Assembly: GCA_903909215.1 (NCBI GenBank) | Contig: CAIVUX010000005.1 | Coordinates: 1-56,169, forward strand | Reading direction: 5' to 3' | Source of the DNA: an uncultured Ferrovum sp. | GTDB lineage: Bacteria > Pseudomonadota > Gammaproteobacteria > Burkholderiales > Ferrovaceae | DNA length: 56,169 bases | Shown: positions 1-56,169 of the stretch, one piece after another | Position numbering within the stretch: position 1 is the first letter of the stretch | Layout: every line of letters begins with the position of its first letter | Notes under the pieces: model-generated | Seen by the model: only the letters and a program-made list of their open reading frames with translations | What the model was told of the DNA's origin: nothing | The model's database searches: none | Program-made: the position numbers and the translations under genes

Positions 1-141
1 CGACTGACTAATTTCTCGCATGGGCACTTGGATATCGGCGCGCGAGCCCTCCACGTAAATTTTACGGGACTGGGGCAACGGAGCCACGGAGGCTTCATCT
101 ACATGAGCCGTTTCAGCAAGAAATTTAGGGTTAGCATTCAT
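1..141 (-). CDS. thiC: Phosphomethylpyrimidine synthase ThiC, N-terminal fragment
   Basis: Only the first 47 codons are in the window; the gene runs off the left edge. The translation begins [19 protein letters not shown] and continues through RKIYVEGSR to PMREISQS, which I recognise as the conserved N-terminus of bacterial ThiC. ThiC is the radical-SAM enzyme that converts aminoimidazole ribotide to the hydroxymethylpyrimidine phosphate of thiamine. The ATG at 139-141 has an AGGA ribosome site about 8 bases upstream. It follows a thiamine-binding protein gene by 18 bases and sits at the 3' end of the acetoin dehydrogenase gene run, whose E1 enzyme needs thiamine diphosphate. No room exists for a TPP riboswitch directly before it. 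Confidence 0.9.
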
Positions 142-159
142 ATTAGAAATCCTATTTTA

Positions 160-468
160 TTATGTCGAAAGCTTTCGACCCAGCTTCTTCTCAACAGATT
201 CAATTTTAGACAACAGACGGCCGCTCGTACCGCTACGATAATCTATCTTAATTTGCGTGCCAATACGCAGACAATCCACTTTCATGGCTTCATAGCAAGC
301 CGTCACCACCGCCATAACGTCGTGCCATTCGCCTTCAATAATGGTCCCCATGGGAGTCAGCTGATAAGGCAAGCCACTTTTATCAATAATATCTAAGGAG
401 CGCGCAATGTAAGCACTCAAACTCTCGCCTTTAGTGGTTGGATACATTGCAAATTCGAGCAGTACCAT
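160..468 (-). CDS. MTH1187-family thiamine-binding protein
   Basis: This 102-residue protein (MVLLEFAMYPT..., ESLSAYIARSLDIIDKSGLPYQL, GTIIEGEW) matches the small ferredoxin-like-fold MTH1187/YqgV (DUF77) family, members of which bind thiamine or related molecules. An in-frame ATG lies 12 bases further upstream (480), but a GGAG site sits six bases before the ATG at 468, so I prefer the shorter start. It lies 18 bases before thiC and just after the lipoate-ligase-like gene, all on the same strand, which fits a role in thiamine handling. The exact ligand is unknown. Confidence 0.8.
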   Translation of the reverse strand: MVLLEFAMYPTTKGESLSAYIARSLDIIDKSGLPYQLTPMGTIIEGEWHDVMAVVTACYEAMKVDCLRIGTQIKIDYRSGTSGRLLSKIESVEKKLGRKLST

Positions 469-487
469 AGGTGACTCCATTAAAATT

Positions 488-1225
488 TTAAGATATTAAT
501 GCCGCAGAAATCTGTTGAGTCACTTCAGCAGCCAAATCAGCGGGTAGGCACTTATCTGGGTGAGCAGCTGCCCACGCTTGAGCTACGTTGGTCACAGAAT
601 CCAGCAAATAATGGCGCCCACTGCCCAGCGCCATTTCAAATTCATTGCATTGTTGTGTGAGCGCCTTTGTATCCGCATCAACCAACAATAACGCATGCGC
701 GAGAACAGCATGCCGCCCAGCAAAATGGCGCCAGTATTGTGCGGTTCCTGCGATTTTTTGTACCCCAGCCGCACCTTGCACTGCTAAATTAAACCGACCA
801 TCGCAGAACGACCCCACAACTTCTTGAGCAGTGGCATTAATTTGTAATTGTTCCAACGCGCGGACAAGGACGCTGCATAAATGACTGTAGACTTGCTCCA
901 CCAACACACCCGGTCCTGCTATAACGGGATACGCCAACGTTAAATTTAAAACACCAGGCCCTTGCGGCACCAAGCCGCCGCCAGAGCGGCGCATACGCAC
1001 AGGCCACCCTTGTTGGGCAAACTGTGCGCATATAGAATCAAAGTTCTTGAAACGCCGATAGGACATCGGAACAACCAAACATTGCTGCGACTGCCAAAGC
1101 ACTGCTCTGGAACACCCTTTTTCGACCTCTTCTAACCAATCTAGTTCAATGATGGGTTGATCCGATTGCTCGGATCGCGTTTCTAAGAGGTCAAATTGTG
1201 GGTTAATCCGTTCCAGCAAAGTCAC
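488..1225 (-). CDS. Lipoate-protein ligase A family protein
   Basis: This 245-residue protein belongs to the biotin/lipoate A/B ligase fold. It shows MRRSGGGLVPQGPGVLN (about residues 78-94), the RR(S/T)GGG substrate-binding signature of LplA-type enzymes. Later it has GSFCDGRFNLAVQG and KIAGTAQYW, which carries the catalytic lysine region. The predicted reaction is attachment or transfer of lipoate or octanoate to lipoyl domains. It starts with GTG only one base after the acoC stop codon, so translation is probably coupled. Its neighbour AcoC carries a lipoyl domain, so the likely job is lipoylation of the acetoin dehydrogenase E2 subunit. True ligase and amidotransferase members cannot be separated from sequence alone. 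Confidence 0.8.
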   Translation of the reverse strand: MTLLERINPQFDLLETRSEQSDQPIIELDWLEEVEKGCSRAVLWQSQQCLVVPMSYRRFKNFDSICAQFAQQGWPVRMRRSGGGLVPQGPGVLNLTLAYPVIAGPGVLVEQVYSHLCSVLVRALEQLQINATAQEVVGSFCDGRFNLAVQGAAGVQKIAGTAQYWRHFAGRHAVLAHALLLVDADTKALTQQCNEFEMALGSGRHYLLDSVTNVAQAWAAAHPDKCLPADLAAEVTQQISAALIS

Positions 1226-1226
1226 A

Positions 1227-2339
1227 TCATGCAGTCACGTGCGCCACGAGCAAGCGATTCACATCACCCGCTTTTTCCATCTGCACCATGTGCCCCGCTT
1301 GATCAAACAACTCAACGGTTGCACCCTTCGGTGCATTTTTAGCATGGGCCGCTGGCACCACTTTGTCATCCGAACCCCATAACATCAGAACCCGCTTTCC
1401 AGCTTCGCCTAATTTTAGCCCGGGCTTCTCGCTCTGACGTCCACCAGGAAATAAAGCTTCTGAAAGGGTTTTTAATACCTGCTCAACCCCATCCGAGCGC
1501 TTATATTTCAACACGTCGTCAACCAATTGTCTGCTAACCAAGCTTGGATCATAAAACAGCTGCTCCAAAAGCGGCTTCAGCTCTTTACGTGACGCTGCTG
1601 AGGCAAACCCGCTGGTGTAACTGCTGTTAATTTCATCACCAAAACCTGCGCTACCGATCAGAGTCAGTGACTCCACGCGATTGGGCTGTGTGACCGCTAA
1701 TTGCGCGGCAATGGCTCCGCCCATGGAATGGCCTACTAGGTGAGCCTTGGGAACATTAATGGCATCCATGAAGCGTGCAACAAAATTTGCCATATCAGCC
1801 AGCGATGTTCCGGGCAAACGCACGGTGGATTGACCATGCCCGGGCAAATCGAGCGCAATTACTTCTGCTTTTTCTGCTACCGCATCAATATTAAACAGCC
1901 AATTATCCAGGTCGCCACCAAAGCCATGAATAAACAGAACGGGGGTTCCTCCTGCATTTCCACGACGGGCATAGCGTACTGAAATATCACCCACGTCAAG
2001 ACGCAATGTGGTGGGTGCAGCATCCGCCTCATCTTCATCCACTGCTGGAGTCACATAAGAGGCAATGTAAGCATCGATATCCGCATCGCTTACATCCGTA
2101 TCAGCCATTACACCAAGCAACGCCTTAACCGGTAACAATTCACCTTCATGCGCAACAATCTTGCGCAACAAGCCCGCGTCTGGTGCCTCAACGGCATTGG
2201 CAATCTTATCGGTTTCAACATCTAGAATCGGCATGCCGACCGTGATGTTGGTCCCTTCAGTCACCAACCATGAAGTTACTGTTCCTTCCTTCATCGAGAG
2301 GCCCCATTTGGGCATCACGATGGGTGTTATATTTGACAT
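1227..2339 (-). CDS. acoC: Acetoin dehydrogenase E2 subunit: lipoyl domain plus alpha/beta hydrolase
   Basis: The first 75 or so residues form a lipoyl domain (MPKWGLSMKEGTV, then VETDKIANAVEAP with lipoyl-lysine at residue 45). A linker rich in Asp, Glu and Ala follows. The rest is an alpha/beta-hydrolase domain (LFIHGFGGDLDNW, nucleophile elbow VGHSMGGAIAAQ near residue 200, C-terminal AGHMVQMEK with the catalytic His). This architecture, in place of the usual 2-oxoacid acyltransferase domain, is characteristic of AcoC. It accepts the acetyl group formed by AcoAB from acetoin and transfers it to CoA. The start overlaps the acoB stop as TAATG. The 370-residue length matches the family. Confidence 0.93.
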   Translation of the reverse strand: MSNITPIVMPKWGLSMKEGTVTSWLVTEGTNITVGMPILDVETDKIANAVEAPDAGLLRKIVAHEGELLPVKALLGVMADTDVSDADIDAYIASYVTPAVDEDEADAAPTTLRLDVGDISVRYARRGNAGGTPVLFIHGFGGDLDNWLFNIDAVAEKAEVIALDLPGHGQSTVRLPGTSLADMANFVARFMDAINVPKAHLVGHSMGGAIAAQLAVTQPNRVESLTLIGSAGFGDEINSSYTSGFASAASRKELKPLLEQLFYDPSLVSRQLVDDVLKYKRSDGVEQVLKTLSEALFPGGRQSEKPGLKLGEAGKRVLMLWGSDDKVVPAAHAKNAPKGATVELFDQAGHMVQMEKAGDVNRLLVAHVTA

Positions 2340-3355
2340 TACTTTTTTCCTTTCTGAAGTGTTTTGCGCACAGCGTCTGCGATTCTATCGCTACCTGGAA
2401 TGTACAAATCTTCCAGTGTTGGTGAGAAAGGTACTGGGCAATGTGGTGGAGAAATCATTTCAATGCCGGCTTTCAGTGCACTGAAGGCATGCATAGAAAC
2501 CAATGCCGAAATATCGGTTGCAATATTGCAACGTGGGCTGGCTTCATCCACACAAACCAGACGACCCGTTTTGGTGACGCTGTCCAGAACGGTGTCTAAA
2601 TCCAGCGGTGATAATGTACGCAGATCAACCACTTCTACTTCGATACCTTCTTTAGCCAAGGTGGCCGCAGCTTCTAAGGATCGATGCACCATCAAACCAT
2701 AAGTGACGATGGAAACATCCTTCCCTTCACGCACCACATTGGCTTCGCCCAAAGGAATGGTGTAGCTGGTTTCTGGAACTTCGCCTTCCATGGCGTAGAG
2801 GTTTTTATGTTCACAGAAAATAACGGGGTCATTGTCGCGAATGGATTGAATCAGCAGACCCTTTGCATCATAGGCCGAGCTGGGGCAAACCACTTTCAGA
2901 CCAGGAATATGCGTGAACAACGGGGTCAGCATTTGGCTGTGCTGTGCGGCTGCACGGAAACCAGCACCCACCATTGCACGAATCACCACAGGGGTTTGCG
3001 CCTTGCCGCCAAACATATATCTGAATTTTGCGGCTTGATTAAAAATTTGATCGAAACAAACGCCCATGAAATCGATAAACATCAGTTCAGCGATAGGACG
3101 CATGCCACATGCCGCAGCGCCAACAGCGGCGCCCACATAAGCAGACTCAGACAACGGGGTGTCTAACAAACGTGAACCATGTTTGGCATACAGCCCTTTT
3201 GTCACGCCCAACACACCGCCCCACGCATCCATTTCACCAAAACTACCAGAGCCACCGACAATATCTTCGCCCATCATAATAACGGATGGGTCACGAGTCA
3301 TTTCTTGATCTATTGCCTCGTTGATTGCTTGTTTAATACTAATTTTGCGAGCCAT
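2339..3355 (-). CDS. acoB: Acetoin dehydrogenase E1 component, beta subunit
   Basis: This 338-residue protein has the E1-beta transketolase-like fold: GEDIVGGSGSFGEMDAWGG, TPLSESAYVGAAVGAA, AKFRYMFGGKAQTPVVIRA and the C-terminal region ending PGSDRIADAVRKTL. With AcoA it forms the thiamine-diphosphate-dependent E1 heterotetramer that splits acetoin into acetaldehyde and an acetyl unit. The ATG has GGAG about 9 bases upstream. The gene is separated from acoA by 26 bases and overlaps acoC by one base, so the three form one operon. Pyruvate or branched-chain E1-beta are alternatives, but the AcoX/AcoC context favours acetoin. Confidence 0.93.
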   Translation of the reverse strand: MARKISIKQAINEAIDQEMTRDPSVIMMGEDIVGGSGSFGEMDAWGGVLGVTKGLYAKHGSRLLDTPLSESAYVGAAVGAAACGMRPIAELMFIDFMGVCFDQIFNQAAKFRYMFGGKAQTPVVIRAMVGAGFRAAAQHSQMLTPLFTHIPGLKVVCPSSAYDAKGLLIQSIRDNDPVIFCEHKNLYAMEGEVPETSYTIPLGEANVVREGKDVSIVTYGLMVHRSLEAAATLAKEGIEVEVVDLRTLSPLDLDTVLDSVTKTGRLVCVDEASPRCNIATDISALVSMHAFSALKAGIEMISPPHCPVPFSPTLEDLYIPGSDRIADAVRKTLQKGKK

Positions 3356-3381
3356 ATTAAATTCTCCTATTCTTTTCTGGT

Positions 3382-4365
3382 CTAGTAGGACACGTAGACG
3401 TCTGTTGTCAAGTCGGCCTCAGTGGGCAAAGGCGCTGCCTTGGCTTTAACGACAGAATCTTCAATCAATGCCAATACTGACTTATCAATTGCCTCTAATT
3501 CAGCTGCACTAATAACCCCTTGTGAGGTCACTTGCGCGGCAAACTTTTTCAGGCAATCAATGTTGGCGCGTGCGTTCTCAATTTCGCCTTCAGGACGGTA
3601 GGTTTGTGCATCGCCCTCAAAGTGACCGAAGAACCGTACAGTTTTGCATTCAAGCAATGATGGGCCGCCACCTTCACGTGCGCGACGAATAATTTCTCCT
3701 GCTGCTTCATACACAGCAAAGAAATCGGTTCCATCTACGGTAATGCCAGGCAAACCAAAACCTGCAGCACGATCAACAAAGCTGTCCACTGACACAGCGT
3801 AATCACGTGAAGTCGATTCTGCATAACCATTATTTTCAACCACGAAAATAACAGGCAAGTTCCACACGCCTGCCAAATTCAAGCTTTCAAGGAACGTTCC
3901 TTGGTTGGATGCGCCATCTCCTACAAACGTGATTGCGATTTCACCTTTATTGCGATACTTGGCAGCCAATGCTGCGCCGCATGCCAGAGGGGCGCCTGCA
4001 CCCAAAATACCATTGGCACCCATCATGCCTTTCGATAAGTCGGCAATATGCATTGAGCCGCCCTTGCCGTTACAAGCGCCACCTTTTTTGCCATAAATCT
4101 CTTTCATCATGGCGCCGACGTCTACGCCTTTTGCAATACAGTGGCCGTGTCCACGGTGCGTACTGGCGATGCGATCGCCATCACCTAGATGACATAAAAT
4201 GCCCGTTCCTGTGGCTTCTTCTCCCGCATAGAGATGGACAAATCCTGGAATATCTCCACGGCTAAAGTCAACGTGCAGACGTTCTTCAAACTCACGGATT
4301 GTGCGCATGGTGCGGTAAACTTCGAGCAACCGCTCCTTGCTTAGGGGAAATGGATTACTAGGCAT
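3382..4365 (-). CDS. acoA: Acetoin dehydrogenase E1 component, alpha subunit
   Basis: This 327-residue E1-alpha protein carries the thiamine-diphosphate motif, from FVGDGASNQGTFLESLNLA to VVENNGYAEST (GDG...NN, about residues 148-183). It also has the STHRGHGHCIAKG and YGKKGGACNGKGGSMH segments of this subunit family. It provides the cofactor-binding half of the acetoin-cleaving E1 enzyme. The start codon lies inside the 3' end of acoX (8-base overlap), which supports co-transcription in the order acoX-acoA-acoB-acoC. Confidence 0.93.
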   Translation of the reverse strand: MPSNPFPLSKERLLEVYRTMRTIREFEERLHVDFSRGDIPGFVHLYAGEEATGTGILCHLGDGDRIASTHRGHGHCIAKGVDVGAMMKEIYGKKGGACNGKGGSMHIADLSKGMMGANGILGAGAPLACGAALAAKYRNKGEIAITFVGDGASNQGTFLESLNLAGVWNLPVIFVVENNGYAESTSRDYAVSVDSFVDRAAGFGLPGITVDGTDFFAVYEAAGEIIRRAREGGGPSLLECKTVRFFGHFEGDAQTYRPEGEIENARANIDCLKKFAAQVTSQGVISAAELEAIDKSVLALIEDSVVKAKAAPLPTEADLTTDVYVSY

Positions 4366-5443
4366 GGCAGGTATCTCCTTCTGGTAAAATTGCTGTGGTT
4401 GGTGATGAGTGAAATAAACCCCATGCTGCTGCTGTCTGTAGACAACGGGTTACATCCACTGTAAAAAATGAATTTTCGCGCAATGTGACAGTGACCTTGT
4501 CTTTATCGTCGAAAGTTAATTCTCGTTCGCCGTCCAAGGCCACAACACCGCCTTTTAGGGTCACTTCGAAAGGTTTATTTGCCGGCATGACTTCCCAGTT
4601 CGAAATGCCAATATTTCTGATCATCCCTGGGGCAATCGGTGCTTCCAAGATCAACTTTTGCTGCTTAATGTCATCGCTAATATGTACCGCTAAACCGCCG
4701 GGCGCACGACGCCCAACAGGCTGAAGCAATCCGCCGATGGCCGATAGCCCAATCACTTGCGGATCTGCAAAGGTTAGAAACACACTGTTCAGGCTTTCCG
4801 TCTTCCATACTGCCCGTGCACCCACATAGCGGTCTGTTGAGATCACTGCATCAACCAAGGCAATATCACTTCGCTCACCATCATTGATTGAGATCTCGAT
4901 GGTCTTGTTATGCGCCAAGGCTTCGTCAGCAGACAACCGTCCGGTGGCATAGAGTCCCACCGCAATGCCGGTAATGGTGGATTCACGCATCTCTGGGAAA
5001 GCGTTATTTGTTCCCGTTGATAATCCTGCAATGGGAATCGTGGAACCGCACTGCATGAGCTCTCGAACTACGGCGCGATGCGTTCCATCGCCACCCAGCA
5101 CAATAATCGCTTTCACTCCCGCCTCACACATCATGCGCGTGGCGGTAAAGGTGTCGTCAACGGTTGATGTGACAGCCATGTCCAGAAACGAAACCTTGGG
5201 AAAGGAGTGGTGCAGATTATGTTCGCGCTTCAGGTGGCGTATCAGAATGGCGGCCTGCCCGCTTTTGTCCGGCATCATCCACACATGCCCCAGCCCCATG
5301 CTGGACAGCGAGGTGAGGATGCGCAGGATGATGTTGACGCGATCCGTAATTTGCAAATTACTGGCATTGGCAATCACCCGGCGAATATCCCGCGCCGAGG
5401 TTGGGTTTGCAATAATGCCAATGGTTGAATTACTGGGTGTCAT
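4358..5443 (-). CDS. acoX: AcoX, ATP-NAD kinase-like protein of acetoin operons
   Basis: This 361-residue protein begins MTPSNSTIGIIANPTSARD and contains VLGGDGTHRAVVREL (about residues 117-131), the GGDGT nucleotide-binding motif of the NAD-kinase/diacylglycerol-kinase superfamily, followed by GLSTGTNNAFPE. Proteins of this type precede acoABC in many bacteria; their biochemical role is unsettled. It is the first gene of the aco block and lies downstream of a 246-base gap holding a sigma-54 type promoter. No strong ribosome site is visible before the ATG at 5443. Confidence 0.88.
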   Translation of the reverse strand: MTPSNSTIGIIANPTSARDIRRVIANASNLQITDRVNIILRILTSLSSMGLGHVWMMPDKSGQAAILIRHLKREHNLHHSFPKVSFLDMAVTSTVDDTFTATRMMCEAGVKAIIVLGGDGTHRAVVRELMQCGSTIPIAGLSTGTNNAFPEMRESTITGIAVGLYATGRLSADEALAHNKTIEISINDGERSDIALVDAVISTDRYVGARAVWKTESLNSVFLTFADPQVIGLSAIGGLLQPVGRRAPGGLAVHISDDIKQQKLILEAPIAPGMIRNIGISNWEVMPANKPFEVTLKGGVVALDGERELTFDDKDKVTVTLRENSFFTVDVTRCLQTAAAWGLFHSSPTTAILPEGDTCHA

Positions 5444-5478
5444 TTAAATGTCTAGTGTTTCAGTATGGGTACAACATA

Positions 5479-5494
5479 TGCACATTCCGTGCCA
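5479..5494 (-). promoter_or_regulatory. Sigma-54 (-24/-12) promoter for acoXABC
   Basis: Read on the minus strand this is TGGCACGGAATGTGCA. It has GG and GC dinucleotides exactly ten bases apart, matching TGGCAC-N5-TTGCW at all but one position. Transcription would begin near 5468, about 25 bases before acoX. Acetoin operons of several bacteria are known to be sigma-54 dependent with an AcoR-type activator. No AcoR gene is in the window. Confidence 0.82.
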
Positions 5495-5638
5495 TATTCT
5501 GTATCGAAAAAATATGTTGCAATACAGCATGTTAAAAAACCTAATGAATACAAACTGCTGATATCTTTCTCTTTCATAAATTGCTACAGGGTCCAGACCA
5601 CACGCCCATTTCTCAGCGCATGGGTTAAACAATGCAAT

Positions 5639-5661
5639 GCGACACTTGATGCAGGTGTCGC
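5639..5661. promoter_or_regulatory. Inverted repeat upstream of the aco promoter, possible enhancer-binding site
   Basis: The arms GCGACAC (5639-5645) and GTGTCGC (5655-5661) are perfect inverted repeats separated by nine bases. They lie about 155 bases upstream of the -24/-12 promoter of acoX, a usual distance for a sigma-54 activator site. The repeat is also just downstream of the lpdA stop, so it could instead be a weak terminator hairpin, but no T-run follows it on the minus strand. Confidence 0.5.
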
Positions 5662-5689
5662 CCAGGGTGCCTCAGTGTTTCAGCGGTGT

Positions 5690-7108
5690 TTAGGAACGTT
5701 TGCGTTGCGTGGGTAAATCGGTACATACCCCACGAAACACCTCTGCTGCCAACCCCACGGATTCGCATAATGTGGGATGGGGGTGAATGGTGTGACCAAT
5801 TTCCGCCGCTGTTCTTGCTGTTTCAACAGCCAAACAGATTTCTCCAATCAGGTCGCCGGCATGGGTTCCCACAATGCCGCCACCCACAATGCACTGACTC
5901 TCCTCGTCAAACAGCAGCTTGGTGAAGCCCTCATCACGGCCATTGGCCACCGCGCGCCCAGAAGCCATCCACGGAAAAACCGCCTTTGTTACACGCAGTC
6001 CCGCCGCTTTACACTGCTCTTCCGTCTTACCGGTCCAGGCAATTTCAGGATCGGTGTAGGCCACGGATGGAATCTGCTTAGGCTCAAATCCGCCTTCCAT
6101 TCCCGCTGCCGCTTCGGCGGCCGCATGGGCTTCATGCACGGCCTTATGCGCCAGCATGGGTTGACCCACGATATCGCCAATGGCAAAAATATGAGGCGCA
6201 TTGGTACGGCGTTCCGTATCCACAGGGATAAAGCCTCGCTCATCTACTACAATACCGGCGTTTTGCGCACCAATTTTATGACCATTGGGCACGCGCCCTG
6301 TGGCCACCAACACCAAATCAAAGCATTCGCTCTCGCCTGTGCTGTAAGTCACTGTAATTCCAGCTTCATCCGCGCTAGCAGCAGAAACGGCGGTTTGCAG
6401 CAAGATACGATCGAAACGTGGGGCGTTTAATTTTTCCCAGACCTTCACCAAATCACGATCCGGACCAGGCATTAAATGAGGACCTAATTCAGCAATGGTG
6501 ATGCGCGAACCGAGCGCTGAATAAACCGTTGCCATTTCCAAACCGATAATGCCGCCGCCAATCACCAACATGCGTTGTGGAATAAAGCGCAGTGCCAAAG
6601 CACCGGTGGAATCAACAATGCGTGAATCATTGGGGAGAAAAGGAAGCGTACTGGCTTGAGAGCCCGCAGCCACAATGGCCTGAGCAAAAGAAAGGTTGCG
6701 AGTGGCGCCAGCGCTGTCCACAACATCCATTCCATTGGGCCCCTGAAAACTGCCCAACCCGCGCACCACTTCTACTTTACGCGCGCGCGCCATGCCTGCT
6801 AATCCACCGGTTAATTTCGCCACCACACCATCTTTATAGCTGCGCAATTTATCCAAATCAATTTTTGGTTTTACAAAATCAAAACCGGCCTTTTGCAAAT
6901 GCATAGCTTCTTCGCTTGCTGCGGCCACATGCAACAGTGCTTTGGATGGAATGCAACCCACATTCAGGCATACGCCACCCAAAGTGCCATAGCGCTCAAC
7001 CAATACCGTTTTTAAGCCCAGATCGGCGGCACGAAAAGCCGCTGAATAACCGCCAGGACCCGCGCCCAGTACCAATAGATCGTAATCAAACTCATGTTCA
7101 ACTGACAT
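5690..7108 (-). CDS. lpdA: Dihydrolipoyl dehydrogenase (E3)
   Basis: This 472-residue flavoprotein disulfide reductase has the FAD-binding GAGPGGYSAA motif (about 16-25), the redox-active disulfide GGVCLNVGCIPSKALLH (about 44-60), the NAD-binding VIGGGIIGLEMA motif (about 181-192) and the C-terminal IGHTIHPHPTLCESV dimer-interface segment with the catalytic His. It reoxidises dihydrolipoyl groups, here most likely those of AcoC. The family motif HPHPTLSE appears as HPHPTLCE, a Ser to Cys change outside the catalytic pair. The start overlaps the preceding stop as TAATG. Confidence 0.95.
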   Translation of the reverse strand: MSVEHEFDYDLLVLGAGPGGYSAAFRAADLGLKTVLVERYGTLGGVCLNVGCIPSKALLHVAAASEEAMHLQKAGFDFVKPKIDLDKLRSYKDGVVAKLTGGLAGMARARKVEVVRGLGSFQGPNGMDVVDSAGATRNLSFAQAIVAAGSQASTLPFLPNDSRIVDSTGALALRFIPQRMLVIGGGIIGLEMATVYSALGSRITIAELGPHLMPGPDRDLVKVWEKLNAPRFDRILLQTAVSAASADEAGITVTYSTGESECFDLVLVATGRVPNGHKIGAQNAGIVVDERGFIPVDTERRTNAPHIFAIGDIVGQPMLAHKAVHEAHAAAEAAAGMEGGFEPKQIPSVAYTDPEIAWTGKTEEQCKAAGLRVTKAVFPWMASGRAVANGRDEGFTKLLFDEESQCIVGGGIVGTHAGDLIGEICLAVETARTAAEIGHTIHPHPTLCESVGLAAEVFRGVCTDLPTQRKRS

Positions 7109-7611
7109 TATTCAAGCTCTTTTTTAGCAAAATCAAGTGCCGCTTGGGCGCAAATTTCATCTTCATCGGCCGTGCCACCACTCACACCAATAGCACCCAC
7201 TTGAACGCCACCTGACATCACAGGCAACCCTCCAGCGAAGGCAATAATGCCAGGCACCAACGCCAAGCCAGGCAATGCGCCGCCCTTAAGGTCTTTGCCG
7301 TAACTTAAGCTTTCAATGACGCGTGATGGGAAAGGGAAGTGAGCGGAAGTCTGTGCCTTACGCATGGCAATATCCGCCGCACCCAAGAACGCATGGTCCA
7401 TACGGCTAAATTCAATCAAGTTTGCACCAACATCTACAATGGCTATATTCATTTTCCAGCCTTTTTCCACAGCCTTGGCTTCACAACCGGCGACTAACTT
7501 GCGCGCCGCTTGAAGCGATAGAACAGGGGCTTTCTCAAGGGCAAAAACTGCCAAGCTTGCAACGAGTAACAGGCTGGCGAGAATAGCGGAAATCACTGAT
7601 TTTACTTTCAT
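7108..7611 (-). CDS. Exported GlcG/HbpS-family protein
   Basis: This 167-residue protein has an N-terminal signal sequence (MKVKSVISAILASLLLVASLAVFA). It is followed by a GlcG/HbpS domain: LVAGCEAKAVEKGWKMNIAIVDVGANLIEFSRMD and the C-terminal GAIGVSGGTADEDEICAQAAL. Members bind haem or small ligands, and secreted members often sit beside PQQ alcohol dehydrogenases. I choose the ATG at 7611 because it has an AAGGG site and yields a clean signal peptide; an in-frame ATG at 7656 adds an unlikely leader. It overlaps lpdA by one base. Its role is unproven. Confidence 0.82.
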   Translation of the reverse strand: MKVKSVISAILASLLLVASLAVFALEKAPVLSLQAARKLVAGCEAKAVEKGWKMNIAIVDVGANLIEFSRMDHAFLGAADIAMRKAQTSAHFPFPSRVIESLSYGKDLKGGALPGLALVPGIIAFAGGLPVMSGGVQVGAIGVSGGTADEDEICAQAALDFAKKELE

Positions 7612-7675
7612 AATAACGAACCCTTTTGATTGGTTTGGTTTAAAAACGTATAACATTACTCTATATTAGAGACTG

Positions 7676-8107
7676 TTACCATGGCTCTTCATCACCCTTG
7701 TTTTTCGCTGCTGCCGCTTTTACGCGTTGAGATTCTTCGCGCAAAAATGTAATCACCTGCCAAATTTCATCCGGGCTCAGGCTGGTGGCAAATGAACCCA
7801 TGGGCGTGCCGGGTCGACCCGTCACAATGGTGAAATACATAAACGCATCAGAGTTCGCGCCGCCTGGCGCCCATGATCCGCGCACCAACTGCGGCCCCTT
7901 GCCGCCCTTGCCCCGTGAGTTATGACATTGCTGACAGTTGCGGCCAAATAACTCTTCTCCTTTCTGTGCAGCGGCATGATCATTGTAAAAAGGATTGGTG
8001 GGCTCAGCGCTGGGTGTTTCTGCCTGGACTGGCGCGCAGCAAGCCACTCCAACCCATACCACGCCGGCTATAAAAAGCCAAATAGATTTGTGCACGTTAT
8101 TGATCAT
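7676..8107 (-). CDS. Periplasmic cytochrome c, putative electron acceptor of the quinoprotein dehydrogenase
   Basis: This 143-residue protein has a signal peptide ending near VQAE (residue 30) and a single canonical haem motif CQQCH (residues 58-62). PMGSF near residue 109 supplies a candidate axial methionine. The Glu/Lys-rich C-terminus ends EEPW. It is transcribed in the same direction as a PQQ alcohol dehydrogenase two genes upstream, as in ethanol-oxidising quinoprotein clusters where cytochrome c550 accepts the electrons. The start at 8107 has a GAGAA site; an in-frame ATG at 8146 is less likely because it buries the signal sequence. Confidence 0.85.
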   Translation of the reverse strand: MINNVHKSIWLFIAGVVWVGVACCAPVQAETPSAEPTNPFYNDHAAAQKGEELFGRNCQQCHNSRGKGGKGPQLVRGSWAPGGANSDAFMYFTIVTGRPGTPMGSFATSLSPDEIWQVITFLREESQRVKAAAAKNKGDEEPW

Positions 8108-8165
8108 AAAATTCTCTAAATAATTAAGTCGTAGTATTGGTATCAAAACGATTCAACATCATCAA

Positions 8166-8948
8166 TTAAATTGGTGGCAATGTGATCAACGCATTATTTT
8201 CGTTGATTTTTGCTAGCGTTCCCGATTTTTCTAATTCAACCAAAGCGCGATTCACGTCCTCAATGAGCGATCCGCTATTGCTGCACGCGGCCATCACAAG
8301 CCGGTTACGCAAGCTCTCGTCTTTTGGTTGTATGGCCTCAATTTTTAGCGGTGCATCTTTGAACTGAAGCCGGTAGCGCGCCAATGCAGGTGACCAAATC
8401 AAGGCTTTTGCCACATCACCATTGACCACGGCCTCTATGAGATCATTGTTATTCGCGTATGGAATGCGATTGAATTTATTCACGTGCAGATAAAGGTCGG
8501 CTGGTGTAGCCGTAACGACCCCCACGCGAGTGGTGGGCACTGCCGCAGGGCTGCGAGCTGTTACAAACACATACCCCACGGATGTATAGGGGTTTGATTT
8601 TTTTAAATGATGTTCGGCCAGATCACGGGTCATTTCTTCGGCATCTGGTAAGCCCATGTAGAGGTCACAACGCCCAGCCTGAATGGATTGTTTAAGTGCT
8701 TTTCCCAATCCGCCACGCCCGGGAATCTGAACCCAAAATAATCCTACTTCACGGTGCATATTTTCACCCAACGCGCGCGCAATATCCACATCTGCACCGC
8801 CGCTCGTTTGCTGTGAAAAGGGTGGGTTATCTGCGTTTACGCAGACCGTAAGGTGAGGGGGGATATTTTTTTCAGTTTCAGCTGCCAGTGGAAAAGAGAG
8901 TGTGAAAATAACTGCACAAAACACCAACGTAGAATTTAAATATTTCAT
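8166..8948 (-). CDS. Quinoprotein dehydrogenase-associated periplasmic binding protein
   Basis: This 260-residue protein starts with a signal peptide (KYLNSTLVFCAVIFTLSFPLAAE). It has an extracellular solute-binding fold: LTVCVNADNPPFS, GADVDIARALGENM, GRCDLYMGLPD, and VGVVTATPADLYLHV. This matches the family that accompanies PQQ methanol/ethanol dehydrogenases (MoxJ/XoxJ-like), thought to help assemble or activate the enzyme rather than feed a transporter. No ABC permease or ATPase is nearby, which supports that reading. The ATG at 8948 with GAAGG upstream is preferred to the TTG at 8951. Confidence 0.82.
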   Translation of the reverse strand: MKYLNSTLVFCAVIFTLSFPLAAETEKNIPPHLTVCVNADNPPFSQQTSGGADVDIARALGENMHREVGLFWVQIPGRGGLGKALKQSIQAGRCDLYMGLPDAEEMTRDLAEHHLKKSNPYTSVGYVFVTARSPAAVPTTRVGVVTATPADLYLHVNKFNRIPYANNNDLIEAVVNGDVAKALIWSPALARYRLQFKDAPLKIEAIQPKDESLRNRLVMAACSNSGSLIEDVNRALVELEKSGTLAKINENNALITLPPI

Positions 8949-8965
8949 CAATGGCCTTCATAGAA

Positions 8966-9000
8966 TTACCGGCGCACAAGTCACGCTTGTGCGCCGGTAA
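8966..9000. terminator. Long perfect hairpin between the quinoprotein dehydrogenase and binding-protein genes
   Basis: The 15-base arms TTACCGGCGCACAAG and CTTGTGCGCCGGTAA are perfectly complementary around a five-base loop. The hairpin starts six bases after the dehydrogenase stop codon. No U-run follows on either strand, so it is probably a partial terminator or an mRNA-stabilising processing element that lowers expression of the downstream genes relative to the dehydrogenase. Confidence 0.7.
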
Positions 9001-9005
9001 CAGGT

Positions 9006-10751
9006 TTAGTCAGGTAAACCAAATACCATCATGCCGCCACCATGGTTCAGGTGTTCGAACAATTGGTCATATACCAAGGGGAATAAGCTACCGCCACCAG
9101 GACCGTAGACAACGGCAATATATTGCTTGCCGTCAGCACCGGTAAAGGAGGTTGGGTTGCCGTGTATTCCGGTCCCTACATTAAAGCGCCAAAGCGTTTC
9201 ACCTGTGTCATCACGCATGGCAGAGAAAATCCCTTCTGCGTCACCTGAGAACACTAAGCCGCCTGCTGTTGTTACTAAACCGCTGGTGGCTGGTGTGCTT
9301 TGTGGTTTCGTCCAAACCTGTTCACCGGTTGTGGCATTAAACGCTTTGATACCACCAGTGTAGGGGTTGGCTTTCAACACTCTTGAGGACAGGAACCATT
9401 CACCACTCTTCCATTCCATTTTTTTAGCTTGAATATCCATTGAGCTATCAATAAAAGGAATGTAGATTAGTTTGGTTAATGGGCTATACGCTGCGGGGTG
9501 CCATTCCTTACCGCCATCTAAGATGGGTGCAATATCAGTGGCAATACGGTCATAACGTGGCACTTTGTCTGGATTGACGATGGGGCGGCAATTGTCGCCA
9601 AATCCTGTTACCCAATTCACACGTGCAATGGGGACCACCCAGTTGCACTTGCCGTTTGTACGGTCAATGGAATACAAATGACCATTGCGATCGCCATGCA
9701 ACCAAACCTTGCGACCTTTTTCGTCATTTATCTGGATGACTTCATTGTTACCGTCATAATCCCAGGAATCGTTTGGCGTGTATTGGAAGTGATACTTGAT
9801 TTTGCCGGTATCCGCATCCATGGCCAGCGTTGAGTTGCTGTATAAGTTATCGCCCTTACGAACGCTTGGATCAAAATCTGGCGTTGGGTTGCCCGCGCCC
9901 CATAAAACCGTGTTTGTCTTAGGGTCATAGGAACCGGTTAACCATGCTGATACGCCGCCCACTTTCCATGAGTCGTTGGGCCATGTTTTGGCAACAGGAT
10001 CATTAGCACTTGTAGGACGGGTGTTGGTTTGCCAAATCACTTTGCCGGTGTCAGGGTCGAGCGCTGTAATCTTACCCACGTTGCCGCCCACATCGCTACC
10101 GGAATTCCCCACAATCACTTTGCCCTTCGCAACAAGGGGCATAGAAGTGTAGATTTCACCGGTCTTGTAGTCACCTAATTTAACATCCCAAACAACTTTA
10201 CCAGTGGTGTTGTTTAATGCCACCACATGGCTGTCAAGAGTGGCCATGTAAACCATGTCCTTATACACAGCCACACCTCGATTCACTGCTTCACAGCATA
10301 AACGTGGGCCAATGTCACCAGGTAAGGCATGTTCGTACTTCCAGATAATATGTCCTGTAACGCTATCCACTGAATACACTCTATTCTGACTGGAGGTCAC
10401 ATAGATGCGGCCATTCACCACGGTGGTTTGGCTGTCTTGCGCGTCACTTAGACCAAAGGCCATGTTCCACTTCGGTACCAGTTTTTTCACATTGTCACGA
10501 TTTACTTGTGTGAGTTGGCTAAAACGTGTGGATTGATAATCTTTGCCGTAATGCAGCCAATTGCCCGCATCTTTATCGGCATTAATCAGCATGTCTTCGC
10601 TGACATAATTGGGGCGCCACTTGAATGTGGCTTCAAGCACATTCACACCTAACGGTGGTTCCGGATCCTCGGCTAACGCGTTGACCATCACTCCGAGTGA
10701 CAGCGCGATCCCAAGTGAGATCAAATAATTTTGCTTATTTTTTATTCGCAT
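9006..10751 (-). CDS. PQQ-dependent alcohol dehydrogenase, probably lanthanide type
   Basis: This 581-residue protein has a signal peptide (to about NALA, residue 27) and an eight-bladed quinoprotein propeller with repeated DxxTGKxxW motifs. The adjacent cysteine pair of alcohol quinoproteins is present (C152, C153 in LCCEAVNRG), as are N288 in GAGNPTP and D331 in WDYDG. D333, two residues after the catalytic Asp, is the extra metal ligand that marks lanthanide-dependent members (XoxF, ExaF/PedH). At the position where the family usually has Glu, GNSGSD gives D220. The start at 10751 has GGAGAAG upstream; a longer in-frame start at 10844 lacks this and lies upstream of the predicted transcription start. 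The substrate is unknown; the acetoin genes downstream suggest ethanol, 2,3-butanediol or acetoin-related alcohols. Confidence 0.9.
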   Translation of the reverse strand: MRIKNKQNYLISLGIALSLGVMVNALAEDPEPPLGVNVLEATFKWRPNYVSEDMLINADKDAGNWLHYGKDYQSTRFSQLTQVNRDNVKKLVPKWNMAFGLSDAQDSQTTVVNGRIYVTSSQNRVYSVDSVTGHIIWKYEHALPGDIGPRLCCEAVNRGVAVYKDMVYMATLDSHVVALNNTTGKVVWDVKLGDYKTGEIYTSMPLVAKGKVIVGNSGSDVGGNVGKITALDPDTGKVIWQTNTRPTSANDPVAKTWPNDSWKVGGVSAWLTGSYDPKTNTVLWGAGNPTPDFDPSVRKGDNLYSNSTLAMDADTGKIKYHFQYTPNDSWDYDGNNEVIQINDEKGRKVWLHGDRNGHLYSIDRTNGKCNWVVPIARVNWVTGFGDNCRPIVNPDKVPRYDRIATDIAPILDGGKEWHPAAYSPLTKLIYIPFIDSSMDIQAKKMEWKSGEWFLSSRVLKANPYTGGIKAFNATTGEQVWTKPQSTPATSGLVTTAGGLVFSGDAEGIFSAMRDDTGETLWRFNVGTGIHGNPTSFTGADGKQYIAVVYGPGGGSLFPLVYDQLFEHLNHGGGMMVFGLPD

Positions 10752-10802
10752 AACTAGGCTTCTCCTATCTATATTCGTTTTGGGAAATTCCTTATTTTTA
10801 CA

Positions 10803-10818
10803 AGCATTAGTCGTGCCA
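10803..10818 (-). promoter_or_regulatory. Sigma-54 promoter for the first PQQ dehydrogenase
   Basis: On the minus strand the sequence is TGGCACGACTAATGCT, with GG and GC ten bases apart and one mismatch to TGGCAC-N5-TTGCW. The start of transcription would be near 10792, giving a leader of about 40 bases before the ATG at 10751. Confidence 0.8.
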
Positions 10819-11062
10819 TAGTCTATTTTCACTTTTAATGTCATGTAAAGTTGTTGATTAAAAAGCGTTTATTAAACTATAGAAATTTAATTTAAATAAT
10901 TTTATTTGTCTCAATAATACATTTGTCGCTTTTATTTTTTAGTGACGAAATGACTATTTAGAATGTTGCATTGCAAGATTATTCTTCCTTGAATTTTATT
11001 TTAATTATTTTTTGTAGTGCTTTCCAAAATGCTGTTATGCAATATGTTTATATTTTTATGTT
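10819..11062. other. AT-rich regulatory region between two divergent sigma-54 promoters
   Basis: This 244-base stretch separates the minus-strand promoter of the PQQ dehydrogenase from the plus-strand promoter of the DUF1097 gene. It is strongly AT-rich and I see no gene. It holds TTTGTCTC (10905), TTTGTCGC (10922) and an opposed GTGACGAAA (10942), which could be half-sites of a shared activator, about 115-140 bases from each promoter. The TGTCGC core also occurs in the inverted repeat before acoX. Confidence 0.45.
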
Positions 11063-11078
11063 TGGCACAGTAATTGCA
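11063..11078 (+). promoter_or_regulatory. Sigma-54 promoter for DUF1097-thiS-thiG
   Basis: TGGCACAGTAATTGCA matches TGGCAC-N5-TTGCW perfectly, with the GG and GC pairs correctly spaced. Transcription would start near 11089, 83 bases before the DUF1097 start codon. No stem-loop terminator separates DUF1097 from thiS and thiG, so all three may belong to this transcript. Confidence 0.88.
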
Positions 11079-11171
11079 TAAGTTTTAGTTTGTTGCAGAA
11101 CAACAAAAATTATTCGCCTCCAAGCGATCGTGGCTTCACTTTGATATTTGCATATAACTAAAGAGGGAAAA

Positions 11172-11654
11172 ATGAAAATCCTACACGCGTTGTCCTTGAG
11201 CGTTGCACTGCTGGTTGCCGCATGGGTATACATCAGTATCGGCCTACCACAATTTAAATTTATTCCGTGGATTGGTTTTGTTGCTTGGGCTGCATTTTAT
11301 GCAGCCGGTGGTGGAAGCGCTGGGATTACTAAACCCGTGGCTACCAGTCTTGCCGGTGTTGTGCTGACAGCATTGACCATGTATTGCGTGGGCTTGGCCG
11401 GCGGCGGGTTGGTAGCACTGATGTTCATTATTGCCGTGTTGGCATTCGTGTTGGTTGAAATTTCGAGCATTGGATTATTTTCATACACACCCGCCGCCTT
11501 TCTGGGGGCCGCCTCCTACTTTGGCTACCTAATGTTGCCAGGCAGCAAGCTTGATGTCGATGGCATATTTTTTGTTGCTATATCTTGGATTGCTGGATTA
11601 TTACTGGGTTATGCATCAGAGTTCTTGGGCAAAAAAATGGCAAGCTCTGAATAA
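11172..11654 (+). CDS. DUF1097-family inner membrane protein
   Basis: This 160-residue protein is almost entirely hydrophobic, with about five membrane-spanning stretches: residues 1-24, FIPWIGFVAWAAFYAAGG, the VVLTALTMYCVGLAGG to VALMFIIAVLAFVLVE region, FLGAASYFGYLML and FFVAISWIAGLLLGY. I recognise it as a DUF1097-type protein; no function is established for this family. An AGAGGG site precedes the ATG at 11172. Its sigma-54 promoter is divergent from that of the PQQ dehydrogenase, which suggests a role in the same alcohol or acetoin metabolism, perhaps as a small permease. That role is inference only. Confidence 0.78.
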   Translation: MKILHALSLSVALLVAAWVYISIGLPQFKFIPWIGFVAWAAFYAAGGGSAGITKPVATSLAGVVLTALTMYCVGLAGGGLVALMFIIAVLAFVLVEISSIGLFSYTPAAFLGAASYFGYLMLPGSKLDVDGIFFVAISWIAGLLLGYASEFLGKKMASSE

Positions 11655-11683
11655 TTTTTTTATTTAACCCGACTTATCATGCA

Positions 11684-11905
11684 ATGAATGCTAATGATTC
11701 ACGACCAATGTTGACTGTTAACGGGGAGCGCCTGACGTTGGCGCTCCCTTTCTCTGTATCTGATTTACTCGCCAGTCGCGGACTGTCTCTGAAACGTATT
11801 GCCGTTGAACGCAATGGTGAAATTGTTCCGCGTGGCCTCCACGCACAAACCTTCCTGCAAAACGGTGATCGCATTGAAATTGTGATTGCAGTTGGCGGGG
11901 GTTGA
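11684..11905 (+). CDS. thiS: Sulfur carrier protein ThiS
   Basis: This 73-residue ubiquitin-fold protein ([52 protein letters not shown]) ends in the Gly-Gly required for adenylation and thiocarboxylate formation. It delivers sulfur for the thiazole ring of thiamine to ThiG. The usual ThiS core begins at the second ATG (MLTVNGE, 11708), so the first eight residues may be a short extension. It lies 29 bases after DUF1097 and 19 bases before thiG. Confidence 0.93.
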
Positions 11906-11924
11906 AACCATCTCGGGAAATACC

Positions 11925-12707
11925 ATGAATGACATTCTTCACATTGCCAACAAGCCTTACACGTCACGCTTAATCGTTGGCACGGGCAAATATAAAAATT
12001 TTGAAGAAACTAAAGCGGCCATTGAGTCCAGTGGCGCTGAGATGATTACGGTTGCCATTCGGCGCACCAACATTGGCCAGAATCCTGACGAACCCAACCT
12101 CTTGGACGTACTCTCCCCTGAGCGCTATACCTTGCTTCCCAATAGCGCCGGTTGTTACACAGCAGAAGACGCGCTGCGCACCTTGCGCTTATCGCGTGAA
12201 CTGTTGGATGGACGCACTCTAGTCAAACTCGAAGTGTTGTCTGATCAAAAAACACTTTATCCCAACATGCCTGAAACGGTACGTGCCGCAGAAATTCTCG
12301 TAAAAGAGGGTTTTCAGGTGATGGTGTATTGCACGGACGACCCCATTCAGGCCAAGCGGCTGGAGGAGGTGGGTTGCGTTGCCATCATGCCGTTGGCCTC
12401 CCTCATAGGGTCTGGCATGGGTATTTTAAATCCATGGAACCTGCAACTCATTATTGAAAAGGCCACCGTTCCCGTTTTGGTTGATGCGGGTATTGGCACT
12501 GCATCCGATGCGGCTGTGGCCATGGAACTGGGCTGCGACGGTGTGCTCATGAATACGGCCATTGCCTGCGCCCAGCAACCCGTATTAATGGCCAGCGCCA
12601 TGCGCGATGGGGTACGAGCGGGGAGACAAGCTTTTTTGGCGGGACGGATTCCCAGAAAACATTACTCCGCCAGTGCCAGCTCCCCCACAGTGGGTTTAAT
12701 TACTTAA
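11925..12707 (+). CDS. thiG: Thiazole synthase ThiG
   Basis: This 260-residue TIM-barrel protein shows [38 protein letters not shown] (with the Schiff-base lysine), [31 protein letters not shown] and GVLMNTAIA. It condenses deoxyxylulose phosphate, an imine and ThiS-thiocarboxylate into the thiazole phosphate of thiamine. The start follows thiS closely. With thiC 12 kb away on the other side of the aco operon, thiamine genes flank the thiamine-diphosphate-dependent acetoin cluster. Confidence 0.95.
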
Positions 12708-12771
12708 TTTACTTCAGTATGTGTGATCAAATGCGGCTTTCTGCGCTGAATGCATGTCTCCAGTTTTAAAT

Positions 12772-12787
12772 TGGCATGATATTTGCT
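12772..12787 (+). promoter_or_regulatory. Sigma-54 promoter for a short intergenic transcript
   Basis: TGGCATGATATTTGCT has correctly spaced GG and GC pairs and differs from TGGCAC-N5-TTGCW at one position. It starts 65 bases after the thiG stop. The predicted start site is near 12798, and an intrinsic terminator follows at 12867-12895, so the transcript would be about 95 nt and contain no gene. Confidence 0.8.
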
Positions 12788-12797
12788 TAATTCTTAA

Positions 12798-12895
12798 CTG
12801 CATCTCCTCACTAAGTGGCGTCTCCGTTGGTTATTTCCTAACCGCTGGGCGCTTGCTTCCTCCTAGGGAGTCGTGAAAACGACTCCTTTTTTTTT
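12798..12895 (+). ncRNA. Candidate sigma-54-dependent small RNA with CCUCC motifs
   Basis: The unit is bounded by a good -24/-12 promoter and a strong intrinsic terminator. Between them no start codon opens a plausible reading frame. The sequence contains a hairpin with stem GGTTA/TAACC around a TTTCC loop (12828-12842), flanked by pairing GCG/CGC segments. C/U-rich segments CATCTCCTCAC (about 12801) and CTTCCTCCTAGG (about 12856) are complementary to Shine-Dalgarno sequences. This resembles trans-acting small RNAs that block ribosome sites, but I do not recognise a known family. It lacks the A-rich repeats of CrcZ-type RNAs. An attenuated leader is an alternative, but the next gene has its own promoter further down. 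Confidence 0.6.
12867..12895 (+). terminator. Intrinsic terminator of the small RNA
   Basis: GGAGTCGT and ACGACTCC form an eight-base-pair stem closed by a GAAA tetraloop, followed directly by nine T residues. It is one of the clearest intrinsic terminators in the window. Confidence 0.92.
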
Positions 12896-13150
12896 GCCTA
12901 AACCCATCGTAAAACGTTTGCGGCGCAAAAAATTTCTCTTTCTTCTATTAAACACCTGTATCATTTTCTAAATAGAATGTAACAATTGTAACCATTTAAA
13001 TAATTTCTACGCAATGAATCAGATTTTTTTGTCACGATGTAGCACTACCGCATGGCTTTAATGTCCCAACCCGCACGCCAAGTCTCGTTCAGAACCCTTT
13101 ATTTCAGTTGAACAGGGCGTTTATTCTGTATTCTATACAGCTGAATGAAT
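12896..13150. other. Gene-free region upstream of the second PQQ dehydrogenase promoter
   Basis: No open reading frame is convincing here. TTTGTCAC (13028-13035) resembles the half-sites seen near the other sigma-54 promoters and lies about 120 bases upstream of the next one. A perfect inverted repeat, CTGTAT and ATACAG around TCT (13126-13140), sits ten bases before that promoter and could be an operator. Confidence 0.4.
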
Positions 13151-13166
13151 TGGCATAAATATTGCT
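13151..13166 (+). promoter_or_regulatory. Sigma-54 promoter for the second PQQ dehydrogenase
   Basis: TGGCATAAATATTGCT has GG and GC pairs ten bases apart and one mismatch to the consensus. Transcription would start near 13177, giving an untranslated leader of about 137 bases before the ATG at 13314. Confidence 0.83.
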
Positions 13167-13176
13167 AATGATTTAA

Positions 13177-13313
13177 GCCAAGTGATCAGGGGCTCTTATC
13201 ACCCCGGGTCGCCGACAGTGGATCCAGAACATGTAACGCATTCTGGCTTCTAGCCAATTATCGTAGTCTGTAGCGATTTATTGAAAATAAAAACCTCACG
13301 GGGGAATTCGTTC
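13177..13313 (+). other. Structured 5' leader of the second PQQ dehydrogenase
   Basis: The leader holds a possible GGGG/CCCC hairpin (about 13189-13205) and a second hairpin with arms CCAGAA and TTCTGG (about 13224-13247). GGGGGAA lies about 8 bases before the start codon as the ribosome site. The structures could stabilise the mRNA of what is probably a highly expressed protein; I do not recognise a known riboswitch. Confidence 0.35.
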
Positions 13314-14990
13314 ATGCAAAAACATAAAGTTAAGCAAACATTAAAAATAGTTTCGGCGGCAGTTGCGCTTGGCTTGACCATGCAAGGCGCGGCCTATGCT
13401 GGATCAGGCCCAGGGTATGAAGATCCGAATAACTGGCCACAGTTTCACCGCACCTATAACGCTTGGCATTTCAGCCCATTAAGCCAAATTACCAAGGCTA
13501 ATGTTAAAAAGCTAAAGGTAGCCTGGATTCACCAACCCGGTAACATCACCATGGGTCAGCAATCATTCCCAATCGTAATTGACGGTGTGTTGTATTACAT
13601 TTCCGCCAACAACAATGTTTGGGCTGTAGATGCTGCCACGGGTAAAACTATTTGGCACTACGAAACCAAGCTTGACCCAGTTGCCAACGAAGTATTCTAC
13701 AAAGCCGCTAGCCGTGGCGTGACTGTTGGACGCGGTAAAGTGTTTGTGGGTACTCTGGATGGTCGCTTCTTAGCTCTAGACCAAAAAACCGGTAAAGAAG
13801 TCTGGTCTACACAGTTAACTGACATGAAGAAAGAGTTCGGCGCGCTCTTCTCAGCCCCTCCTCAATTGGCGGGTAATGTTCTGTTTGGCGGCACCACCGG
13901 TGGCGATCAGCCCATTATTGGTAAGATTTTCGCTGTAGACGCCGATACAGGTAAACGTGTTTGGACCATGGAAATTCCCAAGAACGACCCCAAGAGCTGG
14001 CCTAGCGAAAAAGCCCGTTCCGAAGGCGGTGGTACAGCTTGGTGGCCTGGTACTTACGATCCTACAACGGATACCATTTACATCGGTACCAGTAACGCAG
14101 CGCCTGATTACTACCCAGACGAACGTAAGGGTGACAACCTCTACACCGCCACATTGCTGGCTTTGAATCCAAAAGACGGTTCGATTAAATGGCATCGTCA
14201 AGAAGTACCCCATGACGCTTGGGATTACGATTCTGTTTATGAAACATTGTTAATCCCCATTAACGGCAAGGACACCATTGTTCATTTGAACAAGAATGGC
14301 TTTGTTTATGTAATGGATAAAGACAATGGCAAACTGCAAAATGTTTGGCAATATACTGAAAATCAAAACTTCACCTCGGGTATTGATCCTAAAACCGGTG
14401 AAATCCATAACCCGAACTATCCAGAAGTGGGTAAGCAGAAATTATTCTGCCCCAACTTGTTGGGTACTCGTAGCTGGAACCCCGGTGCGTATAACCCCAA
14501 TACCAAATTGTGGTATTCCACTGGTATGGAAGTATGCAACACGGTAACCGGTGCTAAGCAAGAGAAAGTTGAAACCATCAACGGCCTGGCCTTGGGTTTG
14601 TCTGAAATCACATTGGTTGACCCACCTGGCAAGAAGGGTGATGGTTGGTTGGGTGCTTTTGACCCTGCCACTGGTAAGGTTAAATGGAAAATCCGCTTTG
14701 ATCTGCCACCAATCAGCGCTGTATTGACCACCGAAACAGGTCTGGTGTTCATGGGCGATTTCCGCGGCTCCGTGCACGCATATGACGGTGACAATGGTAA
14801 AGAGCTCTGGAACTTCAACACGGGTTCTGGTATTCGCGGCGGTATCGTCAGCTACGCTGTGAATGGTAAGCAATACATTGTTGTTCCTTCAGGTCTGGGC
14901 TCACATGTACCTGGCTTCTTGTCAGGTAAGTTCCCAGAAATTAAGACATTGCCTGGTGGCTCTTCAATCATTGCATTTACTTTAGAATAA
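13314..14990 (+). CDS. PQQ-dependent dehydrogenase lacking the vicinal cysteine pair
   Basis: This 558-residue exported protein (signal peptide ending near AAYAG, residue 30) has the quinoprotein propeller with repeated DxxTGKxxW motifs. Residues N261 (TSNAAPD) and D304/D306 (WDYD) fit PQQ and metal binding, with D306 as the extra acidic ligand of lanthanide-type enzymes. Where alcohol quinoproteins carry adjacent cysteines before the NRG motif, this protein reads FYKAASRG (128-135), so the disulfide ring over PQQ is absent. D198 stands where Glu is usual. Codon choice is uniform and the leader is strong, suggesting abundant expression. The start at 13314 is chosen for its GGGGGAA site and signal peptide. 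The substrate is unknown. Confidence 0.88.
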   Translation: MQKHKVKQTLKIVSAAVALGLTMQGAAYAGSGPGYEDPNNWPQFHRTYNAWHFSPLSQITKANVKKLKVAWIHQPGNITMGQQSFPIVIDGVLYYISANNNVWAVDAATGKTIWHYETKLDPVANEVFYKAASRGVTVGRGKVFVGTLDGRFLALDQKTGKEVWSTQLTDMKKEFGALFSAPPQLAGNVLFGGTTGGDQPIIGKIFAVDADTGKRVWTMEIPKNDPKSWPSEKARSEGGGTAWWPGTYDPTTDTIYIGTSNAAPDYYPDERKGDNLYTATLLALNPKDGSIKWHRQEVPHDAWDYDSVYETLLIPINGKDTIVHLNKNGFVYVMDKDNGKLQNVWQYTENQNFTSGIDPKTGEIHNPNYPEVGKQKLFCPNLLGTRSWNPGAYNPNTKLWYSTGMEVCNTVTGAKQEKVETINGLALGLSEITLVDPPGKKGDGWLGAFDPATGKVKWKIRFDLPPISAVLTTETGLVFMGDFRGSVHAYDGDNGKELWNFNTGSGIRGGIVSYAVNGKQYIVVPSGLGSHVPGFLSGKFPEIKTLPGGSSIIAFTLE

Positions 14991-15004
14991 GCAACATGAC
15001 TAAT

Positions 15005-15051
15005 CCGGCAGGGCGCTTACCTCTTTGGGTAAGCCGCCTTGCCGGTTTTTT
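15005..15051 (+). terminator. Intrinsic terminator after the second PQQ dehydrogenase
   Basis: CCGGCAGGGCGCTTACC pairs with GGGTAAGCCGCCTTGCCGG, with a minor bulge, around a short loop and is followed by TTTTTTA. It sits between the dehydrogenase and its cytochrome gene, so cytochrome transcription probably depends on partial read-through. Confidence 0.88.
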
Positions 15052-15066
15052 ATTGGAGCGCATCTT

Positions 15067-15483
15067 TTGAAAACGACAACTCTACAAAAAACAGTTTCGC
15101 TTTTAACGTTACTACTCTGTGCAAGCGCTTATGCCATGGAGCCCGCAAAAGATCCTGCGGATGCAACGCAAGCCGCTACTAAACCGGCTCCATTGCCCAC
15201 CGAAGCGCCTTTCGATTTAACTGACCCAGAGCACATTGCTTTGGGGAAAAAACGTTTTAACGCTTATTGCGCTGCATATTGCCATGGCAATGAAGGCAGC
15301 GGAGGCAAGACACCTGCCTTCAAAGGGCGTACCGACATGACCCAAGCCATGTTGTTTAAGGTGATTACAGAAGGTCGCGTGGGCTCTGATGTGATGCCCT
15401 CTTGGCATGCTTTTACTGAAGAAAAACGTTGGGAATTAGTGGCCTATATTATGGATCTGGGTAGACAACCGGCCAATAAGTAG
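15067..15483 (+). CDS. Periplasmic cytochrome c with a CX3CH haem motif
   Basis: This 138-residue protein has a signal peptide (KTVSLLTLLLCASAYA), an Ala/Pro-rich linker and a single class I cytochrome domain. The haem-attachment sequence is C68-A-A-Y-C72-H73, three residues between the cysteines rather than the usual two. MPSW around residue 110 offers the distal Met. It follows the second PQQ dehydrogenase and is the probable electron acceptor. I place the start at the TTG at 15067 because GGAG lies eight bases before it and the signal peptide begins there; a longer frame from 15025 would run through the terminator stem. Confidence 0.82.
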   Translation: MKTTTLQKTVSLLTLLLCASAYAMEPAKDPADATQAATKPAPLPTEAPFDLTDPEHIALGKKRFNAYCAAYCHGNEGSGGKTPAFKGRTDMTQAMLFKVITEGRVGSDVMPSWHAFTEEKRWELVAYIMDLGRQPANK

Positions 15484-15527
15484 TCCTTTCTATCATCCTG
15501 AAGCGCTCAAATTGCGCTAATTTTTGC

Positions 15528-15556
15528 TTGACAAGAAGACGGCGTTTTCCTACGGT
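15528..15556 (+). promoter_or_regulatory. Weak candidate sigma-70 promoter before gcvH
   Basis: TTGACA (15528-15533) is followed after 17 bases by TACGGT, which matches the -10 consensus poorly. The position, about 45 bases before the gcvH-like start, is reasonable. Confidence 0.35.
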
Positions 15557-15604
15557 CTGATACACTTCTAGTTACTCATTTCACTGTTAGAAGCGACTCA
15601 ATTG

Positions 15605-15988
15605 ATGCCTGCTGCCACCCCCTCTGATCGTCGATATACCATTACCCATCAATGGGCAATGCCCTCAGAGGAAGGCATGCTCCTGGTGGGCATTACGGAT
15701 TTCGCTCAGTCCCAGCTAGGGGATGTGATGTTTGTTCAGTTGCCCGACATATCGCGATCAGTACAGGCTAACGAAGCCTGTGCCTTGGTGGAGTCGGTGA
15801 AAACAGCCTCTGACGTCTATGCCCCCGTGGCCGGCACCGTCGTCGCAACCAACAACGCTTTAACCGATGCACCAGAGATTCTTAATCTATCACCTTACAT
15901 CAGTTGGTTTTTTAAATTGCGGCCCGATTCAGCGCAAGCATGGGAAACACTCATGACTGCAGAGCAATACGATGCTTTTGTAGGTTAA
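15605..15988 (+). CDS. gcvH: Glycine cleavage system H-like lipoyl protein
   Basis: This 127-residue protein has the GcvH fold: [35 protein letters not shown], and [18 protein letters not shown] with lipoyl-lysine at residue 66. H protein shuttles the aminomethyl group between P, T and L proteins of glycine cleavage, and in some bacteria serves as a lipoate relay. No gcvT or gcvP lies nearby, so the gene is an orphan here. It starts at the ATG at 15605; a TTG immediately precedes it. Confidence 0.85.
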
Positions 15989-16038
15989 CACCGCCCTCAG
16001 GGCAACTTTGTTTCATCATAATAATTAGGAGACTTAAA

Positions 16039-16539
16039 ATGACTACTGTTACCTTAGGCGGCAATCCCGTTACCGTGGCTGGAAAATTTCCCAGCGTGGG
16101 TGAGAACGCCCCCGACTTTTCACTCACCACCAAAGATTTGAACGATGTGAATTTGGCCGCCTACGCGGGCAAACGCAAAGTGTTGAACATTGTGCCCAGC
16201 CTCGACACCCCCACCTGCGCCACTTCCACACGCAAGTTCAATGAAAAAGCAGGCAGCTTGCCCAATACCGTGGTGTTGGTCATCGCGGCGGACCTGCCTT
16301 TCGCCATGAGTCGCTTCTGCTCCACGGAAGGGCTCAACAACGTGGTCACCCTTTCCACTTTCCGTGGTCAAGCATTTCATAAAAATTATGGCGTGGACAT
16401 GACTGACAGCGTATTGCGCGGCTTAACCGCACGCGCTGTAGTGGTGTTGGATGAGCAAAATAAAGTACTGCATTCGGAGCTGGTGACCGAAATTAAAGAA
16501 GAGCCCAATTACGATGCTGCCTTGAAGGTATTGGCCTAA
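16039..16539 (+). CDS. tpx: Thiol peroxidase Tpx
   Basis: This 166-residue atypical 2-Cys peroxiredoxin has the peroxidatic cysteine C60 in [10 protein letters not shown] and the resolving cysteine C94 in RFCSTEG, almost exactly the positions of Escherichia coli Tpx (61 and 95). It reduces hydrogen peroxide and organic peroxides using thioredoxin. The start at 16039 follows a good AGGAG site. The following kinase gene begins two bases after its stop codon. Confidence 0.95.
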
Positions 16540-16541
16540 CC

Positions 16542-17480
16542 ATGAAAACGCTGATTTGTGGATCCATGGCCTTTGATACCATTATGGTATTTGAGGACCG
16601 CTTCGGAAACCATATTCTTCCGGAAAAGATCCACATTTTAAGCGTGGCGTTTTTAGTGCCTGAGTTGCGTCGTGAGTTTGGTGGTACAGCGGGCAACATT
16701 GCCTACAACTTGCAACTGTTAGAGGGTGAGCCGCTCATTATGTCTACCGTGGGGCACGACTTTAGCCCCTATCGCGAACGTTTAAAGGGTTTGGGTATTC
16801 CACAAACGTATATTCGTGAAGTAAGCGACGCCTTTACAGCGCAGGCCTTTATCACCACGGATTTAGATGACAACCAGATCACAGCCTTTCATCCGGGCGC
16901 CATGAACTACTCGCATTTAAACCAAGTAAGCGATGCACCAGAAGCGAAATTTGGTATTGTGGCCCCTGATGGGCGCGAAGGGATGCTGGCCCACGCAGAG
17001 CAATTTTTTAAGGCCGGTATTCCGTTCCTGTTCGACCCCGGTCAGGGGTTGCCCATGCTCACAGGCGAAGAGATTTTGCAGTTTATAGAACAAGCCAGTT
17101 ACTTTGCTGTGAATGATTACGAAGCGGAACTGATGGCTGAAAAAACTGGTCTCTCCATTGAGGCCTTGGCCGCGCGTGTCAAAGCCGCCATCGTGACGCG
17201 CGGTGTTGAAGGATCTATTATCTACACCGGTACAGATATCGTTCATATTCCAGCCGTACATGCTGAAACCGTGGAAGATCCCACGGGTTGCGGCGATGCC
17301 TACCGAGCTGGATTGATCTACGGCATTTCGCAAGGCTGGGAATGGGCCAAGGCCGGACGGTTAGCGGCGCTCATGGGGGCAATTAAAATTGCCTATCGTG
17401 GCGGGCAAAACCACGCACCCACGCGCGCGGATATTGCGGCCCGTTTTGAACAAGCCTTTGGATTGACTCTGGATTCGTGA
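16542..17480 (+). CDS. PfkB-family kinase, probable adenosine kinase
   Basis: This 312-residue sugar/nucleoside kinase of the ribokinase fold has the N-terminal ICGSMAFDTIMVFEDRF, GGTAGNIAYNLQLL, and the C-terminal signature EDPTGCGDAYRAGLIYG with the catalytic Asp. Proteins of this pattern in proteobacteria are usually annotated as adenosine kinases, but substrate assignment within PfkB is unreliable. It starts two bases after tpx and its stop overlaps the following GTG start, so the genes are co-transcribed. Confidence 0.83.
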   Translation: MKTLICGSMAFDTIMVFEDRFGNHILPEKIHILSVAFLVPELRREFGGTAGNIAYNLQLLEGEPLIMSTVGHDFSPYRERLKGLGIPQTYIREVSDAFTAQAFITTDLDDNQITAFHPGAMNYSHLNQVSDAPEAKFGIVAPDGREGMLAHAEQFFKAGIPFLFDPGQGLPMLTGEEILQFIEQASYFAVNDYEAELMAEKTGLSIEALAARVKAAIVTRGVEGSIIYTGTDIVHIPAVHAETVEDPTGCGDAYRAGLIYGISQGWEWAKAGRLAALMGAIKIAYRGGQNHAPTRADIAARFEQAFGLTLDS

Positions 17481-18226
17481 AGCCGCTTGTTTTAACGTTT
17501 CGTTTATTTATAATTTGCACGCATATTCTGCGCGGTGTTATGACCAGCGCCTGGGTGTTGCCCGGCGCCTCTGCGCAAAGGCGCGATGCGCTGATTCTGG
17601 ATTGGTCGCAAGCGCTATTAAAAAAGCTGCGCATTACGGTGCATGTTCATGGCGCCTTGCCGGTCCGCTCTCAATTTCCCATCATGCTGACCTCCAACCA
17701 TATTTCATGGGTGGATATTTTTGTTATTCATTGCGTAAGCCCCATGCGCTTTGTTTCCAAATCGGAAGTGCGGCACTGGCCCATATTCGGTTGGTTGGCT
17801 TTTAAAACAGGTACGCTTTTTTTAGAGCGCGCTTCACGCCAGCAAACAGCGGCCATTGGCGGTGCAATGGAAGAAGCGTTCATGAATGGGGATAGCTTGG
17901 GATTGTTTCCAGAATCAACCACTTCGGAGGGCTTAACTGTTTTGCCTTTTAAAAGCTCGATGCTTCAAGCAGCCGTGTCGCGACAGGCGTTGATATTGCC
18001 AGTGGCATTGCGGTATCGATTGCATGATGGAAGCGCTAACCCTCATATTCCCTTTATTGGGGATATGACCTTTGCACAATCATTAATACGCGTATTGCAA
18101 AGCCAGCCCTCACGCGTGGATGTTGCTTTGGGAGAAGCGCTGATGCCTGGAGCCATGAACCGACGCGAATTGGCGCGTCATTTGGAATCAATAACCTTAT
18201 CTTTATTGAAACGATCTTTGCCTTAG
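17477..18226 (+). CDS. PlsC-like 1-acyl-glycerol-3-phosphate acyltransferase
   Basis: This 249-residue protein has an N-terminal hydrophobic helix and the acyltransferase motifs NHISWVD (NHxxxxD, block I), FLERASRQQ (block II) and FPESTTSEG (block III variant of FPEGTRS). It probably transfers an acyl chain to lysophosphatidate or a related lysolipid at the inner membrane. The GTG start lies within the kinase stop (GTGA overlap). The 3' end overlaps that of apaH, which is convergent. Confidence 0.85.
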   Translation: MKPLVLTFRLFIICTHILRGVMTSAWVLPGASAQRRDALILDWSQALLKKLRITVHVHGALPVRSQFPIMLTSNHISWVDIFVIHCVSPMRFVSKSEVRHWPIFGWLAFKTGTLFLERASRQQTAAIGGAMEEAFMNGDSLGLFPESTTSEGLTVLPFKSSMLQAAVSRQALILPVALRYRLHDGSANPHIPFIGDMTFAQSLIRVLQSQPSRVDVALGEALMPGAMNRRELARHLESITLSLLKRSLP

Positions 18227-19041
18227 CTATGGTGCGAACGCTTCTCGCAAGGCACTTGAAACAAAGCCCTATCTTCTAACCTAACCGCTGTTAGCGACCC
18301 TCCCCACAAACAACCCGTATCCAAGGCCAAGACATTAGAATCCAGACGCAAACCGAGCGCGGACCAATGGCCGAAGATGAGTCTGTCCTGCACAGTTTGT
18401 CGATTCGGTGCTTCATACCACGGCAAGTAACCCGCCGGGATATCTTTCAGTTCACCCTTATGGGTAAATTCCATTTCACCTTCCGGTGTGCACAGCCGCA
18501 GACGTGTCATGGCGTTGGTGATGACGCGCAACCGATCCATGCCTGTTAAATCATCAGACCAACTGTGTGGTTTATTACCGTACATAACAGATAAAAATTC
18601 CGTGTAATGTTCTGCTTGAAGCGCGGTTTCCACTTCGCGTGCCAAGGATTGTGACTGAGTAAGGCTCCACTGCGGCAGAAGACCCGCATGCACCAAGGTA
18701 TACCCCGCATCACTGTGCAACATCGGGCAATGACGCACCCAGTGCAACAACTCGTCCCGATCAGGGGCGTTTAATATTTCCGTGAGAGTGTCGCCGCTGT
18801 GATGTTTGGCATACCCTTCTGCCACACAGAGCAAATGCAAGTCATGGTTGCCCAGCACAGCAATCGCACGGGGTCCTAAATTTTTAACGAAGCGTAACGT
18901 TTGCAAAGACTGTGGACCACGGTTGACCAAATCGCCCACAAACCACAATTGATCTTGATTGTCATTGAAAGGAATTTTATCGAGCAGGCGCTCCAACGGC
19001 GTTAAACAGCCCTGCAGATCACCAATGGCGTAAATGCTCAC
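18223..19041 (-). CDS. apaH: Diadenosine tetraphosphatase ApaH
   Basis: This 272-residue calcineurin-like phosphoesterase has the metal-binding motifs GDLQGCLTPLERLL, VGDLVNRGPQSL and LGNHDLHLL and the C-terminal GHWSALGLR. It hydrolyses Ap4A symmetrically to two ADP. Length matches the family. It ends over the end of the convergent acyltransferase gene and is followed upstream, three bases away, by the cytochrome c5-like gene on the same strand. Confidence 0.95.
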   Translation of the reverse strand: MSIYAIGDLQGCLTPLERLLDKIPFNDNQDQLWFVGDLVNRGPQSLQTLRFVKNLGPRAIAVLGNHDLHLLCVAEGYAKHHSGDTLTEILNAPDRDELLHWVRHCPMLHSDAGYTLVHAGLLPQWSLTQSQSLAREVETALQAEHYTEFLSVMYGNKPHSWSDDLTGMDRLRVITNAMTRLRLCTPEGEMEFTHKGELKDIPAGYLPWYEAPNRQTVQDRLIFGHWSALGLRLDSNVLALDTGCLWGGSLTAVRLEDRALFQVPCEKRSHHS

Positions 19042-19044
19042 AAA

Positions 19045-19587
19045 CTATTTGGCTGCCGCCACCATGTAGTCCACCGTGGCTTTAATATCCGCATCGGATA
19101 AAGCCGGATTACCGCCCTTAGCAGGCATACTGTTCTTACCTTTTAACGCGCTGTTGTATAAAGACTCTATACCCGTTGCAATGCGGGGTGTCCAGGCGGC
19201 TTTGTCACCGAACTTAGGCGCTTGTAGGGCACCCGTGGCGTGACAACCCATACATAGGCCGTTATAAGTGGTTTCACCCACTTTACTGGCAGACGCTACT
19301 GGGGGGGTGGCCGAAGCCGGCGCATCTGCCGTGTTGGCAGGTGCCCCTGTTCCTGCGGCAGGGGCGGGTGCTGGCGTGACGGCAGCCGGTGCGGGTGTCG
19401 TTTGTTTTGGAATTGCGGCAATGGCCACCGTGCCAACCGGTTTGATACGCTCTTCAACACTTGTAACCGGTTGATTGGCGGCCGTGCTGGCCATGCGCTG
19501 CTGTAGCGCTTGTTGTGCCAATACAGCGACTAAAACCGCCGCCACAGCGGCTGCGGTCCATTTAAGTTTTGAAAAAAAAGAGGTCAT
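19045..19587 (-). CDS. Cytochrome c5-like membrane-anchored protein
   Basis: This 180-residue protein has an N-terminal hydrophobic anchor (LKWTAAAVAAVLVAVLA), a long Ala/Pro/Thr-rich spacer, and a C-terminal cytochrome c5-type domain. That domain has the haem motif CMGCH and the pattern NSMPAKGGNPALSDADIKATVDYM. It would act in the periplasm as an electron carrier to oxidases. AGGAAA precedes the ATG at 19587; a longer in-frame start at 19626 is unlikely. Confidence 0.87.
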   Translation of the reverse strand: MTSFFSKLKWTAAAVAAVLVAVLAQQALQQRMASTAANQPVTSVEERIKPVGTVAIAAIPKQTTPAPAAVTPAPAPAAGTGAPANTADAPASATPPVASASKVGETTYNGLCMGCHATGALQAPKFGDKAAWTPRIATGIESLYNSALKGKNSMPAKGGNPALSDADIKATVDYMVAAAK

Positions 19588-19707
19588 GATGGGTTTCCTG
19601 CGCAATGATTCTAAAGTTGATTGCACGATTATAACCCTTGTTGCCGCACCACTGCTATGAGTCGAACTGGACGTAACCCCTCAATTTTGTTAGAGTTTTG
19701 CTCCCAC

Positions 19708-19784
19708 GCGCCCGTAGCTCAGTTGGATAGAGTATTGGTTTCCGAAACCAAGGGTCACAGGTTCGATTCCTGTCGGGCGCGCCA
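19708..19784 (+). tRNA. tRNA-Arg (anticodon CCG)
   Basis: A complete cloverleaf is visible. The acceptor arms GCGCCCG and CGGGCGC pair, the D-arm reads GCTCAGTTGGATAGAGT, the anticodon stem TTGGT/ACCAA encloses TTCCGAA with anticodon CCG, the T-arm reads ACAGGTTCGATTCCTGT, and the 3' end is GCCA with CCA encoded. It reads CGG codons. It stands alone, just upstream of the polysaccharide gene group. Confidence 0.97.
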
Positions 19785-19820
19785 AAACAGCTTTGGACCA
19801 CTATTCTAAATTTTGTACCC

Positions 19821-20876
19821 ATGACACAACGGCAAAAACGATATTTAGTGGTCTGCACCTTACGCCTGGGTGACGTATTGCTCACCACGCCGTTGACCCA
19901 CTCTATTCGGCAAGCCGACCCGCACGCATTGATTGATATGCTGGTTCTAAAGGGCATGGAAGGCATGTTAGAAGGCAATCCCGATATCGATCATGTGATT
20001 GCCGTGCCACACCGCTCAGGGACAATGGCACGCCTTAAGGAGTTTACCGGGCTATGGCGCCGCTATGATGTGGCATTAACCACGGTTTCATCAGATCGTG
20101 CCCGCTGGTATTGCTTTATTGCCGGAAGACAAACAGCCGGTTTGTATAACCTCCATAGCGCCTGGGCTTCAGTCCGCCTACTGCAACATCGAGTACTGTT
20201 TGACGACCTCAATACCCACACCCTGTCCATGGGATTGGCGGTATTGGATTTGGTAGGCCTTCCACGCCATTACACCGTTGTACCCCCAACAGCAGGTGGG
20301 TTAATACCCGAGCAGTTAAAGGGTATCCATTATGCGGTTCTGCACCCCTACCCAAAATTCAATTACAAGATGTGGACTTCAGAAGGTTGGATTGCGCTGG
20401 CACAATCCTTACAGCAACAAGGGCTCAGGGTTGTACTCACCGGCGGCCAGGATGCGGATGAACTGCACTACAACCGCAATATTGCCGCAGCCAGCAGCGC
20501 CACGGACTTGTCTGGAAGGCTAACGCTTGCCCAAACCGCCGACCTACTGCGCCAAGCCAAACTATTTGTCGGGCCCGATACCAGTATTACGCATATGGCA
20601 GCGGCCGTGGGTATTCCAACCCTGGCCTTATTTGGCCCCACCAACCCCGTTAAGTGGGGACCCTGGCCCGCCACCTACGCAGAAAAGAAAAGTCCATGGA
20701 GCCTGAAGGGATCAAAGCAAGTGGGCAATGTTTACTTACTGCAAGGGGAAGGCGAGTGCGTGCCTTGCAAGGAGGAAGGATGTGAGAAACGAGTGGATAG
20801 TTTTAGCGCCTGCCTTCAGAACCTAACCATTTCAACAGTACTAAATAGTGAGCGCGCGCGCCCGGGGACGTTTTGA
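19821..20876 (+). CDS. Glycosyltransferase family 9 (heptosyltransferase-like)
   Basis: This 351-residue GT9 protein begins YLVVCTLRLGDVLLTTPL, the N-terminal heptosyltransferase signature. It ends its catalytic domain with LFVGPDTSITHMAAAVGIPTLALFGPTNP, the nucleotide-sugar site. GT9 enzymes add heptose to the inner core of lipopolysaccharide at the cytoplasmic face. The next gene overlaps its stop. The C-terminal Cys-rich segment (ECVPCKEEGCEKR) is usual for the family. Confidence 0.88.
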   Translation: MTQRQKRYLVVCTLRLGDVLLTTPLTHSIRQADPHALIDMLVLKGMEGMLEGNPDIDHVIAVPHRSGTMARLKEFTGLWRRYDVALTTVSSDRARWYCFIAGRQTAGLYNLHSAWASVRLLQHRVLFDDLNTHTLSMGLAVLDLVGLPRHYTVVPPTAGGLIPEQLKGIHYAVLHPYPKFNYKMWTSEGWIALAQSLQQQGLRVVLTGGQDADELHYNRNIAAASSATDLSGRLTLAQTADLLRQAKLFVGPDTSITHMAAAVGIPTLALFGPTNPVKWGPWPATYAEKKSPWSLKGSKQVGNVYLLQGEGECVPCKEEGCEKRVDSFSACLQNLTISTVLNSERARPGTF

Positions 20877-21682
20877 ATTCCCGCAAAAAACGTGCGCTTA
20901 TCATTTGCACCGGCTGGATCGGTGACACCATTGCGTGCACCGCTGCCGCAACCTCATTAAGCAAAAAGGGTTACCAGACCACGCTTTTAACCCGCTGGCC
21001 GCAATTAAAGGAACTGCTTCAAAATGACAACCGTTTCAATACAAAAATTTATTGGCACATCAATTTCATAAAATTATTCAAACCTCTGTTGGAGTTATAT
21101 TTTGATCTGGTGGTTTGGGAACCCAAAAAATGGAGTTACCAAGAACCGTTTACATGTGAAATAAGAAGATTGTCAGGCTGTGAACCCACACCCGAATACG
21201 AACTTTTCTTGCAACCTAAAAGCTCCACAACGCATTTAGAAACGCCACGCATCAGGCCAGTAATTGCTTTGGCGCGCGACATATACAAAAGATCTTACGG
21301 CAGGGGTATAGAAGATTTGGTCACAATGCTTTCTCAATTCGCTGATATCCATTGGGTGGGTCTTAGCCCGACTCTGGACTCAAAAAAAGGCAAGGGTGGG
21401 AGTATAGTGAGTGACGCTCATGTTATTGAAAATTCAGATGTCTTCATGGGCCCAGAAGGGGGCCTATTATGGATTGCAGCTGGCCTAGGAAAGCGCTGCA
21501 TTTACTTTACAGAGCACTTTCTGGAAGTTCAAAAGGCAAACCATACCAATAATCTAGAGAACATATTGGGCAGCAAAAACCATTTCCCAGGTAATACAAA
21601 ATACATTTCATTGGCGCCTTTTTGCACTAATGATGAAGCCATTAATATGTGCAAATCACTTATAGGGGCATCGTACCCGTGA
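20873..21682 (+). CDS. Divergent GT9-like glycosyltransferase
   Basis: This 269-residue protein starts with TTG overlapping the preceding stop. It has ALIICTGWIGDTIACTAAATSL at the N-terminus, which resembles the GT9 start motif. VFMGPEGGLLWIAAGLGKRCIYF near residue 200 resembles the GT9 sugar-nucleotide motif with D replaced by E. It is about 80 residues shorter than typical members. The gene is noticeably more AT-rich than its upstream neighbour, as expected for a surface-polysaccharide gene prone to transfer. Confidence 0.65.
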   Translation: MNSRKKRALIICTGWIGDTIACTAAATSLSKKGYQTTLLTRWPQLKELLQNDNRFNTKIYWHINFIKLFKPLLELYFDLVVWEPKKWSYQEPFTCEIRRLSGCEPTPEYELFLQPKSSTTHLETPRIRPVIALARDIYKRSYGRGIEDLVTMLSQFADIHWVGLSPTLDSKKGKGGSIVSDAHVIENSDVFMGPEGGLLWIAAGLGKRCIYFTEHFLEVQKANHTNNLENILGSKNHFPGNTKYISLAPFCTNDEAINMCKSLIGASYP

Positions 21683-21790
21683 ACAAAAATTATTACTCTA
21701 AAGAGTTTAATTCGGCTTCAGCCTAGCCTAAGCAGTGTAAATTTGTAATTTATATTTTCACGTTACTTAACGCCACACATTAAGAATACA

Positions 21791-23092
21791 ATGTCTTTTA
21801 TGAACCAAAGAGCGCATAACATTCTACATTTGCTGTTGACCATCATGCCGATTGGGATATTCCTAATTAAGGGATGGATCAGCAGCGTGGTCTTCGTATG
21901 CTCAGCGCTTTCTCTTTTTATTATTATTTCCGGCAAGCTCTCCAGTCTTAAAAACCAACCCGCAGTTGAAAAGACCAATTCTTTACGTTGGTTTTATTTA
22001 ATCCTAATAATGCTAATTTTTCCAGTCACTGCGGTCATTATTAGTTCTGTGTTACGTAATGAATGGATATGGCCAGATTTTGATAGTCCTTTTCGTTTTT
22101 TATTGGCTACACCCATTTTTTATGTGGTGTTTAAAAACAAACTTAACTTGATCAATCGGTGGCAGTACATTCTCCCGCTCACCCTGGTTATAACGTTACT
22201 CGCCCTACCTTTCATTCACTCTTATTATCATGGTCAGGACCCATTCAAAACGCGCATGGGTACTTATTTCGTTGACCCACTTACTTTTGGATGGATTTCA
22301 CTAACCTTTTCTCTGCTTACGTTATTCAGCATCAATCTTGATCGCAAAGAGCATTGGTCATTAATCCTGTTTAAGATCATTGGGGCAGGCATTGGTTTTT
22401 ATTTTTCAATGAAATCACAAAGCCGCACGGGTTGGCTAGCTGTTCCATTTATATTCTTCCTATTTGTATTTACCCATGGCCCGAAGAATAAAGTTGTATC
22501 CATGTTGACGGCCTTTATTGTTTCGCTTGTCTTGATTGCAGCAATTTATCAATCTTTTCCGGTAGTTAAACAAAGGGTTTCGGAAGGATACGACGATATC
22601 GTTTCATACAAAATGAACGATGTTAACGAGCTGAGCTCTTTGGGCGAACGTATTTCATTTGCGCGAATGGGGTTTTATTATTTTAGCTTAAACCCTGTTT
22701 TGGGATGGGGTCATAATGGTTTTAACGACCATGTGAATGACGCTGAAATTAGTGCTTATGCAAACGAGCACACCAGACACACTCCCGGTGGGGGCGGTCT
22801 TTTTCATAATGAATTGGTTACCAATGCTGTGGCCTTTGGTGTTTGGGGCATCATTTACACTGTTTTATTATTTTTTGCGCCTCTCGCCTTATTCATCACA
22901 TCGTGGCGCAAAAAAATAAATCCAAAAATCTGCGCCTTAGGAGTGGTTTATATTATTTGTGAAGTGATTAGCAGCTTTAGCACCGAAGTATTCGCCTTGA
23001 AATTTACCGCCTCTTTTCATGCTGTGTTTCTTTCATGTTTTTGTGCAACTATACTGGCGGGCCTTTCTAATGCTTCAAGATCCAATTCATGA
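21791..23092 (+). CDS. O-antigen ligase/polymerase-like membrane protein
   Basis: This 433-residue protein has about ten to twelve hydrophobic segments and a periplasmic loop with SRTGWLAVPF and LNPVLGWGHNGFNDH, typical of the WaaL/Wzy superfamily. It probably joins O-antigen or a single sugar to lipid A-core, or polymerises repeats. The 108-base gap before it contains nothing I can name. It is AT-rich and overlaps the next gene by four bases. Confidence 0.82.
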   Translation: MSFMNQRAHNILHLLLTIMPIGIFLIKGWISSVVFVCSALSLFIIISGKLSSLKNQPAVEKTNSLRWFYLILIMLIFPVTAVIISSVLRNEWIWPDFDSPFRFLLATPIFYVVFKNKLNLINRWQYILPLTLVITLLALPFIHSYYHGQDPFKTRMGTYFVDPLTFGWISLTFSLLTLFSINLDRKEHWSLILFKIIGAGIGFYFSMKSQSRTGWLAVPFIFFLFVFTHGPKNKVVSMLTAFIVSLVLIAAIYQSFPVVKQRVSEGYDDIVSYKMNDVNELSSLGERISFARMGFYYFSLNPVLGWGHNGFNDHVNDAEISAYANEHTRHTPGGGGLFHNELVTNAVAFGVWGIIYTVLLFFAPLALFITSWRKKINPKICALGVVYIICEVISSFSTEVFALKFTASFHAVFLSCFCATILAGLSNASRSNS

Positions 23093-23916
23093 TAAACCCT
23101 AATCAATATGCCATAACCTTTGCGTGCTATAACGCACTTAATTACACAAAGCTTTGCATTGACAGCATGGTTAAAAGCGGTACCCCGCTTGAAAGGCTGG
23201 TTATTGTTGACAACGGCTCACATGATGGCACACAAGAGTATCTACAAAACTTGCCCGTCGGCCGAAAAATATTTAACACTCAAAATTTAGGATGTGGTGT
23301 CGCTTGGAACCAAGGGGCTCTAGCGCTACAAGCTGAGTGGACCATTATCATGAACAACGATGTTATCGTTTCCCCCCTTTGGATTGAAAAACTCATTGGT
23401 GCGGCGATAAAATTAGGTGTTAAATTGGCCAGCCCCGCCCTCATTGAAGGCGCTCTTGATTATGATTTTATACAATTTGAATCGAGCGCCTCAAAGATGA
23501 TGGAGTTGGTTAATAGGCCTAACCAGCAGCATGCAGTTTGCCTGGCTGTTCATTCTTCTGTTTGGCAGGAAATTGGTTATTTTGCTGCGGTTCCTAAATT
23601 ATTAGGGTTTGAGGACACGCTGTTTTTTAATGAAGCAAAGAAGTCTAAAATTTCTGGTGCATTGGTTGGCGCCTCCTGGCTGCACCACTTCGGTTCAATC
23701 ACCCAATCTCTTATAAAGGTTGAACGCGGTTTGAGTAAAAAAGCAGGGCTTGGGGATCGCTACAACTTTAAACTGCTTCAACAATCTTGGTTTGAAAGAA
23801 AGTTTAATAAGTTTTTAAACAAGCGGCAAACTCGACTTGATCGAGAGCGTGAGCTCGCGCAGTTTGGCATGACTCTTCATGGTGTTCGTGAAGAAGGGAA
23901 ATTTGTTTGGCTTTGA
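23089..23916 (+). CDS. Glycosyltransferase family 2
   Basis: This 275-residue protein has the GT2 fold: YAITFACYNALNYTKLCIDSM, VDNGSHDGTQEYL and MNNDVIVSPLWIEKL (DxD-like metal site). GT2 enzymes transfer sugars from nucleotide donors with inversion. The ATG overlaps the stop of the ligase-like gene, completing a four-gene surface polysaccharide group. Its 3' end faces ntrX with nine bases between them. Confidence 0.85.
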   Translation: MINPNQYAITFACYNALNYTKLCIDSMVKSGTPLERLVIVDNGSHDGTQEYLQNLPVGRKIFNTQNLGCGVAWNQGALALQAEWTIIMNNDVIVSPLWIEKLIGAAIKLGVKLASPALIEGALDYDFIQFESSASKMMELVNRPNQQHAVCLAVHSSVWQEIGYFAAVPKLLGFEDTLFFNEAKKSKISGALVGASWLHHFGSITQSLIKVERGLSKKAGLGDRYNFKLLQQSWFERKFNKFLNKRQTRLDRERELAQFGMTLHGVREEGKFVWL

Positions 23917-23925
23917 GTGTGCGCG

Positions 23926-25191
23926 TCATTCTTCTCCCCGCTGCGACGCGAGCTTCACACCCAACTGCTTAAGCTTACGGTACAGATGCGTGCGCTCCAG
24001 CCCCACCCGTTCTGCTACGCGCGACATATTGCCCGATTCCAGGCGTATGTGATGCTCGAAGTATGCTTTCTCAAACAAGTCGCGCGCTTCACGCAGTGGC
24101 AAATCAAATTCCATACGATTGGCATTAGGCGCTGTAGGACTATCAAACTGGCTGGCGATTTTAATCACATCATCTGGTGATATTTCTGTAGAAGCGGCCG
24201 TTATGGCCAAAGTGCGCAAGGCGTTGGTTAGAGCCGATAAATTCCCTGGCCAATCCATTTGGCGAAGGATGTTAATAGCCCCTGAGCTTAGGGTTCGCAC
24301 CGGTGTTTCGCCTGCTTCTGTCATTTTAGAAAGCAATGCCGTGGCAATTTCCGGAATGTCATCCGCATGCTCACGCAAGGGGGGCACTGACAATGTCAGT
24401 GCCGATAAGCGCACTGCTAATTCAGGATCGATTAAATCTTGGCCAATTAAGGCCGCTATGGGTTTGCTAGAGGCGCAGATAAGCCGCACGTGATGCTTTT
24501 CCAATTTGCTTAATAACTGTAGCAAGCCCCGCTGCTCACCGCGGCTCATGCCGTTCACTTCAGAAATAAAAATGACCCCGCCTTGGTATTCAGCCAATGG
24601 TTCAAAGGGGTTTTCTGCTAACCACACATTATCTTGCGGAGCATACCAAGGCGTATTGGGTTGATGCAAATAATGAGCCGCCAGTTCCACACCGCACCCG
24701 GATTCCCCCACCAGCAGTACCGGCGCGTTACGATTGGCCACTTGATCCAAGCGGCGGCGTAGGTCTGTAATCACGGGCCCACGGCCCAACTGATGAATGG
24801 TGAGTTCTGGACGATATTCGGCCTCGCCTTTGCGCAATGCGCGCTCTACAGTGGCTAATAATTTTGGCAGAGTAATGGGCTTTTCTAAAAAATCAAAAGC
24901 GCCAATGCGCGTGGCTTCAACGGCAGTTTCTACCGTAGCGTGCCCAGACATCATCACCACCGGCATATTAAGCTGGCCCGCCGCTCCCCACTCTTTCAAC
25001 AGGGTAATACCATCCATCTCGGGCATCCAAATATCCAACAGAATAAGGTCGGGTCGCTCTTCTTGACGCATGGCGCGTGCTTCCATAGCGTTTGCCGCCA
25101 ATTGCACGCGATAGCCTTCGTCATTCAAAATTTCGAACAATAGTTCACGAATACCGACCTCGTCATCTACCACGAGGATATGATTTGCCAT
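23926..25191 (-). CDS. ntrX: NtrX-type response regulator with a degenerate ATPase domain
   Basis: This 421-residue protein has a receiver domain (VVDDEVG, phospho-acceptor D53 in LLDIWMPE, K104), a central AAA+-derived domain and a Fis-type helix-turn-helix (VAERVGLERTHLYRKLKQLG). The Walker A sequence reads GESGCGVE (162-169), with Val for the essential Lys. Walker B reads GVIFISEVNG, with Ser for Asp. The GAFTGA sigma-54 contact loop is missing. It therefore should not hydrolyse ATP or activate sigma-54, unlike canonical NtrC-family regulators. The start at 25191 overlaps ntrY as TAATG; a longer in-frame start at 25230 begins inside ntrY and is unlikely. Confidence 0.87.
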   Translation of the reverse strand: MANHILVVDDEVGIRELLFEILNDEGYRVQLAANAMEARAMRQEERPDLILLDIWMPEMDGITLLKEWGAAGQLNMPVVMMSGHATVETAVEATRIGAFDFLEKPITLPKLLATVERALRKGEAEYRPELTIHQLGRGPVITDLRRRLDQVANRNAPVLLVGESGCGVELAAHYLHQPNTPWYAPQDNVWLAENPFEPLAEYQGGVIFISEVNGMSRGEQRGLLQLLSKLEKHHVRLICASSKPIAALIGQDLIDPELAVRLSALTLSVPPLREHADDIPEIATALLSKMTEAGETPVRTLSSGAINILRQMDWPGNLSALTNALRTLAITAASTEISPDDVIKIASQFDSPTAPNANRMEFDLPLREARDLFEKAYFEHHIRLESGNMSRVAERVGLERTHLYRKLKQLGVKLASQRGEE

Positions 25192-27368
25192 TACAAATTC
25201 TCCGTTAGCGGGAAGGTGATGGTGATACACGCCCCCCCTGTATCCAGATTCGCAATCTGAATTTTTCCATGATGTTCTTCTACTATTTTCTTCACAATCG
25301 GCAGCCCCAACCCGGTGCCCTTACTTTTGGTGGTGACATAGGGCTCAAAGATGCGACCTAATAACTCTTCTGAAAAGCCCTGACCATTATCAGAGATGGT
25401 CAGTTTCACCCCGTCACTCATGGACTCAGTGACCACCAGTACCAAGGCGTTGTCTTGCCCTTGCAGGGCGTCTAAAGCATTTTGTACCAGATTGTGAATT
25501 ACCTGGCGCAAGCGCGTGCTATCGCCGCTAATTGACGGCAGCATGTCTGCCAAGCGGGTTTCAATTTTTTCACCCATGCTTTCATACAGCACCAATACTT
25601 CGCGTATCAAGGTGTTGAGGTTTAAGCTTTGTGCCACCACTTTGGATGAACGTGCGTATTCGCTAAAGTCGTTCACCATACTCTTTAAGGCGTCCACCTG
25701 ATTAATAATGGTGGTGGTGGAGCGCTCTAGGATATCCGCCTCATGGGCTGGCAGTTTGTCGAAAAGCTTCATACGCATGCGCTCAGCAGCCAACTGAATC
25801 GGAGTCAATGGGTTTTTAATTTCGTGCGCCAATCGTCGTGCCACTTCGGCCCATGCAGCATCCCGTTGCGCCTGTATCATTTCAGTGATGTCATCAAACA
25901 CCAACACATGATCGCTGCTCTGGTCACCTGGCAGACGCATACCTCGAAAATGTAATTTGCGACTGCCCACAGGGCCTGTTATTTCGGCATCACCTTCCCA
26001 AGGCATATCCTCTGCCTTGTTAAACTGCTCGGTTAGGTATTTCGACACTGATTGCAATTCAGGAACGATGCTGCCCCAACTGTGTACACGCACCCCACGT
26101 ACCCGAGCAAACCGCACACCTAAAATTTCATTGGCACTCAAGTTGGCACTTTTAAGTTCGAACTGCGCATCAAACACAATGACACCCGTCGACAAATTAG
26201 AAAGGATATTTTCTTGATACGCTTTAGCAGCAGCCAATCGATCTTGATCACGCTCTTGGGCAGCGGAGGCCTCCTGCAGTCTTTGTGTCATGGTATTAAA
26301 AGATTGTGTTAGTACACCCAATTCGTCATCACTCACCACGGGCGTCATTTTGGTAAAGTCGCCCGCACCAATGGTGCGCGTGCTTTCGGCCAAAGCACGC
26401 AAGGGAGCGCCCATACGCTCTGATATCACAAAAGCAAATGCGATGGCTGAAAGCAAGGACAACAACAGGGCTAATGTGAGGTTTAATCCATAAATACGTT
26501 TTAAGCCGGTGCGCGCCAATAATAGTTCTTGATACCCCCGATAGGCCGCCTCAACGCTATCCGCATCCGCAGCCAAATCTTTAGATACCGGCTGCATCAG
26601 CTGTAAAGCGCGTAAATCTTCAGTATAAGATAAGCGATTCACAGGAACTACAACGCGCAAAAACAAACCTTTTCCAGGAATGGTTTCCACAACTTTATAC
26701 GGACGTTGCGAGCGAATTTGGTGAATCACGGATCCGCCCGTGGGCAGCGCATCGGGCATAAGCGCATCATTTAGCGCACTGGAAAAAGAAAGCACCGTGC
26801 CCGATTTAGAAAACAATGTGGCTTCTTGTACGCTGTATTGCTCTCGCAGATGATTGAGCAACGTGCCTTCTTCTAATGCGGAAGCGTCGCTCAATTGCGA
26901 GGACATGTTGGCGCCCTTTTGCGCCAAATCATTGAGCAGGCTGTCAAAAGTGGTACGCCCCAGGTCTAGGCCAGAACTTAGTGCTTTATCAACATTCACA
27001 TCAAACCAAGACTCAATACTGTTGGATAAAAACTTAACAGAAACCCCATACACCAGCGTCCCCGGCAGTACCGCCATAAGGGCAAACAACACAACCAATT
27101 TTACTGTCAGCTTCGAACCAAATACCCGATCACGCACCTTTCGATACAGCATCCACAGTTGGTACACAATAAGTAAAAATAACGCACCCGACACGCCCGC
27201 TCCTAATGCCAAGAGCCGTGGGTAATGCTCGGCAAAGAGCGAGGTGTTAGCAGTTGCAGCGGAGAGCAAATACAACAAGCCACCACCGGCCAATACACCG
27301 ATCGCCAACACCCACCCCATGCGACGTGTGGCCAATGGAATTTTGGCTTTCAAGGATTCACCGTCCAT
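25191..27368 (-). CDS. ntrY: Sensor histidine kinase NtrY
   Basis: This 725-residue membrane kinase has two N-terminal hydrophobic segments, a further pair near residues 82-107, and another near 290-312. It continues with HAMP (RMGAPLRALAESTRTIGAGDF), PAS, and the kinase core with the phospho-acceptor motif RRLAHEIKNPLTPIQLA and ATP-binding motifs NLVQNALDAL, ISDNGQGF and KGTGLGLPIV. It pairs with NtrX. The ATG at 27368 overlaps the 3' end of the DUF4390 gene by 19 bases. Confidence 0.93.
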   Translation of the reverse strand: MDGESLKAKIPLATRRMGWVLAIGVLAGGGLLYLLSAATANTSLFAEHYPRLLALGAGVSGALFLLIVYQLWMLYRKVRDRVFGSKLTVKLVVLFALMAVLPGTLVYGVSVKFLSNSIESWFDVNVDKALSSGLDLGRTTFDSLLNDLAQKGANMSSQLSDASALEEGTLLNHLREQYSVQEATLFSKSGTVLSFSSALNDALMPDALPTGGSVIHQIRSQRPYKVVETIPGKGLFLRVVVPVNRLSYTEDLRALQLMQPVSKDLAADADSVEAAYRGYQELLLARTGLKRIYGLNLTLALLLSLLSAIAFAFVISERMGAPLRALAESTRTIGAGDFTKMTPVVSDDELGVLTQSFNTMTQRLQEASAAQERDQDRLAAAKAYQENILSNLSTGVIVFDAQFELKSANLSANEILGVRFARVRGVRVHSWGSIVPELQSVSKYLTEQFNKAEDMPWEGDAEITGPVGSRKLHFRGMRLPGDQSSDHVLVFDDITEMIQAQRDAAWAEVARRLAHEIKNPLTPIQLAAERMRMKLFDKLPAHEADILERSTTTIINQVDALKSMVNDFSEYARSSKVVAQSLNLNTLIREVLVLYESMGEKIETRLADMLPSISGDSTRLRQVIHNLVQNALDALQGQDNALVLVVTESMSDGVKLTISDNGQGFSEELLGRIFEPYVTTKSKGTGLGLPIVKKIVEEHHGKIQIANLDTGGACITITFPLTENL

Positions 27369-27904
27369 TCAAATGCGCTCGAGGACAGCTTCCAATCACT
27401 CGAAGAGAGTGCGTCCACCTGGAACGGTTTGGGGAGTTGTGCCAAATCCAAACGCAGTTGAGTGCTGGCGCGGTAATGCGCTCCTTTATTTAACGTGCCT
27501 GCATCTGCTACCTTAATTGAGCTTAATTGTGTAAGCGCTTGTAACGCATCGGCTAGAGAATTAAAACTCAAGCTCAGCGGCCCCATGGAAAAACGATATA
27601 CGCGCGTGAGGGGGTTAAAGCTGATGCGGCGCTCTTGCTGCATGCTCACGATGGTTTTATTCAACCAGTACCAACGTGGCTCAATCAACTCAAAACTCAA
27701 CACAAAGTTAAGCGGTATGCCGCGCGTAAGCGCTTCTTCTAGGGCCGGTGTCAGCTCCACATTAAAATCAGCGTTCAGAAAAACGCCTTCTTCCGCGGCC
27801 GTCACGACAGCCGTCTTCACCGTCACACCTTCACCCCAAGCGGTGGTCGTGAGCATCAACAACCCCACCAACAAAAAGGCTTTAAGTTTTTTGCAAAACG
27901 GCAT
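27350..27904 (-). CDS. DUF4390-family exported protein
   Basis: This protein of about 184 residues has a signal peptide (KKLKAFLLVGLLMLTTTAWG) and a domain including NADFNVELTPALEEALTRGIPLNFVLSFEL and WYWLNKTI. It matches the DUF4390 family found between rsmB and ntrY in proteobacteria. The function is unknown. In-frame ATGs at 27928 and 27916 lie further inside the rsmB 3' end; I prefer 27904 because it gives a standard signal peptide. Confidence 0.8.
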   Translation of the reverse strand: MPFCKKLKAFLLVGLLMLTTTAWGEGVTVKTAVVTAAEEGVFLNADFNVELTPALEEALTRGIPLNFVLSFELIEPRWYWLNKTIVSMQQERRISFNPLTRVYRFSMGPLSLSFNSLADALQALTQLSSIKVADAGTLNKGAHYRASTQLRLDLAQLPKPFQVDALSSSDWKLSSSAFEWTVNP

Positions 27905-29162
27905 AGAAAAAACCATCGTGAAGCGCATCGGGAGTGAGCAAGCCTTCTTTAAAATGTGTGTCTTCTATTGGGTTCAAGCGCGCATCCGTGTGACGTTGCA
28001 AAAAACCCTGCACTTGATCCTGATTTTCTTCTTTAAATAAGGAACAGGTTACATATAGCAATCTACCACCGCGACGCACCACATGCCACAATGCTTCCAG
28101 CAGACGTTCTTGTTCTTGAGCCAGTTGTGGGATGTCTTCAGGGCGACGCAACCATTTGATGTCAGGGTGGCGGCGCACCACGCCAGAGCCGCTGCAGGGT
28201 GCATCCAACAGCACCCGATCAAAGAGCTTTTGATCCCACCAATCTTCAAGCCGCCCCGCATCCACTGCCTGTGTATGTGCTGCCGTCAATTTTAAACGCT
28301 GCAAGCTGGCTTCTACTTTTTTAAGGCGGCCCGCATCGCGGTCCAACGCAACCACTTCCAAATCGGTGGTTTGTTCAAGGATGTGACTGGTTTTTCCCCC
28401 GGGGGCGGCACAAGCATCCAATACACGCTGCCGCGGGTGCAGACCCAACAAGGGGGCCGCCCATTGGGCAGAGGCATCTTGCACCGACACATCACCCGCA
28501 TCAAAGCCCGGCAAAGCTTCCACCGAGAGGGGTTCGGCTAACACCAAGCCCACTTCTCCCACGGGGCTTGATTCCAGCCCCAACTGTTTTAGGCGCGCCT
28601 GATATTGATCGCGACTGCTGTGCCGGCGATTTACACGCAACGTCATGGGTGCGCGTGTTTGTGCTTGCGTGAGAATTTCTTCCCAAAGCGTCGGGTACTG
28701 CTCTTTCAGTTTTTCAATCCACCACTCAGGGTGACTAAAGCGTCCCGCGTCGGTACTGTGCGCCTGCGTTAATAATGTTTCGCGTTGGCGCAGCAGATTA
28801 CGCAGTACACCATTGACAAAGCCCTTGCACCCAACGCCGGCCAGAAGCGCGGCCGTTTCAACAGCGTGGCTGACAATAGCGTGGTGGGCTGAGCGAGTAT
28901 GGAGCAACTGATAAGCCGCCACCATGAGTAAGGTGTCTAAGGGGGGCTGTGGCGCACCTTTCACATACAATTCTTGCAACACGCGTTCCAACTCTGTGCG
29001 ATGACGCAACACGCCGTAACCCACATCCTGCAAGGATGCGCGTTCGTGATCGGTGAGCTGGCCCGCCGCCTGTCCACGGGCATCAGTTAAAGCATGATCG
29101 AGGTTTTTTCCAGCGAAAACGCGAATCAGCGCTAAAGTGGAGAGTCGTTGAATTTCGATCAC
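27882..29162 (-). CDS. rsmB: 16S rRNA (cytosine-967-C5)-methyltransferase RsmB
   Basis: This 426-residue protein has an N-terminal NusB-like RNA-binding domain and a C-terminal SAM-dependent methyltransferase domain. The latter has LDACAAPGGKTSHILE (SAM site), LLDAPCSGSGVVRRHPDIKW (catalytic Cys), and VTCSLFKEEN (second conserved Cys). It methylates C967 of 16S rRNA. The gene overlaps the end of fmt by four bases and ends within the DUF4390 start region. Confidence 0.95.
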   Translation of the reverse strand: MIEIQRLSTLALIRVFAGKNLDHALTDARGQAAGQLTDHERASLQDVGYGVLRHRTELERVLQELYVKGAPQPPLDTLLMVAAYQLLHTRSAHHAIVSHAVETAALLAGVGCKGFVNGVLRNLLRQRETLLTQAHSTDAGRFSHPEWWIEKLKEQYPTLWEEILTQAQTRAPMTLRVNRRHSSRDQYQARLKQLGLESSPVGEVGLVLAEPLSVEALPGFDAGDVSVQDASAQWAAPLLGLHPRQRVLDACAAPGGKTSHILEQTTDLEVVALDRDAGRLKKVEASLQRLKLTAAHTQAVDAGRLEDWWDQKLFDRVLLDAPCSGSGVVRRHPDIKWLRRPEDIPQLAQEQERLLEALWHVVRRGGRLLYVTCSLFKEENQDQVQGFLQRHTDARLNPIEDTHFKEGLLTPDALHDGFFYAVLQKT

Positions 29163-30121
29163 GATTGTCCCAATTGTTCGCCCACCCGCATGGGAAACCC
29201 TTTTAAAAATTCACCTGCGCTAAGCGGTTTTCCACCCGGACGTTGTAACATTTCCAATACCAGCGAACCCTGTGCGCAGCCTACAGTAATGCTGTCTTCC
29301 CCCAGGGCCAACACTGTGCCAGGTGTGCCATAAGCGCTTGCGGCACTGGCTTCCCACACTTTAATCATTTCGCCTTGTATCATCGTTTTGGTCACTGGCG
29401 CTGGATTAAATGCGCGCACATTGCGCGCCAATTGCTCTGCACTTTGCTGCCAGTCCAGCAATGTTTCGGCCTTAGTAATCTTAGCGGCATAAGTGACGCC
29501 GTTATCAGGTTGCGCAATAGGGGTCAGACCCCACCCGGGGTCTGACCCCCCATGGGGTCTGACCCCAATCTTTCCAATCTTTAAAAACTCCACCAGGGTA
29601 CGCGCGCCCAAATCAGCCAGGCGCTCATGCAAAGCATGCTGGGTATCGGTGACCAGAATAGGGCATGATCGCATCAACAACACAGGTCCCGTGTCCAAAC
29701 CGGCATCCATTTGCATAATGCTAACACCCGTTTCAGTGTCCCCCGCTTGCAAGGCGCGCTGAATAGGGGCGGCACCGCGCCAACGCGGCAATAATGAAGC
29801 ATGCACATTAATACAGCCTAAGCGTGGCGTGGATAGCACCTTTTCCGGCAATATCAACCCGTAAGCGGCCACCACCATAACATCCGCTGCAAACCCCTCT
29901 ATTAAAGACAAGGCCTCGGGGGTCTTCATAGATTCTGGTTGGTATACTGCAATCCCATGTGCCGTGGCCACACGCTTAACTGCTGAGGGAAAGGGTTTTA
30001 ATCCGCGCCCTGCGGGGCGATCAGGCTGCGTTAGCACCGCTACTACCGTATGACCCGCACTGAACAAGGCTTCTAAGCTGCGCGCTGCAAACTCTGGGGT
30101 TCCGGCAAAAATAAGTCGCAT
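29159..30121 (-). CDS. fmt: Methionyl-tRNA formyltransferase with an in-frame repeat insertion
   Basis: This 320-residue protein has the formyltransferase motifs IFAGTPEFAARSLEAL, INVHASLLPRWRGAAPIQRAL and DTGVSIMQMDAGLDTGPVL. It formylates the initiator tRNA. Between the helix ending EFLKIGKI and the conserved GVTYAAKITKAE region the protein carries GVRPHGGSDPGWGLTP, encoded by three copies of a 13-base palindrome. Related proteins usually have only a few residues there. The reading frame and all catalytic motifs remain intact. It overlaps def by one base and rsmB by four. Confidence 0.95.
   Translation of the reverse strand: MRLIFAGTPEFAARSLEALFSAGHTVVAVLTQPDRPAGRGLKPFPSAVKRVATAHGIAVYQPESMKTPEALSLIEGFAADVMVVAAYGLILPEKVLSTPRLGCINVHASLLPRWRGAAPIQRALQAGDTETGVSIMQMDAGLDTGPVLLMRSCPILVTDTQHALHERLADLGARTLVEFLKIGKIGVRPHGGSDPGWGLTPIAQPDNGVTYAAKITKAETLLDWQQSAEQLARNVRAFNPAPVTKTMIQGEMIKVWEASAASAYGTPGTVLALGEDSITVGCAQGSLVLEMLQRPGGKPLSAGEFLKGFPMRVGEQLGQS
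29520..29566. repeat. Triple GGGGTCAGACCCC palindrome cluster inside fmt
   Basis: Copy 1 (29520-29532) is GGGGTCAGACCCC. Copies 2 (29537-29549) and 3 (29554-29566) are its reverse complement, GGGGTCTGACCCC. Spacers are four bases each, giving a 17-base period. Because 17 is not a multiple of three, fmt reads the copies in three different frames (GVRP, GSDP, GLTP). The 13-mer is open in five of its six frames. Confidence 0.93.
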
Positions 30122-30624
30122 TACAAATTTTCTCGTGCGCGTTTGCGCAGTTTGGTTTTAATTCTATTTTGTTTAAGCTGAGAGAGGTGCTGCACAAACA
30201 CCTTACCCTCCAAGTGGTCCATTTCATGCTGAATGCAAGTGCCCAGCAACCCTTCCGCTTCTAGAGTGAAAAGTTTGCCTTCGCGGTTCATGGCTTCTAC
30301 CTTAATGCGGCGCGCACGTGTCACCCGGTCATAAATGCCGGGTACGGACAAACAGCCTTCTTCGTTTTCAGCCTCGCCTTCGGAACTGAGTAAGCGCGGA
30401 TTAATAAACACCTGCAGCTGTTGATGGTCTTCGGACACGTCCAGCACGATGATGCGCAGATGAACATCCACCTGGGTGGCCGCCAAGCCCACCCCCTCTG
30501 CGGCGCGCATGGTTTCTGCCATATCGTCCACCAATTGACGAATACGCTCGTCCACCACCGCCACCGCCGTAGCCCGGGTGTGTAAACGAGGATCTGGATA
30601 ATGCAATATTGGAAGAAGCGCCAT
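30121..30624 (-). CDS. def: Peptide deformylase
   Basis: This 167-residue metalloprotease has all three family motifs: [18 protein letters not shown] (metal-binding Cys) and QHEMDHLEG (two His and the catalytic Glu). It removes the N-formyl group from new proteins, the counterpart of the neighbouring fmt. I use the ATG at 30624 ([11 protein letters not shown]), the usual family start; the upstream ATG at 30666 adds an unrelated leader. Confidence 0.95.
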
Positions 30625-30710
30625 AATGTGATCGAGTTCTGACGAAAATGCCGTCACAAAGGACACTATTATAGCGGTCTCGGCCCATGGGCTTACGGAA
30701 AGCTGTGTTC

Positions 30711-31730
30711 ATGACCCAAAATCACCCCTTACACCCAGCGCTGTCTGACAATGAAGCATCAGCGGCCATGGAGTGGTTATCCCATACGGGTAACCATTTT
30801 TTAACGTGCCATGAGCCCTGCTACCCCTCTTTGTTACGTGAAACAGCTGATCCACCCCCATTTTTGTTTGTCACGGGCTGTTTATCCTTATTAAACAAGC
30901 CGATAGTGGCTCTGGTGGGCAGCCGCAATGCCACGCGACAAGGCTGCCTAGATGCTGAGGCCTTTGCTCAGGCGCTCTCAGAGGCCGGAGTAACGGTGGT
31001 GAGCGGCTTGGCTGTGGGAGTGGATGGGGCAGCACATCAAGGCGCATTGGGCGGTACAGGCGGCACTATTGCAGTATTGGGCACAGGGGTAGATCGAGTT
31101 TACCCCAGCGGGCACCGAGAATTGGCCCACACCATTGCCCGAAAGGGCGCCCTGATCTCAGAGTTTCCACTGGGCATGGGCCCACAAAAATGGCATTTTC
31201 CAAAAAGAAACCGAATTATTGCGGGTCTTTCTTTGGGGTGCCTGGTGGTGGAGGCCAGTCTTTCCAGCGGTTCTTTGATTACCGCACGCCTGGCCTTAGA
31301 GGCCGGTCGCGAGGTATTCGCTATCCCAGGCTCTATCCATTCTCCTTTTAGCAAAGGGTGCCATCAGCTCATTAAAGAGGGAGCCAAACTGGTGGAAACC
31401 GTCCAGGACATCCTGGACGAACTCCCGTTTAACGCCCTAAAAGTCCAGGCTTTAGGGAGTTTTGAGTCCGTGCGCCCCATTCCAGTGCCTGCGGACATAA
31501 CCGGCCTATTGTGGGCCGAACTGGGGCAATGCAACCTATCCCCAAATGAATTGAGCCTGCGTCTTGGCTTGACGATCGGACAGGTATCCCTCATGCTGAC
31601 TTCGCTAGAACTCGCTGGACAGGTGGCCGCCGTTCCGGGCGGACGCTACCAACGGTTGGACTCCGGGCGGGGCAGGCCGCATCCCGCCCCCGGTTGGCAA
31701 TCTTTAAAAGAGGGCGGTATTGATGGTTGA
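30711..31730 (+). CDS. dprA: DNA-processing protein DprA
   Basis: This 339-residue protein has the DprA/Smf Rossmann domain: IVALVGSRNATRQG, VVSGLAVGVDGAAHQGAL, IAVLGTGVDRVYP, and FPKRNRIIAGLSLGCLVVEAS. A C-terminal winged-helix-like region follows. It loads RecA on incoming single-stranded DNA during transformation. A GGAAAG site precedes the ATG at 30711. It is divergent from def, with about 85 bases between start codons. Confidence 0.93.
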   Translation: MTQNHPLHPALSDNEASAAMEWLSHTGNHFLTCHEPCYPSLLRETADPPPFLFVTGCLSLLNKPIVALVGSRNATRQGCLDAEAFAQALSEAGVTVVSGLAVGVDGAAHQGALGGTGGTIAVLGTGVDRVYPSGHRELAHTIARKGALISEFPLGMGPQKWHFPKRNRIIAGLSLGCLVVEASLSSGSLITARLALEAGREVFAIPGSIHSPFSKGCHQLIKEGAKLVETVQDILDELPFNALKVQALGSFESVRPIPVPADITGLLWAELGQCNLSPNELSLRLGLTIGQVSLMLTSLELAGQVAAVPGGRYQRLDSGRGRPHPAPGWQSLKEGGIDG

Positions 31731-32178
31731 TATTCTGATTTTTGTTTACGAAAACTTCTTTGCCAGTGGCATTTATCCTAATCACGCCGTTCTTCAAAAC
31801 CGTCTGTTTGCTGCAGGTTTCGACGAAACCGAAGTGCGCGAAGCATTGGACTGGTTGGACCATGTTAACGGCCTGGACCAGTTAGGTGAGACCGACACCC
31901 TTAGCCACAATAATGCTATTCGCTGCCTGTCAAGCGCTGAAATTGAACGATTGGGGCCCGAAGGCTGGGGATTTTTGGTGTTCCTTGAAAACAACCACAT
32001 TCTCAACGCGCAACAACGGGAATGGATTTTAGCCAGTGTTATGGGCTTAGATGCTTCTGAAGTGGATGTTGATCGCTTAAAACTCATTGTGCTCATGGTG
32101 CTGTGGCGCCAAGACCACCCTATAGACGCCCTCTTGTTAGAAGAATTGCTACACGACCAAGATTGGGTTTTGCAATAG
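31723..32178 (+). CDS. smg: Smg/DUF494-family protein
   Basis: This 151-residue acidic protein (VDILIFVYENFF, ALDWLDHVNGL, RCLSSAEIERLGPEGWGFLVFLE) is the DUF494/Smg protein that lies between dprA and topA in many proteobacteria. No function is established. It overlaps the dprA end by eight bases and is followed after one base by topA, so the three genes are one transcription unit. Confidence 0.9.
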   Translation: MVDILIFVYENFFASGIYPNHAVLQNRLFAAGFDETEVREALDWLDHVNGLDQLGETDTLSHNNAIRCLSSAEIERLGPEGWGFLVFLENNHILNAQQREWILASVMGLDASEVDVDRLKLIVLMVLWRQDHPIDALLLEELLHDQDWVLQ

Positions 32179-32179
32179 A

Positions 32180-34806
32180 GTGACTGTGTCTAAAAATCTG
32201 CTGATTGTTGAATCGCCTTCCAAGGCCAAGACGCTTAAAAAATACTTAGGGGCCAGTTTTGAAATACTGGCCTCCTACGGTCACGTGCGCGATTTAGTGC
32301 CTAAATCCGGTGCTGTAAACCCCGATGACCACTTCGCCATGAAGTATCAATTGGTGGAGCGCAATGAAAAACATGTGGATGCCATCGCCCGTGCGGTTAA
32401 AGCTGCCGACCAAATCTATCTGGCAACCGATCCGGACCGCGAAGGGGAAGCCATTGCTTGGCATTTGGCAGAAATTCTGCACAGTAAAAAACTACTGAAA
32501 GGCAAGACCATGCAACGCGTGGTGTTCTACGAAATTACGCAGAACGCCGTGCTAGAAGCCGTAGCCAACCCCCGTGAAATTTCCATGCCGTTGGTGAACG
32601 CCCAGCAAGCACGGCGCGCACTGGATTACTTGGTGGGGTTTAATCTATCGCCCTTGCTTTGGAAAAAAATTCGCCGCGGTCTCTCGGCTGGTCGCGTGCA
32701 AAGCCCTGCCCTGCGATTGATTGTGGAGCGTGAAAGCGAAATTGCCGCATTCAAGAGTGATGAGTATTGGAGCCTGCATTTAGATAGCCATAAGGACAAA
32801 CAATCCTTCACAGCGCGCCTTATCCAGTTTCAAGGGGAAAAATTGCAACAACTCAGCATTGGCTCGGAAACGCGCCAAGCAGAGGTACTGAAGGCTATTG
32901 AAGGCAAGGAGGCGCGCGTGACGCGCGTGGAAAAGAAACGCAAACAACGGCATGCCGCGCCCCCCTTCACCACCTCTACCTTGCAACAGGAGTCTGTACG
33001 CAAACTGGGCTTTACCACCGACCGCACCATGAAAATTGCCCAGCAACTCTATGAAGGGGTAGACATTGGCGGTGGCGCAGTAGGTTTAATTTCATACATG
33101 CGTACCGATTCAGTAAGCCTGTCGCAAGAGGCTTTAAATGATATTCGTGCCCACATTGCACAAAATTTTGATGGTGAATATTTACCGCCAAAACCCGTGT
33201 TTTACGCCAACAAATCCAAAAACGCGCAAGAGGCCCATGAGGCCATTCGTCCCACGGCTATTTCACGCTCGCCCGCTAATTTGCGTGGCCATTTGTCTGC
33301 AGAACAGTTTCGTTTGTATGAAATGATTTGGAAGCGCACCTTGGCCTGCCAAATGACACAGGCGCAATTTGATACCGTTAGCGTGGATATTGCAGCAGGG
33401 GATGAGGCCTTGTTCCGTGCCAGCGGGCAAACCTTAGTATTCCCCGGCTTCATTGCCGTTTACCGCGAAGACGAAGACGAAAGCGCTGAAAAGAAAGCGG
33501 ATAACGATGATGAATCGCGCCTACCCATTTTGGTGGAAGGTGAAACGCTTTCCATAGATCGATTATGGGGCGAGCAACATTTTACCCAGCCGCCGCCGCG
33601 TTACTCCGAAGCCAGCTTGGTAAAAGCTTTGGAAGAGTACGGCATTGGCCGCCCTTCCACCTATGCCAACATCATTAGTACCTTGGTAAACCGAGAATAC
33701 GTGTTGCTGGATAAAAAACGGTTCACGCCCACGGACGTGGGCGTGGTGGTGAACAAGTTTCTCACGGAACACTTTGCGCGTTATGTGGATTACGACTTCA
33801 CCGCCAAACTAGAAGACCAACTGGATTTGGTATCGGAAGGCAAACTGGAATGGTTGCCTGTGCTAGAACAGTTTTGGGGCGATTTTTCAAAGCAAGTGGA
33901 AGAAAAAGCGTCGGTAAGCCGTGCGGATGTCACGCAAGAGGCGCTGGATGAAGCCTGCCCCAAGTGTGGCAAGCAGCTTTCCATCCGCCTGGGGCGGCGC
34001 GGCAAGTTTGTGGGTTGCAGCGGATTTCCAGAGTGCGACTTTACACGCAATCTTGATGGTGCTGCGGGCCCTACAGAACCAATGATTATTACCCAACATC
34101 CCGAAGCCAACTTGCCGGTACTGCTCATGAACGGACCCTATGGTCCTTATTTGCAATTGGGTGAAGCGGGGGAAGAAGGCAAAAAACCAAAGCGCATTTC
34201 CATTCCCAAAAACCTAAACCCCGCGCAAGTCACGCCGGAAATTGCTCTACAGCTTTTGTCGTTACCGCGCCAGTTGGGCACCCATTCAGAAACAGGAAAA
34301 GTAGTGAATGTGAACATCGGCCGCTTTGGCCCCTACATTCAGCACGATGGCGGTTTCCGCTCCATTCCACGGGCAGACAATGTGTTCGATATTGGCTTAG
34401 AGCGCGCGCAGCAAATTCTGGCGGAACCCAAAGCGGTGGGTCGTGGCGCCTTGCGTCAACTGGGCCCCCATCCTGAAGACCAACAGCCGATTGGGGTTTA
34501 CAGTGGTCGCTACGGCGCCTACGTTAAACATGGCAAAGTAAACGCCACCTTGCCCGCAGACACTGAAATCGAAACACTGACCATTGAAGAAGCGATTGAG
34601 TTATTGGCTGCGCGAGTAGCCAAAACCGGCGGCGTTACCAAGAAAAAAGCAGCGCCGAAGAAAAAAGTGGCGGCCAAAAAGAAGGCGCCAGCAAAAAAAC
34701 CAGCCAAAGACGCGCTAAGCGACACCCCAAAAGAGAAGAAAGTGGTGGTGAAAAAGCCAGCCAAGAAAGCGGTGGCCAAGAAGACAGCGGTCAAAAAATC
34801 AGCGGA

Positions 34807-34810
<4 letters not shown>
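32180..34810 (+). CDS. topA: DNA topoisomerase I
   Basis: This 876-residue type IA topoisomerase starts with GTG. It has a TOPRIM domain (LLIVESPSKAKTL, ATDPDREGEAIAWH) and the catalytic tyrosine in LISYMRTDSVSLS. One four-cysteine zinc ribbon follows (CPKCGKQ...GCSGFPECDF), then two or three degenerate C-terminal repeats of the GRFGPYIQ/GRYGAYVKHG kind. The last 65 residues are a Lys/Ala/Pro-rich tail, likely a nonspecific DNA-binding arm. It relaxes negative supercoils. Confidence 0.96.
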
Positions 34811-38104
<3,294 letters not shown>

Positions 38105-38116
38105 TTAAAGGGATGG

Positions 38117-39229
38117 TTAGATGCGCATGGGCATCACGACGTATTTAAAGTTGTCGTTTTGGTTGGGCGCTGTAATCAGCACGCTGCTGTTGGCGTCACC
38201 AAAAGAACACACCACCGTTTCACAGGTGAGGTGGTTTAAAACATCCAATAAATAAGCAATGTTAAAACCAATATCAATAGGGTCTTGCGAGTACTTTACA
38301 TCCAGGTCGTCTTGTGCTTCCTCTTGTTCGTTGTTAGTGCACACAATAGCCAGACTGTCTTTTGTAAGCAGTAAGCGCACACCGCGAATTTTTTCGTTGG
38401 ATAAAATCGCCGCGCGCTGCAAGGCTTGTAATAAATCCAAACGCGGCAAGGTGAGGTGTTTGTCGTAACTGGTGGGGATTACGCGGGTGTAATCTGGGAA
38501 CTTGCCATCAATTACCTTGGAGAGTAATTCAATGTGCCCAAAAGAAAATATGGCTTGGCTGGGCCGCAGCGTCATGGTAACAGGCTCGTCTGTGGTGCTC
38601 ATAAGTTTAATAAGCTCAGAGACGGTTTTGCGAGGCAAAATAACATCGGTTTTTTCATATTTTTGCGCCATCGCTTCTGTGGTGTAACTCAACCGATGGC
38701 CGTCTGTGGCCACCACAGTGAGCATGCTGCCGTTTACAGACAGCAACGTGCCATTGAGGTAATACCGTACATCTTGTTGCGCCATGGCAAACTGCACGCG
38801 CTCTAGTAATGCTTTGAGGGTTTTTTGTGCTATGACCAGCGTAATTCCTTTGTCAGTAGATTCCGCCACTTTAGGAAAATCTTGTCCGGGTAGGGTTTGC
38901 AGACTAAAACGGCTCTTACCCGCGCGCACAATCAAACGATTGTCTTTGGTTTCAAGAGCCACCGCAGACTCGTTGGGAAGGCTGCGCAAAATATCATGCA
39001 ACTTGCGCGCGGACAAAGTGAGCGCGGGGCTATTGGGCGCGGCCTCGGTTAACGTGGCTTTGGTGCGAATTTGCACTTCCAGATCTGTGGCGGTCATAAA
39101 AAGCTCTAGGCCCTGAGCCTCAATGAGCACATTGGATAAAATAGGTAATGTGTGACGACGCTCTACAATTCCGATAACCGCTTGTAAGGGTTCTAAGAGC
39201 TTTTCACGTTGGGTCTTTAAAATAATCAT
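38117..39229 (-). CDS. dnaN: DNA polymerase III sliding clamp (beta subunit)
   Basis: This 370-residue clamp protein has the three-domain DnaN pattern, beginning MIILKTQREKLLEPLQAVIGIVERRHTLPILSNVLIEA and ending YVVMPMRI. It tethers DNA polymerase III to DNA. It lies downstream of dnaA on the same strand after a 214-base gap that holds a DnaA box. Confidence 0.97.
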   Translation of the reverse strand: MIILKTQREKLLEPLQAVIGIVERRHTLPILSNVLIEAQGLELFMTATDLEVQIRTKATLTEAAPNSPALTLSARKLHDILRSLPNESAVALETKDNRLIVRAGKSRFSLQTLPGQDFPKVAESTDKGITLVIAQKTLKALLERVQFAMAQQDVRYYLNGTLLSVNGSMLTVVATDGHRLSYTTEAMAQKYEKTDVILPRKTVSELIKLMSTTDEPVTMTLRPSQAIFSFGHIELLSKVIDGKFPDYTRVIPTSYDKHLTLPRLDLLQALQRAAILSNEKIRGVRLLLTKDSLAIVCTNNEQEEAQDDLDVKYSQDPIDIGFNIAYLLDVLNHLTCETVVCSFGDANSSVLITAPNQNDNFKYVVMPMRI

Positions 39230-39443
39230 TAATTTAACCTAAATAGATAAGTAATTAAGAGTCGGGGCTAACCTGTGGAGTACCCCATAAATAACTATAT
39301 AAACATTATATTGCGTAACACCCATCCCATGGGATAAGTCTTGTGTGTTTTGGTATGAAATGGGGATAAGTTCTGTGTTTTTTTTAAACCTGGTTTTATC
39401 CACATTTAACCCACACGTTATACCCGACTTATAGGCCGGGTTA
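39230..39443. promoter_or_regulatory. dnaA-dnaN intergenic region with DnaA boxes
   Basis: A perfect consensus DnaA box, TTATCCACA, lies at 39396-39404. A near match, TGGGGATAA (reverse of TTATCCCCA), lies at 39361-39369. The stretch is AT-rich around them. It could be part of the origin or a dnaN control region. Confidence 0.6.
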
Positions 39444-40790
39444 TTAACCGTTTAAAATCTGTTGCAAGGCCTGAAAATCTCGCTGGATGGTGTTGTCTGT
39501 TTCGCATAATTCTTGCACTTTTCGGCAGGCATGCAACACCGTGGTGTGGTCTCGCCCACCAAAAGCCTCTCCAATATCGGGTAAGCTCAGGCTTGTAATG
39601 TCTTTGGCCAAAGCCATAGCCACCTGGCGCGGGCGGGCTAGGGCCCGCGTTCTCTTCTTAGAGAACATGTCGCTGACCTTAATTTTATAAAAATCGGCCA
39701 CTGTTTTTTGAATGTTCTCAATAGAAATTTGTCGATGGCGTAAGGCCAAGATGTCCTTTAGAGCCTCTCGTGCCGACTGTAAGGTAATGGGGTCGCCCTT
39801 AAAGCCCGCGTAGGCCTGTACGCGTTTTAGGGCCCCTTCAAGCTCCCGCACATGGGAGCGAATATGTTTGGCAATAAAAAAAGCCACGTCTTCGTCTAGC
39901 GCAATTCCCTCTAGACGCGCTTTATTAATCAAGATGGCCACCCGCATTTCCAGCTCGGGGGCCTCTATGGCCACTGTAAGGCCCCAACCAAAACGAGAAA
40001 TAAGGCGTTCTTCTACACCTGCAATCTCGCGCGGGAAGCTGTCGCAGGTAATAATGACCTGTTTATGAGACTCCACCAGCGCGTTAAAGGCGAAGAAGAA
40101 CTCTTCTTGAGTGCGTGTTTTGCCCCCAAAGAATTGAATGTCATCGATCATGAGCAAATCAAGCGAATGATAGTGGCGCTTAAAACTGTCAAATGATTTA
40201 TGTTGATAAGTGCGCACTACATCCGACACGTATTTTTCAGCATGTAAGTAGCGCACCTGTGCGTGGGGTTGACGCTCTAAAATGCGATTGCCAATGGCGT
40301 GCATTAAATGGGTTTTGCCCAATCCCACCCCCCCATAAACGAACAGAGGGTTGTAGGCGACACCGGGGTTTTCGGCCACCTGTAACGCGGCGGCGCGCGC
40401 CAATTGGTTGGCTTTTCCGCCAATAAAGTTGTCGAAGGTAAAAGTAGGGTTAAGGCGGTGTTGTTCAAGCTGGGTGCGTGGCGCTGTGTGGACGGCAGCA
40501 GACCCGGGTGGGGCCGTCAGGCTTGAGGGGGTGGGGGTGGGTTCTGCACGCTCAGCCGCCCGACGCTCAGTGACCAAACGTACGTCCGTGATGCCTTCTT
40601 TAAGCGCCATTTCTTCAATGCGCCCCATAAAGCGGTCTTTTACCCACTGCAACACATACCGATTGGAGGCTGTGAGCGTTAACGTATTGTCCTGAATAAC
40701 GCCCCGCAAGGGCTTGATCCAGGTGGTAAATTGCTGTTCTGGCAGCTCTGTGCGCAGCTGGCTAACAGTGTTTATCCAAAAATTCGTCAT
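39444..40790 (-). CDS. dnaA: Chromosomal replication initiator DnaA
   Basis: This 448-residue protein has domain I ([25 protein letters not shown]), a short Pro-rich linker, AAA+ domain III ([30 protein letters not shown]) and DNA-binding domain IV with the signature near the C-terminus ([16 protein letters not shown]). It binds DnaA boxes and opens the origin. The start MTNFW at 40790 is the family start; a longer in-frame ATG at 40853 overlaps a DnaA box and is not credible. Confidence 0.97.
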
Positions 40791-40985
40791 TGTAACTCTT
40801 TGATAATTATAGTTATTAAATTCTTTTTTATGGGATGTCTTAAAGTTATCCACGTGAGAGTGTAGCTTGGGTGGGATAACTTATCCACTGTCATACAAGG
40901 TTTCTTGTGGATATATACTCCTTGACGTGGGGGGGTGTTTCGAGGTTAAATCGCGGGTTCTGTTCACTGGTTCGAGAGTTTAATC
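40791..40985. other. Candidate replication origin (dnaA-rpmH intergenic region)
   Basis: The region between divergent dnaA and rpmH holds DnaA-box-like sequences at 40846-40854 (TTATCCACG), 40881-40889 (TTATCCACT), 40906-40914 (TGTGGATAT, opposite orientation) and a weaker one at 40871-40879. An AT-rich stretch lies at 40801-40835. Gene orientation switches here, as expected at oriC. A TATAAT on the minus strand (40806-40811) could be the dnaA -10 element. Confidence 0.7.
40922..40951 (+). promoter_or_regulatory. Sigma-70 promoter for rpmH
   Basis: TTGACG (40922-40927) and TTAAAT (40946-40951) are separated by 18 bases and lie 34 bases before the rpmH start codon, a position where a strong constitutive promoter is expected. 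Confidence 0.55.
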
Positions 40986-41120
40986 ATGAAGCGTACTTAC
41001 CAACCGTCGGTTACCAAGCGCAAGCGTACCCACGGATTCCGAGTTCGCATGAAAACCCGTGGTGGTCGTGCAATTATTAATGCACGTCGCGCACGGGGTC
41101 GCACGCGTCTCGCTGTTTAA
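40986..41120 (+). CDS. rpmH: 50S ribosomal protein L34
   Basis: This 44-residue, very basic protein reads [18 protein letters not shown] through [19 protein letters not shown] to LAV, the complete and universal L34 sequence. It is a small protein of the large ribosomal subunit. It starts at 40986 downstream of the candidate origin and is followed closely by rnpA. Confidence 0.98.
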
Positions 41121-41153
41121 GGGGTTCTTCTGAAGTCCGCTGCCTCGGCGAAG

Positions 41154-41510
41154 TTGTCCGATGGCCGTGAGTTTCAGGCGGTCCTCAATGCCCGCTGTGG
41201 TCGTGCGGGTGCTCACATTCGCCTATTGGCACAGCCCAATGGTTTGCCATATGCCCGTTTAGGGTTAGTGGTGGGCCGGAAAGTCTGTGCTTTGGCGGTG
41301 GGGCGTAATTACATGAAGCGGGTATGTCGAGAGCTGTTTCGGCACCATGCCAATGAATTGGCTGGTCTGGATGTGGTGGTACTTCATCACAAAGCTTTTA
41401 TACCTGGAATGTTTGAATCAATTTCCGCGGAGTTTGGGCTTCTGGTCCAAAGCGTTCAGAAATGTCGCGATTCATTAAAGCCCTTATCCGCGCCTACCAA
41501 ATCGGCATAA
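41154..41510 (+). CDS. rnpA: Ribonuclease P protein component
   Basis: This 118-residue basic protein has the RnpA core [28 protein letters not shown], equivalent to the RNR signature region, preceded by REFQAVL. It binds the RNase P RNA for tRNA 5' processing. The TTG at 41154 is the first usable start. The frame stays open to a CTG at 41130, which would restore a few more typical N-terminal residues, so the start is uncertain. Its end overlaps yidD by 49 bases. Confidence 0.92.
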
Positions 41511-41671
41511 GCCCCCTTATGGGACGCCATTGCCGTTTTGAGCCCAGTTGCTCTCATTATGCTATTGAGGCCATTGACCGCCATGGCGTGATGCATGGTG
41601 GCGGCTTAATCCTAAAACGCCTCTGCCGCTGCCATCCTTGGCATGTGGGTGGTTATGACCCCGTACCCTGA
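41462..41671 (+). CDS. yidD: Membrane protein insertion efficiency factor YidD
   Basis: This 69-residue protein ([60 protein letters not shown]) is a full-length YidD with its conserved cysteines. It assists YidC-dependent membrane insertion. It begins inside rnpA in another frame and is followed nine bases later by yidC, the conserved order. Confidence 0.96.
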
Positions 41672-41680
41672 GACCCTTCC

Positions 41681-43330
41681 ATGAACCTGCAACGCATTAT
41701 TCCACTCGTCGTTTTTATTCTTTCCAGCTATATGTTGTGGGATGCTTGGCAAGCCCATAATCGTGCTCCTTTGGCCGCTGCCGCGGTTAATGCGCCTACG
41801 GGAAATAATTCTCTGCCCAGTACCACAGTGGCCAATATCAATGCCAATACCACCGTGCCCACCTTACCCCAGTCGGCCCAAACACCTTCTGCGGAAGGGC
41901 TAAAGCGCGGCGTGCGCGTGCATGTAAAAACCGATGTGGTGGATGCAGAAATTGATACGGACGGCGCCGATTTACGCAGCCTTAAATTGTTGCGTCATTT
42001 TGCTGCGGACGACGGTGACCGACCCATTGATTTATTCGAAGATCGCAGCGACTTAATCTATGTGGCGCAAAGCGGGTTATTGGGTAATGGATTGCCCAAT
42101 CACACCACACTTTTTAGCGCCGACCAAACATCCGTTTCATTAGGCGACGGCCAAAGTGCTGTAGATGTTAGCCTCAAGGCCGTGGTGTCTGGCGTGGCCG
42201 AAGTCACCAAAACGTATCATTTTGCGCGCGCCAGTTATTTGGTCACGCTCACCACCACAGTGCGAAACTTAGGCGCAGTGGAATTATCTCCGGACGCCTA
42301 CTTTCAATTCTTGCGCGTCACCAAAGCGCCACCAGGCGACCCGCGTTTTGTGAGCACTTACACGGGCCCCGCGGTTTATACCGACGCGAATAAGTTCCAA
42401 AAAGTCAGCTTCGAAGATATTGGTAAGGGCAAACACAATTATCCCACCAGTGCCAAAGACGGTTGGGTGGCGATGTTGCAACATTACTTCATGGCAGCCT
42501 GGTTGCCGGCAGATGGAATGCAGCGCGAATTTTTTATGCGCAAAGTGAGCGATGATTTGTATACTGCGGGCGTTATTGTGTCCATGGGTAAAATTGCGCC
42601 CGGCGCTAGTGTGTCACTACCGGTGCCGCTTTATGCGGGCCCTCAAGAGGGCGATATGTTGAAAGCCTTGGCCCCCGGTTTAGATCTCACCATTGATTAT
42701 GGATGGCTTACCATTATTGCCACACCTCTCTTTTATGTGTTGTCGTGGATTCAAAAGGGGGTGGGCAACTGGGGTGTGGCCATTATTTTATTAACGGTGT
42801 TGATAAAGGCGATCTTCTTCCCGCTCTCGGCAGCCAGCTATAAATCCATGGCGCGTATGCGTCTGGTGCAGCCTAAAATGACGCGCATTAAAGAGCAGTA
42901 TGGCGACGATAAGCAACGCATGAACCAGGCCATGATGGAGCTCTATAAAACAGAAAAAATTAACCCCTTGGGCGGTTGCTTGCCCATGGTGGTGCAGATC
43001 CCTGTTTTCATCGCGCTGTATTGGGTGTTGTTGGGTTCGGTGGAATTGCGTCACGCGCCGTTCTTCGGTTGGATTCACGATTTGGCGGCACAAGACCCAT
43101 ACTACATTTTGCCGGTGTTGATGACGGCCACCATGTTCTTGCAACAGCGCATGAGCCCTAAGCCGCCCGATCCCGTACAGGCCAAGATTATGATGTTTAT
43201 GCCGCTGGCTTTTAGTGTGATGTTCTTTTTCTTCCCAGCGGGTTTGGTGTTGTATTGGGTGGTGAACAACGTGCTCTCCATTGCTCAGCAATGGCAAATC
43301 ACCCGTATGATAGGTGATGGCAAGCACTGA
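41681..43330 (+). CDS. yidC: Membrane protein insertase YidC
   Basis: This 549-residue protein has an N-terminal membrane anchor (IIPLVVFILSSYMLWDAW) and a large periplasmic beta-sandwich domain. The conserved C-terminal insertase core follows (LLTVLIKAIFFPLSAASYKSMARM, GCLPMVVQIPVFIALYWVLL, PAGLVLYWVVNNVLSIAQQW). It inserts inner-membrane proteins, including ATP synthase subunits a and c encoded downstream. The stop lies within the first codons of mnmE. Confidence 0.96.
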   Translation: MNLQRIIPLVVFILSSYMLWDAWQAHNRAPLAAAAVNAPTGNNSLPSTTVANINANTTVPTLPQSAQTPSAEGLKRGVRVHVKTDVVDAEIDTDGADLRSLKLLRHFAADDGDRPIDLFEDRSDLIYVAQSGLLGNGLPNHTTLFSADQTSVSLGDGQSAVDVSLKAVVSGVAEVTKTYHFARASYLVTLTTTVRNLGAVELSPDAYFQFLRVTKAPPGDPRFVSTYTGPAVYTDANKFQKVSFEDIGKGKHNYPTSAKDGWVAMLQHYFMAAWLPADGMQREFFMRKVSDDLYTAGVIVSMGKIAPGASVSLPVPLYAGPQEGDMLKALAPGLDLTIDYGWLTIIATPLFYVLSWIQKGVGNWGVAIILLTVLIKAIFFPLSAASYKSMARMRLVQPKMTRIKEQYGDDKQRMNQAMMELYKTEKINPLGGCLPMVVQIPVFIALYWVLLGSVELRHAPFFGWIHDLAAQDPYYILPVLMTATMFLQQRMSPKPPDPVQAKIMMFMPLAFSVMFFFFPAGLVLYWVVNNVLSIAQQWQITRMIGDGKH

Positions 43331-44666
43331 GATTATTGCTGCCATTGCCACTGCCCCGGGCCGCGCTGGCATTGGCGTGGTGCGGGTGTCAGGCCCTGAC
43401 TTATGTTCCTTTGCCAAGCAGCTCACAGGCATGGATGCTCCTTCTGCGCGACAGGCCGCCTTACGGATCTTTCGTGATGCGCAGGGCGCCCCCTTAGACC
43501 AAGGTTTATTGCTGTATTTTCCGGCTCCCGCATCCTTTACAGGGGAAGATGTCTTTGAAATTCAAGGACATGGCGGAGATGCTGTATTGCGTCTCCTGCT
43601 CTTGCGCTGCCAGGAATTGGGTGCGCGCCTGGCCCGACCCGGTGAATTTACCCAACGGGCCTACCTCAACCATAAACTCGATTTAGCGCAAGCCGAAGCC
43701 GTGGCCGACTTGATTGACGCCGAAAGCCAGGCGGCTGTGCGCGGGGCCTTACGTTCCTTGAGTGGTGTGTTTTCAGAGCAGGTAAACGCCTTGGTGGCGG
43801 CCTTGATTGATTTGCGCTTGCGTGTGGAGGGCAGCATAGACTTTGCTGACGAGGGGATTGAGTTCTTGGCGCAAGCCAACCCTGCGGGCCGCATTCATGA
43901 ACTGTTGGTCTTGTTGGCGGGCCTATTGCACAGCGCCTTGCAGGGCAGCTTGCTGCGCACTGGGCGCCGTGTGGTGTTGGTGGGCGCGCCCAATGTGGGC
44001 AAATCAAGCCTGTTGAACGCCTTGGCCGAAGAAAGCCATGCCATCGTCACCGATATTCCGGGTACCACGCGCGACGCTATCCGCACCACCGTGTTGATTG
44101 AGGGGGTGCCGTTTCATATAGTGGATACCGCCGGTATTCGGCCCACCCAAGACCCTGTGGAGCAAGCGGGTATTCAGCGCACCTGGGCCGCTATTGCTGA
44201 CGCGGATTTGGCGCTTGTCTTGACCGATGTTACCCACGATGCCCCTCCCGATCTTCTGACGCAATTGCCGCAGTCCTTGCCGCGTCTTTTGGTGCGCAAT
44301 AAAGTGGACCTTAGGGGCCAGATGGGGGGTCAGACCCCAAATGGGGGGCTGACCCCCCATCTGGCCACCCCCAACCTTGAGGTTTCGGCCAAAACCGGCG
44401 AGGGACTTGCGGCACTGAAAGCCCTGTTGCTGCAACAGGCGGGGTGGCAGTCCTCTGCAGAGCCCCCCTTTATGGCCCGTGAGCGTCATGTGGCCGCTCT
44501 GCGTGAAGCTCAAGCCCACCTACAGCTGGCCCTAAACCAGAACGCTGTGGAGTTACTGGCAGAATCCTTGCGCTTGGCCCAACAGGCCTTAACGGGCATT
44601 ACCGGCCATTTTTCAGCGGATGATTTGTTGGGGGAAATCTTTTCTCGCTTTTGTATCGGCAAGTAA
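43317..44666 (+). CDS. mnmE: tRNA modification GTPase MnmE with an in-frame repeat insertion
   Basis: This 449-residue protein has the N-terminal folate-binding domain (IAAIATAPGRAGIGVVRVSG), and a G domain with LVGAPNVGKSSLLNAL (G1), DIPGTTRD (G2), DTAGIR (G3), NKVD (G4) and SAKTGEG (G5). It ends in the conserved FSRFCIGK, whose Cys is needed for activity. Between G4 and G5 it carries RGQMGGQTPNGGLTPHLA, encoded by a palindromic repeat, at a loop of variable length. With MnmG it modifies the wobble uridine of certain tRNAs. A GTG one codon upstream (43314) is an alternative start. Confidence 0.95.
   Translation: MASTEIIAAIATAPGRAGIGVVRVSGPDLCSFAKQLTGMDAPSARQAALRIFRDAQGAPLDQGLLLYFPAPASFTGEDVFEIQGHGGDAVLRLLLLRCQELGARLARPGEFTQRAYLNHKLDLAQAEAVADLIDAESQAAVRGALRSLSGVFSEQVNALVAALIDLRLRVEGSIDFADEGIEFLAQANPAGRIHELLVLLAGLLHSALQGSLLRTGRRVVLVGAPNVGKSSLLNALAEESHAIVTDIPGTTRDAIRTTVLIEGVPFHIVDTAGIRPTQDPVEQAGIQRTWAAIADADLALVLTDVTHDAPPDLLTQLPQSLPRLLVRNKVDLRGQMGGQTPNGGLTPHLATPNLEVSAKTGEGLAALKALLLQQAGWQSSAEPPFMARERHVAALREAQAHLQLALNQNAVELLAESLRLAQQALTGITGHFSADDLLGEIFSRFCIGK
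44316..44366. repeat. Palindromic element in mnmE with 18-base inverted arms
   Basis: GGCCAGATGGGGGGTCAG (44316-44333) and its exact complement CTGACCCCCCATCTGGCC (44349-44366) flank 15 bases. GGGGTCAGACCCC lies at 44326-44338; a one-base-shorter variant, GGGGCTGACCCC, lies at 44345-44356. It is the same core as in fmt and glmU. It adds no stop codon in the mnmE frame. Confidence 0.93.
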
Positions 44667-44680
44667 CCCCACTGCGTCGA

Positions 44681-44696
44681 TGTTTCACGTGAAACA
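44681..44696. promoter_or_regulatory. parS centromere site
   Basis: TGTTTCACGTGAAACA is a perfect match to the 16-base palindromic parS sequence bound by ParB. It lies between mnmE and mnmG, about 3.4 kb from parB and 4 kb from the candidate origin, where chromosomal parS sites normally cluster. Confidence 0.97.
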
Positions 44697-44775
44697 ATGG
44701 GACTTTTCTTGGGGAACAGGCGTGCCATACAGTATTATGTTTGTCCGACAGATTTGGGGTTGAAAAACGCTTTTT

Positions 44776-46677
44776 ATGCAGTTTCCTGAAAAATTTGATG
44801 TGATTGTGGTGGGGGGCGGCCATGCGGGTTGCGAGGCGGCCTTGGCTGCGGCGCGCTCGGGCGCTAAAACCCTATTGCTCACGCATAACCTGGAAACCTT
44901 GGGCCAAATGTCCTGCAACCCCTCCATAGGCGGTATTGGCAAGGGCCACTTGGTGAAAGAGGTGGATGCCCTAGGCGGCGCCATGGCCGTGGCCACAGAT
45001 CATGCTGGCATTCAATTTAGAATCCTTAATTCTCGCAAAGGGCCTGCGGTACGGGCCACGCGCGCCCAGGCCGACCGCGTGCTGTACCGCGCTGCCATTC
45101 GCACCAGTCTTGAAAACCAGTCGCTACTGACCTTAATGCAGCAAGGGGTGGATGATTTGATTGTTGAAGGGGGGGCGGTACGCGGCGTGGTCACTGCCTT
45201 GGGCCTGCGTATTATCGCCACCAGCGTGGTGCTGACCACCGGTACTTTTCTTTCAGGGCTCATGCATGTGGGCCTAGAGCATAGTCCAGGTGGGCGCGCG
45301 GGGGACCCACCGGCCATGGCTTTGGCGCGCCGTTTGCGCGAATTAGACTTACCCGTAGGGCGGCTTAAAACGGGCACGCCTCCGCGTTTAGATGGTAGAA
45401 CCATTGATTATTTAGCGTTAATTCCCCAGGCGGGAGATGTGCCGGTGCCGGTATTCTCTTTTTTGGGACGTGCGGGCCAGCACCCAGCCCAAGTGAGTTG
45501 CTGGATTACCCATACCACCGCCCGCACGCACGACATTATTCGCAGCGGACTGGATCGCTCGCCCTTGTTTACCGGGGTGATTGAAGGCGTGGGCCCGCGC
45601 TATTGCCCCTCTATTGAAGATAAGATTCACCGCTTTGCCGATAAAGACTCCCACCAAATCTTTTTAGAACCCGAGGGTTTAAATACCCACGAGGTGTACC
45701 CCAACGGCATTTCCACCAGCCTGCCTTTGGATGTGCAGCGGGAGTTGGTGCGCTCCATTCCAGGCCTTGAAAATGCAGAGATTCTGCGCCCGGGCTACGC
45801 CATTGAATATGATTATGTGGATCCACGCGCGCTTAAAATGTCGCTTGAAACCCGCGCCATTGCAGGACTTTTCTTTGCCGGGCAGATTAATGGCACCACG
45901 GGTTATGAAGAAGCGGCTGCTCAAGGTTTGTTGGCCGGCGTGAATGCCGCACGCCAAACCCGCAATGAAGACGCCTGGTGGCCAAAGCGCGACGAAGCCT
46001 ATTTGGGCGTATTGGTGGATGACCTCATTACCCAAGGGGTAAAAGAACCCTACCGTATGTTTACCAGTCGCGCGGAATACCGTTTGCAGCTGCGCGAAGA
46101 CAATGCGGATTTGCGTCTTACCCCAGTGGGCCGCAGGCTTGGGCTGGTGGATGATGAAAGATGGCAATCCTTTGAATTTAAACGAGAAAGTATTGAAATA
46201 GAGGGGCAGCGCCTGCGCAATACTTGGCTGCGCCAAGCGGTAGTGGATGAGGCAGCGGCGCGGCGCGTGTTGGGCCAGCCCATGGACCACGATCAACCAC
46301 TGCATGAAATATTGCGTCGCCCCAATGTGACCTATGACACGCTCATCACGTTACCGGGAGCAGCCCCTCAACAAGCTGTAGCGCCCGCCGTGGGCGAACA
46401 GGTGGAAATTCAAATTAAATACGAAGGCTATATCGCGCGTCAGCTAGAAGAAGTGGCGCGTCATAAAGAATTGGAAGACCTTGTTATTCCCGAACAGATG
46501 GATTACGGCCGCGTGCGTGGTTTGTCAAAAGAAGCCGAACAGAAACTGACGCAATATCGTCCGTACACTTTGGGGCAAGCCGGGCGACTGCCCGGCGTAA
46601 CGCCCGCCACTGTGGCGCTGCTGCTGGTGCATATACGTCGTCCTGCAACCCTCATTAATCAACCCATAAGCGCATGA
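44776..46677 (+). CDS. mnmG: tRNA uridine 5-carboxymethylaminomethyl modification enzyme MnmG
   Basis: This 633-residue FAD protein has [21 protein letters not shown] at the N-terminus (dinucleotide-binding), [24 protein letters not shown], and the C-terminal helical region ([38 protein letters not shown]). It works with MnmE on wobble uridine 34. The rsmG start overlaps its stop as ATGATG. Confidence 0.97.
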
Positions 46678-47300
46678 TGCACACACAAACAGAGCACCCC
46701 ATATTTCCATTGCCGCAACCGCTCAACGCCACGCAACAGGTACAGCTGCAGCGTTATTTGGATTTGTTGGAAAAGTGGAACAGCGTGATTAATCTCACCG
46801 CCGTGCGTGATCGCAGTGCTATGGAATTCTTGCATGTGCAAGACAGTTTAAGTGTGCTGCCTTATTTAGAACAGTGCACCACATTATTAGACGTGGGCAG
46901 TGGGGCGGGATTGCCCGGCATTCCCTTGGCTGTGGCCTGTCCCCATATGGCGGTAACGCTGTTGGAATCCAATCAGAAAAAAGCGGCGTTTCTGCGCCAA
47001 GCCAAATTGGAATTAAATTTAAACAATGTCACCGTGGTGGCCGAACGTGTAGAGCAATGGCAACACGCAGCGGGCTTTGATGCCATTGTGTCGCGTGCGT
47101 TTTCAGACCTGCCGGATTTTGTGGCGGGCGCGCGCCACCTGCGTGCCAAGGGTGGCATGCTCATCGCCATGAAAGGCGTGGTGCCCTTTGAGGAAATCAC
47201 ACGCTTAAGTCCTGAATGGACGACGCAAGTGGTGCCGATTGTGGTGCCGGGGTTAGAGGCAGAACGTCACCTCATTTTAATTTCGGAAAAACAAGCATGA
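46674..47300 (+). CDS. rsmG: 16S rRNA (guanine-527-N7)-methyltransferase RsmG
   Basis: This 208-residue SAM methyltransferase shows [29 protein letters not shown] (SAM-binding) and [15 protein letters not shown], the RsmG pattern. It methylates G527 of 16S rRNA. Its stop codon overlaps the parA start as ATGA. Confidence 0.95.
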
Positions 47301-48073
47301 CCCGCGTGTTGGCCGTGACCAATCAAAAAGGCGGCGTGGGCAAAACCACCACTGTAGTGAATGTGGCGGCAAGCTTGGTTAAGCTTAAACAGCGCGTATT
47401 GCTGGTGGACTTAGACCCTCAAGGCAATGCCACCACCGGCAGTGGTATTGATAAATCGTCGCTCACGCGCACGGTGTATGACGTATTGTTGGAACAGGCC
47501 AGTGTGGCAGAGGCGCGCGTAACATCTCCTTCGGGAAACTACCATGTGTTGCCCGCCAACCGTGAATTGGCCGGTGCCGAAGTGGAGTTGGTCAACGCCA
47601 GCGAGCGCGAGTTTCGTTTAAAGAATGCGTTGCAGGCCGTCATGCAAGATTACGACGTGATTTTGATTGATTGCCCGCCGGCCTTAAACCTACTGACCGT
47701 GAATGGCTTGGCTGCCGCCTGGCGCGTCATTATTCCCATGCAATGCGAATACTACGCATTGGAGGGGTTGTCAGACTTGGTGCAAACCATCCGCCGTGTG
47801 CGCAGCCACCTGAATACTGATTTGGAGATTGAGGGGTTGTTGCGCACCATGCTTGATCCGCGCAACGCTTTGGCGCAACAAGTTTCGGCCCAGTTGGAAC
47901 ATCATTTTGGTGACAAGGTGTATCGCACCGCCATTCCGCGTAATGTGCGTTTGGCGGAAGCCCCCAGTCACGGCATGCCGGCTTTGCAATATGACCCCAG
48001 CTCGAAAGGGGCCGTAGCCTATTTAAAATTAACCGAAGAAATGCTGGCACGTTTTAGCGCCAGCGCGGCATAA
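47297..48073 (+). CDS. parA: Chromosome partitioning ATPase ParA
   Basis: This 258-residue protein begins [19 protein letters not shown], with the deviant Walker A motif at residues 11-18. It also has LLVDLDPQGNATTG and VILIDCPPALNLLTVNG (Walker B). It drives segregation of ParB-parS complexes. I place the start at 47297, overlapping rsmG; the upstream frame back to 47216 is within rsmG and unrelated. Confidence 0.96.
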   Translation: MTRVLAVTNQKGGVGKTTTVVNVAASLVKLKQRVLLVDLDPQGNATTGSGIDKSSLTRTVYDVLLEQASVAEARVTSPSGNYHVLPANRELAGAEVELVNASEREFRLKNALQAVMQDYDVILIDCPPALNLLTVNGLAAAWRVIIPMQCEYYALEGLSDLVQTIRRVRSHLNTDLEIEGLLRTMLDPRNALAQQVSAQLEHHFGDKVYRTAIPRNVRLAEAPSHGMPALQYDPSSKGAVAYLKLTEEMLARFSASAA

Positions 48074-48092
48074 CCTTAAGTGAGAAAAGAGT

Positions 48093-48938
48093 ATGGCTAA
48101 ATTAAAAGGATTGGGCCGTGGGCTGGATGCGCTGTTGGGTGCAGATGAAACCAAGAGCGTGTCGGGGCACCCCTCCACATTGCAGGTAAGCCACATGCAA
48201 CCCGGCCGCTATCAACCGCGCACACGCATGGACGCCGATTCATTAAACGAACTGGCGCAATCCATTAGCGCACAAGGGATGTTGCAGCCCATTTTGGTTC
48301 GCCCTAGGGGCACGGACCGTTACGAAATTATTGCCGGCGAACGACGTTGGCGTGCGGCTCAGTTGGCGGGCCTCAAAGAAGTACCGGTGCTGGTGCGCGA
48401 CATTGCCGATGAAGCCACCTTGGCCGTGGCTTTGATTGAAAACATTCAGCGCGAAGATTTAAACCCCCTGGAAGAAGCCTTGGGGTTGGAGCGCTTAATT
48501 AACGAATTTGGCATGACCCATGAGCAGGCTGCGGGCGCCGTGGGGCGATCGCGCAGTGCTGTGAGCAATTTGTTGCGCCTAATTAATCTTTCGGAAGGCG
48601 TGCGAGCGCTTCTTATGGAAGGCCAGTTAGAAATGGGCCATGGGCGTGCCTTGTTGGCCTTGACTGAATCGCAACAGATTGTTTTTGCTAGAAATATTAT
48701 TGCTCAAGGTCTGTCGGTACGGGAAACTGAAAAGAAGGTGCAGGCACTGCAAGGCAGCAAAACCGCTAAGCCCAAGGCCGGCGTTAGTCGCGACTTAATT
48801 CGTCTGCAAGATGAGCTTTCTGACCATTTGGGCGCCAGCGTCACCCTTAAAACCAGCGGCGCAGGCGCGGGGGCTATCACCATCCGATATCACAGCCTAG
48901 ACCAGTTGGAAGGCTTGCTGCAGCGGTTACGCGCTTGA
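48093..48938 (+). CDS. parB: Chromosome partitioning protein ParB
   Basis: This 281-residue protein has the N-terminal GLGRGLDALLG and the CTP-binding ParB motifs PGRYQPRTRMD and YEIIAGERRWRAAQLAGL. It also has ALIENIQREDLNPLEEA, a helix-turn-helix (MTHEQAAGAVGRSRSAVSNLLRL) and a C-terminal dimerisation region. It binds parS, a perfect copy of which is at 44681. Confidence 0.96.
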   Translation: MAKLKGLGRGLDALLGADETKSVSGHPSTLQVSHMQPGRYQPRTRMDADSLNELAQSISAQGMLQPILVRPRGTDRYEIIAGERRWRAAQLAGLKEVPVLVRDIADEATLAVALIENIQREDLNPLEEALGLERLINEFGMTHEQAAGAVGRSRSAVSNLLRLINLSEGVRALLMEGQLEMGHGRALLALTESQQIVFARNIIAQGLSVRETEKKVQALQGSKTAKPKAGVSRDLIRLQDELSDHLGASVTLKTSGAGAGAITIRYHSLDQLEGLLQRLRA

Positions 48939-48947
48939 TCGCCATCA

Positions 48948-48976
48948 TTGACCATAAAAGTGTAACAGTTTACAAT
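48948..48976 (+). promoter_or_regulatory. Sigma-70 promoter of the atp operon
   Basis: TTGACC (48948-48953), a 17-base spacer and TACAAT (48971-48976) form a strong promoter just after parB. A short hairpin (CTGCC/GGCAG, 48977-48991) lies at the predicted transcript start. Confidence 0.75.
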
Positions 48977-49005
48977 CTGCCTGTTTGGCAGGACTGTCCC
49001 TCTTA

Positions 49006-49356
49006 ATGAGGCCTAAACTGGTCCAGATCGTGGTTCTGCAAGTGGGCGTAACCATACTGATTTCATTGGTTTTATTGGTGATTTTAGGCGCAGAATCCGC
49101 ACTCTCAGCGGTCTTGGGAGGCGCCATTGGCTCCTGTACGAGCGGCATAGCCGCTTGGCGCAGTTTGGTAACCCGGGGCAACACTCCGCGTCATTGGGTA
49201 CAAGCGCAATATGCAGCAGAACGGCTTAAGTTTGTGGGGTCCATCCTGTGTTTTGGCGCGGTCTTTGCGCTTTACCGGTCGGTGCGGGGCCCAGAATTAT
49301 TTTTAACCTATATCGCAACGCTGCTGGTGTATTGGGCAGCGCTGGTGATGGATTGA
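49006..49356 (+). CDS. atpI: ATP synthase subunit I
   Basis: This hydrophobic protein of about 116 residues has four membrane stretches (IVVLQVGVTILISLVLLVILG, SAVLGGAIGSCTSGIAAW, FVGSILCFGAVFALY, YIATLLVYWAALVMD). It has the size and position of AtpI, a helper for c-ring or magnesium handling. The start at 49006 (MRPKLVQ) is typical; an in-frame start at 48985 would lie almost on the promoter. Confidence 0.85.
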   Translation: MRPKLVQIVVLQVGVTILISLVLLVILGAESALSAVLGGAIGSCTSGIAAWRSLVTRGNTPRHWVQAQYAAERLKFVGSILCFGAVFALYRSVRGPELFLTYIATLLVYWAALVMD

Positions 49357-49378
49357 TTTGCGGATTTTTGTGGAATAA

Positions 49379-50248
<870 letters not shown>

Positions 50249-50268
50249 ATTTTTTAGCAGTCAATTAA

Positions 50269-50529
<261 letters not shown>

Positions 50530-50578
50530 TTTTTACCCAGGCATAGTTGTAGCCAATTAATTTAGGAAAGGTATTGGC

Positions 50579-51049
50579 ATGAATATCAATGCAACCCTAA
50601 TTGCGCAAGCCATCATGTTTGCGCTCTTCGTTTGGTTCTGCATGAGCTTCGTTTGGCCCCCCATTGTGGGTGCTCTGGCGGCGCGTCAAAAGCAGATCGC
50701 AGACGGGCTGGCAGCGGCCGATCGTGGCAAACATGAGTTAGAAGCATCTGCTAAAACAGCAGCGCTTGAACTGCGTGCGGCCAAAGAGAAGGCCACCGAA
50801 ATCATTGGGCAAGCCGAAAAGCGTGCCAGTGAGATCGTGGAAGAATCTAAGATCCAAGCCAAAACGGAAGGTGACCGCATTATTGGCGGCGCTAAGGCCG
50901 AAATTGATCAGGAAGTAAACCGTGCCAAAGAAGGCTTGCGTCAGCAAGTGGCTGCTTTGGCTGTGGCCGGCGCCGAGAAAATTTTGCGTCGCGAGATTGA
51001 TGCCCATGCCCATGCATCCATGTTGGCCACCATTGCCAACGAGCTGTAG
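50579..51049 (+). CDS. atpF: ATP synthase Fo subunit b
   Basis: This 156-residue protein has one N-terminal membrane helix ([20 protein letters not shown]) and a long Ala/Lys/Glu-rich coiled coil ([21 protein letters not shown]). It is the peripheral stalk of the proteobacterial b type, and its length matches the family. Confidence 0.96.
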
Positions 51050-51066
51050 ACGAGGCGGACAAACCT

Positions 51067-51609
51067 ATGGCTGAAGCGATAACCATTGCAAGACCTTACG
51101 CCAGCGCGGCTTTTCGCCTGGCTAAGGAAAGAAATGCGCTGGCCGCTTGGTCGGATATGCTGGGCCTGGCTGCAGCTGTGGCTGATAATGAGCAGATGAA
51201 GGCGTTTATCGACGACCCCAAAGTCACTGTGGCTGATTTGCAAAAAGTGTTTTTGTCGGTATGTGACAAACACCTCGATGAGTCGGGTGTTAATCTCATC
51301 AAGATTTTAGTGGAGTATGGACGTTTGTCCTTATTACCCGATGTGGCGGCAGCGTTTGAAGCCTTGAAGGCGCAAGACGAAGGGGTGTTGGATGCAGAAA
51401 TTACTGCAGCCGTGGCCTTGCCGGATGCTGAGGTGAAAGCCTTGGTGGAAAAGCTGCACAGTCGTTTTGGAAAGAAAATTGAAGCAAGCGTTAAAGTGGA
51501 CCCGGAGCTCATTGGCGGGATCAAAATTATTGTTGGTGACACGGTCATAGACGCTTCCGTCCGTGGCCAATTGCAAGACTTGGCCTACGCGCTTCAAAGC
51601 CAGGCCTAA
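51067..51609 (+). CDS. atpH: ATP synthase F1 subunit delta
   Basis: This 180-residue protein ([24 protein letters not shown], and the C-terminal [29 protein letters not shown]) is a full-length delta subunit. It joins the peripheral stalk to the F1 head. It is spaced 17 bases from atpF. Confidence 0.96.
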
Positions 51610-51628
51610 AAGTCAGGAGAATAGAGTA

Positions 51629-53170
51629 ATGCAGTTATCCACTTCCGAAATCAGCGAGCTGATTAAAAGCAGATTAGAAAATTTCACACCCAGTGCAGAA
51701 GCCCGCACTCAGGGCACGGTTATTTCAGTAACCGATGGCATTGTTCGTATTCATGGGTTGTCCAACGCCATGGCTGGAGAAATGATCGAATTTCCTGGCA
51801 ACACCTACGGTCTGGCGCTCAACCTAGAGCGCGACTCAGTGGGTGCGGTTATTTTGGGCGCCTACGAGCATATCGCCGAAGGCGATACCTGCAAATGTAC
51901 TGGTCGTATTTTAGAAGTACCTGTGGGCCCAGAACTGATTGGCCGCGTGGTGAATGCCTTGGGTCAACCCATTGATGGCAAGGGCCCCGTCAACGCCAAG
52001 ATGACCGACAAGATTGAAAAAGTGGCTCCCGGCGTTATCGCCCGTAAATCCGTATCGCAACCCGTGCAAACGGGTCTCAAGTCTATCGACTCCATGGTGC
52101 CCATTGGGCGCGGGCAGCGGGAACTGATCATTGGCGATCGTCAAACCGGCAAAACGGCGGTGGCGGTGGATGCCATCATTAATCAAAAAGGTCAGAATAT
52201 GACCTGTATCTACGTGGCTATTGGTCAGAAGGCCTCTACCATTGCCAACGTGGTGCGTAAGCTGGAAGAGCATGGCGCCATGGAATACACCATCGTGGTG
52301 GCTGCCACGGCGTCCGATTCCGCAGCGTTGCAATTTATTGCTCCCTACGCCGGTTGCACCATGGGCGAATATTTCCGCGACCGCGGTCAAGACGCTCTCA
52401 TTATTTATGACGATTTGACCAAGCAAGCTTGGGCCTATCGTCAAATTTCACTATTGCTGCGCCGTCCACCGGGTCGCGAAGCCTATCCAGGCGATGTGTT
52501 TTATTTGCATTCTCGTCTGTTAGAGCGCGCCGCACGTGTCAACGAAGAATATGTAGAAAAATTCACCAACGGTGAAGTGAAAGGCAAAACCGGCTCGTTA
52601 ACCGCGCTGCCTGTTATTGAAACCGCTGCTGGTGACGTATCGGCCTTCGTGCCCACCAACGTGATCTCCATTACGGATGGTCAAATTTTCTTAGAAACTG
52701 ATCTGTTTAACGCCGGTATTCGCCCCGCCATTAACGCCGGTATTTCGGTGTCTCGCGTGGGTGGGGCAGCTCAAACCAAGGTGATTAAGAAGTTGGGCGG
52801 CGGCGTACGCCTGGCCTTAGCGCAATACCGTGAGCTGGCGGCCTTCGCGCAGTTTGCCTCCGACCTGGATGAAGCCACGCGTAAGCAGTTGGATCGCGGC
52901 CGTATGTTTACCGAACTCATGAAGCAAGCGCAGTACGCCCCTTTAAGCATTTCGGATATGGCAGTTAGTTTGTTGGCTGCAAACAAGGGTTATTTGGATG
53001 ACGTGCCTGTGAATAAGGTGTTGTCCTTTGAATCGGCTTTGCACTCATTTATGAAGTCGAAATACAAAAACCTGCTGGATAAAATCGAAACCACTAAAGA
53101 TTTGGCTGGTGACGACGAGAAGGCGGTGGAAGCGGCGATACAAGATTTTAAAGCTACTAACGCTTACTAA
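51629..53170 (+). CDS. atpA: ATP synthase F1 subunit alpha
   Basis: This 513-residue protein starts [19 protein letters not shown] and has the Walker A motif [13 protein letters not shown] (about 169-181) and the [10 protein letters not shown] segment. It is a non-catalytic nucleotide-binding subunit. The ATG at 51629 has AGGAG upstream; a longer in-frame start inside atpH is not credible. Confidence 0.97.
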
Positions 53171-53208
53171 TTATTCCGACGCGCAAGAACTAGGATAGGC
53201 AACGCAAC

Positions 53209-54075
53209 ATGGCCAATAGCAAGGAAATCCGCACTAAAATTAAGAGTGTGGAAAATACGCGCAAGATTACCAAAGCCATGGAAATGGTGGCGGCATCGAA
53301 GATGCGTAAAGCCCAAGAGCGCATGCGCGCGGCGCGCCCCTATGCGGAAAAAATTCGCAATGTGGCCGCACATTTTTCTAAAGCGCATCCCGAATATAAG
53401 CATCCTTTCGTGGTGGGTCGCAGCGAAGTAAAGAACGTGGGTTTGATTGTAGTGAGTTCGGATAAGGGCTTATGTGGCGGCCTTAACACCAACATATTGC
53501 GCTTATCGCTTAACCAAATGAAAGCTTGGGAACAAAGTTCGCATGGTATCGCCATTAGCGCCATTGGTAATAAGTCCTTAGGCTTTATGGGTCGCGCCGG
53601 CGCCAATGTAAAATCATCGGTGACGGGCTTAGGCGATACGCCCCATATGGAAAAGCTGATTGGCCCGGTGAAGATTATGTTGGATGCCTATGCCGCGGGC
53701 GAAATTGATCAGTTGTTTATTGCCTATACGCGCTTCATTAACACCATGAAGCAAGAACCCGTGATTGAGCAATTGTTGCCGCTCTCCGGCGACCAAATTG
53801 GCAGTGCGGAAGGACATTGGGATTACATTTACGAACCCGATGCCGCTGCAGTGGTAGATCAATTGATGATCCGTTACATCGAGGCACTGATTTATCACGC
53901 CGTGGCCGAGAACATGGCCTCAGAACAAAGCGCGCGGATGGTGGCCATGAAGTCGGCATCTGATAACGCGAAGAATGTGATTGGCGAACTGAAGTTGATT
54001 TACAACAAGGCCCGCCAAGCAGCCATTACCAAGGAAATTTCAGAAATTGTCGGTGGCGCAGCAGCAGTATCGTAA
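53209..54075 (+). CDS. atpG: ATP synthase F1 subunit gamma
   Basis: This 288-residue central-shaft protein begins [36 protein letters not shown]. It ends with [40 protein letters not shown], the two conserved coiled-coil ends of gamma. Confidence 0.97.
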
Positions 54076-54113
54076 CGCCCCAATTGCAAATGATGTGCTA
54101 ACAGAATCGTTAG

Positions 54114-55547
<1,434 letters not shown>

Positions 55548-55559
55548 CGGAGAAGCTTG

Positions 55560-55985
55560 ATGACCAATGTAATCCACGTGGATGTGGTCAGCGCCGAAGA
55601 GCAGATTTTCTCCGGTGACGCTGAGTTTGTGGCGTTGCCCGGTGAAGTGGGTGAGTTGGGGGTTTACCCCAATCACGCTCCGCTCATTACGCGCCTGCGC
55701 GCCGGCGCTGTGCGCATGCGCATTCCAGGCAAAGCGGATGAAGAGTTGGTCTTTGTATCCGGCGGCATTCTGGAAGTGCAACCCGGTAACGTCACCGTAT
55801 TGGCCGACACCGCCATTCGCGGTCATGACCTGGATGAAGCGAAAGCCTTAGAAGCCAAGCGTGTGGCCGAAGAAACCTTGAAAGACAAAACCGCCACCAT
55901 GGATTACGCCCGTGCTTCAGCAGAACTGATTGAAGCCATGGCGCAACTGGCGGCCATTCAAAAACTGCGCAAAGGCGCGCGCTAA
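55560..55985 (+). CDS. atpC: ATP synthase F1 subunit epsilon
   Basis: This 141-residue protein has the beta-sandwich ([62 protein letters not shown]) and a C-terminal helical pair. It couples rotation and inhibits ATP hydrolysis. A GGAGAAG site precedes the ATG at 55560; the TTG one codon before is less likely. Confidence 0.96.
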
Positions 55986-56005
55986 TCCGGTTAACCCCGG
56001 CCGCC

Positions 56006-56169
56006 GTGCAAAGCGCCATCCCTAAAAATCTGTTGAGCGTTGTTGTTTTGGCCGCCGGCCAGGGTACGCGCATGCGCTCCAATCTCCCCAAGGTTTTGCA
56101 TGACCTAGCAGGTCGTCCGCTCTTGGCCCATGTGCTCGAGGCGAGCGGGGTGGGGTCTGACCCCCCTAG
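56006..56169 (+). CDS. glmU: GlmU N-terminal fragment (bifunctional UDP-GlcNAc pyrophosphorylase), carrying a repeat
   Basis: The gene starts with GTG at 56006 and runs off the right edge after 54 complete codons. [31 protein letters not shown] is the nucleotidyltransferase signature of GlmU, which makes UDP-GlcNAc for peptidoglycan and lipopolysaccharide. After HVLEAS the frame enters a copy of the palindrome found in fmt and mnmE, reading GVGSDPP. Its place after atpC is usual in many proteobacteria. The final TAG of the window is not in the reading frame. Confidence 0.88.
56152..56164. repeat. GGGGTCTGACCCC palindrome inside glmU
   Basis: An exact copy (in the reverse-complement orientation) of the 13-base core found in fmt and mnmE. 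It is read as GSDP in the glmU frame. The window ends five bases after it, so a second arm may lie beyond. Confidence 0.9.

Follow-up and report, generated by a model that had tools for sequence, protein, structure and literature searches.

The window, the whole 56,169 nt stretch of DNA that was analysed, carries on its forward strand a thiG gene (11925..12707; Pfam ThiG), which is the second copy in the genome, and a gene for a PQQ-dependent alcohol dehydrogenase family protein (13314..14990; Pfam PQQ, 249 bits) whose score against TIGR03075, 432.7 bits, is below the cut-off of 480. On the same strand, a sigma-54 promoter with the -24/-12 elements TGGCATGATATTTGCT lies at 12772..12787, a perfect match to TGGCAN6TTGCW, and is followed by an intrinsic terminator, AGGGAGTCGT-GAAA-ACGACTCCTT, at 12865..12895, which has a GAAA loop, a stem of ten pairs and a T9 tract at 12887-12895. 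Transcription from sigma-54 promoters begins 12 nt past the -12 GC, and the predicted start is therefore near 12798, about 67 nt before the terminator stem; the predicted small RNA, with its start taken from the promoter and its end from the terminator, is about 98 nt long (12798..12895, forward strand). There is no ORF of at least 60 aa on either strand from the end of thiG (12707) to the beginning of the PQQ dehydrogenase frame (13281), and ATG is absent from the predicted RNA. The initial annotation had described a sigma-54 promoter and a GAAA-loop terminator with no gene between them, located between thiG and a PQQ dehydrogenase, and both the arrangement and the location are borne out. Two further strict promoter matches occur on the same strand, at 11063..11078 ahead of a DUF1097 gene at 11172 and at 13151..13166 ahead of the PQQ dehydrogenase at 13314. 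The DUF1097 gene encodes a membrane protein, and together with its strict site (11063-11654) it adjoins the PQQ dehydrogenase cluster.

The predicted fold of the RNA consists of an open 5′ CUCCUC, an imperfect stem with a UUUCC loop, an open CCUCC and the terminator, in that order, with an MFE of -30.6 and a z of -3.5; 0 of 200 shuffles were equally stable, the terminator contributing part of this stability. In particular, the exposed 5′ segment CATCTCCTCAC (12801..12811), the first anti-Shine-Dalgarno segment, has a mean unpaired probability of 0.99 across UCUCC/CUCCU. The stem-loop (12813..12858) contains the inner hairpin GGUUA-UUUCC-UAACC, and the second anti-Shine-Dalgarno segment, CTTCCTCCT (12856..12864), has its CCUCCU unpaired ahead of the terminator (mean 0.99) and its CUU partly paired; CUUCCU and the middle UCUCC have values of 0.59 and 0.40. 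A CCUCC-type motif thus lies in an unpaired region of the predicted fold. The UUUCC loop and the two exposed CU-rich segments noted earlier are present in this fold, with the one difference that CUUCCUCC has its CUU partly paired.

The same stretch might instead belong to the PQQ dehydrogenase gene as a leader or attenuator, in which transcription from 12772 stops unless a signal lets readthrough reach 13314. The terminator and the start codon are on the same strand, about 420 nt apart with no gene between, and the CUCC before the stem could, as the sequence reads, pair with the GGAG of the stem's 5′ arm to form an antiterminator. However, a separate strict sigma-54 promoter precedes the dehydrogenase at 13314, the predicted fold is dominated by the terminator stem, and Rfam finds no riboswitch or leader at threshold, which together make a leader quite improbable. 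Across the window, only a tRNA reached an Rfam gathering threshold; the four matches in 12700-13320 at E up to 10 are all far under theirs. Among candidate identities, suhB/mmgR (RF00519) was rejected, as its match at 12851-12901 scored 15.6 bits against a gathering threshold of 41 (E 1.5) and covered mostly the terminator.

Sigma-54 sites across the genome

Counts within the window are weak evidence on their own: its three strict sigma-54 sites compare with a shuffle mean of 0.95, but 13 of 200 shuffles reach three, and the looser searches come near expectation, with 21 one-mismatch sites versus 17 expected and 9 loosely defined terminators between 10800 and 15700 versus 6.4 expected. Strict terminator criteria leave two in the window, including that of the predicted RNA. 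The CU motifs alone are only mildly unusual, at most, for the RNA's composition; among composition-matched shuffles, 23% contain CCTCC and 5% contain at least three CTCC. Only two of 16,030 68-mers sampled from the window hold as many CU motifs, and both are the window RNA itself.

The whole 1.53-Mb genome has 15 strict sigma-54 sites, versus one for the reversed pattern. By our own reading of the flanks, 8 of these 15 fall inside coding frames, so chance matches to the strict pattern do exist; the other seven lie upstream of a gene or of the window RNA. Three are those of the window's contig, at C5:11063 (DUF1097 gene), C5:12772 (window RNA) and C5:13151 (PQQ dehydrogenase), and the remainder are at C11:8971 (cytochrome c), C11:12941 (PQQ dehydrogenase), C33:60282 (MFS transporter) and C23:11145, where the upstream placement is less clear; Pfam supports the names of the five genes. 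Further, the genome has one rpoN gene above the NCBIfam cut-off, and four of its seven sigma-54 activator domain matches are strong, so that a -24/-12 promoter at the right distance occurs together with rpoN and activators. One activator gene, C11:10148, sits between the cytochrome c and PQQ dehydrogenase genes of that contig, each with its strict sigma-54 site, and because it adjoins these genes, a sigma-54-controlled set around PQQ oxidation that includes the window RNA is plausible. No 9-mer common to at least three of six upstream regions was found; TGTCRC precedes four of the six sigma-54 sites and is absent before the window RNA and C11:12941.

When the genome was searched for sigma-54-like sites with CCTCC within about 75 nt, 25 places were found, versus 10 for the reversed control. 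A terminator, sought in the next 170 nt, follows in only two of the 25: the window RNA and a second RNA on contig C34. Similarly, a scan of 84 loci for a site plus a terminator returned three places, namely the window RNA, a locus in a Rhodocyclaceae MAG (L017) and the C34 RNA of the source genome (G000).

Two further RNAs of the family

The C34 RNA (L081:2500-2609, equivalent to G000:C34:22178-22285) has a sigma-54 promoter, TGGCACAACAAATGCT, an RNA with CCCUCCUCCUAUUG and a terminator. It follows genes for a histidine kinase and an NtrC-type regulator, and beyond its terminator is an opposite-strand gene that is pnp-like by eye. The regulator is nearest to AtoC/NtrC in NCBIfam, below every cut-off shown, and has 26 matches in 21 of the 32 family genomes; 15 of these are orthologues with 59-100% identity (L085-L099), and the other 11 are at 39-41%. 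A C34-type RNA is present in all 15 orthologue loci, and in none of the nine loci examined among the 11 with 39-41% regulators. It lies directly behind the regulator in 14 of the 15, comprising 13 where it comes after the stop and genome G023, where the regulator runs off its contig and its 3′ end and the RNA are on contig C131; in G006, another gene follows the regulator and the RNA is 1.1 kb further on. The promoter pattern fits 10 of 13 C34-type loci, the other three carrying TGGCC variants, and the RNA core reads (C)CUCCUAUUGUG, with some variation that is greatest in L093 and L098. These counts are not independent, because three of the sequences are near-identical.

The only consensus helix of the C34 family is the terminator; both partners vary in 6 of its 10 pairs, and the covariation term is small, at -0.77. 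Folded singly, the sequences usually pair the CCUCC, often with a GAGG element: 7 of the 14 give it a mean unpaired probability below 0.1, and the remaining ones range from 0.16 to 0.93. A model of the family (R1) aligns with the terminator alone in the window RNA (7.8 bits, E 0.18). Across 399 genomes of the order, 64 match R1 at E up to 0.1 and only four do so strongly, all from the same family; strong matches occur in 4 of the 13 family genomes shown, each with the regulator, and the nine family genomes without one (g2, g4) have no regulator orthologue above 41%. Thirty of the order loci were fetched, 20 were read and 10 were run against Rfam, of which 7 pass the gathering threshold of RF02278, one (L117) scores 27.2 bits and two (L137 and L139) have no match; these sampled loci indicate that the weaker R1 matches belong largely to another family or are bare terminators. 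In seven C34-type loci and in L017, Rfam gave no match at E up to 1. A single-family search of the C34 RNA against RF02278 gave 22.1 bits, with a cut-off of 50, and for this reason a distant kinship between the two may exist. The conserved C34 cassette is a stronger discovery than the window RNA, and the reading of the latter as a small RNA gains support from it, because a second RNA of the same layout in this genome is conserved in relatives.

A third RNA, on contig C36 (G000:C36:3860-3938, L166), begins with GUCUCCUCCUCCUUUAUUGC and scores 35.9 bits against RF02278, below the cut-off. A C36-type RNA stands at the printed place in 13 of 20 fetched family loci, while five are shifted by contig ends and were left unread and two differ; the RNA was noted at L166, L168-L171, L174, L176, L177, L180-L183 and L185, where it begins with GUCUCCUCCUCCUUUAUUGC or close to it. 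In several of these loci, the gene beside the RNA ends like acetoacetyl-CoA reductase by eye. None of the 32 family genomes passes the RF02278 cut-off; at a loose limit, all 32 have some match, and so do 10 of 14 control genomes, for which reason only the individually read C36-type loci are counted. With this third RNA beside the window and C34 RNAs, anti-Shine-Dalgarno RNAs look like a habit of this lineage.

Relatives of the window RNA and origin of its cluster

Conservation in close relatives, which the initial annotation had named as decisive, did not emerge for the window RNA itself: no homologue was found in the 32 family genomes, where the genus is absent apart from the source genome, or in the 399 sampled genomes of the order. 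A plasmid collection also gave no match. The family DNA search yielded, besides the window, 15 weak places in 13 genomes, of which six were examined (L002, L003, L004, L008, L009 and L011, the last as bare sequence only). As candidate homologues, L002 was rejected since it falls in a coding frame, L003 and L004 since they are promoters of an MFS gene, and L008 and L009 since what they hold is a similar promoter, which in L008 precedes a gene of substrate-binding type by eye. In the order, two places besides the window appear at E up to 0.01: L076, between rpoN-like and regulator genes, and L077, in another intergenic stretch. The examined DNA matches were promoter-only or chance matches. Of 30 loci downstream of thiG, 28 were readable, including the window's (L048 was unparsed and L054 ends after 33 nt), and none of the other 27 has the window RNA; the gene following thiG in relatives reads like trmB by eye.

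The other thiG copy is at C18:30119. The C18 thiSG copy is 85.6% identical to that of a family relative, G007; for the window's copy, identity amounts to 73.5% with C18, 77.5% with G007 and 79.1% with the Rhodocyclaceae MAG locus L017. Moreover, the GC content between 9 and 16.5 kb is 46.9%, versus 50.5-54.5% in 20 other stretches. These values weakly suggest that the thiSG-PQQ cluster (thiSG at 11684-12707, within 7.5 kb of low GC) may be an acquired module.

The L017 cluster has the order thiG, a gene that is dihydrolipoamide dehydrogenase-like by eye, a gap, a porin gene, a PQQ dehydrogenase gene with 78% identity to the window's and a cytochrome-like gene. The gap contains a sigma-54 site (L017:3163), about 100 nt with CUCUCCU, and a terminator. 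Of 12 loci around dehydrogenase relatives (L017-L021 and L069-L075, several with short flanks), L017 alone has a site plus a terminator. The similarity of its RNA to the window RNA is no better than that of shuffles (436 of 1000 were as good), and the L017 RNA is analogous solely in its place and layout. The same comparison with the C34 and C36-type RNAs gave 390 and 379 of 1000 shuffles as good, and the matches that the window RNA has in common with the L017, C34 and C36-type RNAs are only 7-9 bases long. Within L017:3078-4853, the porin gene beside the RNA analogue also has its own sigma-54-like site, with TGTCGC repeats upstream.

These comparisons bear on a simpler explanation, according to which the hairpin is the terminator of the thiSG operon and nothing else, the sigma-54 site arose by chance or serves the PQQ dehydrogenase as an auxiliary upstream promoter, and there is no functional RNA. 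It is consistent with the position of the hairpin on the thiG strand, about 157 nt past the end of that gene (12707), with the lack of sequence conservation found for the window RNA and with the strict sites that arise by chance in coding frames (8 of 15); yet the site is perfect, correctly oriented and placed between thiG and the terminator, the dehydrogenase has a strict site of its own at 13151, and the layout recurs in L017 and in the conserved C34 cassette. We consider this explanation unlikely, with an appreciable chance of being right. The window terminator may, in any case, also end thiSG transcripts. With moderate confidence, 12772-12895 is instead a lineage-specific sigma-54-dependent small RNA gene whose product would mask ribosome-binding sites.

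Known systems, mechanism and candidate targets

Betaproteobacteria have small RNAs that imitate the anti-Shine-Dalgarno tail of the ribosome, and their control and purpose are poorly known. GlmY/GlmZ with GlrKR in E. coli and Qrr with LuxO in Vibrio are sigma-54-driven small RNAs, and an RpoN-dependent small RNA has reportedly been described from the glutamine synthetase mRNA (PMC9731577). The targets and structures of all these differ from those of the window RNA, and Rfam gives them no relation to the window or C34 RNAs.

RF02278 is, according to passages of PMC4603805, toxic when cloned in E. coli and detected by Northern blot, with a function in B. cenocepacia that is given there as unknown; from its motif, we infer that it acts on ribosome sites. 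The window RNA resembles it as a short RNA with anti-Shine-Dalgarno repeats and a terminator, and the two share an order (7 of the 10 tested order loci pass); in contrast, no UGGUGGA element is visible by eye in the window RNA, which has a sigma-54 site. Membership in RF02278 was rejected, there being no covariance match at E up to 10 (gathering threshold, 50 bits). In the Rhizobiales, the NfeR1 / alpha-r14 RNAs act on mRNA start regions through exposed anti-Shine-Dalgarno motifs, and passages of PMC10746234 describe three hairpins, each with CCUCCUCCC, and a sigma-70 promoter. The window RNA differs in having one CCUCC and one CUCCUC, both single-stranded, and in belonging to another bacterial class.

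The CrcZ, CrcY and CrcX RNAs of Pseudomonas, controlled by CbrAB, are sigma-54-dependent, and CrcZ acts on the Crc/Hfq complex and is also fed by readthrough from the upstream gene, as passages of PMC8871633 report. The window RNA shares with CrcZ its sigma-54 control, and its terminator, if it ends thiSG transcripts, would recall the readthrough that feeds CrcZ; the C34 RNA additionally lies, like CrcZ, directly downstream of a kinase and an NtrC-type regulator (PMC8871633). The window RNA differs from CrcZ in its anti-Shine-Dalgarno motif and in its position behind thiG, rather than directly downstream of a kinase-regulator pair or beside any two-component system. A CrcZ-like action, as a sponge for Hfq, another RNA-binding protein or an RNA and not through masking of ribosome sites, would agree with the U9 tail, which is compatible with Hfq, and with the known sigma-54 control of sponge RNAs such as CrcZ (PMC8871633); but no repeated protein-binding motif, such as CA-rich repeats, is apparent by eye, the repeated feature being CUCC, and a sponge is accordingly given a low probability.

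By analogy, the best reading is that the window RNA would work like RF02278 and NfeR1 in its action and like CrcZ, GlmY and Qrr in its control, as a member of none of them. As a small RNA gene it is credible but unproven, and it combines known general kinds in a new way; no paper on a sigma-54-controlled anti-Shine-Dalgarno RNA of this kind was found in the open-licence literature searched. The proposed mechanism starts from an enhancer-binding activator that, judging from the shared strict sites, would switch on the window RNA together with the PQQ alcohol dehydrogenases, the cytochrome and the transporter. The RNA of about 98 nt would end at its own terminator, and its two exposed CU-rich segments would keep ribosomes from binding chosen mRNAs by pairing with their Shine-Dalgarno sequences. 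Tentatively, and as a possibility that may well prove wrong, sigma-54 circuits of the family could carry their own ribosome-site-blocking RNA, so that the activator turns on genes and, with them, an RNA that silences other messages; the C34 cassette, whose CCUCC is often held in a stem and must open, and the exposed, recently arisen window RNA would be its examples. A sigma-54-controlled set with one member conserved beside its probable regulator would tie anti-Shine-Dalgarno RNAs to defined signals and make their role testable, and, if true, would add a repressing arm to the sigma-54 control of alcohol-oxidation genes.

Candidate targets were ranked among 437 approximate start regions, drawn from the window, the MFS locus and 400 kb of the genome; through the overlap of L034 and L200, some few may have been counted twice. 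For the CAUCUCCUCAC segment, the PQQ dehydrogenases at 9006 and 13314, the DUF1097 gene and the cytochrome gene rank 169, 254, 364 and 391; for the CUUCCUCC segment, they rank 36, 91, 265 and 170; and for the UUUCC loop, 23, 277, 219 and 197. Among the neighbours, only the dehydrogenase at 9006 comes close to the top, with its ranks of 36 and 23 for two of the segments. The proposal of a sigma-54 RNA with anti-Shine-Dalgarno motifs is thus retained as the best reading, with the conserved C34 design behind it, but its expected targets, the neighbouring genes, are not clearly favoured (ranks 23-391 of 437).

Of the linked genes, the distant MFS gene of contig C33 is the best candidate; it has its own strict sigma-54 site and ranks 9 of 437 for the 5′ segment, at -18.5 kcal/mol, and several of the regions placed above it look like miscalled starts. 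With the other two segments, its ranks are 260 and 29. Its start region alone holds TGAGGAGATG, the full 10-base complement of the 5′ segment's CATCTCCTCA. This target is suggestive only, because at least six linked genes were tried. If it were repressed by the window RNA, the transporter and the RNA could form an incoherent feed-forward loop, which these ranks and sites weakly suggest.

As a separate observation, the window-like sigma-54 promoters at L003 (G015) and L004 (G002) stand before an MFS gene, as does C33:60282 in this genome; by eye, the gene at L003 and L004 is oxalate/formate antiporter-like.
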